DNA from: a virus
IMG/VR virus record: IMGVR_UViG_3300044655_000522
Coordinates: 1 to 36,322 of that record
Strand: one strand, 5' to 3'
Length of the DNA: 36,322 nucleotides
The translations under genes were made by a program, and so were the position numbers. The stretch's first letter is position 1, and the number at the start of each line of letters is the position of its first letter. The notes beneath the pieces were generated by a model, which was given only the letters and a program-made list of their open reading frames with translations, searched no databases and was not told the DNA's origin. This document shows positions 1 through 36,322 of the stretch, one piece after another.

Positions 1-144
1 ATCGCAACCGCTATCAGCAATGCCTTGTTTGGTATATTGGCAATCGCGCGTAAATATATAAGCCCATGATGTTTTGTTATCGCTATGAAACACTAAATCA
101 TGCTGACAACGGTCAGGCACTAAATCGCTATGACATCCGTTCAT
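1..144 (-). CDS. Partial Cys-rich hypothetical protein, cut by the left edge
   Basis: An open frame runs leftwards from an ATG at 144 for 48 codons to the window edge without a stop. The start overlaps the stop of the upstream gene in a TTATGA arrangement, as elsewhere in this operon. The visible part has four Cys and several His and aromatic residues. I do not recognise it. It may be the front half of the Cys-rich fragment at 36171-36322, which runs in the same direction off the other edge, but the two parts are out of phase if the ends are joined directly (one base, or one plus a multiple of three, would be missing). Confidence 0.5.
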   Translation of the reverse strand, partial: MNGCHSDLVPDRCQHDLVFHSDNKTSWAYIFTRDCQYTKQGIADSGCD

Positions 145-263
145 AATTTTTTAGCCTTTATGATTGCTTTGTTCCTAGCATCAACACAGTTTTTGCACAA
201 AACCCGACAACCAACTTTTTTGATTGCAGGCATTTTTTGGCATGACATACACAGTTTGCTCAT
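141..263 (-). CDS. Small zinc-ribbon-like protein, 40 aa
   Basis: A 40-codon frame starts at an ATG that overlaps the upstream stop by ATGA (260-263) and ends overlapping the next start. The product is basic and has two Cys pairs: CMSC near residues 5-8 and a CRVLCKNC stretch near residues 19-26. This suggests a single zinc-binding knuckle. Such mini zinc proteins are common in phage early regions; their targets are usually unknown. The tight ATGA coupling on both sides is the main evidence that it is translated. Confidence 0.6.
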   Translation of the reverse strand: MSKLCMSCQKMPAIKKVGCRVLCKNCVDARNKAIIKAKKL

Positions 264-448
264 GTATTTTCTGCCTTTAACGCTTCAATCAATTCAGGAA
301 TACATCTTTTATCAAGCATAACAAAATAAGGCGCATTTTTATCATTGTCATATTGATGTAACTGAATTTGCACTAATTGTTTATCATGCAAAATTGACAA
401 ATATGGCAACCCATGAAGATTTTTAATTGTAATTTTTGAATTATTCAT
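260..448 (-). CDS. Hypothetical protein, 62 aa
   Basis: A 62-residue soluble protein, unrecognised. It has a beta-rich first half and an amphipathic helix at the end (PELIEALKAEN). It lies 11 bases after the stop of the secreted-protein gene and overlaps the following mini zinc gene by ATGA, so it is part of the leftward operon. No clear shine-dalgarno precedes the ATG at 448, so initiation may depend on coupling to the gene before it. Confidence 0.55.
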   Translation of the reverse strand: MNNSKITIKNLHGLPYLSILHDKQLVQIQLHQYDNDKNAPYFVMLDKRCIPELIEALKAENT

Positions 449-459
449 TTTTTTGTCAT

Positions 460-750
460 TTACATTGTTGATGGATTGTCTTTTTTAACAACTGTCCATC
501 CGTTATAGTCATAAGAACGAAAGTATTTGTTTGACCATAACACATGAATTGCCAATGCGTCATTTGTCCAGCAACCCATTGTTGTTTCCGATGTATTGCT
601 TAAAACATAAGCAATCATTGATTTTTTATTGGCGCAAAATTCATCGGTCAAAACAATTTTATTGCCATCTAGGTTTAAACACCACATAATCGCTTCAGAG
701 TGCGCCGTTATTGAAAACAAAGTTAATAATAATGCTGATATTTTAATCAT
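460..750 (-). CDS. Small secreted protein with signal peptide, 96 aa
   Basis: Starting at the ATG at 750 the product begins with a typical Sec signal peptide: MIKI, then a hydrophobic core (ALLLTLFSI) and a cleavage site near AHS-EA at residue 18. The mature part of about 78 residues has Cys residues (in MWCLN, DEFCAN and MGCWTN) that could form disulfides in the periplasm. The start overlaps the previous stop (ATGA, 747-750), which favours it over the longer in-frame start at 807. I do not recognise the family. A secreted early protein may act on the cell envelope, for example in superinfection control, but this is inference. Confidence 0.65.
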   Translation of the reverse strand: MIKISALLLTLFSITAHSEAIMWCLNLDGNKIVLTDEFCANKKSMIAYVLSNTSETTMGCWTNDALAIHVLWSNKYFRSYDYNGWTVVKKDNPSTM

Positions 751-965
751 AAACTTGCCCCAATATAAGTTGCCTTGCTGTCTTTGAATTGAAGCGTTAC
801 AGCACATGGCGACCCTTTTCCAAGGTTAAACAGTTTCCACATACCAAAAGACATTGAAAGAATTAACACAATAAACAGCACAGCCACAACAACAGCCCTG
901 TTGTTATCCCTTGGGCAATCACAGTTGCGCCCTTGATTACAGTCAATCTTGTTGCAAGGCATCAT
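747..965 (-). CDS. Cys-rich single-pass membrane protein, 72 aa
   Basis: The chosen start at 965 is preceded by AAGGGG at a good distance; an upstream in-frame ATG at 989 lacks this. Residues 1-24 are Cys-rich (C4, C9, C15, C17) and polar. Residues 25-45 form a strongly hydrophobic helix (AVLFIVLILSMSFGMW), followed by a short tail. It therefore looks like a membrane-anchored mini zinc- or disulfide-containing protein. It overlaps the downstream secreted-protein gene by ATGA and the upstream gene by 23 bases. Function unknown. Confidence 0.6.
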   Translation of the reverse strand: MMPCNKIDCNQGRNCDCPRDNNRAVVVAVLFIVLILSMSFGMWKLFNLGKGSPCAVTLQFKDSKATYIGASL

Positions 966-1122
966 ATTCCCCTTGATTAAGTCTAGCAAATTTTATACCT
1001 GCGTTGTAACCAATATCAAACCAAGCCTTTTCCAAATTTTGCTGATTTGCTTTTTGAAATTCCATGCCGCGTGTAAATGCGCGTTCAATTGTTTCATCAA
1101 ACTGTTCGTCAGTAATATACAT
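943..1122 (-). CDS. Hypothetical protein, 59 aa
   Basis: A 59-codon frame with a textbook start: AAAGGAAAC six bases before the ATG at 1122, the same translation-initiation sequence used by most genes in this operon. The product is soluble, acidic at its N-terminus and helical (MYITDEQFDETIERAF, later EKAWFDIGYNAG). The second half resembles the short helical EKAWF-D-GY-AG motifs found in small phage proteins, but I cannot name a family. It overlaps the membrane-protein gene by 23 bases. Confidence 0.65.
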   Translation of the reverse strand: MYITDEQFDETIERAFTRGMEFQKANQQNLEKAWFDIGYNAGIKFARLNQGEYDALQQD

Positions 1123-1132
1123 ATAGTTTCCT

Positions 1133-1558
1133 TTAAATTGAATTTAATCCACATCCATGTTTTGCGTGCCATTGTTGATGATGTTCTGCACAAAGCCAAC
1201 GAACATTTAATGGTTTATCATAATCGTCATGGTGCGCGTGAGTTTTTTCTTTGCCGCATATTTCACAAGGTTCTTTAAACAATTTTTTGCTTTTTATTGC
1301 GTAATTAACAATTCCATGCGCTTTATATTTTTTAGGATATTTAGCACGATAATCTTGCAAATCTTTTAATGTTTGTCTGCCGCTTCTAGCCCTATCATAA
1401 GCCAGTATTTTTTCCCTGCTTGGGCTTTCATGGCGATGAATATGAACATCTTTTTTAGCGCAAACTTTACATTTTCCAAGGTGTCCATCCGCCATTGCCG
1501 GATGTTTATAAAAATCAGACAATGGCTTTTGAACATTACATTTAAAACAAATTTTCAT
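1133..1558 (-). CDS. HNH endonuclease-like protein with N-terminal zinc ribbon, 141 aa
   Basis: Starting at the ATG at 1558 (GGGG upstream; an in-frame ATG at 1570 is less well placed), two zinc sites are visible. C4/C7 with C30/C33 form an N-terminal ribbon. C98/C101 with C123 and H126 frame a beta-beta-alpha HNH core that contains H109-H110, D111-D112, N118 and H131. This architecture is known from phage HNH proteins that nick or cut DNA. It sits 10 bases from the next gene and after an SSB-like gene. It could be a homing-type nuclease or a functional early nuclease; nothing shows which. Confidence 0.8.
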   Translation of the reverse strand: MKICFKCNVQKPLSDFYKHPAMADGHLGKCKVCAKKDVHIHRHESPSREKILAYDRARSGRQTLKDLQDYRAKYPKKYKAHGIVNYAIKSKKLFKEPCEICGKEKTHAHHDDYDKPLNVRWLCAEHHQQWHAKHGCGLNSI

Positions 1559-1580
1559 TTTATTCCCCATATATTTATAT

Positions 1581-1611
1581 GTCCGTGGGGATATGCTAAC
1601 TTAAAACGGAC
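1581..1611 (-). other. Intergenic inverted repeat (hairpin) between SSB-like and HNH genes
   Basis: GTCCGT (1581-1586) and ACGGAC (1606-1611) are perfect 6-bp inverted repeats separated by 19 bases, directly after the stop of the SSB-like gene. The flanking sequence is AT-rich rather than a clean U-tract, so this is not a convincing terminator. It could be an mRNA processing or stability element or an operator. Confidence 0.35.
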
Positions 1612-1881
1612 TTAATTAAAAGGGATATCTGATTCAATATCTTCAATTGGTTTTTCAGAAACCGAACCCGATTTGCTATAAGGCTTTTGATTTTCCTTTG
1701 GCATAGGTTCTTTCATCATTAGCCAACCATCAAAGTTAATTGGTAGGCTTTCAATATGGATTGCTTGACCGCCTGATTTTGTGTCCATAACCACACCGCA
1801 ACGAATCCAACGGGTTTTATCGTTTCCATCTTTGTCTTTATAAGTTTCGCCACGGGCGATTAGTTCATGGGTTATTGCCAT
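1612..1881 (-). CDS. Putative single-stranded DNA-binding protein with SSB-type acidic tail, 89 aa
   Basis: The first 60 residues look like a small beta-rich fold (repeated strands around TRWIRCGVVM and GQAIHIESLP). The end is an acidic, disordered tail finishing SDIPFN, very like the DDDIPF tip by which bacterial SSB recruits partner proteins. Length is about half that of classical SSB, so it is more like the short phage SSB-like proteins. It is encoded beside a YqaJ exonuclease and an annealing protein, where an SSB-like partner is expected. Start supported by AAAGGAAAC upstream. Function is inferred from tail and context. Confidence 0.6.
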   Translation of the reverse strand: MAITHELIARGETYKDKDGNDKTRWIRCGVVMDTKSGGQAIHIESLPINFDGWLMMKEPMPKENQKPYSKSGSVSEKPIEDIESDIPFN

Positions 1882-1907
1882 TTTGTTTCCTTTAGTTGAT
1901 TAAATAA

Positions 1908-2531
1908 TTACAGCCATTTAAGTGATTTTAATTGACTATATGTTTCCGACACTTCATTTAGAAAAGCAATTACATCCTTTTCCGCTTGTTGCAACCATTC
2001 ATCATCGCGTGGCACGCGAACAATAAACAATTCCAAATCTTCACCCACATCGGGGCAGTAGGACACAAAGTCCACAAATTTATAAGCATCGCCTAGACAA
2101 GCCATTTGCCATTGCATTTGTGCAAAGTATTGGCTTGGGGCTGTTCCGCGCAATACAGTTTCAATGTGATTAGCAGGCGTAGGACATTTGATTTCAATAC
2201 TGCCGCCATCAACTAACCCATCGGGGCTTGCGCCTGCCATTTCAATGGTTGGATGTTGAACAAAGCCAACTTCATCAACCATGACACCTTTTTTTAGTTC
2301 ATAAGAAGCGCGTGCAAGCGGTTCTAACGCATTTCCGCGTTCCATGTGGGCGTTGGTATAGGTTTCGGCTTTGCGCCCCGTCAAGCGTTCGCAAACTAGT
2401 TGCATACGGTAGTTGCGGCGCGTTACTGCTTCACCTGTTTTAACGGTGGCTAATACATCGGCTAATCGGCTTGCGCTGACTTTGCCTAATCGGGCGGCAA
2501 ACCATTCATCTGAACCTTGGATTTCGTTCAT
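1908..2531 (-). CDS. YqaJ-family (lambda-type) 5'-3' exonuclease
   Basis: 207 residues, matching the YqaJ/lambda exonuclease family that resects duplex ends for phage recombination. Seen: the N-terminal GSDEWFAARLGKVSAS motif, a helical segment ending with a conserved Glu (E70 in GNALEPLA), then D104 in ASPDGLVD and the E113-I-K115 pair in SIEIKCP, giving a PD-(D/E)XK metal site. The start overlaps the previous stop by ATGA and its shine-dalgarno lies inside the last codons of that gene. It works with the DUF1071-type annealing protein encoded two genes upstream. Confidence 0.9.
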   Translation of the reverse strand: MNEIQGSDEWFAARLGKVSASRLADVLATVKTGEAVTRRNYRMQLVCERLTGRKAETYTNAHMERGNALEPLARASYELKKGVMVDEVGFVQHPTIEMAGASPDGLVDGGSIEIKCPTPANHIETVLRGTAPSQYFAQMQWQMACLGDAYKFVDFVSYCPDVGEDLELFIVRVPRDDEWLQQAEKDVIAFLNEVSETYSQLKSLKWL

Positions 2532-2809
2532 TCTGTTTCCTTTATTTTTTCCGCAATTTCCTTATCAACCATTATTCCAAGTTCAGCATCAATGGCATCA
2601 TCTAAATCTTTTCCATTTTTAACTTCAGCCGTTCCATCGCCTTTGGCGTAATAGATAGATTCAAAGCCAACATATTTATCCCATTCATAATTTTCATCAT
2701 CATTTAGAATTTCATTGATGATTGCAGGAACAACATCGCGCAGAAAACGGTATCGCACAGCATCGGCAATTAACAGTTGCATTTCAGAATCGGGTAATTG
2801 TTCAGTCAT
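2528..2809 (-). CDS. Hypothetical acidic protein, 93 aa
   Basis: The start at 2809 is preceded by AAAAAAGGAAACAAA, the operon's usual initiation sequence; a longer in-frame start at 2872 would run through the upstream small gene. The protein is acidic and helical. Its DAVRYRFLRDVV segment is a pattern often seen in small phage proteins placed near recombination genes. The rest is unrecognised. It overlaps both neighbours by ATGA and sits between annealing protein and exonuclease, so a role in recombination is possible but unproven. Confidence 0.7.
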   Translation of the reverse strand: MTEQLPDSEMQLLIADAVRYRFLRDVVPAIINEILNDDENYEWDKYVGFESIYYAKGDGTAEVKNGKDLDDAIDAELGIMVDKEIAEKIKETE

Positions 2810-2949
2810 TTTGTTTCCTTTTTTTGTATTGGTTTGGCAAGCAAGTATTTGTCGCCCATCATTTGTTTGCACTTTGCAATTTGCTTTTCGCGCAATTCAA
2901 CTAGATGTTGGCTTGGTGGTGGCAATTTATAAAGGCAATCAATAATCAT
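2806..2949 (-). CDS. Small hypothetical protein, 47 aa
   Basis: A 47-codon frame that starts by ATGA overlap with the stop of the annealing-protein gene (2946-2949) and ends by ATGA overlap with the next start (2806-2809). It has a PPPSQHLVELREKQIAKCKQ segment, probably a short helix with basic face. Its final codons (KKETK) carry the shine-dalgarno of the next gene. No family recognised; the double coupling is the evidence. Confidence 0.6.
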   Translation of the reverse strand: MIIDCLYKLPPPSQHLVELREKQIAKCKQMMGDKYLLAKPIQKKETK

Positions 2950-3470
2950 TGGGCATCCTTTGTAAGTTTGGCTTTCATTAGGTCTTTAGTCCTGGTGATA
3001 ACAGCAAGCAATTCAGCGTCAGTTTTAAAGATTGGAACAATACGCAGATAGGCTTTTTGCAGTTCATCTAAGGTGGTGCAGGCAATTAGTTCTTCCGTGT
3101 AATCTTCAACATCAATTTGCGGCAGTTCTTGACCTGCGAAAATATACAATCCAATTCCAAAGCACGCACAGCACTTGGCAAGGCATCGCATCGTAGCATC
3201 GGATATTTTACGGGCATCGGGGTTGGCAATAGCGTTGTTACGGTTATCCATGACAGGCAGTTGCATTTTCATGGTCTTGCCAAAGGCGGTAACATTGCAA
3301 AACACCATCATGGTTTCGCCATAGTATTTTGGTTCGGGGAAATCCCATGTTGCAGTTTCATCGGCTTGCAATAATTCATCAATTGCATAAGTCCAAGAAA
3401 GGTAAGTTAGATTGCCTTTCTTTTCGGTTCTGTCATTAACATTCAATTTTCTTAATTTTGCGTAACTCAT
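2946..3470 (-). CDS. DUF1071-type single-strand annealing recombinase
   Basis: 174 residues. The opening (LRKLNVNDRTEKKGNLTYLSW followed by AIDELLQ) is the signature of DUF1071 proteins, a group linked to phage single-strand annealing proteins (SSAPs). A middle strand region (MMVFCNVTAFG) and the helical ISDATMRCLAKCCACFGIGLYIF segment also fit. It would anneal the 3' strands made by the YqaJ exonuclease encoded downstream. Start: AAAGGA ahead of ATG at 3470. The C-terminal 50 residues are a separate helical tail, as is common in SSAPs. Confidence 0.8.
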   Translation of the reverse strand: MSYAKLRKLNVNDRTEKKGNLTYLSWTYAIDELLQADETATWDFPEPKYYGETMMVFCNVTAFGKTMKMQLPVMDNRNNAIANPDARKISDATMRCLAKCCACFGIGLYIFAGQELPQIDVEDYTEELIACTTLDELQKAYLRIVPIFKTDAELLAVITRTKDLMKAKLTKDAQ

Positions 3471-3486
3471 GTCTTATCCTTTAGCA

Positions 3487-3612
3487 TTAAGCAGACAGCA
3501 AGCAAAGCAAAAAGCCTATTGCTATCATGCTACCAACAAAGCAAACGGTTTCAACAGCAATGTGCAACCAGTTTGTTTCAGATTTTACAACTAGATTTTT
3601 GTAGTCAGTCAT
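3487..3612 (-). CDS. Small membrane protein, 41 aa
   Basis: A 41-codon frame starting 2 bases after the upstream stop. Residues 1-17 are polar; residues 18-40 form a hydrophobic helix (VCFVGSMIAIGFLLCLLSA) ending at the C-terminus. It is therefore a predicted single-pass (tail-anchored) membrane peptide. Early phage operons often encode such membrane peptides, some of which interfere with host or rival phage. No family is recognised. Confidence 0.55.
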   Translation of the reverse strand: MTDYKNLVVKSETNWLHIAVETVCFVGSMIAIGFLLCLLSA

Positions 3613-3614
3613 TT

Positions 3615-3911
3615 TTACCAATCCTTTACTTGTTCAACCATAAATTTTGCGTAGCCATCAACATCGTAATTTTCATCAACAAAATAGGCAACTTCACTAA
3701 TGCGTTTGTTGTAGATATCACGGATGCGACCCAACTTATCATCGTTGGCATCGTAAAGAATAACCAACACTTGGTCGGCAATCAATTCTGTTTCTTCAAC
3801 ATAATCTGATAAATTGTGGCTGTTGATTAAAAATTGTTCTACAAGGTCTTTTAGATTGACGGGTGTATTTTCTGAATAATCATCGTCAAAGACAGGGCGG
3901 ATATATTTCAT
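3615..3911 (-). CDS. Hypothetical acidic protein, 98 aa
   Basis: The start at 3911 is preceded by AAAGGAAACTAAA; the longer in-frame start at 3959 reads through the end of the upstream gene and makes a Lys-rich extension with no initiation signal. The product is acidic with helical segments (NLKDLVEQFLINSHNLSDYVEE, then a region rich in Asp and Tyr). Unrecognised. Its shine-dalgarno lies inside the last codons (SKGN) of the preceding gene. Confidence 0.65.
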   Translation of the reverse strand: MKYIRPVFDDDYSENTPVNLKDLVEQFLINSHNLSDYVEETELIADQVLVILYDANDDKLGRIRDIYNKRISEVAYFVDENYDVDGYAKFMVEQVKDW

Positions 3912-3912
3912 T

Positions 3913-4062
3913 TTAGTTTCCTTTAGAAGTTTGTTGTAATTTTGCTTTTTCTTCTTCAACGGTAAATTGAATTTTTACGCCAAAATTTTCAACAAGCATA
4001 GCGAACATTCTGTTCATTACTTCTTCATTTTCAACTTTGATTATTGATGTAACTTTTATCAT
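3913..4062 (-). CDS. Small hypothetical protein, 49 aa
   Basis: A 49-codon frame begins after AAAGGAAACTACC and ends one base before the next gene. The product is charged and mostly helical, with an EEVMNRMFAMLVENFGVKIQF core. The upstream untranslated segment carries a GGGGC-GCAA-GCCCC hairpin also present ahead of the gene at 4454-4675. Unrecognised family. Confidence 0.6.
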   Translation of the reverse strand: MIKVTSIIKVENEEVMNRMFAMLVENFGVKIQFTVEEEKAKLQQTSKGN

Positions 4063-4087
4063 GGTAGTTTCCTTTAGTTTCCAAGTA

Positions 4088-4101
4088 GGGGCTTGCGCCC
4101 C
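4088..4101 (-). repeat. GNRA-loop hairpin, copy 1
   Basis: On the minus strand the transcript reads GGGGC-GCAA-GCCCC: a 5-bp G/C stem closed by a GNRA-type tetraloop, without a U-tract. It stands between a stop codon and the GGAAA...AAAGGAAAC leader of the following gene. An identical hairpin with matching downstream sequence is at 4701-4714. Confidence 0.7.
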
Positions 4102-4107
4102 GTTAGT

Positions 4108-4335
4108 TTAGTTAAGTGTTTTGAATTCAGCGTGTTTGTGTAAGATTGATGTCATTGCGTAAACGCTGTCAGTAACTTCATGTAACTTAACAGCCAAAGT
4201 TAGTGGCATCAATTCGTTGTTAAGGTAAGCACCTTTAGTGCCGTTAGAAAATGTTACTAATTGCCACGCGATAACAGGCGCACCGAATTTTAAGTAAGAT
4301 TTTTTGTTTTGAATTTTTGCGATTGCTAGTGTCAT
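4108..4335 (-). CDS. Hypothetical protein, 75 aa
   Basis: 75 residues, basic, with beta-rich middle (APVIAWQLVTFSNGTKGAYLNN). It is the first gene after the second leftward promoter (4386-4414) and has the AAAGGAAAC initiation sequence before the ATG at 4335. I do not recognise a family. Its own promoter suggests it, or the genes after it, needs more transcript than the first two genes of the arm. Confidence 0.65.
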   Translation of the reverse strand: MTLAIAKIQNKKSYLKFGAPVIAWQLVTFSNGTKGAYLNNELMPLTLAVKLHEVTDSVYAMTSILHKHAEFKTLN

Positions 4336-4385
4336 TTTTAAGTTTCCTTTAAGTTTCCGTTTGTGTGTTGCCCAACCACAACTTC

Positions 4386-4414
4386 ATATTACACACACTT
4401 TTATTTAATTGCAA
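4386..4414 (-). promoter_or_regulatory. Leftward sigma-70-like promoter 2
   Basis: Reading the minus strand: -35 TTGCAA (4414-4409), 17-base spacer, -10 TAATAT (4391-4386). AT-rich ATTATTT repeats lie just upstream of the -35. The start of the transcript (GAAGTTGTG...) can form a short hairpin. The whole block is similar to the promoter at 4990-5018, so one is a copy of the other. Confidence 0.7.
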
Positions 4415-4453
4415 GCATTATTTACAATTATTTTCAATTTATTTTAAAATAAA

Positions 4454-4675
4454 TTACCATTTATCGGAATGGCAAATACAATCATCATCGCATTTTTGAA
4501 TAAATGTGGCTTGCAACAAAACATCTTTAACAGTATCGCCCGAAATTGAATGATGACCATCAACAGAAAAACCTGCTTCCAACAAAATTTCATAAGGTTC
4601 GCCAACAACTTTATCAAGCATAAAATCATAAACATTGGGATTGCTGTCAATTAACTTTTGCAAAACTTTACTCAT
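4454..4675 (-). CDS. Hypothetical acidic protein, 73 aa
   Basis: Chosen over an overlapping minus-strand frame because the ATG at 4675 follows AAAGGAAACTATT. The product is acidic (VYDFMLDKVVGEPYEILLEAG) with a Cys/Asp-rich end (KCDDDCICHSDKW) that could bind metal. It ends just ahead of the second leftward promoter, so its mRNA probably reads through into that unit. No family recognised. Confidence 0.65.
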   Translation of the reverse strand: MSKVLQKLIDSNPNVYDFMLDKVVGEPYEILLEAGFSVDGHHSISGDTVKDVLLQATFIQKCDDDCICHSDKW

Positions 4676-4700
4676 AATAGTTTCCTTTGATTTCCAAATA

Positions 4701-4714
4701 GGGGCTTGCGCCCC
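4701..4714 (-). repeat. GNRA-loop hairpin, copy 2
   Basis: Same GGGGC-GCAA-GCCCC hairpin as at 4088-4101, followed as there by TA-TTGGAAA and AAAGGAAAC before the start codon of the next gene. The conservation of hairpin plus leader points to a duplicated intergenic cassette. Confidence 0.7.
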
Positions 4715-4719
4715 ATTTA

Positions 4720-4944
4720 TTAAATTTTAGCAAAAGTTGGATGCACCCAAGATAGGTCATATTCAACCTGCACTTCAGGTAATTTTTTGTATTCTTTTAC
4801 AACTTGCACACCAACATTACTGCCAACATCCCATCCGGGAAAATTTTCGTTTGCAATATCTATAATTTTTTCAGATGTTTCTGCTACCACAAAGCCTATA
4901 TTTTCTTTTTGATTTTCATGTTGTATGCGGTATTTAAATATCAT
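4720..4944 (-). CDS. Hypothetical protein, first gene of the leftward operon, 74 aa
   Basis: 74 residues with alternating strands and helices (MIFKYRIQHE, then ETSEKIIDIANENFPGWDVG and VQVVKEYKK). It is the first gene after promoter 1 (4990-5018), so it is probably among the earliest expressed proteins. Start at 4944 follows AAAGGAAACTAAA. No family is recognised; first-position early genes in phages often act against host regulation or defence, but nothing in the sequence shows that here. Confidence 0.65.
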   Translation of the reverse strand: MIFKYRIQHENQKENIGFVVAETSEKIIDIANENFPGWDVGSNVGVQVVKEYKKLPEVQVEYDLSWVHPTFAKI

Positions 4945-4989
4945 TTTAGTTTCCTTTAATTTCCGTTAGTGCTAAATCAGCACAACTTC

Positions 4990-5018
4990 ATAATATAACA
5001 CCTTTAATTATATTGCAA
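4990..5018 (-). promoter_or_regulatory. Leftward sigma-70-like promoter 1
   Basis: On the minus strand: -35 TTGCAA (5018-5013), 17-base spacer, -10 TATTAT (4995-4990). Three ATTATTTT repeats flank it upstream. Immediately downstream the transcript carries GTGCT-GATTT-AGCAC, a hairpin close to the 5' end that could protect the mRNA. Related to the block at 4386-4414. Confidence 0.75.
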
Positions 5019-5020
5019 GC

Positions 5021-5048
5021 ATTATTTTAATTATTTTTAAATTATTTT
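5021..5048. repeat. Three direct ATTATTTT repeats in the divergent control region
   Basis: ATTATTTT occurs at 5021, 5030 and 5041, roughly one helical turn apart, between the leftward promoter 1 and the rightward promoter. A looser set (ATTATTT at 4417, ATTATTTT at 4427) lies in the same place beside leftward promoter 2. They could be UP-elements for RNA polymerase or operators for the HTH protein encoded at 5096. Confidence 0.5.
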
Positions 5049-5074
5049 GTAAAAAGTTTAAATAGATGTATAAT
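5047..5074 (+). promoter_or_regulatory. Rightward early promoter
   Basis: -35 TTGTAA (5047-5052), 16-base spacer, consensus -10 TATAAT (5069-5074). The predicted start is about 5081, leaving a very short leader with AAGGAAA before the ATG of the HTH gene at 5096. An ATG at 5066 overlaps the -10 box and is therefore not a start. Confidence 0.75.
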
Positions 5075-5095
5075 GCAATTTTTAAGGAAATAATT

Positions 5096-5275
5096 ATGGA
5101 ATCAAATTTAGATTATGTAAGACGCAAATTGCAAGACCCAATTTATAACATTGGGGCGATTGCCAATCAATTAGGTATTCAGCGTTATCGGTTGGACAAG
5201 ATTATTAAAGGTGGCGATGCCAAATACAGTTTGATTGAAACATTGTCCGTTTACTTTAAAAATATAGCGGCATGA
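5096..5275 (+). CDS. Small helix-turn-helix protein, putative Cro-like regulator, 59 aa
   Basis: 59 residues from the ATG at 5096, which follows AAGGAAA (5084-5090). Residues about 18-40 (IGAIANQLGIQRYRLDKIIKG) fit a helix-turn-helix with a recognition helix, followed by an amphipathic helix likely to dimerise. It is the first gene of the rightward operon and sits beside divergent promoters flanked by direct repeats, so it probably controls one or both of them. The next gene overlaps it by ATGA. No longer CI-type repressor is seen. Confidence 0.7.
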   Translation: MESNLDYVRRKLQDPIYNIGAIANQLGIQRYRLDKIIKGGDAKYSLIETLSVYFKNIAA

Positions 5276-5619
5276 CAACTGAACACGCTGAACAGGTCGC
5301 AACCGTTACTTGGTTTCGCTATCAATACCCAAAATATGCCAAATGCTTATGGGCAATTCCTAACGGCGGCGCACGACATATTGGAACAGCCGTCAAGTTA
5401 AAAGCCGAAGGTGTTGTTGCAGGTGTTCCCGATTTGTTTCTTATGATTCCCAAAAATGGTTGGCATGGGATGTTCATTGAAATGAAAATTAAGGGCGGCA
5501 AGTTACAGGAAAACCAAAAAGAATTTATGGGGCTGGCAATTTTGCTTGGGTATCAGTCGGTGGTTTGTTATGGATTTGATGACGCAAAAAACGCCATAAC
5601 TGCTTATTTAAACCCGTAA
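5272..5619 (+). CDS. VRR-NUC domain nuclease
   Basis: 115 residues, the size of stand-alone phage VRR-NUC proteins of the PD-(D/E)XK superfamily. Seen: an early Glu (EHAEQ), the NGGARH segment near 31-36, GVPDLFL with D54, then IEMKIKGG with E70 and K72, and QENQ following. These make a complete metal site. The family cleaves branched or flapped DNA; in phages it is usually next to replication genes, as here, immediately before the presumed origin. Translationally coupled to the HTH gene by ATGA. Confidence 0.85.
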   Translation: MTTEHAEQVATVTWFRYQYPKYAKCLWAIPNGGARHIGTAVKLKAEGVVAGVPDLFLMIPKNGWHGMFIEMKIKGGKLQENQKEFMGLAILLGYQSVVCYGFDDAKNAITAYLNP

Positions 5620-5621
5620 AG

Positions 5622-5706
5622 TTATCCACAGTTTTTAAGTTTACGGCAAAAAGTTATGCACAATCTATCCACAGATTTTAGCCGTTTAATGCACAGGATA
5701 TCCACA
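5622..5706 (+). other. DnaA-box array, probable replication origin
   Basis: Five 9-mers in one orientation match TTATNCACA perfectly or with one mismatch: TTATCCACA at 5622, TTATGCACA at 5654, CTATCCACA at 5665, TAATGCACA at 5687 and ATATCCACA at 5698. Start-to-start distances are 32, 11, 22 and 11, so all boxes lie nearly on the same face of the helix. Downstream to about 5820 are short repeats (AAAACGCG at 5738 and 5748; TTAAAAGTGCC at 5756 and TTAAAGTGCT at 5780; GCTAAAA at 5787 and 5806), then an AT-rich stretch (5821-5860) that could unwind. The region is non-coding and precedes the replication initiator gene. Confidence 0.75.
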
Positions 5707-5831
5707 AGGCGGCAAGGCTACCATATAGCCGACCATTAAAACGCGCCAAAACGCGTTAAAAGTGCCTTGGTGGGCATGATTAAAGTGCTAAAACAGGCAT
5801 TTTTGGCTAAAATGGGGTTGTAAATAAACCC

Positions 5832-5860
5832 TTGCAAAGTTAAATTAGATAAATTAAGAT
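5832..5860 (+). promoter_or_regulatory. Candidate rightward promoter for the replication genes
   Basis: TTGCAA (5832-5837), 17-base spacer, TAAGAT (5855-5860). The -35 and the spacing are the same as in the two leftward promoters. The predicted transcript would begin near 5867, at the 5' side of the long inverted repeat that follows. The -10 is only four of six, so confidence is moderate. Confidence 0.5.
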
Positions 5861-5862
5861 TC

Positions 5863-5960
5863 GCAAATCGGATTGATAAACCGGTTCACTTAAAGGATGT
5901 ATCACAAAATGTTCCAATTTAATTTCTATTCACTAGCGGAAAAAGTATCAATCCGTTTGC
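5863..5960 (+). promoter_or_regulatory. Structured leader with long-range inverted repeat
   Basis: GCAAA-T-CGGATTGATA (5863-5878) is complementary, with one bulged T, to TATCAATCCG-TTTGC (5946-5960). A competing pairing joins AAGGATG (5893-5899, the shine-dalgarno of the small ORF at 5909) with CATCCTT (5960-5966). A further hairpin GCTGGA-CTTATCA-TCCAGC is at 5982-6000. Together with the 33-codon ORF this looks like a leader that can adopt alternative folds. Confidence 0.5.
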
Positions 5961-6010
5961 ATCCTTGCGTGGTTTTTTACTGCTGGACTTATCATCCAGC
6001 CCGCTACTGA
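5909..6010 (+). CDS. Possible leader peptide, 33 aa
   Basis: A 33-codon frame from ATG 5909, with AAAGGA ten bases upstream, ends 12 bases before the HNH gene start. The peptide is rich in aromatic residues and Cys (FQFNFY near the start, VVFYCWTYHP near the end) and does not resemble a known protein. The coding sequence is also part of the inverted repeats of the leader, so its translation could change RNA folding. It may equally be a chance ORF. Confidence 0.4.
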   Translation: MFQFNFYSLAEKVSIRLHPCVVFYCWTYHPARY

Positions 6011-6022
6011 ATAGGAATTGAT

Positions 6023-6445
6023 ATGGCGCAAAAAAATTATTGGCAAAAACTTCAAGACCCAAGATGGCAAAAATTAAGGCTAAAAGCAATGGAAGCCGCA
6101 GATTTTAGTTGTGAAATATGTGGAGATAATGAATCAACTTTAAATGTTCATCATAAAGAATACTTTAAAGGACATGAGCCTTGGGATTATCACATTGGGC
6201 AATTATCTGTTTTATGTGAAGATTGCCATGAAGAACAGCACGATAATTTAGACCTTTTAAAAATTGTTACATCATATTTACCGCTTGATGGTTTTATGAA
6301 TAGAACGGAATGTGCATTTTTGCTGGCTGGGGTTAGTGGATTATCTTATGAATCTGTAATTACAGTTTCATGTTTAAATGAAATTGAATACCATAAAAAA
6401 ATACATACATTGGGCTTAAAAATTAGGAGTAAATTTAATGGCTGA
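6023..6445 (+). CDS. HNH endonuclease-like protein
   Basis: 140 residues. Residues 28-75 form a zinc-stabilised HNH core: C30/C33 and C65/C68 pairs, H43-H44 in NVHHKEY, the PWDY segment and H69/H73 in CHEEQH. An N-terminal basic helix (YWQKLQDPRWQKLRLKAME) is typical of this group. The C-terminal 65 residues are helical and of unknown role. It begins the replication operon, overlapping the initiator gene by 8 bases. Such proteins in phage replication regions nick or cut DNA; the exact target cannot be told. Confidence 0.75.
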   Translation: MAQKNYWQKLQDPRWQKLRLKAMEAADFSCEICGDNESTLNVHHKEYFKGHEPWDYHIGQLSVLCEDCHEEQHDNLDLLKIVTSYLPLDGFMNRTECAFLLAGVSGLSYESVITVSCLNEIEYHKKIHTLGLKIRSKFNG

Positions 6446-7118
6446 ACGCAGAATGTTTGCAAAAACTATCATTGATAGCGATGCTTTTTTAGATATGCCT
6501 TGTTCTACCCAATCATTATATTTTCATTTATCAATGCGTGCCGATGATGATGGATTTATAAATAACGCTAAAAAAATACAACGAATGATTGGATGTGCGG
6601 ATGATGATTTAAAGATATTACTGGCAAAGAATTTTGTCATACCATTTGAAAGTGGTGTATGTGTAATTAAGCATTGGAAGATTCATAATTTAATTCAAAA
6701 AGACCGATATAAACCTAGCGTTTACATAGATGAAAAGGCTAAATTGTCTTTAAAAGATAACAATGTTTACACAATGGAAACACAATGTTTCCAAGATGTT
6801 TCCAAAGTGGAATCACAGGTTAGGTTAGGTCAGTCAAGTTTAGTTGAGGTAAGTAAAGTTAATCGCGCAAATGCGCTTGATGTAGAATTTGAACAATTTT
6901 GGAAAGCATACCCAAAGAAAAAAGATAAGCAGAAAGCAAAACAAGCATGGCTTAAACAAAGACCGCCATTAGATGATGTTTTGTTTGCATTGTCTTGGCA
7001 AAGGGAATCTGCTGATTGGAAAAAGGAAGATGGAAAGTATATCAAGCACCCCGAACGGTATTTAAACGCTGGCAGTTGGCAAGATGAACAGCCCGTTATT
7101 GATATAAACCCATTTTAG
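6438..7118 (+). CDS. Phage replication initiator (replisome organiser-like)
   Basis: 226 residues. Residues 1-90 (ERRMFAKTIIDSDAFLDMP, then SLYFHLSMRADDDGF and KIQRMIG) match the winged-helix N-terminal domain of phage replication proteins that bind the origin. Residues 145-215 carry the FWKAYPKKKDKQKAKQAW and KYIKHPERYLNAGSWQDE motifs typical of the C-terminal domain. A variable linker joins them. A strong AGGAG precedes the start. The gene lies about 730 bases after the DnaA-box array and immediately before a helicase-loader-like gene, the usual O/P-like pairing. Confidence 0.85.
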   Translation: MAERRMFAKTIIDSDAFLDMPCSTQSLYFHLSMRADDDGFINNAKKIQRMIGCADDDLKILLAKNFVIPFESGVCVIKHWKIHNLIQKDRYKPSVYIDEKAKLSLKDNNVYTMETQCFQDVSKVESQVRLGQSSLVEVSKVNRANALDVEFEQFWKAYPKKKDKQKAKQAWLKQRPPLDDVLFALSWQRESADWKKEDGKYIKHPERYLNAGSWQDEQPVIDINPF

Positions 7119-7126
7119 GAAACTAT

Positions 7127-7549
7127 ATGACCGATTTAGACAAATTAGCATTTAAAGACATGATTGTTGCCGTCTTTGCTATCTACAACAAACCACCACC
7201 CGAAAAGGAAATGTTAAGGATTTGGTTTCATAAACTATCACGCTTTGATTTTAGCGTTGTAGCAAAAGCCCTTGATGTATGGACAGACACACCAAACAAG
7301 TTGCCACAACCTGCTGACATTATTGCCCTATGCAAACCAAGGGAAGATGTTTACTTTGCATTGCCATCGCCTGTCAATTACGCAGAAAACAAAAAGCACA
7401 TAGAAGAATTAAACACATTTGTTGCTAAAAAACTTAAACCTAAGACTGACCATAAGGCATGGGCAAAACGAATTATTGCTAATCCGCAGAATTTTCCCGA
7501 AATAAGTTTGAAATACGCACAGGAAGCAATGCAACATGAAATGGCTTAA
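7127..7549 (+). CDS. Putative helicase loader / replication protein P-like
   Basis: 140 residues with a helical N-terminal region (FKDMIVAVFAIYNKPPPEKEMLRIWFHKLSRFDFSVV) and the LPQPADIIALC motif, a pattern found in phage proteins that follow the replication initiator and are thought to recruit the host DnaB helicase. The C-terminal segment (DHKAWAKRIIANP) resembles the tail of the same group. Start after AGGAAACTAT. The role is inferred from pattern and position; no ATPase motif is present. Confidence 0.65.
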   Translation: MTDLDKLAFKDMIVAVFAIYNKPPPEKEMLRIWFHKLSRFDFSVVAKALDVWTDTPNKLPQPADIIALCKPREDVYFALPSPVNYAENKKHIEELNTFVAKKLKPKTDHKAWAKRIIANPQNFPEISLKYAQEAMQHEMA

Positions 7550-7712
7550 ATTGGACAACTATTGCCTTAAATCGGGCGAATGGTTTATTGCTAAGTATTA
7601 CAAAGCGGATGGAACGGTTAAATACGGGCTTTCACAACGCAATGATAATCACGGATATTTTGATACCGCAAAGGAAGCCAAGGAATTGGCTGAAAGGTTA
7701 AATAATGACTAA
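7536..7712 (+). CDS. Small hypothetical protein, 58 aa
   Basis: A 58-codon frame overlapping the previous gene by 14 bases and the next by 8. The composition looks protein-like (WFIAKYYKADGTVKYGLS, then YFDTAKEAKELAERL): a beta hairpin followed by a helix, reminiscent of small AP2-like or phage integrase-N-like mini domains but too short to assign. It has no strong shine-dalgarno and is probably coupled to the gene before. Confidence 0.6.
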   Translation: MKWLKLDNYCLKSGEWFIAKYYKADGTVKYGLSQRNDNHGYFDTAKEAKELAERLNND

Positions 7713-8061
7713 AGACGAAGCATTAAAGATGGCGATTGAAGCAATGGAAACGGCAGATGCAATCGTATGGGAATTTGGTGGCGTTGCTTATGAAAAATTA
7801 CAAGAAGCATTGAAGATTTGCAAAGAAGCACTAGAACCTGAACCTATGACAACAACAGATGTAATAACTTGCAAAATGGCAGGTAAATGTTGCATGACAG
7901 GTGAGGCACTAGAACAACCAGCATGGCAAGGATTAACGGATAATGAAAAGTTATCAAGTATTCGTAAATGGGCTGAAAACAATACTATGAGAGGTCAAGA
8001 GTTAATTGGATTATGTGATTCTATTGAACAAGCATTAAAGGAAAAAAATGGCAAAATGTAA
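7705..8061 (+). CDS. Hypothetical protein, 118 aa
   Basis: 118 residues, mainly helical. It opens with TKDEALKMAIEAME and has a KICKEALEPEP region, a pattern shared by many short phage proteins of unknown function in early operons. The middle has a Cys cluster (CKMAGKCCMTG) and the end another helix. Overlaps the preceding gene by 8 bases and the following NinB-like gene by 14. No function assigned. Confidence 0.7.
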   Translation: MTKDEALKMAIEAMETADAIVWEFGGVAYEKLQEALKICKEALEPEPMTTTDVITCKMAGKCCMTGEALEQPAWQGLTDNEKLSSIRKWAENNTMRGQELIGLCDSIEQALKEKNGKM

Positions 8062-8353
8062 AGAATGTGGGCAAGAACCTAAACGGTCATTGCCGCAGAA
8101 CAACCGATTGCATTTATTGTTTACTGAAATTGCCGCCAATGTGCCTGCCGCCGATGGGCTTTATCATAACTATCATTGGTGGAAAATTATGTTTAAAGAT
8201 AGATGGCTTGGCTATAATGAATACAAAACATCAAATGGAAAAGTGATTACCCAATTAAAATCAACGGCTGATTGCAATGTGGCTGAATTAAATGATTTTA
8301 TGGCGCGTGTTGAACGATGGGCGGCTGAACACAATATATGGTTACAAGACTAA
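8048..8353 (+). CDS. NinB-like recombination mediator
   Basis: 101 residues. The segment KRSLPQNNRLHLLFTEIAANV, the aromatic WWKIMFKDRWLG patch and the end FMARVERWAAEHNIWL match the pattern of phage NinB/Orf proteins (S-x-x-QN near the start, E-x-W-K-x-x-F in the middle, A-E-H-x-x-x-W at the end). NinB of lambda binds single-stranded DNA and helps strand exchange with Red or host proteins. A short CKECGQE motif precedes the domain. Followed directly by a Ref-like nuclease gene. Start after AAGGA. Confidence 0.7.
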   Translation: MAKCKECGQEPKRSLPQNNRLHLLFTEIAANVPAADGLYHNYHWWKIMFKDRWLGYNEYKTSNGKVITQLKSTADCNVAELNDFMARVERWAAEHNIWLQD

Positions 8354-8644
8354 ATGACAAAAGCAGAACGGCAACACTTTGATAAATTAAGCCAAATCGG
8401 ATGTATTGTTTGCCACCGTGAGGGGTTAGGTTATACAATGCCACACATACATCACATTAGGCATGGGGTTGGGTTATCCCAACGCAGTCATTTTCTATTA
8501 GCCATACCCTTATGCCCCTTGCATCATACTAACGGCGGACACGGCGTTGCATTGCACGCAGGACAAAAGACATTTGAAGCCAAATATGGCACAGAATCAG
8601 AATTGCTTGAACATACAACAAAGATTTTAAGGGGCGAAATATGA
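8354..8644 (+). CDS. Ref-like HNH nuclease
   Basis: 96 residues with the arrangement of the Ref family (RecA-dependent nuclease of phage P1): C17/C20 in GCIVC, H33-H34 in the HIHHIRHG segment, C54 with H57-H58 in IPLCPLHHTN, then the characteristic LH-x-G-x-x-x-F motif (H68, F74). It starts at the stop of the NinB-like gene and overlaps the next start by ATGA. P1 Ref cuts DNA within RecA-made displacement loops; small homologues beside NinB are likely to process recombination intermediates. Confidence 0.75.
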   Translation: MTKAERQHFDKLSQIGCIVCHREGLGYTMPHIHHIRHGVGLSQRSHFLLAIPLCPLHHTNGGHGVALHAGQKTFEAKYGTESELLEHTTKILRGEI

Positions 8645-9027
8645 AACAAACATTTAGCATTAACGAAGCGCAGGTAACAGTTGGTTCGTTCTTTTTAACG
8701 CTATTGCACGCGGCAACCAACACACACATATTGCACTTGCAATCACGCAGTTACAGCGAACACCAAGCATTAGGTTCATTCTATGAAGAATTAGTTGAAT
8801 TGACCGATGGCTTAATTGAATCATGCCAAGGCAAACATGGCATTGTGCAATATCCTGTTGAATATACAAAACCTGCCGACACAGGCTTATTAGAATTAAC
8901 CAACCTATCAGCCTACATTACGGTCAATCGTTTGGTTATTGGCAATGACAGCGAATTGCAAAACGAAGTTGATACTATTATGAATCTTATCAACAGCACC
9001 ATTTATAAATTAACATTTTTAAAATAA
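8641..9027 (+). CDS. DUF5856-like, Dps/ferritin-type helical protein
   Basis: 128 residues, all helical. Residues 15-60 (FFLTLLHAATNTHILHLQSRSYSEHQALG) and the later ELVELTDGLIESCQGKHG segment recall a family of phage proteins with a Dps-like helix pattern (H-x-x-x-H...E spacing). I call it DUF5856-like from memory of that pattern. Whether it binds metal or DNA is unknown; the His and Glu placement is compatible with a small metal site. Overlaps the Ref-like gene by ATGA. Confidence 0.55.
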   Translation: MKQTFSINEAQVTVGSFFLTLLHAATNTHILHLQSRSYSEHQALGSFYEELVELTDGLIESCQGKHGIVQYPVEYTKPADTGLLELTNLSAYITVNRLVIGNDSELQNEVDTIMNLINSTIYKLTFLK

Positions 9028-9037
9028 GGGGAACATT

Positions 9038-9232
9038 ATGAAAGAAGTTCAAGCCGCAGTTAAACAACTTGTTAGCACATACCGTAGCATTGATGAAGAT
9101 GCTAAGCGTTATACACTTGACCCTGCCGATGTAGCAAAAGCATTAGCAGATGCTAAAGACGGTTCAGTTGAACAAACTGTTTTGTTAGTATTAGCCAAAC
9201 TTAATCCAGTTGCCGACAGTTCCAAAAAATAA
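9038..9232 (+). CDS. Hypothetical protein, 64 aa
   Basis: 64 residues, helical and acidic, with a good GGGG-containing shine-dalgarno before the ATG at 9038. The pattern DPADVAKALADAKDGSVEQTVLLVLAKL suggests a compact helical domain. No family recognised. The end overlaps the start of the next HNH gene by 23 bases. Confidence 0.65.
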   Translation: MKEVQAAVKQLVSTYRSIDEDAKRYTLDPADVAKALADAKDGSVEQTVLLVLAKLNPVADSSKK

Positions 9233-9623
9233 TAAGTGCCGTGAGTTAGGGTGCAACAATCCCAAAACAACACGGTCTTGTTTTTGCAATGAACATGGCG
9301 GTGGCATAACGGATAAGGGTAAGGCTAACAGCAAACTATATTCAAGTGTCGCTTGGAAAAAGCAACGCACAATACAGTTAAGCCAACAGCCGTTATGTGC
9401 AGGTTGTTTATGTGCAGGTAAGATAGTGCAGGCGGAACATATAGACCATGTGTTTCCGCATAGGCAGAACAACGATAAGTTTAAACGCAACATCTATCAG
9501 TCTTTATGCCAATCTTGCCACACATTAAAGACACAGATGGAATCGCATGGGCAATACCTGTATTACACAAGAGATGGAGTGCATACCTACACGGATGCCG
9601 ATTACAATACAATAGTTGGATAA
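9210..9623 (+). CDS. HNH endonuclease of the terminase-associated type
   Basis: About 137 residues. An N-terminal Cys4-type ribbon (C10, C15, C24, C26/H29) precedes the HNH core: C63/C66 in PLCAGC, then AEHIDHVFPH with H77, D79 and H80, N94, and C100/C103-H104 with K107. HNH proteins of this type next to P27-type terminases are known in cos phages, where they are needed with the terminase to cut concatemers. The only workable start is a TTG at 9210, since a stop lies just upstream. Confidence 0.8.
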   Translation: MPTVPKNNKCRELGCNNPKTTRSCFCNEHGGGITDKGKANSKLYSSVAWKKQRTIQLSQQPLCAGCLCAGKIVQAEHIDHVFPHRQNNDKFKRNIYQSLCQSCHTLKTQMESHGQYLYYTRDGVHTYTDADYNTIVG

Positions 9624-9626
9624 GAC

Positions 9627-10064
9627 ATGACACATAAAGCACGCAGTAAACTAAGGATAGACAAATCAACGCGCACACGACAAGCAATCATAGACGCTTG
9701 CCATTACGATATATTAACTATCAGACAAATTGCAGAACGATTAGGCATACCATGTCAAGGCATTAACATCCACCTGCTTAACCTAGTTGAAGATGGCTAC
9801 TTATCTAAACATGAACGGGTTACTAAATATAACGGTCAATGGGCTTGCGGTTACACATCAATCAGCGATGAACCTTATGTGTGGAAATACCGCGACCCAA
9901 GTAAGAACATAGAAGAACCTATTGAAGAACCAGTTGCGATGCCTACTAACATGGACATAGGCTTAATGATTAAATTAGGTTACACCAACATCATTCCACG
10001 CGCAGGCAAGGTTCATCAAGGGTTTATGACCAATAACGGCAAAAAACACGCGATAAACGAATAA
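9627..10064 (+). CDS. Winged-helix DNA-binding protein
   Basis: 145 residues. Residues 17-62 (RQAIIDACHYDILTIRQIAERLG, then INIHLLNLVEDGYL) form a clear winged-helix domain of the ArsR/MarR-like shape. The rest has a beta segment and a Pro/Glu-rich linker (EEPIEEPVAMP). It is the last gene before the palindrome-rich segment and the packaging genes, so it could be a late-gene regulator or bind the packaging region; this is inference from position. Confidence 0.65.
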   Translation: MTHKARSKLRIDKSTRTRQAIIDACHYDILTIRQIAERLGIPCQGINIHLLNLVEDGYLSKHERVTKYNGQWACGYTSISDEPYVWKYRDPSKNIEEPIEEPVAMPTNMDIGLMIKLGYTNIIPRAGKVHQGFMTNNGKKHAINE

Positions 10065-10072
10065 CTTAAACT

Positions 10073-10156
10073 TTAGGGGTATCCCTAACAAGCAAACGGG
10101 AACACAATCGTTCGCAAAACGATTTTAAAATGGGGGGTAGTTTCAGGGAATTCCCT
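10073..10156. other. Palindrome-rich segment upstream of terminase (candidate cos / terminase-binding region)
   Basis: Two copies of AGGG-N4-CCCTAA occur exactly 70 bases apart (10075 and 10145). The first is extended to TTAGGG-GTAT-CCCTAA (10073-10088), the second is a perfect 12-bp palindrome AGGGAATTCCCT (10145-10156). Between them AATCGTT-CGCAA-AACGATT forms a hairpin (10106-10124). The non-coding gap lies between a DNA-binding protein gene and the small terminase gene, the usual place for cos in HK97-type phages. Confidence 0.5.
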
Positions 10157-10175
10157 AAACGCAAAAGGAAAAGAC

Positions 10176-10643
10176 ATGACAAAGAAAACATTACCATCAA
10201 ATTTACGCATTGTTCGTTCAACGGATAAGGAAGTTGTGTTGCCTGAAAAAATCCGCGCAAGGATTCCGCAGGCTGATTGGTTGGAAAACCCCGATGCGTG
10301 GAACGCAAGCAAGTTCATTAAGGAAACATCCGATTTCATGTATGACATTTACGGGATTGACGCTGACCAAGACAAACATTTGCTTGCGATGTTGGCTGAC
10401 CAAATTTCCATGTATGTTGAAGCCAAAAAAGGTGTGGCGCGTGAGGGCTTAATAACTGAATTTAATGGCGGCGTTACTAAAGGCGCAAACATTTACTTTT
10501 CAATTATGAAAGAAACATTAAGCAAGATTGTAGTGTTGATGAATGAATTAGGATTAACGCCAAAAGGTCGTTTAAACAAAACATCAAACAACACAGGTTC
10601 TTATAACGATTTATTGGCAGGCGTTAAAGTTACCAAAAAATGA
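10176..10643 (+). CDS. Terminase small subunit, P27 family
   Basis: 155 residues. The central helices and the MKETLSKIVVLMNELGLTPKGR segment (residues about 110-132) fit the P27 family, where the LGLTP-x-x-R motif is the hallmark. It recognises phage DNA and presents it to the large subunit. Shine-dalgarno AAAAGGAAAAG before the ATG. It directly precedes a 65-residue gene and the large terminase, and its own upstream gap holds two related palindromes. Confidence 0.85.
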   Translation: MTKKTLPSNLRIVRSTDKEVVLPEKIRARIPQADWLENPDAWNASKFIKETSDFMYDIYGIDADQDKHLLAMLADQISMYVEAKKGVAREGLITEFNGGVTKGANIYFSIMKETLSKIVVLMNELGLTPKGRLNKTSNNTGSYNDLLAGVKVTKK

Positions 10644-10837
10644 AACACCCCAATAAAAAAGTAGAAGCCATTCGCAAGGAATATGCGTGGGCTTTAATGT
10701 CGCGCAAACGCAAGGCGGTTAAATCAGCATTTTATTATTGGGTTGGCGATACCAATCAGATAGAAAAAATTAACATGACACAAAATGATTTGCTAACTGC
10801 AATTGCAACTATTAGGCAAAGTGGCATAAAAATATGA
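10640..10837 (+). CDS. Small hypothetical basic protein, 65 aa
   Basis: 65 residues, basic and helical (EAIRKEYAWALMSRKRKAVKSAFYYWVG). It overlaps both terminase genes by ATGA, so it is made in step with them. No family recognised. Small genes between terminase subunits are unusual enough to suggest an accessory packaging role, but there is no direct evidence. Confidence 0.65.
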   Translation: MKHPNKKVEAIRKEYAWALMSRKRKAVKSAFYYWVGDTNQIEKINMTQNDLLTAIATIRQSGIKI

Positions 10838-12492
10838 AACTTGAAGATGGTATTTTTTACGCAATAGATGTAGTCAAAGGCAATACAACTGTTTGCAACA
10901 ATGTCAAACTTGCCTGTCAGCGATTCCTTGACCAGTTAGAAAACAAGCATTGGGAATATGAATTTGTTGCCGACTATGTGGAACATATTTTAAAATTCTT
11001 TGGCACACTTAAACACACCAAAGGCGCGGATGCAGGCAAACCGCTAATCCTTGAACCGTTTCAAATCTTTGCCCTTTGTGCCATCTATGGATTCCGTAGT
11101 AAAAAAGACCATGAAAAGCGGATGGTAACGGATGTCATTATTTTTATTCCACGCAAAGCAGGTAAATCAACATTTACCGCAGGCATAAGCCTTTACGAAT
11201 TGCAGTTTGGTGAAACGGGTGCTGAAGTGTTTACTTTGGCAACTAACCGTGAACAAGCAACCATTGTGTTTGATGCCGCCAAAGGATTTGTTGATAATAT
11301 GCCGACTGAAGTTAAGAATGTGTTTGATGTTAGCAAATACGAAATTAAAAAGACTAGCGATGCACAATCCATGTTTAAAGCCTTATCACGCGACAATAAA
11401 AAATCAGGCGATGGTAAGAACGCCAGTTGTTGCATCATAGACGAATCAGCCCAAATTCACGATAGGAACAGCATTGAAGTGATTCATTCGGGTATGGTTG
11501 CCCGTAAAAATCCATTGCGAATTTACATAACAACGGCATCTTTTACTAAAGACACCAAGTTTTATGAAGATATGCAAATGTTTGAATCCATGTTGCATGG
11601 CGAAGCGACTGATAATCCGCGTTGGTTTGGGCTTTTATATGGGCTTGACCCACAAGATGATTGGCGCGACCCAACAACATGGGCAAAGGCTAACCCTATG
11701 CACGGCATTAGCATTTATCAGGAAGCCATTGCCGAACGGTGCGAACAAGCAAAGTTAAAGCCTGCCGCATTAAATGAATTCTTATGCAAAACTCTTAATG
11801 TTTATGTGTCCGCAAATAGCGCATGGCTTGACCGTAAGTATTGGGATGAAAGCGTTGGTGCAAGTAAACCCGAACCTGAATCAGTATTTATAGGCTTTGA
11901 CCTTGCCGCCACACGCGATTTAAACGCTGTCTGCACGCTTAAACGATACAGCAATGAAGATTACCATGCGGAGTTTAAGTTTTTCTTGCCTGAAGATGGA
12001 TTGGCTTTAGTGCCTACACATTACCGCGATATATTTGACCAAGCCGTTCGTTCAGGCATTTTGCACATTACCGAGGGGAATGTAATGGATGACCGTGAAA
12101 TTAGCGATTATATAAAAAGTCAAGCGACACTTTACAATATCAAAGAAGTTGGCTATGATGCTTATAACGCCGCATCTTTAATTGCGCGTTTACACGATGC
12201 AGGCATACCAGTTAAAAAAGTTGGTCAAGGAATGGCGGTTTTATCAAACCCATCCAAACACATTGAAAAACTGGTAATGTCGCAATTCATAAGACACGAT
12301 GGCAACCCATTTGTAGGTTGGCAGTTAGGCAACTGCGAAGTTTATGAAGATGTAAACGGGAACATCAAGGTGCGTAAGAACGAAGCGGATAAATCAGCAA
12401 AAGTTGATGGCATTATTGCCTTAATTATCGCAATGCACTGTTCACTTGATAATCCTTTGGCTTCATCATCATACGGTTTCCGTAGTTTATAA
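10834..12492 (+). CDS. Terminase large subunit, HK97-type (Terminase_1)
   Basis: 552 residues, the usual size. ATPase domain: Walker A PRKAGKST at 106-113 and Walker B CCIIDES with D203-E204, followed by the YITTASF coupling motif near 231-237. Nuclease domain: FDLAATRDLNAV with D356, a YDAYNA motif and a late acidic residue in KVDGIIALI, as expected of the RNase H-like fold. It pumps DNA into proheads and cuts concatemers. Coupled to the preceding small gene by ATGA; portal follows after 9 bases. Confidence 0.95.
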   Translation: MKLEDGIFYAIDVVKGNTTVCNNVKLACQRFLDQLENKHWEYEFVADYVEHILKFFGTLKHTKGADAGKPLILEPFQIFALCAIYGFRSKKDHEKRMVTDVIIFIPRKAGKSTFTAGISLYELQFGETGAEVFTLATNREQATIVFDAAKGFVDNMPTEVKNVFDVSKYEIKKTSDAQSMFKALSRDNKKSGDGKNASCCIIDESAQIHDRNSIEVIHSGMVARKNPLRIYITTASFTKDTKFYEDMQMFESMLHGEATDNPRWFGLLYGLDPQDDWRDPTTWAKANPMHGISIYQEAIAERCEQAKLKPAALNEFLCKTLNVYVSANSAWLDRKYWDESVGASKPEPESVFIGFDLAATRDLNAVCTLKRYSNEDYHAEFKFFLPEDGLALVPTHYRDIFDQAVRSGILHITEGNVMDDREISDYIKSQATLYNIKEVGYDAYNAASLIARLHDAGIPVKKVGQGMAVLSNPSKHIEKLVMSQFIRHDGNPFVGWQLGNCEVYEDVNGNIKVRKNEADKSAKVDGIIALIIAMHCSLDNPLASSSYGFRSL

Positions 12493-12501
12493 AGGATTAA
12501 C

Positions 12502-13911
12502 ATGGCAATTCTAGATATATTCAAAAGAAAACCGCAGAAAAACGCCAACGAAAGCAATACGCTTTTTGGGCAAACAGCCCTTGGTAATAACATCATTCGC
12601 AATGCAGGTGCGACACAATACGCATCATCTAGCCAATTATTATATGTAACAACATCAAGCGCAAACGAAGCAGGTCGTTTGGTGGATATGTCGGTTTTAA
12701 GCCGCAATTCAACCATAATGTCATGCGTAGGCGTTAAAGCCCGTGCATTAGCGCAATTACCAATCAAAATTATGGCAACAACCGATGATGGTTCATTAGT
12801 TGATGCTTGTTTAAGCAATAAAGTGTCTGCGCGTGATAAGGCAAAAGCCAAATCCGTTCTTGCATTATTGCAAGCACCTAACAACTTTCAAAGCCAATAC
12901 GAATTTTGGTATCAATTCTGTATGTGGTTGGATTTATCGGGCGAAGTCTTTACCGTTCTATGGCGTAAAGACCAAGATAACAGCCAACAAACGCCGCTTG
13001 AAATGTATGTGTTGGATTCAACGCTTATTAGCGCAACAATAACCCCAACACGATACCCAACTTACAGGCTATCAACACCATCATACGGTTTCAGCAAAGA
13101 TGCGCCATTGCAAGCCCATCAAGTTATGCACCTAAAGGAAGCGGCATGGCAAGGTTCGGCAGGTTTTAACAAAGGCATATTAGCCGTTGAATTAGTGTCG
13201 CTTGACCAAGACATTGACCTTTATGCCAACTTTATAATGACAAATGGCGCGAAGCCAAGTGGAATGTTTGTTACAGACCAAGTTATTCCCGACACAAAAT
13301 ACAAGGAAATAGCGGCAAGGCTTAAAGAAGCGTGGTCAAGCATGACAGGTTCACGCCCAACAGACCTAAGTAAGCCCGGTCAATCCATGTTGCTTGATAA
13401 TGGCATGAAATACTTGCCAATTGATATGCTTAACCTGCAAGACGCTGATTGCGCCAACCTTAAAATGCAAACAATGAAACGAATTTGCGGTTTGTTTGGT
13501 GTTCCTGTTGCAATGCTATCTATTGAAGATGGCAAATTTAACAACAGCCAAACAATGCTTGATGAATTTTACAAATCAACAATTTTCCCGATGTTGGTAA
13601 ACATTCAACAAAAACTGAAACAAAGTTTGTTGCAAGGTTATCCAAATCTATGCGTTGAATTTCAAACAGAATCGTTTTTAAACGGTGCGCCGCTTGACCA
13701 AATGAATTATGTGGTAGCAGGTGTCAATAACGGTATATTAACGCCTAATGAAGCGCGTAAATACCTTGGCAGGGCTGAAATTGAGGGCGCAAACGCATTA
13801 AAAGACACAGGTAAACCAACAGGAACAATTGCAGGTAGTTCGCCACAAGATACTGGCGGCGGCGGCAATACATCTAGCGTTGGCAAAACTGGTCAAGCAG
13901 GTAAAGCATAA
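12502..13911 (+). CDS. Portal protein, HK97 family
   Basis: 469 residues. The opening MAILDIFKRKPQKN, the middle GFNKGILAVE and NGAKPSGMF segments, and the FGVPVAMLSIEDGKFNNSQTMLDEFYKSTI region are typical of HK97-type portals, which form the dodecameric channel at one vertex. The end is a Gly/Ser-rich disordered tail. Start after AAAGGATTAAC. The stop overlaps by one base the start of a small gene not usually found here. Confidence 0.9.
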   Translation: MAILDIFKRKPQKNANESNTLFGQTALGNNIIRNAGATQYASSSQLLYVTTSSANEAGRLVDMSVLSRNSTIMSCVGVKARALAQLPIKIMATTDDGSLVDACLSNKVSARDKAKAKSVLALLQAPNNFQSQYEFWYQFCMWLDLSGEVFTVLWRKDQDNSQQTPLEMYVLDSTLISATITPTRYPTYRLSTPSYGFSKDAPLQAHQVMHLKEAAWQGSAGFNKGILAVELVSLDQDIDLYANFIMTNGAKPSGMFVTDQVIPDTKYKEIAARLKEAWSSMTGSRPTDLSKPGQSMLLDNGMKYLPIDMLNLQDADCANLKMQTMKRICGLFGVPVAMLSIEDGKFNNSQTMLDEFYKSTIFPMLVNIQQKLKQSLLQGYPNLCVEFQTESFLNGAPLDQMNYVVAGVNNGILTPNEARKYLGRAEIEGANALKDTGKPTGTIAGSSPQDTGGGGNTSSVGKTGQAGKA

Positions 13912-14045
13912 TGACAAAAAAAGAGTTGAAAGAATTAAGATTATTATTATTAACCGTTCAAATGAAACAAGCGGCAGACAAGCGCGTTACAATGCCGTTT
14001 AAAACAAACGGTATGAAAAACAAAGGGGTTATTATTCATGGCTAA
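13911..14045 (+). CDS. Small basic protein between portal and protease, 44 aa
   Basis: A 44-codon frame starting in a TAATG overlap with the portal stop and ending 8 bases inside the protease gene. The peptide is basic (KKELKELRLLLL at the start, KRVTMPFKTNGMKNKG later). No family recognised; could be a translational bridge that couples portal to protease. Evidence is limited to the tight fit between neighbours. Confidence 0.45.
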   Translation: MTKKELKELRLLLLTVQMKQAADKRVTMPFKTNGMKNKGVIIHG

Positions 14046-14838
14046 AGATGTTAAGTTTTTTTATGAAAGCGAAGTTGCTTTAGGCGTGAGTGCCGATGAA
14101 GCCGAAATGTGCGGAACGATTGAAGCCGTTTTGACAACATGGGGCGCACGCGAGGGCGCAGACGGTAGGCGTTTTAACTATCAACCTGAAGCGTTTAAAG
14201 AATGGGCGGCAGGTTACGCTGAAATGGGCAAACCTTTGCCAATGTATTTCCAACACAACGATGAATCTTTGCCTGTTGGTGAGTGGACTATGTTTGAATT
14301 TGATGATGTAGGCATGACGGGCAAAGGTCGCTTGTTTACCAATACAACTATTGGCAAAGACCTATATACAATTATGAAAGAATCACCAAACATGGTTGGT
14401 GGTGTTTCAGTTGGTGCATACGCCGATGAATATCAAATGGTAAACGCTAATAACGAAGTTATGAACCCACAAGACCCTGCTTATGATGAGGGTTATTTCC
14501 AAATCACTAAAGGTGGTTTGCGCGAAGTGTCAATTGTTATGCACCCAAACAACCCTGAAGCCAATATAAACAAACTTGAAAATGTTTATCGTGCTGACGG
14601 AACAATTAACCTAAAAGAAGTAGAATCTGTCTTGCGTGATGCAGGATTGACAAAGATGCACGCAACCGCCGCATCTAGCATTTTCAACAAAGTAATTAAA
14701 CTGCGTGATGCAGGTAATGAAACCGTTGAAACGCCACCAAATTTGAGTGAATCAGACGCGGCGGTTAATCAAGCGATTCTAGCCGAATTAAACAAGCGTG
14801 AATTGCTTAAACAACTTAATAAACGAATTAAAGGATAA
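14038..14838 (+). CDS. Prohead serine protease (HK97-type, S78-like)
   Basis: 266 residues. Protease domain at about 20-165: H73 in YFQHNDESLPVG, S124 in GGVSVGAYAD, and the closing LREVSIVMHPNNPEA motif, which are the landmarks of HK97-type prohead proteases. It cleaves capsid scaffolding domains during maturation. The C-terminal 80 residues (Glu/Lys-rich) are likely a capsid-interaction or self-cleaved tail. Shine-dalgarno AAAGGGG upstream. Lies directly before the capsid gene that carries the cleavable N-terminal domain. Confidence 0.9.
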   Translation: MAKDVKFFYESEVALGVSADEAEMCGTIEAVLTTWGAREGADGRRFNYQPEAFKEWAAGYAEMGKPLPMYFQHNDESLPVGEWTMFEFDDVGMTGKGRLFTNTTIGKDLYTIMKESPNMVGGVSVGAYADEYQMVNANNEVMNPQDPAYDEGYFQITKGGLREVSIVMHPNNPEANINKLENVYRADGTINLKEVESVLRDAGLTKMHATAASSIFNKVIKLRDAGNETVETPPNLSESDAAVNQAILAELNKRELLKQLNKRIKG

Positions 14839-14841
14839 ATC

Positions 14842-16191
14842 ATGTCAGTTGAAATAATTGAAAAATTAGATGCGATTGAAGCAAATAACATTGCTGAAAT
14901 TGCAAAAGTTACTGAATCAGTAACAGCAAAAGTGGATGCAGTTGAAGCATCTTTTTCTGAAAAAGTAGCGGCTTTAGAAGCAAAAGTGGCTTCTATTAAC
15001 CCTGCACCATCAATCATCAAAATTGAAAAAACAATCCGTGGTGATGTAAACAAAATGGTTAAAGAACAATTAGCCAAATTCCATAAAGGCGATGGTCGCG
15101 TTCAAACTGAATTAAAAATGTTTGAAGATGAAAGCCAATATGCGGCTTACATGAAAGAAGCGTCAGCACTAACAGGCGGCGGTAACAACCAAGGTGGTCG
15201 CACAGCCTATGACCCTGTATTTGCCGCATTGCGTCTTGCTAACCCTTTGCGTGGCATTTGCCGCACAGTAGCAACTGACGGTTCATCATATCAATTCCGT
15301 GTTAAAACAGGTAATGCAGGCGCACAATGGGGCTATGCAATTCAAAACAACGGCGCGGCAACAACTGAAGATACAAGCATTTGGCAAATCGTTCTAAAAG
15401 ATGTCAATGTTCAATTTCCAATCAGAACAGCCGCTTTGGATGACATTGATGGTTTAGAAGCCAATGTTGTTGATGATATGCTTGCCGAGTTTGCACAAAC
15501 TGAAGCGCAATCAATGATTTCAAACAACGACCAATCAGGTTCAGGCACAACAGTTGCAACTGGTGGTGCTGACGGCTTGCGCGGTTTAGACCAATATGCA
15601 GGTGCTAATTCAACTTACACAGGTGGCACAACATCAACAGCCGCTTTTGGTTCTTCAGGCACAGGTTCAGCAACAGGTTTACATTCACTTGCCACCTATG
15701 ACCAATTAACAACCAACGGCAATACTGTTGGCGCAAACAACATCGTTTATAAAGATGTAATTAACTTTATCTACGCTTTGCCACAACAATACTGGACAGA
15801 ATCAGCAAAATTTGTTGTTTCACCAATCTTGTTACAAGCAATCCGTGGTTTGGTAGATTCACAAGGTCGCCCAATTTATGTTGATGGTTTATCACGCAAC
15901 GATGGCATTGTTGGTTCATTGTTAGGTTTTGATGTTGTTGTTAATAAATACTTAGACACACCATCACAAACTGCAACAGGCGCGGCAGGCACAGTTAGCA
16001 AATATCCAATGTTCTTTGGTGATTGGGATAAGTTCTACACAATCATTGACCGTTTGAACATGGTATTACGCCGTTACGACCAAACATTGCCCGGCTTTAT
16101 CACTTTCTTTGGTGAAAAACGCTTGGCAACATCTGTTCGCGACCCATTTGCAGGTGTGCGTTACCGTTCTACTGGCACAGCAAACGCTTAA
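14842..16191 (+). CDS. Major capsid protein 1, HK97 fold, with N-terminal scaffolding (delta) domain
   Basis: 449 residues. Residues about 3-52 form a coiled coil (EIIEKLDAIEANNIAEIAK and repeats), followed by a linker: a delta-type domain that the protease should remove. The mature shell part starts near residue 107 (ASALTGGGNNQGGRT) and shows typical features: GGRT arm, IWQIVLKDVNVQFPIR strand, NDQSGS loop, and the end DQTLPGFITFFGEKRLATSVRDPFAGVRY. Strong start after AAAGGATAAATC. A transcription terminator directly follows, and the next gene is a full-length paralogue lacking the coiled coil. Confidence 0.93.
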   Translation: MSVEIIEKLDAIEANNIAEIAKVTESVTAKVDAVEASFSEKVAALEAKVASINPAPSIIKIEKTIRGDVNKMVKEQLAKFHKGDGRVQTELKMFEDESQYAAYMKEASALTGGGNNQGGRTAYDPVFAALRLANPLRGICRTVATDGSSYQFRVKTGNAGAQWGYAIQNNGAATTEDTSIWQIVLKDVNVQFPIRTAALDDIDGLEANVVDDMLAEFAQTEAQSMISNNDQSGSGTTVATGGADGLRGLDQYAGANSTYTGGTTSTAAFGSSGTGSATGLHSLATYDQLTTNGNTVGANNIVYKDVINFIYALPQQYWTESAKFVVSPILLQAIRGLVDSQGRPIYVDGLSRNDGIVGSLLGFDVVVNKYLDTPSQTATGAAGTVSKYPMFFGDWDKFYTIIDRLNMVLRRYDQTLPGFITFFGEKRLATSVRDPFAGVRYRSTGTANA

Positions 16192-16200
16192 TACGGGTTA

Positions 16201-16234
16201 GGGATGGTGGCAAAAGTTGCCATCCCTTTTTTTT
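16201..16234 (+). terminator. Intrinsic terminator after capsid gene 1
   Basis: GGGA and TGGCAA (16201-16213, with a 3-base bulge) pair with TTGCCA and TCCC (16217-16226) around a 3-base loop, followed by eight T (16227-16234). This is a good rho-independent terminator. Because essential genes continue downstream in the same direction, it must be leaky or followed by a new promoter; it would reduce message for the second capsid gene. Confidence 0.85.
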
Positions 16235-16253
16235 ACCTAAAGGACATACCAAA

Positions 16254-17291
16254 ATGAAAATCGCTGAAAGAGTTTTAGACGGCATTAAAACCGCCTTAAT
16301 TGATGGTGAAGCCACCGTTAATTTAAAAGTTGATGAAGCAAGCGCGATTACTGGAAGCGGTTCAAATGTTGGTGGTCGCACCTATTTTGACGATGCTTTT
16401 GCCGCCGCGCGTTATGCCAACCCATTTCGTATGGGCGCACGACAAATAACAGCAATGGAATCAGACATACAATTTGTTGCCAAAACTGGTAATGCCGCAG
16501 ATGCAACAGACCCTTGGGGTTACGCAGTTAATCCTAATAGCGGTTCACCTAATATAAACACAAGCATTTGGCAGTTGCCAATGCGTGCTATATCAGCGCA
16601 GTTGCCAATTCGTAGCGCAGTTTTAAGCGATGTAAACGGCTTGGAATTGGAAATTGTTGAAGATTTAGCCTTTGAATTTAGTCAAATTGAAGCCGCATCA
16701 ATGGCAGTTAATGATGACCAATCAGGTTCAACAACCACCGTAACAGGCGCAGAAAATGGCTTGCGTGGTTTGACATCTTATACAACTAGCACATCCGCCG
16801 CCGCATTTGGCACAAGTGGAACGGCTATTACTAACGGCATACACACAGTTTTGACCGTTGAAGCAAGCGTAACAACACCAACCTATGACAGCATTGCCAA
16901 TGTTGCAAGCGCGTTGCCTGCACAGTATTGGTCAATGCCAACAACAGCATGGCACATTCACCCAACTTTAATTGCATCTTTACGCAAATTAAAAAGTTCA
17001 ACAGGTGGTTCGCCAATGTTTATTGAAGCAGGTAATGAAGATGGTGCGGCAGTTGGTTTTATGTTTGGTTTCCCTGTTATCCCTAATCCTTATTTGGATG
17101 CACCTGCGGTTGGCGCAATCCCATTAGTATTAGCAAATTGGGATAGGTTCTTAACTATTGCCGATGCTGAAACAATGAACATCAAACGCTTTGACCAAAC
17201 GCAAGCAGGTTTTGTAACGATTTATGCTGAAATGCGTATGGCATCTTCTATTCGGGATGTATTTGCAGGCGTTTACTTGAAAGGCGTTTAA
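16254..17291 (+). CDS. Second major capsid protein, paralogue without scaffolding domain
   Basis: 345 residues, collinear with capsid protein 1 from its residue 29 to the end. Shared landmarks: ASAITGSGSNVGGRT (versus ASALTGGGNNQGGRT), the KTGNA loop, TSIWQLPMRAISAQLPIRSAVL, the NDDQSGS-TTT loop, ENGLRGL, the ALPAQYW motif, NWDRF, and the end DQTQAGFVTIYAEMRMASSIRDVFAGVYLKG. It lacks the 80-residue coiled coil; its N-terminus is a 28-residue arm (MKIAERVLDGIKTALIDGEA). It has its own shine-dalgarno (AAAGGA). Likely co-assembles with protein 1, perhaps at pentamers or other special positions. Confidence 0.9.
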   Translation: MKIAERVLDGIKTALIDGEATVNLKVDEASAITGSGSNVGGRTYFDDAFAAARYANPFRMGARQITAMESDIQFVAKTGNAADATDPWGYAVNPNSGSPNINTSIWQLPMRAISAQLPIRSAVLSDVNGLELEIVEDLAFEFSQIEAASMAVNDDQSGSTTTVTGAENGLRGLTSYTTSTSAAAFGTSGTAITNGIHTVLTVEASVTTPTYDSIANVASALPAQYWSMPTTAWHIHPTLIASLRKLKSSTGGSPMFIEAGNEDGAAVGFMFGFPVIPNPYLDAPAVGAIPLVLANWDRFLTIADAETMNIKRFDQTQAGFVTIYAEMRMASSIRDVFAGVYLKGV

Positions 17292-17293
17292 TT

Positions 17294-17944
17294 ATGGCGG
17301 TGAACAACATTAGCGGTGTAGTAAATCTTGCGCCAACGCGCAACCCATTTAACTATGATAAGGTTGTTCAAACAAGCCGCGATTTACAAACACAATGGCT
17401 AACACTTGATGAAATTACCAATCAATTAAACTTGTTTGGCGATGAATCACAAGATAGTTATTTAAGTGATTTAGAAGTTGCGGTGCGGATGCACATTGAA
17501 GATTATTTGGGCTTACCAATTTTTAATCAGTCTTATACTGTTTATTATGGCGCGTCTGCATTATACGGAACGCCATTAACATTGGATTTGCCTGAAGTTT
17601 CACAAAACGGCGTAACAATAAACAGCGTTAAGTATTATAGCGATGCAAGCCCACCTGTTTTAACAACAGTTGCGGCTAATACATATTTTTATGATGTTAC
17701 AGGTAACAAAGTCATTTTAAATGATTTGCCAACTGACCTTAATACATTTATGACATCGCCTGTTGTTTGTAATTACACAATCAACTCAAGTATATTGGCG
17801 CAATATCCTGTTATTAAACAAGCAGGCTTGCTATTGCTTACACATCTATATAACAATAGAAGTGAAACAACAGCAGGGGCTTTGCAAAGAATACCGTTTG
17901 GGGTGGATGTATTGCTAAGGCAATATAAACCGCTTGTGATGTAA
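17294..17944 (+). CDS. Head-tail connector (gp6-like adaptor)
   Basis: 216 residues. The helical start (WLTLDEITNQLNLFGDES..., then LSDLEVAVRMHIEDYLGLPI) and the later region with QAGLLLLTHLYNNRS match phage gp6/phiE125 gp8-like connectors that sit below the portal. A beta insertion with tyrosines lies between. It follows the second capsid gene by 2 bases and precedes a head-closure gene. Confidence 0.8.
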   Translation: MAVNNISGVVNLAPTRNPFNYDKVVQTSRDLQTQWLTLDEITNQLNLFGDESQDSYLSDLEVAVRMHIEDYLGLPIFNQSYTVYYGASALYGTPLTLDLPEVSQNGVTINSVKYYSDASPPVLTTVAANTYFYDVTGNKVILNDLPTDLNTFMTSPVVCNYTINSSILAQYPVIKQAGLLLLTHLYNNRSETTAGALQRIPFGVDVLLRQYKPLVM

Positions 17945-17948
17945 TTCT

Positions 17949-18293
17949 ATGGCTATTGCACGCTTTGAAAATGTAAACATTAACACGCTTAGTTTTGGTG
18001 TTGATAGTTTTGGCGAATATACAACAACCACAACACTTTGGTTCGTTGGTCGCCCATTAGTTTCCGAAGTTAAAAATTCGGTTGCTATTACTGACCGTTA
18101 TCGCGTTTATTCAGATTTGATTACATTCAAATTTAATTACACGCCTAACATGAAAACTATTGCAGACACACAAAACAATTATAGCGTTACTTGGCGCGGT
18201 AATGAATGGCGAATAACCGATGTTATTGAAAGCAATGATAGAATGTCAGTTACTTTAATGTGTTACCGTTCTGACCCTGCTACAAAGGCTTAA
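17949..18293 (+). CDS. Head-closure / head-tail joining protein (SPP1 gp16-like)
   Basis: 114 residues, mainly beta. The pattern RYRVYSDLITFKFNYTP followed by WRGNEWRITDVIESNDRMSVTLMCYRSD is the typical ending of phage head-tail joining proteins (a beta barrel that plugs the channel). Size and position between connector and tail terminator fit. No clear shine-dalgarno, only 4 bases after the previous stop, so probably coupled. Confidence 0.8.
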   Translation: MAIARFENVNINTLSFGVDSFGEYTTTTTLWFVGRPLVSEVKNSVAITDRYRVYSDLITFKFNYTPNMKTIADTQNNYSVTWRGNEWRITDVIESNDRMSVTLMCYRSDPATKA

Positions 18294-18294
18294 C

Positions 18295-18711
18295 ATGACA
18301 ACGCAAAACAATGTAAGCAACTATGCAAAGGCAATACAGGCACAATTAACAAGCATTGCAACGCCTGTTCCTGTCTATGCTAGTTTTAACCGCAATTGGG
18401 CAACTGAAACAAAGTTTATAACATGGCAGTTAAGGGATGTTCATCAACCCGTTTACACAGGCATTTATCAGAATAACAAAGGTGCAGATTCACCCATATT
18501 TCAGATAAGCGTTTTTACAACAAACATGGCGGATGGTTTTAATCTGTCAAATACAATAATACAAGCATTGCATGGCTATGCAGGGCAATTTGGTGGCGTT
18601 ACAGGTTTCCAAATTTCCAAAGCCGATGTGAATTGGTTATATAATAGTTATGACAACGACATCGGTTTGCATGGTGTTTATATGGATTGCACAATTTATA
18701 TTCCATCATAA
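18295..18711 (+). CDS. Tail terminator / tail completion protein (DUF3168-like)
   Basis: 138 residues. Pattern: short N-terminal helix (ISNYAKAIQAQL-like), VPVYASFNRNWATETKFITWQL, then SPIFQISVFTTNMADGFNLSNTIIQAL and a final beta strand pair ending GVYMDCTIYIPS. This alpha/beta arrangement and its position before the tail tube gene fit the tail terminator that caps the tube. It starts 1 base after the previous stop. Confidence 0.7.
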   Translation: MTTQNNVSNYAKAIQAQLTSIATPVPVYASFNRNWATETKFITWQLRDVHQPVYTGIYQNNKGADSPIFQISVFTTNMADGFNLSNTIIQALHGYAGQFGGVTGFQISKADVNWLYNSYDNDIGLHGVYMDCTIYIPS

Positions 18712-18748
18712 GATACGATTTTTTTAATTTTAATGAGGATTTTCAATC

Positions 18749-19243
18749 ATGGCATTACCAAATAAAGTATTACCCGGCTTTTCCGCAACCCTATATTGCC
18801 AACCAACAACAACCCCAACACCTTTAACGGTAGCGGCTTTATCAACTGTTGCGACTGTTGCCGCCCTTGCTATTCCTGCCAATGTTATTCCTGTTGAAAA
18901 CATTCCTGCGTTTGGCATGGATGATGCTGTTGCTTCATTCGGTGTTGCAGGTTCACGCCAAGGCGACAAAATACCCGTGCAAAATGCACCAACATCAATG
19001 TCAATAACTGCGGCATGGAATCCTGCCGACACACAATTATTGCTAATCCGTGGCGATGCTTATTCAGGCACAGTTGATAGAACATTTATCATTTCCGCAA
19101 CCGATGGCACAGGCATTGTTTACTATGCGTTCAATGGTCGCGTAGGTAATTTCCAAATTGATTCTGCCGTTGGTGCTGAAGCGAAATGTATGTTTACCAT
19201 CCATCCGCGTGGCAACCAATACGGTTGGTCAAACAACGCTTAA
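18749..19243 (+). CDS. Major tail tube protein
   Basis: 164 residues, beta-rich with a Pro/Thr-rich N-terminal part (QPTTTPTPLTVAALSTVATVAALA) and a C-terminal sandwich (TAAWNPADTQLLLIRGDAYSGTVDRTFII, then AFNGRVGNF and the end AKCMFTIHPRGNQYGW). The WNP/LLxxRGDAYSGT-like pattern and the location between tail terminator and chaperones identify it as the tube subunit. Like the capsid gene it is followed by a terminator, as expected for an abundantly made protein. Start after GAGGA. Confidence 0.85.
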   Translation: MALPNKVLPGFSATLYCQPTTTPTPLTVAALSTVATVAALAIPANVIPVENIPAFGMDDAVASFGVAGSRQGDKIPVQNAPTSMSITAAWNPADTQLLLIRGDAYSGTVDRTFIISATDGTGIVYYAFNGRVGNFQIDSAVGAEAKCMFTIHPRGNQYGWSNNA

Positions 19244-19246
19244 TAA

Positions 19247-19273
19247 AACAGCCCCGAAAGGGGTTGTTCTTTT
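19247..19273 (+). terminator. Intrinsic terminator after the tail tube gene
   Basis: AACAGCCCC (19247-19255) and GGGGTTGTT (19260-19268) pair (one G-T wobble) around a GAAA tetraloop, followed by CTTTTA. A stable rho-independent terminator with a short U-tract, placed 4 bases after the tube gene's stop. Confidence 0.8.
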
Positions 19274-19285
19274 ATAGGATAAGAT

Positions 19286-19507
19286 ATGGAAATTAAATCG
19301 CAGAATGACCTGCTTGGGTTTCTGATAACGCAAGCAGGAAGTGGGCAAAAAAACTGGTTTGGCTTTGCACAGCAACGCTTGACAGGTATTAACTTGGCGC
19401 ATGAAATTGCCGCTAATCACGCTGATAAAATGTCGCCCGATGAAGTAGTGGATTATGTTGTTTCATTAAACAACAACATTTATCAAAAGTTAATTAAGGC
19501 TGACTAA
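19286..19507 (+). CDS. Small tail-module protein of unknown role, 73 aa
   Basis: 73 residues, helical (SQNDLLGFLITQAGSGQKNWFGFAQQRLTGINLAHEIAANHADKM). Shine-dalgarno AGGATAAG upstream of the ATG at 19286, right after the tube terminator. It overlaps the next gene's start by 1 base. I do not recognise it; the position after the tube gene suggests tail assembly. Confidence 0.65.
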   Translation: MEIKSQNDLLGFLITQAGSGQKNWFGFAQQRLTGINLAHEIAANHADKMSPDEVVDYVVSLNNNIYQKLIKAD

Positions 19508-20082
19508 TGGAAACTAAGTTTCACATTACAGGAATGAAAGAAACGCTTGATGCTTTCCAATTATTTCAAAACGAAATTGGCGACAAAAATGCGCGTTCTA
19601 AAATTTTAATTCCTGCCGTTAAAATGGCAATGACACCTGTTTTAAGGGCGGCACAAGCGCGTGCAAGTTCTAACGAAACAGGTATGCTAGAAAATTCATT
19701 AGTTATAACAGGCAGACGACCAACATCAAGGGATAAAAAATCCCAATATGTTACCAATACTGATTCTGTTGTTGCTTATGTAATAACCAAACCAATTCCA
19801 CGCGCAGTAAAAAAGAAGTTTCATGCCGCATACCATGAAAGCGGAAACAGTATGTCTGATAAAAAAACATACAGAAAAGAAGCCAAAAAGTATTATGAAA
19901 GCAAAGGCATTTTTTATGACGCAAGGGCAGTTGCAAATGAATTTGGCACAGCCAATAGACCTGCAAAACCTTTTTTAAGAAACAGTTTAGAAAACAATGT
20001 TAAAGATGTAACAGATTTATTAAAAATTACGCTTGACCAAAAAATGCGTGAATATGCACAAAAGAATTTTAACAAAACATAA
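19507..20082 (+). CDS. HK97 gp10-like tail/neck protein
   Basis: 191 residues. N-terminal part (MKETLDAFQLFQNEIGDKNARSKIL...AVKMAMTPVLRAAQARA) and the end ANEFGTANRPAKPFLRNSLENN are the hallmarks of the HK97-gp10 family, thought to join head and tail or be a minor tail component. In many phages this gene sits before the tail tube gene; here it is after it. The middle is Lys-rich and longer than usual. Confidence 0.8.
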   Translation: METKFHITGMKETLDAFQLFQNEIGDKNARSKILIPAVKMAMTPVLRAAQARASSNETGMLENSLVITGRRPTSRDKKSQYVTNTDSVVAYVITKPIPRAVKKKFHAAYHESGNSMSDKKTYRKEAKKYYESKGIFYDARAVANEFGTANRPAKPFLRNSLENNVKDVTDLLKITLDQKMREYAQKNFNKT

Positions 20083-20093
20083 AAGGATAAAAC

Positions 20094-20573
20094 ATGAGTA
20101 AGTTAAGCAATGCTTTAGGCAGTAAGTATCAAGAACATAAATTATCAATTTTAACGCGAACATTTGTAATGGGCGACCATACATTTAAAGTTAGAGTTCC
20201 AAGTTCGGGTGAAATAGATGCAATTTTTGCTTATTACAAAAACCCAAACGCCGATGATGTTGAAAAGATATTTCAACAAATAACTGAAAACTTGCGTAAC
20301 AGCAAAGACAATAAAGCCGATGGCGTTGAATTTACCGATGATGATGTTGTAGTTGATGGGCGGTCAATGCGCGAAACAGCAAAGACAAAAGCAGGCGTTC
20401 AGCATGGGATTGTTGAATATATGAAATTGCTTATACCTGAAACTGGCGAAACGCTTGAAGATTTAACTTATGCAGACATTGAAGAAGATTTTCCGTTTGC
20501 GGTGCAACTGCAATTCCTAGATAAAATTAGGGAAACAATCAGCACCGACTATAAGGAAACGCGTCAAAAGTAA
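20094..20573 (+). CDS. Tail assembly chaperone, upstream frame (gpG-like)
   Basis: 159 residues. FVMGDHTFKVRVPSSGEIDAIFAYYK resembles the start of tail assembly chaperones, which coat the tape measure during tail building. The gene ends CAA AAG TAA. The -1 frame is open from 20555 across this stop into the next gene, and a slip on the Lys codon would fuse the two products, as in lambda G and G-T. Shine-dalgarno AAAAGGATAAA present. Confidence 0.7.
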   Translation: MSKLSNALGSKYQEHKLSILTRTFVMGDHTFKVRVPSSGEIDAIFAYYKNPNADDVEKIFQQITENLRNSKDNKADGVEFTDDDVVVDGRSMRETAKTKAGVQHGIVEYMKLLIPETGETLEDLTYADIEEDFPFAVQLQFLDKIRETISTDYKETRQK

Positions 20574-20914
20574 TAGGTTCGTTAAGAACGCAAGTTAAAG
20601 CGGCAATGATTTTTAACGGACACACGCAAGATAGTATTGCCGAAATTGATGAAATAACAATGAATGAAATAACGGTTATGTATGCCGATGGGATAATAGG
20701 CAACAAAGCCATACTGCAAAACAACGCAAGTTTAACGGCAGGCGTTTTTAATTATTTAAGGGGTGCTAACACGCCACCTTATACTGTAAAATCAATACTT
20801 GGTAGCAGTTACGCTTATATTTATGATGATGTTGAAATGCCTGCAAATGACAGTCTGTTGTTGTATATGTCGCAAGCGCAAGGATTTGATATAAGCAAGT
20901 TTAAAAAGGGTTAA
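20574..20914 (+). CDS. Tail assembly chaperone, downstream frame (T-like, probably expressed by -1 frameshift)
   Basis: The frame is open from 20555; the first ATG is at 20606 (102 codons) but has no shine-dalgarno. Read by a -1 shift from the upstream gene it gives IGSLRTQVKAAMIFNGHTQ directly before the ATG-encoded part (DSIAEIDEITMNEITVMYADG), a continuous helical pattern. This matches the short second chaperone frame of siphophages. It is followed, 3 bases later, by the tape measure gene, as expected. Confidence 0.65.
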
Positions 20915-20917
20915 AAA

Positions 20918-22981
20918 ATGGCACTCATTTCAAGGTTGGGCGTAGTTTTAGGGCTTGATACAGCCGAGTTCAATAAGAATTTAGGTCTTGCACAACAAGG
21001 CTTAAAAACTTTTGCAACTGGCGCGGCTGTTGTTGGCACAGCCTTGAGTGCGGCAGGCTTAAACGCTTTAAAGTTTGCTGACCAAATAAATGATGTTGCC
21101 AAAGCCAATGAAGTTGCCGTTGAAACCGTTTTAGAATTATCCACAGCCTTAACCCTTAATGGTGGTGAAGCCGATAATGTAGGCAAACTATTTTCATCAT
21201 TATCAAACAAACTAGATGAAGCAAGCCAAGGCAATAAAAAAGCCGAAGAAACATTTGCCAAACTAGGCGTTTCAATATCTGACATCAAGCAATTAAGCCC
21301 CGATGAATTGTTTAGAAAAACCCTAAACAGTATTGCCGCAATAGAAAACCCAATTACACGCAATGCAACTGCAATGGAAATTTTTGGCAAAGCCATTAAG
21401 GGTGCTGACATTAAAGGCATGAACGATGATTTGGAAAAAACCAAAGGCGCGTTTGAGGGAACAGGCAAAGCATTTAAAGAAGCAGGTGAAGCGTTTGATA
21501 TATTAGACCGCATCTTTATGAACATGAAAGCAGGGTTTGCCGTTGAATTAGGCGGTGCGTTTAAAGCGTGGGCGCAAGGTGCAGAACGCTTTGTTCAAAT
21601 GCTTGTTGCGGCAAGAAAAGAATTGCAAGGCTTATTAAGCACAGGTTCAGTTATTAAAAATCAAGCAAGTTCAGATAATGCGCCAACTGATATTTTTACA
21701 GATTATTCAGGCACATTAAAGCCTAACCAACGCACTAGCCCAAGAAAAACTGGCGATGAAATAGCGCAAGATGAAAAAGCCCGTAAAGCAGAAATTGCAA
21801 GGCTTGATAAAATGATTGCAACTAAAGAAGCCAAGCAAGCGGAAGCCGACAGACAAAAAGTTAAAGATGCCGAAAAATTAACGAATGAAGTTAAAAAACA
21901 AGGCGAAGCGTTAGAACGCAAACTTCTTTTAACTAAATCTGAAACTGAAAACATGGGCAAGACCCTAACAGAAACAGAAAAACTTAATTTAGAGTTTGAA
22001 AAAGGTGGCAGTTTAGAACACCTAAAAGGCACAGCCCGCGCCAAAGCGTTAATTGATGCGACTAAATTGAAAGACATTGCTATTGCCACATTGGAATATG
22101 AACGGCAATCAATGGAAAACGAATTAGCAAAAGGCAAACTTAAACAAGATGCGCGTGAAGCAAATAAACTAGAAGTTAAAAACCTTGAAATTGCCACACA
22201 AAGATTAGACCTAACTAAAGCAATGGCAGGTCAAAGCGATACCCAAGTTCAACTGGCGTTGCGTTATTATGATTTACAACAAGCCATCTTGGATAAGAAA
22301 AAAGAGGGATTGCTAACTGACGAACAGATTTATGATTTTGCTATTGCAAGCATGAATAACATTGAAGCGGAAGAAGCCAATACAAGGGCGCAAAACACAT
22401 TCCAAGCAGGATGGAACAAAGCCTATAACAATTTTACTGAACGCGCGCAAGATAGCGCGGCTATTGGCGCACAAGTTTTTAATAGTATGACCAACAGCAT
22501 GACATCGGCTATGGATAGATTCGTTGAAACTGGAAAACTTTCATTTGGCAGTTTAATTGGTAGCATGATTAAAGACCTATTGCGCTTTTCAATGCAATCG
22601 CAAATGAGTGGTTTATTTGGCGCATTAGGCGGCGGCGGTGGCATTGGTGGATTGTTTAGTAGTTCAACTAACTTTAATAATGGCGCAGGGTTGCTTGGTG
22701 GATTTTTTGCCGATGGTGGCGAACCGCCTGTTGGCGTTCCATCTATTGTTGGTGAACGCGGTGCTGAATTATTTGTTCCACGCACGGCAGGCACAATTAT
22801 TCCAAACAATCAATTATCATCAATGATGGGCGGTCAGCCACAAACAGTTTATAATGGCACGGTAATACAAAACATGAACGCGATTGACACGCAAAGCGGT
22901 GTTCAGTTTATTGCTAAAAACAAAAACGCTATATTTGCCGCTAATCAATCGGCATCGCGTGGCTTGCCCCAATCAAGGTAG
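20918..22981 (+). CDS. Tape measure protein
   Basis: 687 residues, implying a tail of about 100 nm by the usual 1.5 angstrom per residue. N-terminal LGLDTAEFNKNLGLAQQGLKTF motif is typical. Hydrophobic segment near residues 30-50 (TGAAVVGTALSAAGL). Long charged coiled-coil region (residues about 280-480, Lys/Glu/Ala-rich). The end has the usual Gly-rich part and the GERGAELFVPRTAGTIIPN motif. Position after the chaperone genes fits. Confidence 0.93.
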   Translation: MALISRLGVVLGLDTAEFNKNLGLAQQGLKTFATGAAVVGTALSAAGLNALKFADQINDVAKANEVAVETVLELSTALTLNGGEADNVGKLFSSLSNKLDEASQGNKKAEETFAKLGVSISDIKQLSPDELFRKTLNSIAAIENPITRNATAMEIFGKAIKGADIKGMNDDLEKTKGAFEGTGKAFKEAGEAFDILDRIFMNMKAGFAVELGGAFKAWAQGAERFVQMLVAARKELQGLLSTGSVIKNQASSDNAPTDIFTDYSGTLKPNQRTSPRKTGDEIAQDEKARKAEIARLDKMIATKEAKQAEADRQKVKDAEKLTNEVKKQGEALERKLLLTKSETENMGKTLTETEKLNLEFEKGGSLEHLKGTARAKALIDATKLKDIAIATLEYERQSMENELAKGKLKQDAREANKLEVKNLEIATQRLDLTKAMAGQSDTQVQLALRYYDLQQAILDKKKEGLLTDEQIYDFAIASMNNIEAEEANTRAQNTFQAGWNKAYNNFTERAQDSAAIGAQVFNSMTNSMTSAMDRFVETGKLSFGSLIGSMIKDLLRFSMQSQMSGLFGALGGGGGIGGLFSSSTNFNNGAGLLGGFFADGGEPPVGVPSIVGERGAELFVPRTAGTIIPNNQLSSMMGGQPQTVYNGTVIQNMNAIDTQSGVQFIAKNKNAIFAANQSASRGLPQSR

Positions 22982-22987
22982 GATATT

Positions 22988-23671
22988 ATGGCTACATTAA
23001 ACACGATATTATCTGTTGCTGAATCAGTTGGTATAAACGACCAAAGATTTGTTGGGCAAGTTGTTTCACGCAACCAACGCATAAGCACATCCGAAATTTT
23101 AACCGTGCAACCATTTGGCTTTGAAATTAAGCCAATGGCATATTTGCTTTATAGTCAAAACCGACCATTGTTAAGCGCATTGCGTGAAGCAGACAAAGCA
23201 ACGGAACAATACTTAAATTTTGGTTCAACTGGATGGGTAAATTATATTGCCTATCAAGGGGGGCTTTCAGACGCGCAAATAAGTGCCTGTCAATGGCAGA
23301 CATCAAGCGCAAATAAAACATTGGTTCTAGGGGCTTTGCCGTCAGTTTCAAGCGGAACATACATAGTTCGCACAGGCGATTTTTGTCAAGTTGGGCGATA
23401 TGCGTATATTGCAACAGCCGATGTAGTGCGTGGTAGTGGTTCAACTGTAAACATTCCCGTTCACCGTAACTTAATTGCAACTTTAACAAGTCCTGTTAAT
23501 GCGGTAATTGGTCAATATGGAACAACCATTGCTTTAGGTGGCGGCACATTTACTGGAACAACCTTTTGCGTTATCTTGCGTGAATATCCAACTTACACAT
23601 TAGTTCCAATGACAAATGACAGTTTCATTGCATGGAACGGCACTTTTAAAGCGTTTGAAGCGGTCTTATAA
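22988..23671 (+). CDS. Minor tail protein (tail-tip region), 227 aa
   Basis: 227 residues, mainly beta, following the tape measure gene. It contains a Gly/Thr-rich sandwich part (YLNFGSTGWVNYIAYQGG, then VRTGDFCQVGRYAYIATADVVRG and FNP-like turns). In comparable siphophages this position is the distal tail protein. No catalytic motif. Start after AGGATATT. The family cannot be named with certainty. Confidence 0.65.
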   Translation: MATLNTILSVAESVGINDQRFVGQVVSRNQRISTSEILTVQPFGFEIKPMAYLLYSQNRPLLSALREADKATEQYLNFGSTGWVNYIAYQGGLSDAQISACQWQTSSANKTLVLGALPSVSSGTYIVRTGDFCQVGRYAYIATADVVRGSGSTVNIPVHRNLIATLTSPVNAVIGQYGTTIALGGGTFTGTTFCVILREYPTYTLVPMTNDSFIAWNGTFKAFEAVL

Positions 23672-24297
23672 TGCAAAACATAGTTCCTGTTCAGAATACA
23701 AATAACATCCGCCTAGCGGATTTTGTGCGCGTTACAACGGAAGTTTTAGGCGTAACAACCGTATCATTATTTTCAACTGCGCCTTATGCAATTACTGTTC
23801 CATCCGTTGATGCCAATCCGTTTAACGGTTTATCAGCCTTGGTGCAAATTGGCGATGTTCAGCGCGATATTAAATCCACAGCCAATGAAACATCGGTTAC
23901 GCTTGTTGGTATTGATACTGCGTTGCTTGGTTGGGTTTTAGGACAAAACATTAAAGGTTCAAAGATTGAAATGTGGCATGGTTTTTTTGACACAAACAAT
24001 GCTTTGATTACAACAGGCGGCGATGGTGGGCTTTATAAATTTTTTACAGGCTACATCAATTCATTCACCATTAGTGAACAATGGATGGAAGAAATAAGGC
24101 TTTTTGTTGGCACAATAAATGTTAGCGCATCAAGCATACAAATTATTTTGCAAAATAGAACGGCAGGGCGTTATACCAATGACAATGCTTGGCAGTTTTT
24201 TAATGCAGGTGATACATCAATGGCGCGTGTTAATTTTATTCAATCTATAAATTACTTTTTTGGCAAAGACGCAGACCCTAAAGCATATAAAACATGA
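23671..24297 (+). CDS. Minor tail protein (tail-tip hub region), 208 aa
   Basis: 208 residues, beta-rich. The pattern VRVTTEVLGVTTVSLFSTAPYAITVP, SALVQIGDVQRDIKSTAN and the DTALLGWVLGQNIKGSKIEMWHGFF segment resembles the DUF2163-like/gpL-like tail-tip hub proteins. It overlaps the stop of the preceding gene by 1 base. Its C-terminus ends YFFGKDADPKAYKT. It probably forms part of the baseplate ring together with the J-like protein. Confidence 0.6.
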   Translation: MQNIVPVQNTNNIRLADFVRVTTEVLGVTTVSLFSTAPYAITVPSVDANPFNGLSALVQIGDVQRDIKSTANETSVTLVGIDTALLGWVLGQNIKGSKIEMWHGFFDTNNALITTGGDGGLYKFFTGYINSFTISEQWMEEIRLFVGTINVSASSIQIILQNRTAGRYTNDNAWQFFNAGDTSMARVNFIQSINYFFGKDADPKAYKT

Positions 24298-24728
24298 TAA
24301 GGCTTGCTAACAAGTTTGATAAAGACGGCATCATGGATTTGATGCGATTGTTTAGGGATGAAAGCCCCATTCAACAATATAAAGATTTAAACAATGTTGA
24401 ATATATAAGCCGCTTGTTAGACAATTTGATTGCAGGGCAAGGCGTAATATATATTGAAGAAAATGTTGGCATGATTATTGGTGTAATTCAGCCAACAATA
24501 TGGTGCGACAAAACCTTTGCTTTATATGAGTTGGCTTGGTATGTTAAGCCTGAAAATAGAAACACAAGCGTTGGTTATAGGCTTTTAAGCGCGTATGTAA
24601 TGCACGCTAAAAAGTTAAAAGATGAGGGAAGAATTAAATTGTTCACAATGAACAAAATGATTTCAAGCCCTGATATTAAATATGAAAAGTTTGGGTTTAC
24701 TAAAATAGAAGAAAGTTGGATTCAATGA
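24294..24728 (+). CDS. GNAT-family N-acetyltransferase in the tail module
   Basis: 144 residues. Helix 1 (DGIMDLMRLFRDESP), strand VIYIEENVGMIIGVIQP, then strand YELAWYVKPENRNTSVGYRLLSAYVMHAKKL with the R-x-x-x-x-G motif A region, and the end DIKYEKFGFTKIEESW: the GNAT fold in correct order. The acetyl acceptor is unknown. It overlaps both neighbours by ATGA, so it is made together with tail-tip proteins, in the slot where lambda-like phages encode peptidase K and I. It may modify a phage structural or host surface component. Confidence 0.85.
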   Translation: MIRLANKFDKDGIMDLMRLFRDESPIQQYKDLNNVEYISRLLDNLIAGQGVIYIEENVGMIIGVIQPTIWCDKTFALYELAWYVKPENRNTSVGYRLLSAYVMHAKKLKDEGRIKLFTMNKMISSPDIKYEKFGFTKIEESWIQ

Positions 24729-27700
24729 TTAAATTTTTACTGCTTTTTATAGTTTGGTTTACCTATTGTTCACCTGCATTTGCGGTGGCTTCACTTATTT
24801 TATCCACGGCATTTTTGGCAACAACGGCAGGCGCAATAACCGCATTTGCAATCAACATGGTTGCAACAATGATTATTTCCAAAATTTTTGCGCCAAATAG
24901 CCCAAATCAAAATCAACAGGCTGAACCAAATCCCGGCAATCGCCAACAACTTTCACCTGCAGGCGATAATAAATTGCCTGTTGTTTATGGTTCTGCATGG
25001 GTTGGCGGCATAATTGTTGATATGTCAATTAGTGAAGATAACCAAGATTTATATTGGGTTATGGCATTAAGTGAAGTTACTAACAGCGAAAATGGTAATA
25101 CGCCCGATGTATTCACTTTTGGCGATGTTTATTGGGGTGGTAAAAAATGCGTGTTTGGTTCAGGCGCATCCGTCATAAGTTTAGTTGATGAAAGCACAGG
25201 ATTGGCGCAAGATGTTTCAGGCTATATGGATATTTATTTATATAGCAATGGTTCTTTTACCCCTGCAAATAGTAGTTCAAGTGCAGTAAGCGTCATGCAA
25301 ACTAGCGGTCTTGTTTACACTTGGGATAATAGTAAGTTAATGACAAATTGCGCTTTTGCTATTGTGCATTTAAAATACAGTCAATCACGCAACCTTGTTT
25401 CATTAAATGCAACTCGTTTCCAAGTAAACAATCCACGCAATTCAGCAGGCGATTGCATGACAGATTATTTGACTAGCACAAGGTATGGCGCGGCAATAGA
25501 TATTGCAAATGTTGATACTGCAAGCATGACAGCATTAAATACCTATTCCAATGCGTCAATTACATACACGCCTTATAGCGGCGGTTCATCAACACAACCG
25601 CGTTTTAAATTTAACGGAACAGTTGATACAACGCAAAAAATAATGAATAACATACAATCAATGGCTGATTGTTGTGATTGTTTGGTTCGTTATTCTGAAA
25701 TTACATCGTTATGGGGCGTTATTGTGCAAACGCCAACCAATCCTATTGCTATGGATATAAACGACAGCAATATGGTGTCTGCCATTTCAATTAGCCCTGT
25801 TGATTTATCAAATTCATTTAACATTATTGAAGTTAAATTTCCTGACAATTCATCTCAAGATAGTTTTAACAGCGCATCATTTGATTTGGCTGTTATAAAC
25901 CCATCATTATTATTTCCTAATGAACCAGTAAACAAACAATCTGTAAGCCTGCCGTTATGCAACAATAATGTGCAAGCGCAGTATTTAGCCAATCGTTTTT
26001 TAGAAGCGGCACGCGAAGATTTGCAAATGCAAGTGGACATTGATTACACGGGCTTACAACTTGATGCAGGCGACATTGTTACAGTTACTAATGCTAACTA
26101 TGGATGGGTTGCAAAAGAATTTAGGGTTGGAAAAGTAACGCAAAAATTTAATGATAGCGGTCAAGTTACAGCCACATTAAGTTTAATGGAATTTAACGGT
26201 GCAGTTTATGATGATGTAAATGTAACTCAATTCACGCCTGCACCAAATACGGGCATAGGTTCACCAATTACTTTTGGTGTCGTTCCTGCCCCGACAATTA
26301 CAACAAGTTTGCCTTATGCGGCTAACCCTGCATTTAGCGTTCAAATAACAACATCAAGTGCAGGCATTACGCAATATGCTGAAGTTTGGTATTCCGCATA
26401 TCAATACCCAACATCGGCGCAACTTATATTGGCAGGCATAACTGAAGTCAATGCTAATGGCGACCCTTATGGAAACAGCGTAACAATGCCGCCAGTTCAA
26501 TTATTTAACATTCCTGCAGGCAATTGGTATTTTTTTAGTCGCATGGTTAATAGCATTGCATCAAGTGATTATTCATTGGCATCAAGCGTATTTCAATGGC
26601 GACCAACAACCTTTCAATATACTAACCAATATCTTTCAGTTGCTTATGCAGACGATATTATTGGAACGGGTTTTTCATTTACTCAAACAGGAAAATTTTA
26701 TTATGGCTTGGCTAATCAAACATCAAGCACGCCATCAAGCACCGTTTCTGACTATAAATGGTATTTAGCCGACCCTGCTTTTGGCACAACAATTTATTTG
26801 GTTTACACAAACCGAACAGGTCGCAAGTTTAGTTTTGATACTGATTTTGCTACCTATGCCGCAGGTTCAGGCGCATTTGTTCCTGCAACAACGGCACAGT
26901 TTGACCCAAGGCTTTGGTCAGCATTAGAAGATGGCACAAACATTATTGACCTTGACCATTCAACAGGGCAAGTTATTCAAACAGGCACAACCACCGTTGG
27001 CACAGGTCAGGTTAAAGTTATAAACACTAATGACGGGCAAGTTGTTGCATCGTTAGACCAATTCCTTGATTTTGGTGGTTCACCAACTTTAACAAGTGCT
27101 GTTTCAACTTTAACTATTGATATTTATGGGCGCGTTGTTGGGTTTACTATTCCCGATGATTTATACATGAACATTGAAACATTTACAGCAACAAGTGGAC
27201 AGACCTTGTTTACACCAACTGCCCGTGGTTCAGGTTATATAACAGGTCAAGATTTAATCTTTCAAAACGGATTGTTGCTTGATACAAGCGAATATACTGA
27301 AACAAGTTCAACCTTTACTTTAAATGTTGGTGCAACAGTTGGCGATAAAATTGGATGCGTAACATTTAAGGCTAAATCAAATAGCATAACTTATGCCGAC
27401 ACTTATCTTAATGTTTTAAGCGTGGCGACAAATGTTGTAACTTGGAACAGCGTTGAAATGCCTTATCAGTTAATCAATATCGGCGACATTATTACTTTTG
27501 CCAATACTGGTTCACCAACACAATATACGGTAACAGGCGTAAACTATTCAACGCAACAGATTACATTCAGCACAAGCGTTACTGCAAGCGTTGGCAATGG
27601 TATATATGTTTATCGCGCCGCGTTATCTACCTATCCAACATTTAGCCGCTTTACAACTTCATTAAGTTCGCAATCTAGTTACACGCCAACAGATTGGGCT

Positions 27701-28075
27701 GTTCAAAGTGGATATGAATTGTTGTTTTTAAATGGAACGGTAATGAATGAACAAGACTATGATACCGTTGCAGGGGCAATAACTAATTTTCCATCAATTA
27801 CAACCGGTGTTTTAACTGTTATTCAATGGAACGGTAATAATTTAGGCGTTCCAATCGGTTCACCTGCTAATGTGTTTAATTACACCGTATCAGGGCAAGC
27901 AATATATTCATTTACATATAATCCATTATCTTTTAATCTATATGCGAATGGTGTATTATTAGTGCAATCATCAGATTACACAACGGCAACAGGTAATTAT
28001 ACTTTTACAACAACACCAACTAACAGCACAACGGCTTTAGTTCAACAAACTTTTGCGCGTTCAGGCGCGGTATAA
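24725..28075 (+). CDS. Central tail tip protein, J-like (host attachment)
   Basis: 1116 residues from ATG 24725, which overlaps the GNAT stop by ATGA (a TTG nine bases upstream is less likely). Residues 1-22 look like a Sec signal (hydrophobic core, then SPAFA) with more hydrophobic segments to 55. The J-like core includes LPVVYGSAWVGG, a FGDVYWGGKKCVFG strand, RYGAAIDIANVDT, MADCCDCLVRY, and the NRFLEAAREDLQMQVDIDYTGLQLDAGDIVTVTN repeat. Fibronectin-like parts follow to about 780. The C-terminus has several beta repeats (TFTATSGQTLFTP, LFLNGTVMNEQDY, YANGVLLVQSSDY) also found in the fibre protein at 31407-33032. Confidence 0.9.
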   Translation: MIKFLLLFIVWFTYCSPAFAVASLILSTAFLATTAGAITAFAINMVATMIISKIFAPNSPNQNQQAEPNPGNRQQLSPAGDNKLPVVYGSAWVGGIIVDMSISEDNQDLYWVMALSEVTNSENGNTPDVFTFGDVYWGGKKCVFGSGASVISLVDESTGLAQDVSGYMDIYLYSNGSFTPANSSSSAVSVMQTSGLVYTWDNSKLMTNCAFAIVHLKYSQSRNLVSLNATRFQVNNPRNSAGDCMTDYLTSTRYGAAIDIANVDTASMTALNTYSNASITYTPYSGGSSTQPRFKFNGTVDTTQKIMNNIQSMADCCDCLVRYSEITSLWGVIVQTPTNPIAMDINDSNMVSAISISPVDLSNSFNIIEVKFPDNSSQDSFNSASFDLAVINPSLLFPNEPVNKQSVSLPLCNNNVQAQYLANRFLEAAREDLQMQVDIDYTGLQLDAGDIVTVTNANYGWVAKEFRVGKVTQKFNDSGQVTATLSLMEFNGAVYDDVNVTQFTPAPNTGIGSPITFGVVPAPTITTSLPYAANPAFSVQITTSSAGITQYAEVWYSAYQYPTSAQLILAGITEVNANGDPYGNSVTMPPVQLFNIPAGNWYFFSRMVNSIASSDYSLASSVFQWRPTTFQYTNQYLSVAYADDIIGTGFSFTQTGKFYYGLANQTSSTPSSTVSDYKWYLADPAFGTTIYLVYTNRTGRKFSFDTDFATYAAGSGAFVPATTAQFDPRLWSALEDGTNIIDLDHSTGQVIQTGTTTVGTGQVKVINTNDGQVVASLDQFLDFGGSPTLTSAVSTLTIDIYGRVVGFTIPDDLYMNIETFTATSGQTLFTPTARGSGYITGQDLIFQNGLLLDTSEYTETSSTFTLNVGATVGDKIGCVTFKAKSNSITYADTYLNVLSVATNVVTWNSVEMPYQLINIGDIITFANTGSPTQYTVTGVNYSTQQITFSTSVTASVGNGIYVYRAALSTYPTFSRFTTSLSSQSSYTPTDWAVQSGYELLFLNGTVMNEQDYDTVAGAITNFPSITTGVLTVIQWNGNNLGVPIGSPANVFNYTVSGQAIYSFTYNPLSFNLYANGVLLVQSSDYTTATGNYTFTTTPTNSTTALVQQTFARSGAV

Positions 28076-28085
28076 AGGGGATAAA

Positions 28086-28871
28086 ATGACACAGGCATTT
28101 AATTTAAGCCAATTTGCCAACAAGGTAAATACAAGCGGACAAGCAGATTTAGCCACAGCAGTTTCAGGAACATTGCCTGTTGCTAATGGCGGAACAGGTG
28201 CAACAACATTAACAAGTGGCGCAGTATTAGTTGGCGCAGGAACAGGTGCAGTTTCAAGCGTAGCACCTAGCACTAGCGGAAATGTTTTAACATCTAACGG
28301 TTCTGCTTGGGTTAGTTCAACGCCTGCAGGCGGCGCAACTGGCACAACAACTTTAATGTTTTATTCATCAACATCATGGGCAGTTCCATCAGGTGTTGAT
28401 AGGGTTGTTATTGCAATTGTTGGCGGCGGCGGCGGTGGGGCTACAGGCCCAGGATTGGCCGCAGGTCGTGGTGGAATTGCTGTTGCATCTTGCACAGGCG
28501 TGGCAGGAACATTGACTATAACTGTTGGTTCAGGTGGGGCAGGTGGAACAAGTTCAGGTTCTTCAGGCGGCACTTCAAGCGTTACTGGAACAGGCGTATC
28601 AGTAAGCGCAACAGGTGGTGCAGGTTCAGGCGGCACTATTGGTGCAGATGGAAGTGGTTCAGTATCAACAGGAACACAATTAAGAGTAGGTTCTTTTGCA
28701 ACATTATCAAATAGTGGGGTTATTCCTTTAGGATATAAAGGTAATGTTACAGCCTCTTCAAACTCAAGTCCTGTTGCATTTAGTCAAGGCGCAACTGGAA
28801 GTGCTGGTTGGGGTGGCACAGGTTCTTCGGCAACTGGCGGCACAGGCGGTGTTGTTATAATTACTTATTAA
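28086..28871 (+). CDS. Glycine-rich tail fibre / adhesin, 261 aa
   Basis: 261 residues from ATG 28086 (strong AAAGGGG upstream). The first part (SQFANKVNTSGQADLATAVSGTLPVANGGTG) is the common phage fibre stem repeat, followed by a WAVPSGVDRVVIAIVGGGGGG Gly-rich domain of the type found at fibre tips, with several GGT/GSGG repeats that likely form polyglycine helices. It ends GGVVIITY. Such domains bind host surface components and are swapped between phages. Located after the J-like gene. Confidence 0.8.
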   Translation: MTQAFNLSQFANKVNTSGQADLATAVSGTLPVANGGTGATTLTSGAVLVGAGTGAVSSVAPSTSGNVLTSNGSAWVSSTPAGGATGTTTLMFYSSTSWAVPSGVDRVVIAIVGGGGGGATGPGLAAGRGGIAVASCTGVAGTLTITVGSGGAGGTSSGSSGGTSSVTGTGVSVSATGGAGSGGTIGADGSGSVSTGTQLRVGSFATLSNSGVIPLGYKGNVTASSNSSPVAFSQGATGSAGWGGTGSSATGGTGGVVIITY

Positions 28872-28883
28872 GGATTGTTAAAA

Positions 28884-29276
28884 ATGAAAGCACTTATATC
28901 ACCAATTCAAGAAAATTTAATTGTTCAAGTTGAAGAGGACAATAAAACTTTTGAAGTTGCATCGCCTTTATATTGGTTAGATTGTCCTAATAACATTGTG
29001 GCTTATCAATATCAATACTTGGAAAATCAATATGTGGCTTATGTTCCACCTGCGATAACAGCAGAAACAAATAAACAAACAGCAACAAGCCTATTGCAAG
29101 CAACCGATTGGACAACTATTGCCGATGTAGGCAACCCTGCTATGTCAAATCCTTATCTTGCTAATCAAGCCGAATTTATTGCTTACCGTAATTCAGTTCG
29201 CCAATATGCAATTTATCCTGTTGCAGGCAACATTGATTGGCCAATAGTTCCGCAGGAAGATTGGCAAACAGTTTAA
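28884..29276 (+). CDS. Tail fibre assembly chaperone-like protein, 130 aa
   Basis: 130 residues from ATG 28884 (AAGGA upstream). The end has the pattern ATSLLQATDWTTIADVGNP, then EFIAYRNSVRQYAIYP and IDWPIVP, which is the phage tail assembly chaperone motif (helix with DW, then YR-x-x-x-R-x-Y and W-P). Such proteins help fold or trimerise fibres. The first 60 residues are a beta-rich domain probably contacting the fibre. It follows the Gly-rich fibre gene. Confidence 0.65.
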   Translation: MKALISPIQENLIVQVEEDNKTFEVASPLYWLDCPNNIVAYQYQYLENQYVAYVPPAITAETNKQTATSLLQATDWTTIADVGNPAMSNPYLANQAEFIAYRNSVRQYAIYPVAGNIDWPIVPQEDWQTV

Positions 29277-29296
29277 TTAGTTATACAATGTTTGAA

Positions 29297-29357
29297 CCTA
29301 CAAGATAATATAAGACCGCGTTTCGGTGAGGGCATCGGCGCGTCATTACCTTGTAGG
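29297..29357 (+). promoter_or_regulatory. Long imperfect RNA hairpin overlapping a ribosome-binding site
   Basis: CCTACAAG (29297-29304) is fully complementary to CTTGTAGG (29350-29357). After an A-C mismatch, TAAT pairs with ATTA (29306-29309 with 29345-29348). Further in, GACCGC (29314-29319) pairs with GCG-C-GTC (29338-29344) with one bulge. The 3' strand runs into GTAGGGGAAA, the shine-dalgarno of the gene starting at 29366. Folded RNA would hide that site. Confidence 0.55.
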
Positions 29358-29365
29358 GGAAAACC

Positions 29366-29851
29366 ATGGCAGTATTCAACAAAAACAGCATTACCCAAGT
29401 TTCGGGTTTTGACAACCCGTGCATTACTGGCGAATTAGTCTATCAGCAAAAAACCTATTGGAATTTATCTTTAACATCCGAAGATGGCACAACCCCTGTC
29501 AATTTAACAGGCGCAACCATTGATGCACAGATTATTCGCAGAACATTAACCAATGTGCAAGATTCCCGTTACGGGCTTTCATTTGACATTGGCGACTATA
29601 CACCAACACCAACAGCAATACCGCTAACCATAAGCAACCGCGTGGATGCCACGGGTTCATTTACTTTGGTTATTGATGACACATCATGGATTGCTGTTGC
29701 AAGCGACCCAAGCCTTGCCATTGATAGCGTAAACGGCGCAGGTTTTTCAGGGCGCATTAAAATAAGTTTTCCTGCAACTGGCACGCCTGCCGAAGATAAC
29801 ATCATCTTTTTACTTTTCATTGTGCGTTCAGACGCTATCGTTAAAGTTTAA
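29366..29851 (+). CDS. Tail fibre-associated protein (upper baseplate-like), 161 aa
   Basis: 161 residues, all beta. The pattern TGELVYQQKTYWNLSLTSEDGTTPVNLTGATIDAQIIRR is found in phage proteins that attach fibres to the tip, similar to N-terminal parts of BppU-like proteins. The rest has a sandwich ending PAEDNIIFLLFIVRSDAI. A ribosome-binding site in a hairpin precedes it. Placed at the start of the last fibre cluster. Confidence 0.55.
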   Translation: MAVFNKNSITQVSGFDNPCITGELVYQQKTYWNLSLTSEDGTTPVNLTGATIDAQIIRRTLTNVQDSRYGLSFDIGDYTPTPTAIPLTISNRVDATGSFTLVIDDTSWIAVASDPSLAIDSVNGAGFSGRIKISFPATGTPAEDNIIFLLFIVRSDAIVKV

Positions 29852-29860
29852 GGGGGGCTT

Positions 29861-30154
29861 ATGGCATCTTTTAATGTGCAAACTGTTCCTAGTAACACAA
29901 GTGTTACTGTTCAAGATGCAAACAATATAAATGTAAATGTTCAAGGTGGTAACAATATCAATCTTGAAGTTGTGCCAACGCCCACGCAAGTTATTCAAAT
30001 AAACCGTGGTGTTGCAGGCAGGGATGGTGGCGATTTTATCGGCGGCTATCCAGTAGTGATGTCAAATATACAGCCCTATGATGTTGTTATGTTTGGTAAT
30101 AATGAATGGGTAAATACTAATCAAATTGAAATAACAGACGGGGGTAATTTTTAA
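29861..30154 (+). CDS. Small fibre-associated protein, 97 aa
   Basis: 97 residues with Asn/Val-rich beta strands (NTSVTVQDANNINVNVQGGNNINLEVV) and a GVAGRDGGDF segment like the collagen-like joints of fibres. Ends EITDGGNF. A strong AGGGGGG shine-dalgarno precedes the start, and the next gene begins directly at its stop. No exact family; context and repeats suggest a fibre linker. Confidence 0.55.
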   Translation: MASFNVQTVPSNTSVTVQDANNINVNVQGGNNINLEVVPTPTQVIQINRGVAGRDGGDFIGGYPVVMSNIQPYDVVMFGNNEWVNTNQIEITDGGNF

Positions 30155-31369
30155 ATGTCAAATACTATCAGAATCAAACGCCGCGCAAGTAGCGGTGGTG
30201 CAGGCGCACCAACATCATTGGAAAACGCTGAATTAGCATTTAACGAAGCATCCAATATACTTTATTATGGAACAGGCACGGGCGGCGTTGGCGGTTCAGC
30301 AACATCAATTATTGCAATTGGCGGTAATGGCGCATTTGTAGATACATCAACAACACAAACTGTTGGTGGCACTAAAACATTTAGCAATGCCATTGTTGGT
30401 TCTGTTACAGGTAATGCCGCCACAGCCACCGCATTAGCCACAGGGCGCACGATTGCAATTACAGGCGACATAGCCTACACAAGCCCATCGTTTGACGGTT
30501 CAAGCAATGTTACTGCAACAGGCACATTGGCAACAGTTAATAGCAATGTTGGCACTTACACCAAAATTACAATCAATGCTAAAGGTTTGGCAACAGCAGG
30601 TTCACAAGCAAGTTTAAGCGACCTATCAAGCCCAACGGCTGATTATGGTTTTGGTGGTTTTAAAATTACAAATCTTGCCGACCCTGCGGCGGCACAAGAC
30701 GCGGCAACTAAACAATATGTTGATAGCGTTGCACAAGGTTTAAATGTTAAAGCGGCTGTTATTGCAACAACAACTGGCAACATTACCCTTTCAGGCTTGG
30801 CAACACAAGCAGGCGGCGATTGGGCTTCATCATTGACAGCAGGCGACAGGGTTTTAGTTAAAAATCAAACAGCAAGCCAAAACAATGGTATTTATGTGGC
30901 TGATTCAAGCACATGGACACGCGCAACTGACGCTAACACATGGGCAGAATTGATTTCAGCCTTTACATTTGTTCAAACAGGTAGCACCGAAGCCGATACT
31001 GGTTGGGTTTGCACGGTTGATGCAGGCGGCACATTAGGCACAACGCCTATCACTTGGACACAATTTAGCGGCGCAGGCACTTATGATGCAGGCACAGGTT
31101 TAACGCTAACTGGCAACACTTTTAGCATTACCAATACTGCCGTTACCGCAGGTTCATACGGTTCTGCAAGCAACACATTGTCCGCAACCGTTAATGCCCA
31201 AGGTCAATTAACAGCGTTATCAGCACAAGCCATTGCAATTGCTAACACGCAAGTTAGTGGTCTTGGCACAATGTCCACGCAAGCGGCAAACAATGTGGCT
31301 ATTACAGGCGGTTCAATTACTAACTTGACCACCTTTGATGGCATTACTATTGACGGCGGCACATTCTAA
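30155..31369 (+). CDS. Tail fibre protein 1, 404 aa
   Basis: 404 residues. The N-terminus (NTIRIKRRASSGGAG, then LENAELAFNEASNILYYGTG) is the common KR-x-x-x-G-P...E-L-A-x-N fibre attachment module. The middle has TVGGTKTFSN, GNAATATALATGRTIAITGDI and the DPAAAQDAATKQYVDSVAQGL segment, all frequent in phage fibre shafts. The tail ends in a small beta repeat domain (TNLTTFDGITIDGGTF). Composed mainly of Thr, Ala, Gly and Ser. The same attachment module starts the next fibre gene. Confidence 0.8.
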   Translation: MSNTIRIKRRASSGGAGAPTSLENAELAFNEASNILYYGTGTGGVGGSATSIIAIGGNGAFVDTSTTQTVGGTKTFSNAIVGSVTGNAATATALATGRTIAITGDIAYTSPSFDGSSNVTATGTLATVNSNVGTYTKITINAKGLATAGSQASLSDLSSPTADYGFGGFKITNLADPAAAQDAATKQYVDSVAQGLNVKAAVIATTTGNITLSGLATQAGGDWASSLTAGDRVLVKNQTASQNNGIYVADSSTWTRATDANTWAELISAFTFVQTGSTEADTGWVCTVDAGGTLGTTPITWTQFSGAGTYDAGTGLTLTGNTFSITNTAVTAGSYGSASNTLSATVNAQGQLTALSAQAIAIANTQVSGLGTMSTQAANNVAITGGSITNLTTFDGITIDGGTF

Positions 31370-31378
31370 AATTTACCC

Positions 31379-31390
31379 TGCTATATAGCA
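31379..31390. other. 12-bp palindrome between two fibre genes
   Basis: TGCTATATAGCA is a perfect palindrome in the 37-base gap between the two fibre genes. It could fold as a small hairpin or be a protein site. It has no U-tract, so it is not a normal terminator. Confidence 0.4.
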
Positions 31391-31406
31391 ATGAAAGGGA
31401 AGCCAC

Positions 31407-33032
31407 ATGGCTAATAATATAAAAATGAAAAGGTCTGCGGTTGCAGGGAAAATTCCTACAACTTCAGATTTGGATTTAGGCGAAATTGGCATCAATACTT
31501 ATGATGGCATTGCTTACATAAAAAAAGATGTTAGCGGAACACAAACCATTGTTCCTATTGGTGTTGGCAATGTAGTTGGCGCGGCATCATCAACTGATAA
31601 TGCTATTACTAGATTTGATGGCACAACAGGCAAAGTAATTCAAAATTCAACTGTAACGCTAGACGATACAGGAAACATTGTAAATGCAAACAGCGTTCAG
31701 TTTGATATAACGCCAACCGTTCCAACAGTCGCAGGCGCAATGTATTGGGATGATGGAAACAAAACGCCAAGTATCAATCTTGATGCAGATGTTACTTTGC
31801 AAGTCGGTCAAGAAAATGTGGCACTTGTTTATAATGGCACAGGTTCAACTATTACCAATGGTTCTGTTGTTGCCGTATCAGGCGCACAGGGGCAACGCCC
31901 AAGAGTTTCATTAGCAGACGCAGACAGCGAAGCATTGTCAGCACCAACATTAGGCATTGCAACTCAAGATATTGTCAATGGCGCAGAGGGTTTTGTTACA
32001 ACATTTGGTTTTGTTCGCGGCATTAACACAAGCGCATTTACAGCAGGCGCACCAATCTATTTATCGCAAACCGCAGGTCAATTTACATCAACACGCCCAT
32101 CCGCACCTGCACACACCGTTGCACTTGGTTGGGTTATTAAAGTAAACGCATCAAGCGGTGAAGTTTTTGTAAACATCAATAATGGTTGGGAATTAGACGA
32201 ATTACATAATGTGCTAATTACTAGCCCTGCAAGTGGCAACACGCTAATTTATGATGCTGTTGCAGGTGTATGGGAAAATGCAAATATAACGGCAGGCGCA
32301 GGCATTAGCGTTACTAATGGCGCAGGTTCAATTACTATTGCCGCAACAAACGCAGGCACAGTTACAAGCGTAACAGCCACAAGCCCTGTTGCATCAACGG
32401 GTGGTGCGACACCAGTTATTTCAATGCCTGCCGCAACAACAAGTGCATCGGGTTATTTGACATCAACTGATTGGAACACTTTTAACGGCAAAGGCAATGG
32501 AACAGTTACTAGTGTTGGCATTACAGCAGGGGCAGGAATTGCAGTTTCAGGAAGCCCAATAACATCAAGTGGCAATATAACCATATCGCTTTCAAGCCTT
32601 GCAAATTCAATGATTTACGATACATTTACAGCAACAGCATCGCAAACTTCATTTACAACAACACAATCTTACACAAGCGGCAAAATTTCCGTATTTAAAA
32701 ACGGTGCAAAAATGCGTAACGGTTCAGATGTTACTGTAACAAGTGGAAGCGCGGTTGTTTTTGCAGTTGCTTGCACTTTAAATGATGTTGTTGATATAAA
32801 TTACCCAACAACTTTATCTTCAGGTGGTTTTGTTTATGACATATTTACAGCCACAGCAAGCCAAACAACATTTACACCAAGCGCAACATACACAGCAAAC
32901 AAAATTGAAGTTTATGTAAACGGCGCAAAAATGCGTAATGGTTCGGATGTAACAGTAACAAGTGGCACAAGCGTAGTTTTTGCAACAGGATTAGCGGTTG
33001 GTTCGCTAGTTGATTTAGTTTACCCAATCTAG
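31407..33032 (+). CDS. Tail fibre protein 2, 541 aa, with duplicated C-terminal domain
   Basis: 541 residues. Same N-terminal module as the gene before it (NNIKMKRSAVAGKIPT then LDLGEIGINTYDGIAYIKK). The middle contains the STDNAITRFDGTTGKVIQNS fibre repeat, a beta domain (VALVYNGTGSTITNGSVVAVSGAQ), and a shaft with ATTSASGYLTSTDWNTFNGKG. Residues about 404-541 are two copies of a 73-residue beta domain. These copies resemble the C-terminal repeats of the J-like protein. Start after AAAGGGAAGCC. Confidence 0.8.
   Translation: MANNIKMKRSAVAGKIPTTSDLDLGEIGINTYDGIAYIKKDVSGTQTIVPIGVGNVVGAASSTDNAITRFDGTTGKVIQNSTVTLDDTGNIVNANSVQFDITPTVPTVAGAMYWDDGNKTPSINLDADVTLQVGQENVALVYNGTGSTITNGSVVAVSGAQGQRPRVSLADADSEALSAPTLGIATQDIVNGAEGFVTTFGFVRGINTSAFTAGAPIYLSQTAGQFTSTRPSAPAHTVALGWVIKVNASSGEVFVNINNGWELDELHNVLITSPASGNTLIYDAVAGVWENANITAGAGISVTNGAGSITIAATNAGTVTSVTATSPVASTGGATPVISMPAATTSASGYLTSTDWNTFNGKGNGTVTSVGITAGAGIAVSGSPITSSGNITISLSSLANSMIYDTFTATASQTSFTTTQSYTSGKISVFKNGAKMRNGSDVTVTSGSAVVFAVACTLNDVVDINYPTTLSSGGFVYDIFTATASQTTFTPSATYTANKIEVYVNGAKMRNGSDVTVTSGTSVVFATGLAVGSLVDLVYPI
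32616..33029 (+). repeat. Tandem duplicated fibre domain (period 219 bp)
   Basis: Copy 1 starts at the codon at 32616 (YDTFTATASQTSF) and copy 2 at 32835 (YDIFTATASQTTF). Both contain VFKNGAKMRNGSDVTVTSG or VYVNGAKMRNGSDVTVTSG. DNA is also similar, with synonymous differences, so it is a fairly recent duplication. Confidence 0.8.
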
Positions 33033-33040
33033 GATTTATC

Positions 33041-33280
33041 ATGGACACCCAATCATTACTTAACCTTTTATTTTCATCCGCAGGGTTAATCCTTGGTTGG
33101 TTTTTGCGTGAATTATGGGCGGCTGTTAAAGATTTAAAAAGCGACCTTGCAAAACTTCGTGAAGAATTGCCAAAAGAATATGTAACTAAAAATGATTATC
33201 GTGAAGATGTAAAAGAATTAAAAGATATGATTTCAAAGTTGTTTGACATATTAGAAAACCGCAGGGGAATTTTAAAATGA
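33041..33280 (+). CDS. Small membrane-anchored coiled-coil protein, 79 aa
   Basis: 79 residues. Residues 5-28 (SLLNLLFSSAGLILGWFLRELW) form one transmembrane helix; residues 29-79 are a charged coiled coil (KDLKSDLAKLREELPKEYVTK and following). The shape is like XhlA-type or spanin-like membrane helpers of lysis cassettes. It opens the lysis/envelope gene cluster after the last fibre gene. No exact family. Confidence 0.6.
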   Translation: MDTQSLLNLLFSSAGLILGWFLRELWAAVKDLKSDLAKLREELPKEYVTKNDYREDVKELKDMISKLFDILENRRGILK

Positions 33281-33744
33281 AGCAATTTTTAGTTTTAATT
33301 GTTGGTTGTTTATTAACATACAATTTAGCGTATGCCGATGAAACAACAATAAATTATAGAGGGCAACCAGTATCAAGTGCAATAGCACCATCCATGTCAG
33401 CCTTTAGCCAAGATGTTTGCGGCATTGGCGTTAGTGGCGCGGTCAATGGCGGTGTTTTTTCTGTTGCAGGTGGCACAATGATTACGGATAATAATTGCGT
33501 GCGTTTGCGATGGGCAAAGTTTTTAAGTGATAGTGGCTTAAAAGTAGCGGCAGTTTCGTTAGCGTGTGCGGCAACCCATGAAAATTGGGTGGCAATGGAA
33601 ATGTCGGGTTCACCTTGCCCTATTGGTGGGGCGATTGGCGATGCGGCGCGAAAGGCTTGGTATGATTTACACCCCGAATGGTTTGCTGAAATTTATGGTA
33701 AGGATTTTGTCCTTATTACCCCTTTACCTAATTCTAAGGAGTAA
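33277..33744 (+). CDS. Secreted phage protein with signal peptide, 155 aa
   Basis: 155 residues. Residues 1-20 (MKQFLVLIVGCLLTYNLAYA) are a Sec signal peptide with cleavage after AYA. The mature part has a VSSAIAPSMSAFSQDVCGIGVSGAVNGGVF-like region seen in phage secreted proteins, Cys residues (CGIG, NNC, LACAAT, SPCP) and a helical end. It overlaps the previous gene by ATGA and the next by about 50 bases. Role unknown; its place in the lysis cluster suggests an envelope function. Confidence 0.65.
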   Translation: MKQFLVLIVGCLLTYNLAYADETTINYRGQPVSSAIAPSMSAFSQDVCGIGVSGAVNGGVFSVAGGTMITDNNCVRLRWAKFLSDSGLKVAAVSLACAATHENWVAMEMSGSPCPIGGAIGDAARKAWYDLHPEWFAEIYGKDFVLITPLPNSKE

Positions 33745-34876
33745 TTATGCTGAAGCGTATTGTTATGCAACTGCGTGGGAAAATAATCGCCCCGTTTATT
33801 CAAGCCTTGGTGTTGCACAAGGAACAACTATTGAAGCGTGTCAGCAATTGGCGTGTCAGTATTACCCAAGCATCCCTGAATGTGGGCAACCTGTTCAACC
33901 GTCTTGTTCAGACCGTGTGGAGTTTCAAAGCCTTGCTTGCCAACCTAATCATTCAGGTTCAGTCAATCAAAGCCGCACTTATCAATGCCAAAGCCAAACT
34001 TACACAGATTGGGCAACAACTTCTAATAATTGCACGCCGAATCCGCCAACTTGCAATTACAGCGTTGTTACTGAAGAAAGGCAAAGTTGTGGGGATAACC
34101 AAATCGGCTCGGTTACATTTAAAAGAGAACAAAACTGTTCAGACCCATACGGCGAACCCATTGATTCAGGATGGTTTGAAATTGCAAGGTCGTGCCAAGC
34201 CGCCCCTGCAACCTGCCAAGCCAAAATTGAAGAAAGGTCGTTAGCGTGTCAGGATGGCTTTATAGGTTCAATATCGCAACAGCAAATAACAACTTGCGCG
34301 ACACCATACAGCCAACCGACAGTAAATCCTTGGGTGGAAACGGCAAACACTTGCGTCAAAAGTGCAACAAATCCAACCAATATGGCAAGCCCTGTAAATC
34401 CTGTAAGCCCTATAAGTGCGCCGCCTGCACCACCGCCGCCGCCACCGCCACAGGAAGCACCGCCACCGCCTGCGGAAGCAATGCCACAGGAAACAGCACC
34501 GCCGCCGCCAACGGCAACGCCAACGGCAACAGCACCGCCGCCAAGCACGCCAATAGCAACAACGACACAAGACACAACACAGACAACAACAACGCCATCA
34601 ACGCAAGTTCCCGTGGGCAAAACTTTAGTTCCGGGATTTGGGCTTGTGTTAAGTTTGGAAATTTTAAACAAGCCAATGCAAGTTCAGCAAACACAAATGA
34701 ACGATGCACTAGCATACGAACAGGGGTTATCTTATGAGTTTGAACGAAGCCAAGGAATCTTACTTGAATTACTCACCGAAAACGCTATTATTAGTGATTT
34801 TTGGGGTATTAGCACCGATAAGTGGAACAATCTATATCGGCATAACAACTTACAACCGAGTTATAGCGGCGACTGA
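33695..34876 (+). CDS. Secreted protein with three Cys-repeat domains and a proline-rich arm
   Basis: 393 residues if started at ATG 33695. Residues 1-21 look like a signal peptide (MVRILSLLPLYLILRSNYAEA). Three repeats of about 47 residues follow, each with four Cys: C71/C82/C98/C113, C120/C132/C148/C167 and C174/C185/C201/C220, with G-x-x-x-Q/R patterns between. Then a Pro/Ala/Thr-rich arm (about 240-305) and a short domain (VPGFGLVLSLEILNKP). Two other frames are open over the same DNA: 33747-34244, behind a strong shine-dalgarno (AAGGAG), and 34246-34737. The 3' end overlaps the next gene by 143 bases. Probably envelope or virion surface protein. Confidence 0.65.
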   Translation: MVRILSLLPLYLILRSNYAEAYCYATAWENNRPVYSSLGVAQGTTIEACQQLACQYYPSIPECGQPVQPSCSDRVEFQSLACQPNHSGSVNQSRTYQCQSQTYTDWATTSNNCTPNPPTCNYSVVTEERQSCGDNQIGSVTFKREQNCSDPYGEPIDSGWFEIARSCQAAPATCQAKIEERSLACQDGFIGSISQQQITTCATPYSQPTVNPWVETANTCVKSATNPTNMASPVNPVSPISAPPAPPPPPPPQEAPPPPAEAMPQETAPPPPTATPTATAPPPSTPIATTTQDTTQTTTTPSTQVPVGKTLVPGFGLVLSLEILNKPMQVQQTQMNDALAYEQGLSYEFERSQGILLELLTENAIISDFWGISTDKWNNLYRHNNLQPSYSGD

Positions 34877-35204
34877 AGCCATTGAAGCGTCAAAGCCTTA
34901 TGATGATGCAGAATTAAAGGCTGAAGTTAATGCTTTAAAAGTGCAATTATCCGCACAGCAATCATCGGTTAATACCGTTAAAGACAGCATGGTTACAACA
35001 TCAAATCAATTAGTTTCCATGCAAGAAAAAGTGTCAAACGCTATTGGCACGGCTAATGAAGCCAAGGCTATTACTAACGGCAATGTGCGTGAAACAGCCG
35101 CATCTTTACTAGGTGTGCGTGAGGAAATGAAAGCCACACGCGATAGCATAGAAGCGCAACTTAAAGCCCTTAAACGGGCAACATCAAATCCATTGGGGAA
35201 TTAA
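34734..35204 (+). CDS. Membrane-anchored coiled-coil protein, 156 aa
   Basis: 156 residues. A transmembrane helix at about 17-40 (LLLVIFGVLAPISGTIYIGITTY) is followed by a long coiled coil (AELKAEVNALKVQLSAQQSSVNTVKDSM and further to 150). Topology like an i-spanin or other type II membrane protein in lysis cassettes. The start overlaps, by 143 bases in another frame, the end of the secreted Cys-repeat gene. Next genes are a holin-like protein and the lysozyme, so a lysis role is likely but unproven. Confidence 0.6.
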   Translation: MSLNEAKESYLNYSPKTLLLVIFGVLAPISGTIYIGITTYNRVIAATEAIEASKPYDDAELKAEVNALKVQLSAQQSSVNTVKDSMVTTSNQLVSMQEKVSNAIGTANEAKAITNGNVRETAASLLGVREEMKATRDSIEAQLKALKRATSNPLGN

Positions 35205-35205
35205 A

Positions 35206-35703
35206 ATGCTTTCAATTATTTCAGGTTTATTAGGTATCGGTTCATCCGCATTGCCTAGCCTATTAGGATTCTTTCAGCAAAAAGGCGACCAAAAGCATGA
35301 AATGGCTATGGCTAGATTGCAAGCAGAACGCGAAACGGCAATGGCGCAAGCAGGGTTTGCATCGCAGGAAAAGATAGAAGCAATTAAATTAGATGAAATT
35401 GAAATGCAAACATACGCACAGGAACGCGAAGCCCTATATGCCCATGACATGAAGATTATGGATAAAGCATCGCAATCCGTGGTTGATTTAAATGGCAAGG
35501 TTCGCCCTTATATTGCATTTACTTTTGTTGGCTTGCTAGTGTTTGTTGATTTAGCAGGATTGGCTTGGGCAATCTATACAGGCGTTGAATTTACAACAGC
35601 AATGGGTTTAGTATTTTCAGACGATGAAATGGCTATTGTTTCAAGCATAATCGGCTTCTATTTTGGTTCACGCCAATGGGAAAAGCATCGTGAGGGCAAG
35701 TAA
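35206..35703 (+). CDS. Holin-like protein (GTA_holin_3TM-like), 165 aa
   Basis: 165 residues. N-terminal hydrophobic helix (MLSIISGLLGIGSSALPSLLGFF), a long charged helical middle (ARLQAERETAMAQAGFASQEKIEAI), then PYIAFTFVGLLVFVDLAGLAWAIYTG and SIIGFYFGSRQWEK as two further membrane helices. This pattern (R-P-Y/W-x-x-F in front of the second helix) is found in phage proteins annotated as three-helix holins. It precedes and overlaps the lysozyme gene, fitting a holin. Confidence 0.7.
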   Translation: MLSIISGLLGIGSSALPSLLGFFQQKGDQKHEMAMARLQAERETAMAQAGFASQEKIEAIKLDEIEMQTYAQEREALYAHDMKIMDKASQSVVDLNGKVRPYIAFTFVGLLVFVDLAGLAWAIYTGVEFTTAMGLVFSDDEMAIVSSIIGFYFGSRQWEKHREGK

Positions 35704-36181
35704 AGAATTGATTAAAATGTTAAAGCACCATGAGGGCGTTAGATATAAACCTTATCAATGCCCCGCAGGTCTTTGGACAATTGGCGTTGGTCATGTTTTA
35801 TACCCCGAACAAGCAAAGATTCCATCAACCTTAGATGGCATGGCACGGCGTAAAGCATGGAAATTAGAATATAAAGATAATAGAAGATGGAGTGAACAGG
35901 AAATTGACGAATTATTGGTTAAGGATGTCGCACGATTTGAACGAGGGGTTGCCCGTTATTTACCTATCCAACTTACACAAGGGCAAATTGATTGTAGCAT
36001 TTCTTTTAGTTTTAATCTTGGGTTGGGGGTATTACAGCGTTCAACCTACCGTCAGGCGTTGTTGCGCGGCGATAAAGTTGCGGCTATCCAAAGCCTGCTT
36101 AAATATAATAAAGCAGGTGGTAAGGTCTTAAAAGGCTTGGATAACAGGCGTAAAGATGAAGCGGCGTTGTTTAACCGATAA
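35690..36181 (+). CDS. Endolysin: GH24 (T4-type) lysozyme
   Basis: 163 residues if started at GTG 35690, inside the end of the holin gene. GH24 motif: E15 in HHEGVRYKPYQCPAGLWTIGVGH, then C24 and T30, giving the E-8aa-C-5aa-T spacing. Most family members have Asp in place of Cys; the Cys variant is known and T4 lysozyme with Asp20 changed to Cys keeps activity. Later motifs SFSFNLGLGVLQRSTYRQALLRGD and LKGLDNRRKDEAALF fit. No signal peptide or SAR domain, so it needs the holin. Cuts peptidoglycan sugar backbone. Confidence 0.9.
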   Translation: MRASKELIKMLKHHEGVRYKPYQCPAGLWTIGVGHVLYPEQAKIPSTLDGMARRKAWKLEYKDNRRWSEQEIDELLVKDVARFERGVARYLPIQLTQGQIDCSISFSFNLGLGVLQRSTYRQALLRGDKVAAIQSLLKYNKAGGKVLKGLDNRRKDEAALFNR

Positions 36182-36322
36182 CAATATAACTAGCGCAATC
36201 ATCGCCACCACGCCAAAATTCATTCCACGCTTGATGATTGCTTGCAGGCATTACATAGCGTTTGCATCGTTCCCTGTAAGCGCAAAGCATTGTTCCATCG
36301 GGGGCTTGCCCTGCACATTTGG
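36171..36322 (-). CDS. Partial Cys-rich zinc-binding-like protein, cut by the right edge
   Basis: A minus-strand frame enters from the right edge and ends at a stop at 36171-36173, overlapping the lysozyme gene end by 11 bases. The 50 visible residues contain four Cys (KCAGQAPDG, MLCAYRERCKRYV, GDDCASYIV) in a pattern typical of small phage zinc-binding proteins. It is the likely continuation of the leftward operon whose last visible gene is cut at position 1, though the phases do not join exactly. The start lies outside the window. Confidence 0.6.
   Translation of the reverse strand, partial: KCAGQAPDGTMLCAYRERCKRYVMPASNHQAWNEFWRGGDDCASYIVIG

Follow-up and report, generated by a model that had tools for sequence, protein, structure and literature searches.

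The 36,322 bases of an IMG/VR virus record (the entire stretch of DNA analysed, hereafter the window) contain an array of five DnaA boxes, which to judge from related sequences is part of a conserved module of about 215 bp, made up of the boxes and a conserved block, to which some phages add a sixth, inverted box. The array probably recruits host DnaA to the benefit of the phage. We favour the interpretation that this composite host-DnaA recruitment element belongs to the replication origin of the phage as an auxiliary component that depends on DnaA, and put the chances of its being correct at about even; it is preferred to a function as a sink for DnaA or in promoter control.

According to profile matches, a leftward early operon of the window encodes a Sak annealing protein and a YqaJ exonuclease, and a rightward operon beginning at about 5.07 kb encodes VRR-NUC, HNH, a DnaD-like helicase loader and NinB; terminase, portal, protease and endolysin genes follow. 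The genes next to the element, all on the plus strand, are a VRR-NUC nuclease-like gene just 5' of it (5272-5619; PF08774, E = 3.2e-11), an HNH endonuclease-like gene (6023-6445; phrog_119, E = 3e-16), the DnaD-like helicase loader or replisome-organiser gene (6438-7118; phrog_8489, E = 1.9e-78), and a gene for a possible second helicase-loading protein (7127-7549), which matches phrog_2289, 'helicase loader', only weakly (E = 0.0054). A preliminary description of this DNA had assumed a non-coding gap of 290 bases; the actual gap comprises 403 bases (5620-6022) and is ended by the HNH ORF. The description had also stated that no polymerase or helicase is encoded. Comparison of 30 ORFs with PHROGs, a set containing few of the virion ORFs, revealed neither a polymerase nor a replicative helicase, but the phage does encode the DnaD-like helicase loader. 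Searching genomes with this loader gave 67 loci, mostly from clostridia and other Bacillota, but not a single close relative.

The array sits head to tail on the plus strand between the VRR-NUC and HNH genes, at 5622-5706. Boxes 1 (TTATCCACA, 5622-5630) and 2 (TTATGCACA, 5654-5662) are perfect; boxes 3 (CTATCCACA, 5665-5673), 4 (TAATGCACA, 5687-5695) and 5 (ATATCCACA, 5698-5706) have one mismatch each. The start-to-start distances of 32, 11, 22 and 11 bp between five boxes of the same orientation, as given beforehand, were confirmed. Across the whole window there is no excess of near-boxes (53 observed, 63.7 expected). However, at least four near-boxes within 85 bp of one strand occurred in none of 200 first-order Markov copies, and three in 20 of 200. 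The proposed spacing in multiples of the helical turn held as well: A pitch of 10.87 bp gives a Rayleigh R of 0.99, and one of 10.5 bp an R of 0.85; when boxes were placed at random without overlap across an equal span, 25 of 20,000 placements were phased as well as the real ones. Clustering of the boxes and their phasing of about 10.9 bp thus exceed chance, and the Markov copies together with the random placements rule out chance clustering as the origin of the array. An artefact of a single contig is ruled out too, as the array is present in 13 contigs plus distant ones.

To the right of the boxes lie the non-box block CGCGTTAAAAGTGCCTTGGTGGGCATGAT (5752-5780, plus strand) and a weak inverted sixth box, TTATTTACA, with one mismatch (5819-5827, minus strand). 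In all 16 elements measured, whatever their layout, 54-56 bp separate the start of the last box from that of the block. The latter reads CGCTTAAAA or CGCGTTAAAA, followed in most cases by GNGCCTTGGTGGGCATG or a similar sequence (alignment A2), and is absent from L358 and L367, the two loosest rows of A2. A perfect inverted box to the right exists in four of the 16 elements (L087, L039, L254, L346) and one with a single mismatch in the window, L002, L004 and L007; in the remaining eight, no inverted box within one mismatch was found. After merging repeat fetches of one contig, the module is present in the window and 12 related contigs. Array clusters occurred in five of the 80 loci that the loader retrieved (L002, L003, L004, L007, L039) and, overlapping with these, in seven of 43 fetched with VRR-NUC (L003, L082, L083, L084, L086, L087, L096; the sequence of L085 stops within the array); a pattern scan added L254, L339, L346 and L363, of which L254 also turned up with a more generic two-box pattern. 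Ten other loader-fetched loci with looser groups of three or four near-boxes, none of them perfect, were counted as chance.

Conservation follows the boxes. Mean identity is 96% in box columns versus 75% in spacers in alignment A1 (9 rows) and 93% versus 66% in A2 (17 rows, picked by hand), a contrast which is partly built in, because the rows of both were chosen for having box clusters. None of 84 circular shifts of the box mask matched the real contrast, either in A1 or in A2 (columns with more than 30% gaps excluded). Near-copies (L331 and L356 of L320 and L262, L254 of L039), L363 and repeat fetches were left out of the alignments. A search of all loci for the block alone returned 13 true copies including that of the window, each with four or five boxes at most 150 bp upstream, and no boxless copy. 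Three further matches (L047, L171, L318) are due to chance, as the rest of the block is missing; a diverged copy in L096, likewise accompanied by boxes, escapes the search pattern. The box layouts differ, with offsets of 0, 32, 43, 65 and 76 in the window, 0, 32, 53, 66 and 86 in L004 (five perfect boxes) and 0, 32, 43, 66 and 86 in L039 and L254; those of L087 and L096 are 0, 32, 55 and 66, with an additional box of lower quality at 43. Yet the spacings hold near multiples of 10.8-11 bp (L222, L245, L254 and repeated spacing patterns were omitted from the phasing analysis of the relatives). On these comparisons, the boxes are both helically phased and under selection.

The module also behaves as a unit. 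By eye, the 3' end of the VRR-NUC gene leads directly into a sigma-70-like promoter in relatives lacking the module (L006, L091); in carriers, the module is placed between this gene and a similar promoter. In L039 and L254, boxes and block are inverted together relative to the promoter on the loader side and the flanking genes keep their usual direction, which counts as one event since the two loci are near-identical. In L087, the module is positioned after an extra gene. The same layout and block recur in contigs with a G+C content near 0.5 (L201, L262, L320, L330, L331, L356). When 7.5-15 kb of each were compared by tblastn, L262, L330, L331 and L356 gave no match to 11 window proteins, L320 gave one weak match among 11, and L201 gave none to nine. 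In L201, L262, L330 and L356 the element adjoins a terminase large-subunit-like gene, with an ArdC-like gene on its other side in L201 and L262 (gene names assigned by eye; families of these kinds recur among the profile matches of array neighbours), and L262-type elements have no obvious AT-rich region beyond the block. More than one type of loader accompanies the element: Those of L222, L254, L339 and L354 match the window loader over only 84-98 residues. Since the array is non-random, was turned as a unit, and occurs in otherwise dissimilar contigs, and since no boxless copy of its block was found, the element is under selection and movable, which fits binding of host DnaA and is what an assembly site for this protein would lead one to expect. 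BLAST searches of named phages with the window's element gave only two weak matches (E = 3), and those of plasmids with the L262 element none that was convincing; no description of such an element in phages was found among the titles and abstract openings of the open-access literature. Paired palindromic repeats of the type GGTTAGTGnnnRCTAAC, probably operators, lie just past the block in L262 (about 9150-9250), L201, L320 and L330.

How indispensable the element is can be judged from 18 longer records (26-39 kb), which were picked by hand to include three known carriers and in which only perfect boxes were counted. Clusters were found in all three carriers; the 15 non-carriers have between 0 and 4 perfect boxes per record and no pair of them within 1 kb. 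A second candidate origin is found inside the loader gene. Here, TRF detected 11-bp tandem repeats, ACAATGTTTAC, as candidate iterons (6760-6801, plus strand), which are followed by 5-bp AGGTT-like repeats as a candidate second part of an iteron origin (6817-6855, plus strand; 6817-6830 by TRF with a low score of 28, the rest by eye). Such repeats occupy the linker-coding stretch of the loader gene and belong to the 11-bp family, to a 5/10/15-bp AGGTT/AGGTA family, or to both. Repeats scoring at least 35 are present in 48 of 52 loader genes, the window's included, versus 11 of 520 codon-shuffled copies; 41 genes have 11-bp repeats, 42 have 5-bp repeats, 35 have both, and those of L013, L016, L017 and L023 have only weaker ones. 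(The first TRF listing gave at most three repeats per gene; the codon-shuffle control came from a later run.) In-gene repeats also occur in the distant bacterial loci L124, L125, L136 and L145, and in all ten of the 15 non-carriers whose loader gene was in the 52-gene set. The repeats at 6760-6855 are a likely candidate for the phage's own iteron origin. Because the 15 non-carriers do without the array and the loader repeats persist in the ten of them examined, the array is to be regarded as accessory and not as the core origin. The earlier proposal that the phage loads DnaA instead of relying on its own initiator alone is thus upheld as to a selected, phased DnaA-box element, but it has to accommodate a candidate iteron origin which is kept with or without the array.

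A similar arrangement is known from phage SPP1, where oriL consists of direct repeats within gene 38 that are bound by gp38, and gp39 is the loader (PMC6316719). Likewise, the window's loader gene has internal direct repeats and is followed by the possible second loader gene. In contrast, SPP1 encodes its own DnaB-type helicase, DnaA is unmentioned in the accessible portion of PMC6316719, and the window adds a DnaA-box array.

In the auxiliary-origin interpretation, in which every step from the binding of DnaA through strand opening and helicase loading to origin activity itself is inferred from the DNA, host DnaA would bind the five head-to-tail boxes on one face of the helix, plus the weak facing box, and would oligomerise on the element. 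The oligomer might then help to open nearby DNA or stimulate the promoter immediately to the right, and the DnaD-like loader, acting at the in-gene repeats 1.1 kb downstream, would place the host helicase. The best-supported part of this mechanism is a phased oligomer of host DnaA on the element. That the element adjoins replication genes supports an origin; that it is dispensable, that its AT-rich stretch overlaps a promoter and that a perfect IHF site is missing count against this reading. The AT-rich stretch described previously does follow the boxes (5800-5859) and is among the 4% least stable 60-mers. However, it overlaps promoter-like sequence, and the stretches 5021-5080 and 4398-4457 are less stable in the melting profile, which was for these reasons dropped as decisive evidence. 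The sign of the GC skew reverses around 5 kb; as gene direction switches at the same place, the skew decides nothing and was dropped too. An exact match to the IHF site WATCAANNNNTTR is absent from 5600-5870.

Bacterial oriC and DnaA-dependent plasmid origins share with the element clustered, co-oriented and helically phased boxes and, with some relatives, an inverted box on the far side. The element differs from them in being phage-borne, in lacking a clear unwinding region, and in being accessory to another candidate origin. A DnaA-trio or basal unwinding sequence next to a box is an oriC-type feature, as defined in the accessible portion of PMC8287927. For Pseudomonas phage PseuGes_254, Ori-Finder predicted an origin with DnaA boxes from a single genome (PMC11512268), so that there, too, DnaA boxes have been proposed as part of a phage origin; unlike here, an analysis of conservation, phasing or modules is absent from the available text of that article.

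Another possible function concerns the sequence immediately to the right of the element. A sigma-70-like promoter, TTGCAA-17-TAAGAT, was recognised by eye at 5832-5860 on the plus strand; it agrees with the consensus in 8 of 12 letters and stays under the threshold of the pattern scan. Array-bound DnaA could tune this promoter of the replication genes, in the way that DnaA stimulates pR of phage lambda, and the last box ends about 125 bp upstream. Similar promoter-like sequences adjoin relatives with and without the module, which agrees with such control. Against it stand the single inversion event that turned the module round with respect to the promoter (L039 and L254) and the 15 non-carrier records, which manage without the module; we therefore regard transcriptional control as improbable.

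Directly after this promoter, a structured leader RNA (type B, 5862-6022, plus strand) reaches to the HNH start codon, which is included in its long stem; loops at 5874-5879 and 5989-5994 could kiss. Type B also occurs in L089, L090, L093, L100 and L114. The whole-leader folding z-scores are -4.7 for the window, -2.5 for L089 and -4.8 for L114, and shorter pieces of L089 and L114, in which the stem lacks its 3' end, score -0.6 and -1.6. Loop pairing across the leader is possible, by eye, as TGATAA/TTATCA in the window and L114 and as ATTGAC/GTCAAT in L089. The commonest leader form of the relatives, type A, follows the early promoter directly and precedes replication or HNH genes (e.g. L091:5353-5474, plus strand). 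Its 5' hairpin has a loop that pairs with internal bases of a long terminator-like stem at the 3' side, and this stem has a U-run adjoining the ribosome-binding site. In a MAFFT alignment of 25 copies (24 distinct), made from sequence only and not fitted to the structure, which was drawn from one copy, this structure pairs in 95.2% of the cells, with changes on both sides in 26 of the 38 pairs. Its covariation value of 0.542 compares with 0.166 for shuffles and with no more than 0.076 for slid positions of the structure. Two long-range pseudoknots are proposed for type A, of which the first appears well supported by covariation (three of six pairs changed on both sides) and the second weakly (only one of four). 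A type A model matched once each in 39 of 75 loci, including the 25 used to build it, and did not match the window. In the window and 12 loci scanned, Rfam gave no gathering-score match to type A or B, and the weak matches were far below the cut-offs. A further leader type was noted by eye upstream of the loader in L013, L014, L016, L020, L028 and L036; its 5' loop, e.g. GGTCAAG, matches the loop of a 3' terminator-like stem, CTTGACC, and both sides change together between loci. As a guess, the leaders may be regulators of the early operon, perhaps antiterminators like put of phage HK022, as far as the accessible portion of PMC9378689 describes it.

The most serious competitor of an auxiliary origin is a DnaA sink: As phage copies multiply, the array would soak up host DnaA, so that the host origin is held back and host replication proteins are freed. 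The accessory nature of the element among the 18 longer records agrees with this, and so do arrays in other phages. A generic two-box pattern scan gave at least 120 stretches, of which 80 were examined; 65 of these contain a cluster of at least four boxes, two of them perfect. Because the pattern preselects paired boxes 28-34 bp apart, these counts say nothing about the frequency of arrays among phages. Neighbouring same-strand boxes in 67 distinct arrays gave 256 spacings of 9-27 bp, of which 120 are exactly 11 bp and 158 are 10-12 bp. The two pattern scans together yielded 144 distinct clusters from viral contigs chosen by box patterns, the window's family included; 139 of them are not within any ORF longer than 150 aa, and terminase genes are often close by. 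Of 215 neighbours in total, 171 are ORFs of 100-1000 aa; 150 of these, less eight of the window's own family, made up the 142 proteins compared with profiles. Terminase subunits were the commonest PHROGs, followed by helicases and primases (among 25 of 101 families listed). In Pfam, GP88 came first (six proteins), then a terminase domain (four), and no DnaA family was among the 25 of 31 families listed. These terminase-rich neighbours, and the absence of a DnaA family from those listed, rule out that similar arrays come mainly from contaminating chromosomal DNA.

Three isolated T7-like phages, which bring their own polymerase and helicase, make the sink a strong rival: Shigella phage VB_Ship_A7 has nine, Escherichia phage P483 eight and nasanit six same-strand boxes near the terminase large-subunit gene, at a distance of about 0.7 kb in VB_Ship_A7 and P483. 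As in the window, these boxes are co-oriented, many of them 11-12 bp apart; unlike in the window, the phages have a replisome of their own, so that an origin role of their arrays is doubtful, and a search of the parts fetched gave no copy of the non-box block. Five relatives lack a cluster of three boxes in the stretch fetched, namely P694 and S523 in the corresponding stretch, and FE44, 285P and BA14, whose records end 120-160 bp past the matched part. By eye, T7-like relatives have CATAAGG-like repeats but no box cluster at the corresponding place. The T7-like arrays were noted at loci L194, L245, L270, L373 and L378. BLAST with such an array matched 32 records, counted by the match alone and not by boxes per record, and microvirus-type records including PQ006258.1 are among the matches. 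A sink in the window would work like datA of Escherichia coli, a DnaA titration site of about five boxes outside an origin with an IHF site, though it would not be a copy of it: The box number and the location outside an origin agree, whereas a perfect IHF consensus is missing from the window's element and a conserved non-box block is added. This block argues against a sink, for which boxes alone would suffice, since it accompanies the boxes at a constant distance. On balance, we consider the sink possible but rather unlikely.

The same neighbourhoods raise the question of whether a protein other than DnaA recognises the boxes as repeats that serve DNA packaging or a genome-end function. Arrays do lie near terminase genes in several other contigs and in the T7-like phages, but the terminase genes of the window are 4.5 kb away from the array (10.2-12.5 kb), and the motif is the host DnaA consensus, which makes this explanation very improbable.

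The auxiliary DnaA-dependent origin thus remains the interpretation we favour. A bolder reading, which we hold to be doubtful, sees in the module a movable cassette for capturing host DnaA that is swapped between otherwise unrelated phages in either orientation, and that would both aid copying of the phage and starve the origin of the host chromosome. The use or depletion of host DnaA by tailed phages is known from few models, such as lambda and P1. A portable conserved element, together with arrays in isolated E. coli phages, makes the question of whether phages exploit or deplete DnaA directly testable. If the cassette reading were true, with arrays gained separately in T7-like phages, removal of DnaA would be a widespread and as yet undescribed strategy of phage takeover.

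Follow-up and report, generated by a model that had tools for sequence, protein, structure and literature searches.

Paired capsid genes in small freshwater phages: a second HK97-fold protein that may form pentons

A large set of small freshwater bacterial viruses carries two paralogous capsid genes in tandem, here called A and B. A encodes the major capsid protein with its scaffold domain. B probably encodes a second, minor HK97-fold subunit of the shell, most likely located at the 11 pentameric vertices, while A makes the hexamers; the chances of this reading are put slightly above even.

The DNA analysed, referred to as the window, is a complete IMG/VR virus record of 36,322 bases. The head module includes, in order, genes for TerL, the portal protein, a small ORF, the S78 protease, A, B, the connector Ad1, more connectors and tail proteins (Table 1). 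Genes of the module abut, except at the portal-protease and A-B junctions: the gaps measure 3 nt between protease and A and 2 nt between B and connector, against 63 nt between A and B. Both capsid ORFs lie where they had been predicted, each running from ATG to stop. The protease is expected to process A, and perhaps also B. The small ORF (44 aa, positions 13911-14045, plus strand) overlaps the stop of the portal gene and the start of the protease gene, and is unannotated in the cultured phage P19250A. Similar small ORFs were found in 45 of 100 relatives tested, at the position held by the helical Rcc01685 in RcGTA. Elsewhere in the window, a 404-aa protein (30155-31369, plus strand) features domains shared with 'head decoration' (phrog_2647, 3.8e-30) and tail fibre families, and could be a capsid spike or fibre. 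A YqaJ-like exonuclease and a Sak single-strand annealing protein make up a phage recombination module at 1908-3470 on the minus strand.

Table 1. Location of the capsid genes, their neighbours and the sequence elements discussed. Positions refer to the window unless preceded by a locus name; in motifs, a slash after E marks the putative cut.
Feature	Position	Strand	Basis
Portal protein	12502..13911	+	PF04860, 2.6e-57
Prohead protease (Peptidase_S78)	14038..14838	+	PF04586, 2.4e-10
Gene A (449 aa), major capsid protein carrying a scaffold (delta) domain at its N-terminus	14842..16191	+	PF05065, 1.4e-29; phrog_10
Predicted coiled-coil 'tower' of the A scaffold, residues 2-51	14845..14994	+	Single long helix in AF2 model; coiled-coil role assigned by its likeness to D3 (PMC12749128)
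A residues 103-114 (YMKEASALTGGG), putative prohead-protease site E106/A107	15148..15183	+	Conserved [LMIV]xE/[AS] motif; A-B homology begins here
Hairpin resembling an intrinsic terminator (12 pairs), with a T run, in the A-B gap	16200..16235	+	Folding; conserved in relatives
Gene B, second HK97-fold capsid protein, 345 aa, without coiled-coil scaffold	16254..17291	+	Pfam, phrog_10, AF2 model and Foldseek
Short propeptide of B (residues 1-28), similar to the PDAR (P-domain associated region) of D3/HK97	16254..16337	+	AF2 model: helix 3-17, strand 19-23
B residues 25-36 (KVDEASAITGSG), putative protease site E28/A29	16326..16361	+	Motif common to A
B axial (A) domain, about residues 156-292	16719..17129	+	A and B least identical here and with most of their indels; mosaic among relatives
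Head-tail connector (Ad1)	17294..17944	+	phrog_40, 1e-11; begins 2 nt after B
Fused-B loci	L184:4740-6074, L187:3857-5191, L189:5645-6979, L192:5854-7188, L264:5931-7253		

A and B are identical at 141 of 355 positions (40%, E = 6e-86, BLASTP) from A93/B15 to A442/B343, and strong similarity runs from EASAxTGxGxNxGGRT to D(P/V)FAGV. Both match the PF05065 Phage_capsid family (A 1.4e-29, 103.8 bits; B 3.8e-19, 69.6 bits) above its curated cut-off of 24.2 bits, as well as phrog_10, 'major head protein'. No other Pfam family was matched by B at E <= 0.01, and PHROG matches at the same threshold were confined to phrog_10 and phrog_15928. The closest solved relative of both proteins is the RcGTA capsid protein (A versus RcGTA MCP 6tb9, 8.5e-12 by profile). 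The AlphaFold2 model of B, built from 35 relatives (pLDDT 70, pTM 0.71), matches the capsid chains of RcGTA, HK97 and D3 (Foldseek, best E 9.2e-14, probability 1.00), and B is predicted to adopt the HK97 fold. The model of A is poor (pLDDT 50), and its fold is therefore assigned from sequence, by the match to the RcGTA MCP. Since capsid proteins of other phages gave partial matches to A at about 30%, A and B are mutual closest relatives within what was searched. The original prediction of duplicated, full-length HK97-fold capsid genes is thus borne out, the duplication by the 40% identity across the capsid domain and by the tree described below, the fold by model and sequence for B and by sequence for A.

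Relatives were gathered with four seeds, namely A, B, a divergent A, and the portal protein, which presupposes neither capsid gene. Loci were counted if they contained A plus at least 400 nt past it. They number 264, some of which overlap as parts of a single contig; without redundancy 132 remain. The pair looked for in related phages was found in 263 of the 264 loci as exactly one A and one B, and in none of the 264 was B missing after A. In the remaining locus (L123:6378-7371) B is split by an in-frame stop, which may be a sequencing error or denote a broken copy. The order portal-protease-A-B-connector is conserved among relatives, and genomes hosting the pair are about 36-39 kb in size. 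In a tree built from 64 proteins of each type, A and B form fully separate clades (support 100), which indicates that the pair stems from a single old duplication, both copies having been kept. Median dN/dS values, calculated from phage pairs with 85-98% portal identity, are 0.19 (B), 0.14 (A and connector alike), 0.17 (protease) and 0.08 (portal). B changes faster than A (mean identity 0.61 versus 0.71), and is, judging from substitution rates, plainly constrained by purifying selection. Loss of constraint in gene 2, with a rate near neutral, had been named beforehand as what would count against the division of labour; the data go the other way, dN/dS being about 0.19 and B being kept throughout. 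A special coevolution of A and B was also considered and set aside: the correlation of their distance matrices (mirror-tree, r 0.60) is unremarkable, lying below that of portal and protease (0.87), and none is visible. A scan of genome contigs retrieved five MAG contigs only, and because their taxonomy is mixed no host is assigned from them. The virus contig L160, which belongs to this bacterial phage group, sits in a MAG labelled Candidatus Nitrosotalea, an archaeon, probably by a binning error.

A has the features of a capsid protein with a fused delta domain, namely a helical extension of about 100 residues (helix 2-51, motif E106) and an S78 protease gene 3 nt upstream. B lacks such a domain, as 16-35 residues only are found ahead of the motif. 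The prediction that the first protein alone has an N-terminal coiled coil therefore holds. The motif [LMIV]-x-E/A-S-A-[LI]-T-G is present in both paralogues, and in A it marks the end of the scaffold. Its E is mostly found at residues 104-106 in A and at 16-35 in B, where 27 is the commonest position; the count includes, for both genes, a small number of upstream E residues that are artefacts of the regex, and leaves three rows unmatched. In sequence position the motif coincides with the cut site of HK97-type capsid proteins, and its [LI]-x-E/[AS] form resembles the preference shown by the T4 protease. We infer that both A and B are processed at this site. Within-phage co-variation of the motif between A and B (0.626) is barely above that of shuffled pairs (mean 0.598, maximum 0.636) and is given no weight. 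The 28-residue arm originally assigned to B corresponds to the first 28 residues of the protein; a short propeptide with the putative cleavage motif at its end describes them better than a mature N-arm.

In the model of B, pLDDT is 77-84 for residues 1-20 and below 50 for residues 27-45. The scaffold of phage D3 is composed of a coiled-coil tower and the PDAR, and the latter is made by a helix, a turn and a strand, followed by a flexible 24-residue N-arm which may expose the cleavage site (PMC12749128). A confident helix-strand followed by a low-confidence stretch is the same layout, so that B, as modelled, looks like a capsid protein in which the PDAR clamp has been kept or has re-evolved, and the tower is absent. 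In the original proposal B would use the scaffold of A to enter the prohead; B may dispense with a coiled coil of its own because this PDAR-like element is kept. Homology of B residues 1-27 to the second helix of the A scaffold seemed plausible by eye, and was rejected in a profile-profile comparison (E 0.39, probability 0.15%).

In five relatives from two lineages (L184, L187, L189 and L192; L264) the B frame is extended by about 100 residues. The added N-terminal domain corresponds to phrog_2859 (1.7e-26), which in Synechococcus phage S-CBS1 and Roseobacter phage CRP-406 begins the capsid protein. The fusions are probably two independent events, and a head-precursor domain joined to the N-terminus of B fits the notion that B is a prohead component.

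The A-B gap hosts a terminator-like hairpin. A strong stem was found at this junction in all of the 132 non-redundant relatives, followed in 72% by a stretch of 9 bases with 5 or more T; the quality of the T tract is uneven, 28% of relatives having fewer than 5. The hairpin is missing at control junctions, and the median folding z is -2.7 at A-B versus 0.8 and 0.0 at the neighbouring junctions. The sequence of the stem varies among relatives, and pairing persists. The A-B gap of one relative (L199) is 585 nt long and includes an ORF which, by eye, starts like a GIY-YIG endonuclease (FYTYIHFRKDSGVPFYIGKG); the hairpin is still there. Shine-Dalgarno matches of at least 5 nt were detected for 57% of A versus 13% of B genes, and the codon usage of B is not A-like and leans to that of other head genes. 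From hairpin, weaker SD and codon usage, the output of B should be well below that of A. A low amount is what a penton would need (at T=7, about 55 copies versus 360). Expression of the genes after B, and not of B alone, would be lowered just as much by the hairpin.

A and B diverge most in the axial domain, which surrounds the five- or six-fold axis at the centre of the capsomer. Identity between the A and B consensus sequences is 0.67 in the N-arm, 0.56 in the spine helix area, 0.47 in the E-loop and C-terminal strands, and 0.37-0.39 in the later axial segments; domain limits are approximate, having been drawn from the B model. All three of the larger internal indels (8, 9 and about 8 residues) are axial, with B the shorter protein each time. 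The axial domain also varies more than any other part within B, and to a lesser degree within A, which makes its divergence between A and B weak evidence for five-fold specialisation. The B protein of the window is 96% identical to that of locus L009 in residues 1-155 and 96% in residues 300-345; residues 190-292 are closest (92%) to L012, from which the protein is otherwise more distant. This mosaicism suggests an exchange of domains between lineages. It is found, in weaker form, in A as well, and was set aside as a trait specific to B. Some of the T4 mutations bypassing gp24 fall in the axial domain of gp23 (PMC9958956).

In phage T4, gp24 forms the pentons and loses 10 residues where gp23 loses 65, and a suggested trigger of the protease is its attachment to the vertices of the prohead (PMC9958956). 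A and B similarly are two HK97-fold paralogues in one phage, the second with a much shorter propeptide, and B is gp24-like in being a paralogue of the major capsid protein encoded in the same genome with a shorter propeptide. T4 is, however, a large, prolate myovirus whose core scaffold is a separate structure, and gp23 and gp24 are about 20% identical; A and B are 40% identical, are hosted by genomes of about 36-39 kb, and an HK97-type scaffold is fused to A. Neither A nor B matched the gp23/gp24 sequence family, the only matches at E <= 0.01 being to PF05065 in Pfam and to phrog_10 and phrog_15928 in PHROGs. The Ccm protein of SaPIbov5 is an HK97-fold homologue, 24% identical to the phi12 capsid protein, which has a shorter delta domain and is found in pentamers only; Ccm fills all of these, and phi12 CP the hexamers (PMC8569155). 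Ccm differs from B in being encoded by a satellite and redirecting the size of a helper capsid, whereas A and B are both phage genes, placed together in the head module and retained together in hundreds of relatives. HK97, D3 and RcGTA share with the window the HK97 fold and the order portal-S78 protease-MCP, but a single capsid protein makes pentons and hexons, and a second capsid gene is missing. The family 2B encapsulins of Streptomyces lydicus are likewise two HK97-fold shell proteins encoded together (PMC12407261), but they form cellular compartments of variable, irregular composition. The only high-identity match in 50,697 phage records is the cultured Methylophilaceae phage P19250A (KX815270), which has the same pair in the same order and with the same neighbours (A 64%, B 65% identical). 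In this record gp5 is annotated as 'gene transfer agent capsid protein' and gp6 as 'hypothetical protein'; the pair appears to have gone unrecognised.

As both HK97-fold paralogues that we found documented in a phage-type shell, gp24 and Ccm, fill pentamers and have shorter N-terminal extensions than the proteins of the hexamers, B is most likely a penton protein, added to a shell of A and cut by the protease that cuts A. The comparison to gp23/gp24 made at the outset is strengthened by the conserved hairpin, the short propeptide of B and the Ccm precedent, and the proposed division of labour between A and B by the universal retention and purifying selection of B. To our knowledge most HK97-type capsids need no dedicated penton protein, which counts against this reading.

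Other roles may be envisaged for B. A and B might co-assemble without fixed positions, in mixed hexamers or in variable shells, B tuning size or stability; this is unlikely, though both proteins keep full HK97 domains with similar E-loop and P-domain, and the two-component encapsulins of S. lydicus form mixed shells with irregular tiling (PMC12407261). The hairpin and the weaker SD of B point to unequal output, B has no coiled coil to bundle with those of A inside one capsomer, and both phage-type precedents are penton-specific. Rather improbable is that B, instead of being a general penton, sits at one particular vertex or in special hexamers, such as those surrounding the portal, or determines the size of the shell. 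B is close-coupled to the connector gene (2-nt gap) and lies downstream of the hairpin, but gene order alone is weak, and we know of no HK97-fold paralogue specific to the portal vertex. Capsid proteins adjacent to the portal do contact it specifically in JBD30 (PMC11445458), and Ccm alters capsid shape (PMC8569155). An even slimmer chance is given to B as an assembly or maturation factor, absent from the virion or there in traces: the low predicted output would agree, but a full shell domain, with a putative cleavage motif at the mature N-terminus, suggests that B stays in the shell, and E-loop and P-domain are strongly conserved in it. The copy split by a stop in L123 notwithstanding, it is nearly inconceivable that B is a recent or decaying duplicate devoid of function, a reading already refuted by an old duplication, the absence of loss in 264 loci and a dN/dS of about 0.19.

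After duplication of the capsid gene in the ancestor of this siphophage group, B would, as a penton protein, have taken over a special position of the lattice. A would assemble on its own coiled-coil scaffold; B, made in lower amounts downstream of the hairpin, would join the prohead by means of its short PDAR-like helix-strand only. The S78 protease would then cut both at the common E/A-S motif, so that A loses about 106 residues and B about 28, and the differentiated axial domain would let B close five-fold rings. Presence of B in the virion, copy number, position, cleavage and order of assembly are what we infer from these data. In its fullest form, to which an even chance is assigned, the proposal is that a lineage of siphophages of about 37 kb has an obligate penton protein of its own, derived from a duplicated scaffold-fused capsid protein and reduced to the capsid domain and a PDAR clamp without tower; that a terminator-like hairpin sets the hexon:penton ratio; and that in some members the penton protein has gained the N-terminal domain of capsid proteins of other phages.

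Specialised penton proteins have so far been documented in T4 and in the satellite that hijacks phi12. No phages with paired capsid genes besides T4 and the SaPI case were found in the open-access literature and, as far as this literature goes, a native paired capsid protein of this kind has not been reported in a small siphophage. The analysis corrects the label 'hypothetical protein' for hundreds of environmental genomes and for a phage in culture whose host is an abundant methylotroph of fresh water; this cultured relative, P19250A, makes the role of B testable. If the proposal is true, a native penton protein in a small HK97-type phage would bring hexon-penton specialisation into the simplest well-studied capsid system. 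Natural sequences would separate the roles of coiled-coil tower and PDAR, and would offer a tractable way to test why a single protein serves both positions in most phages.
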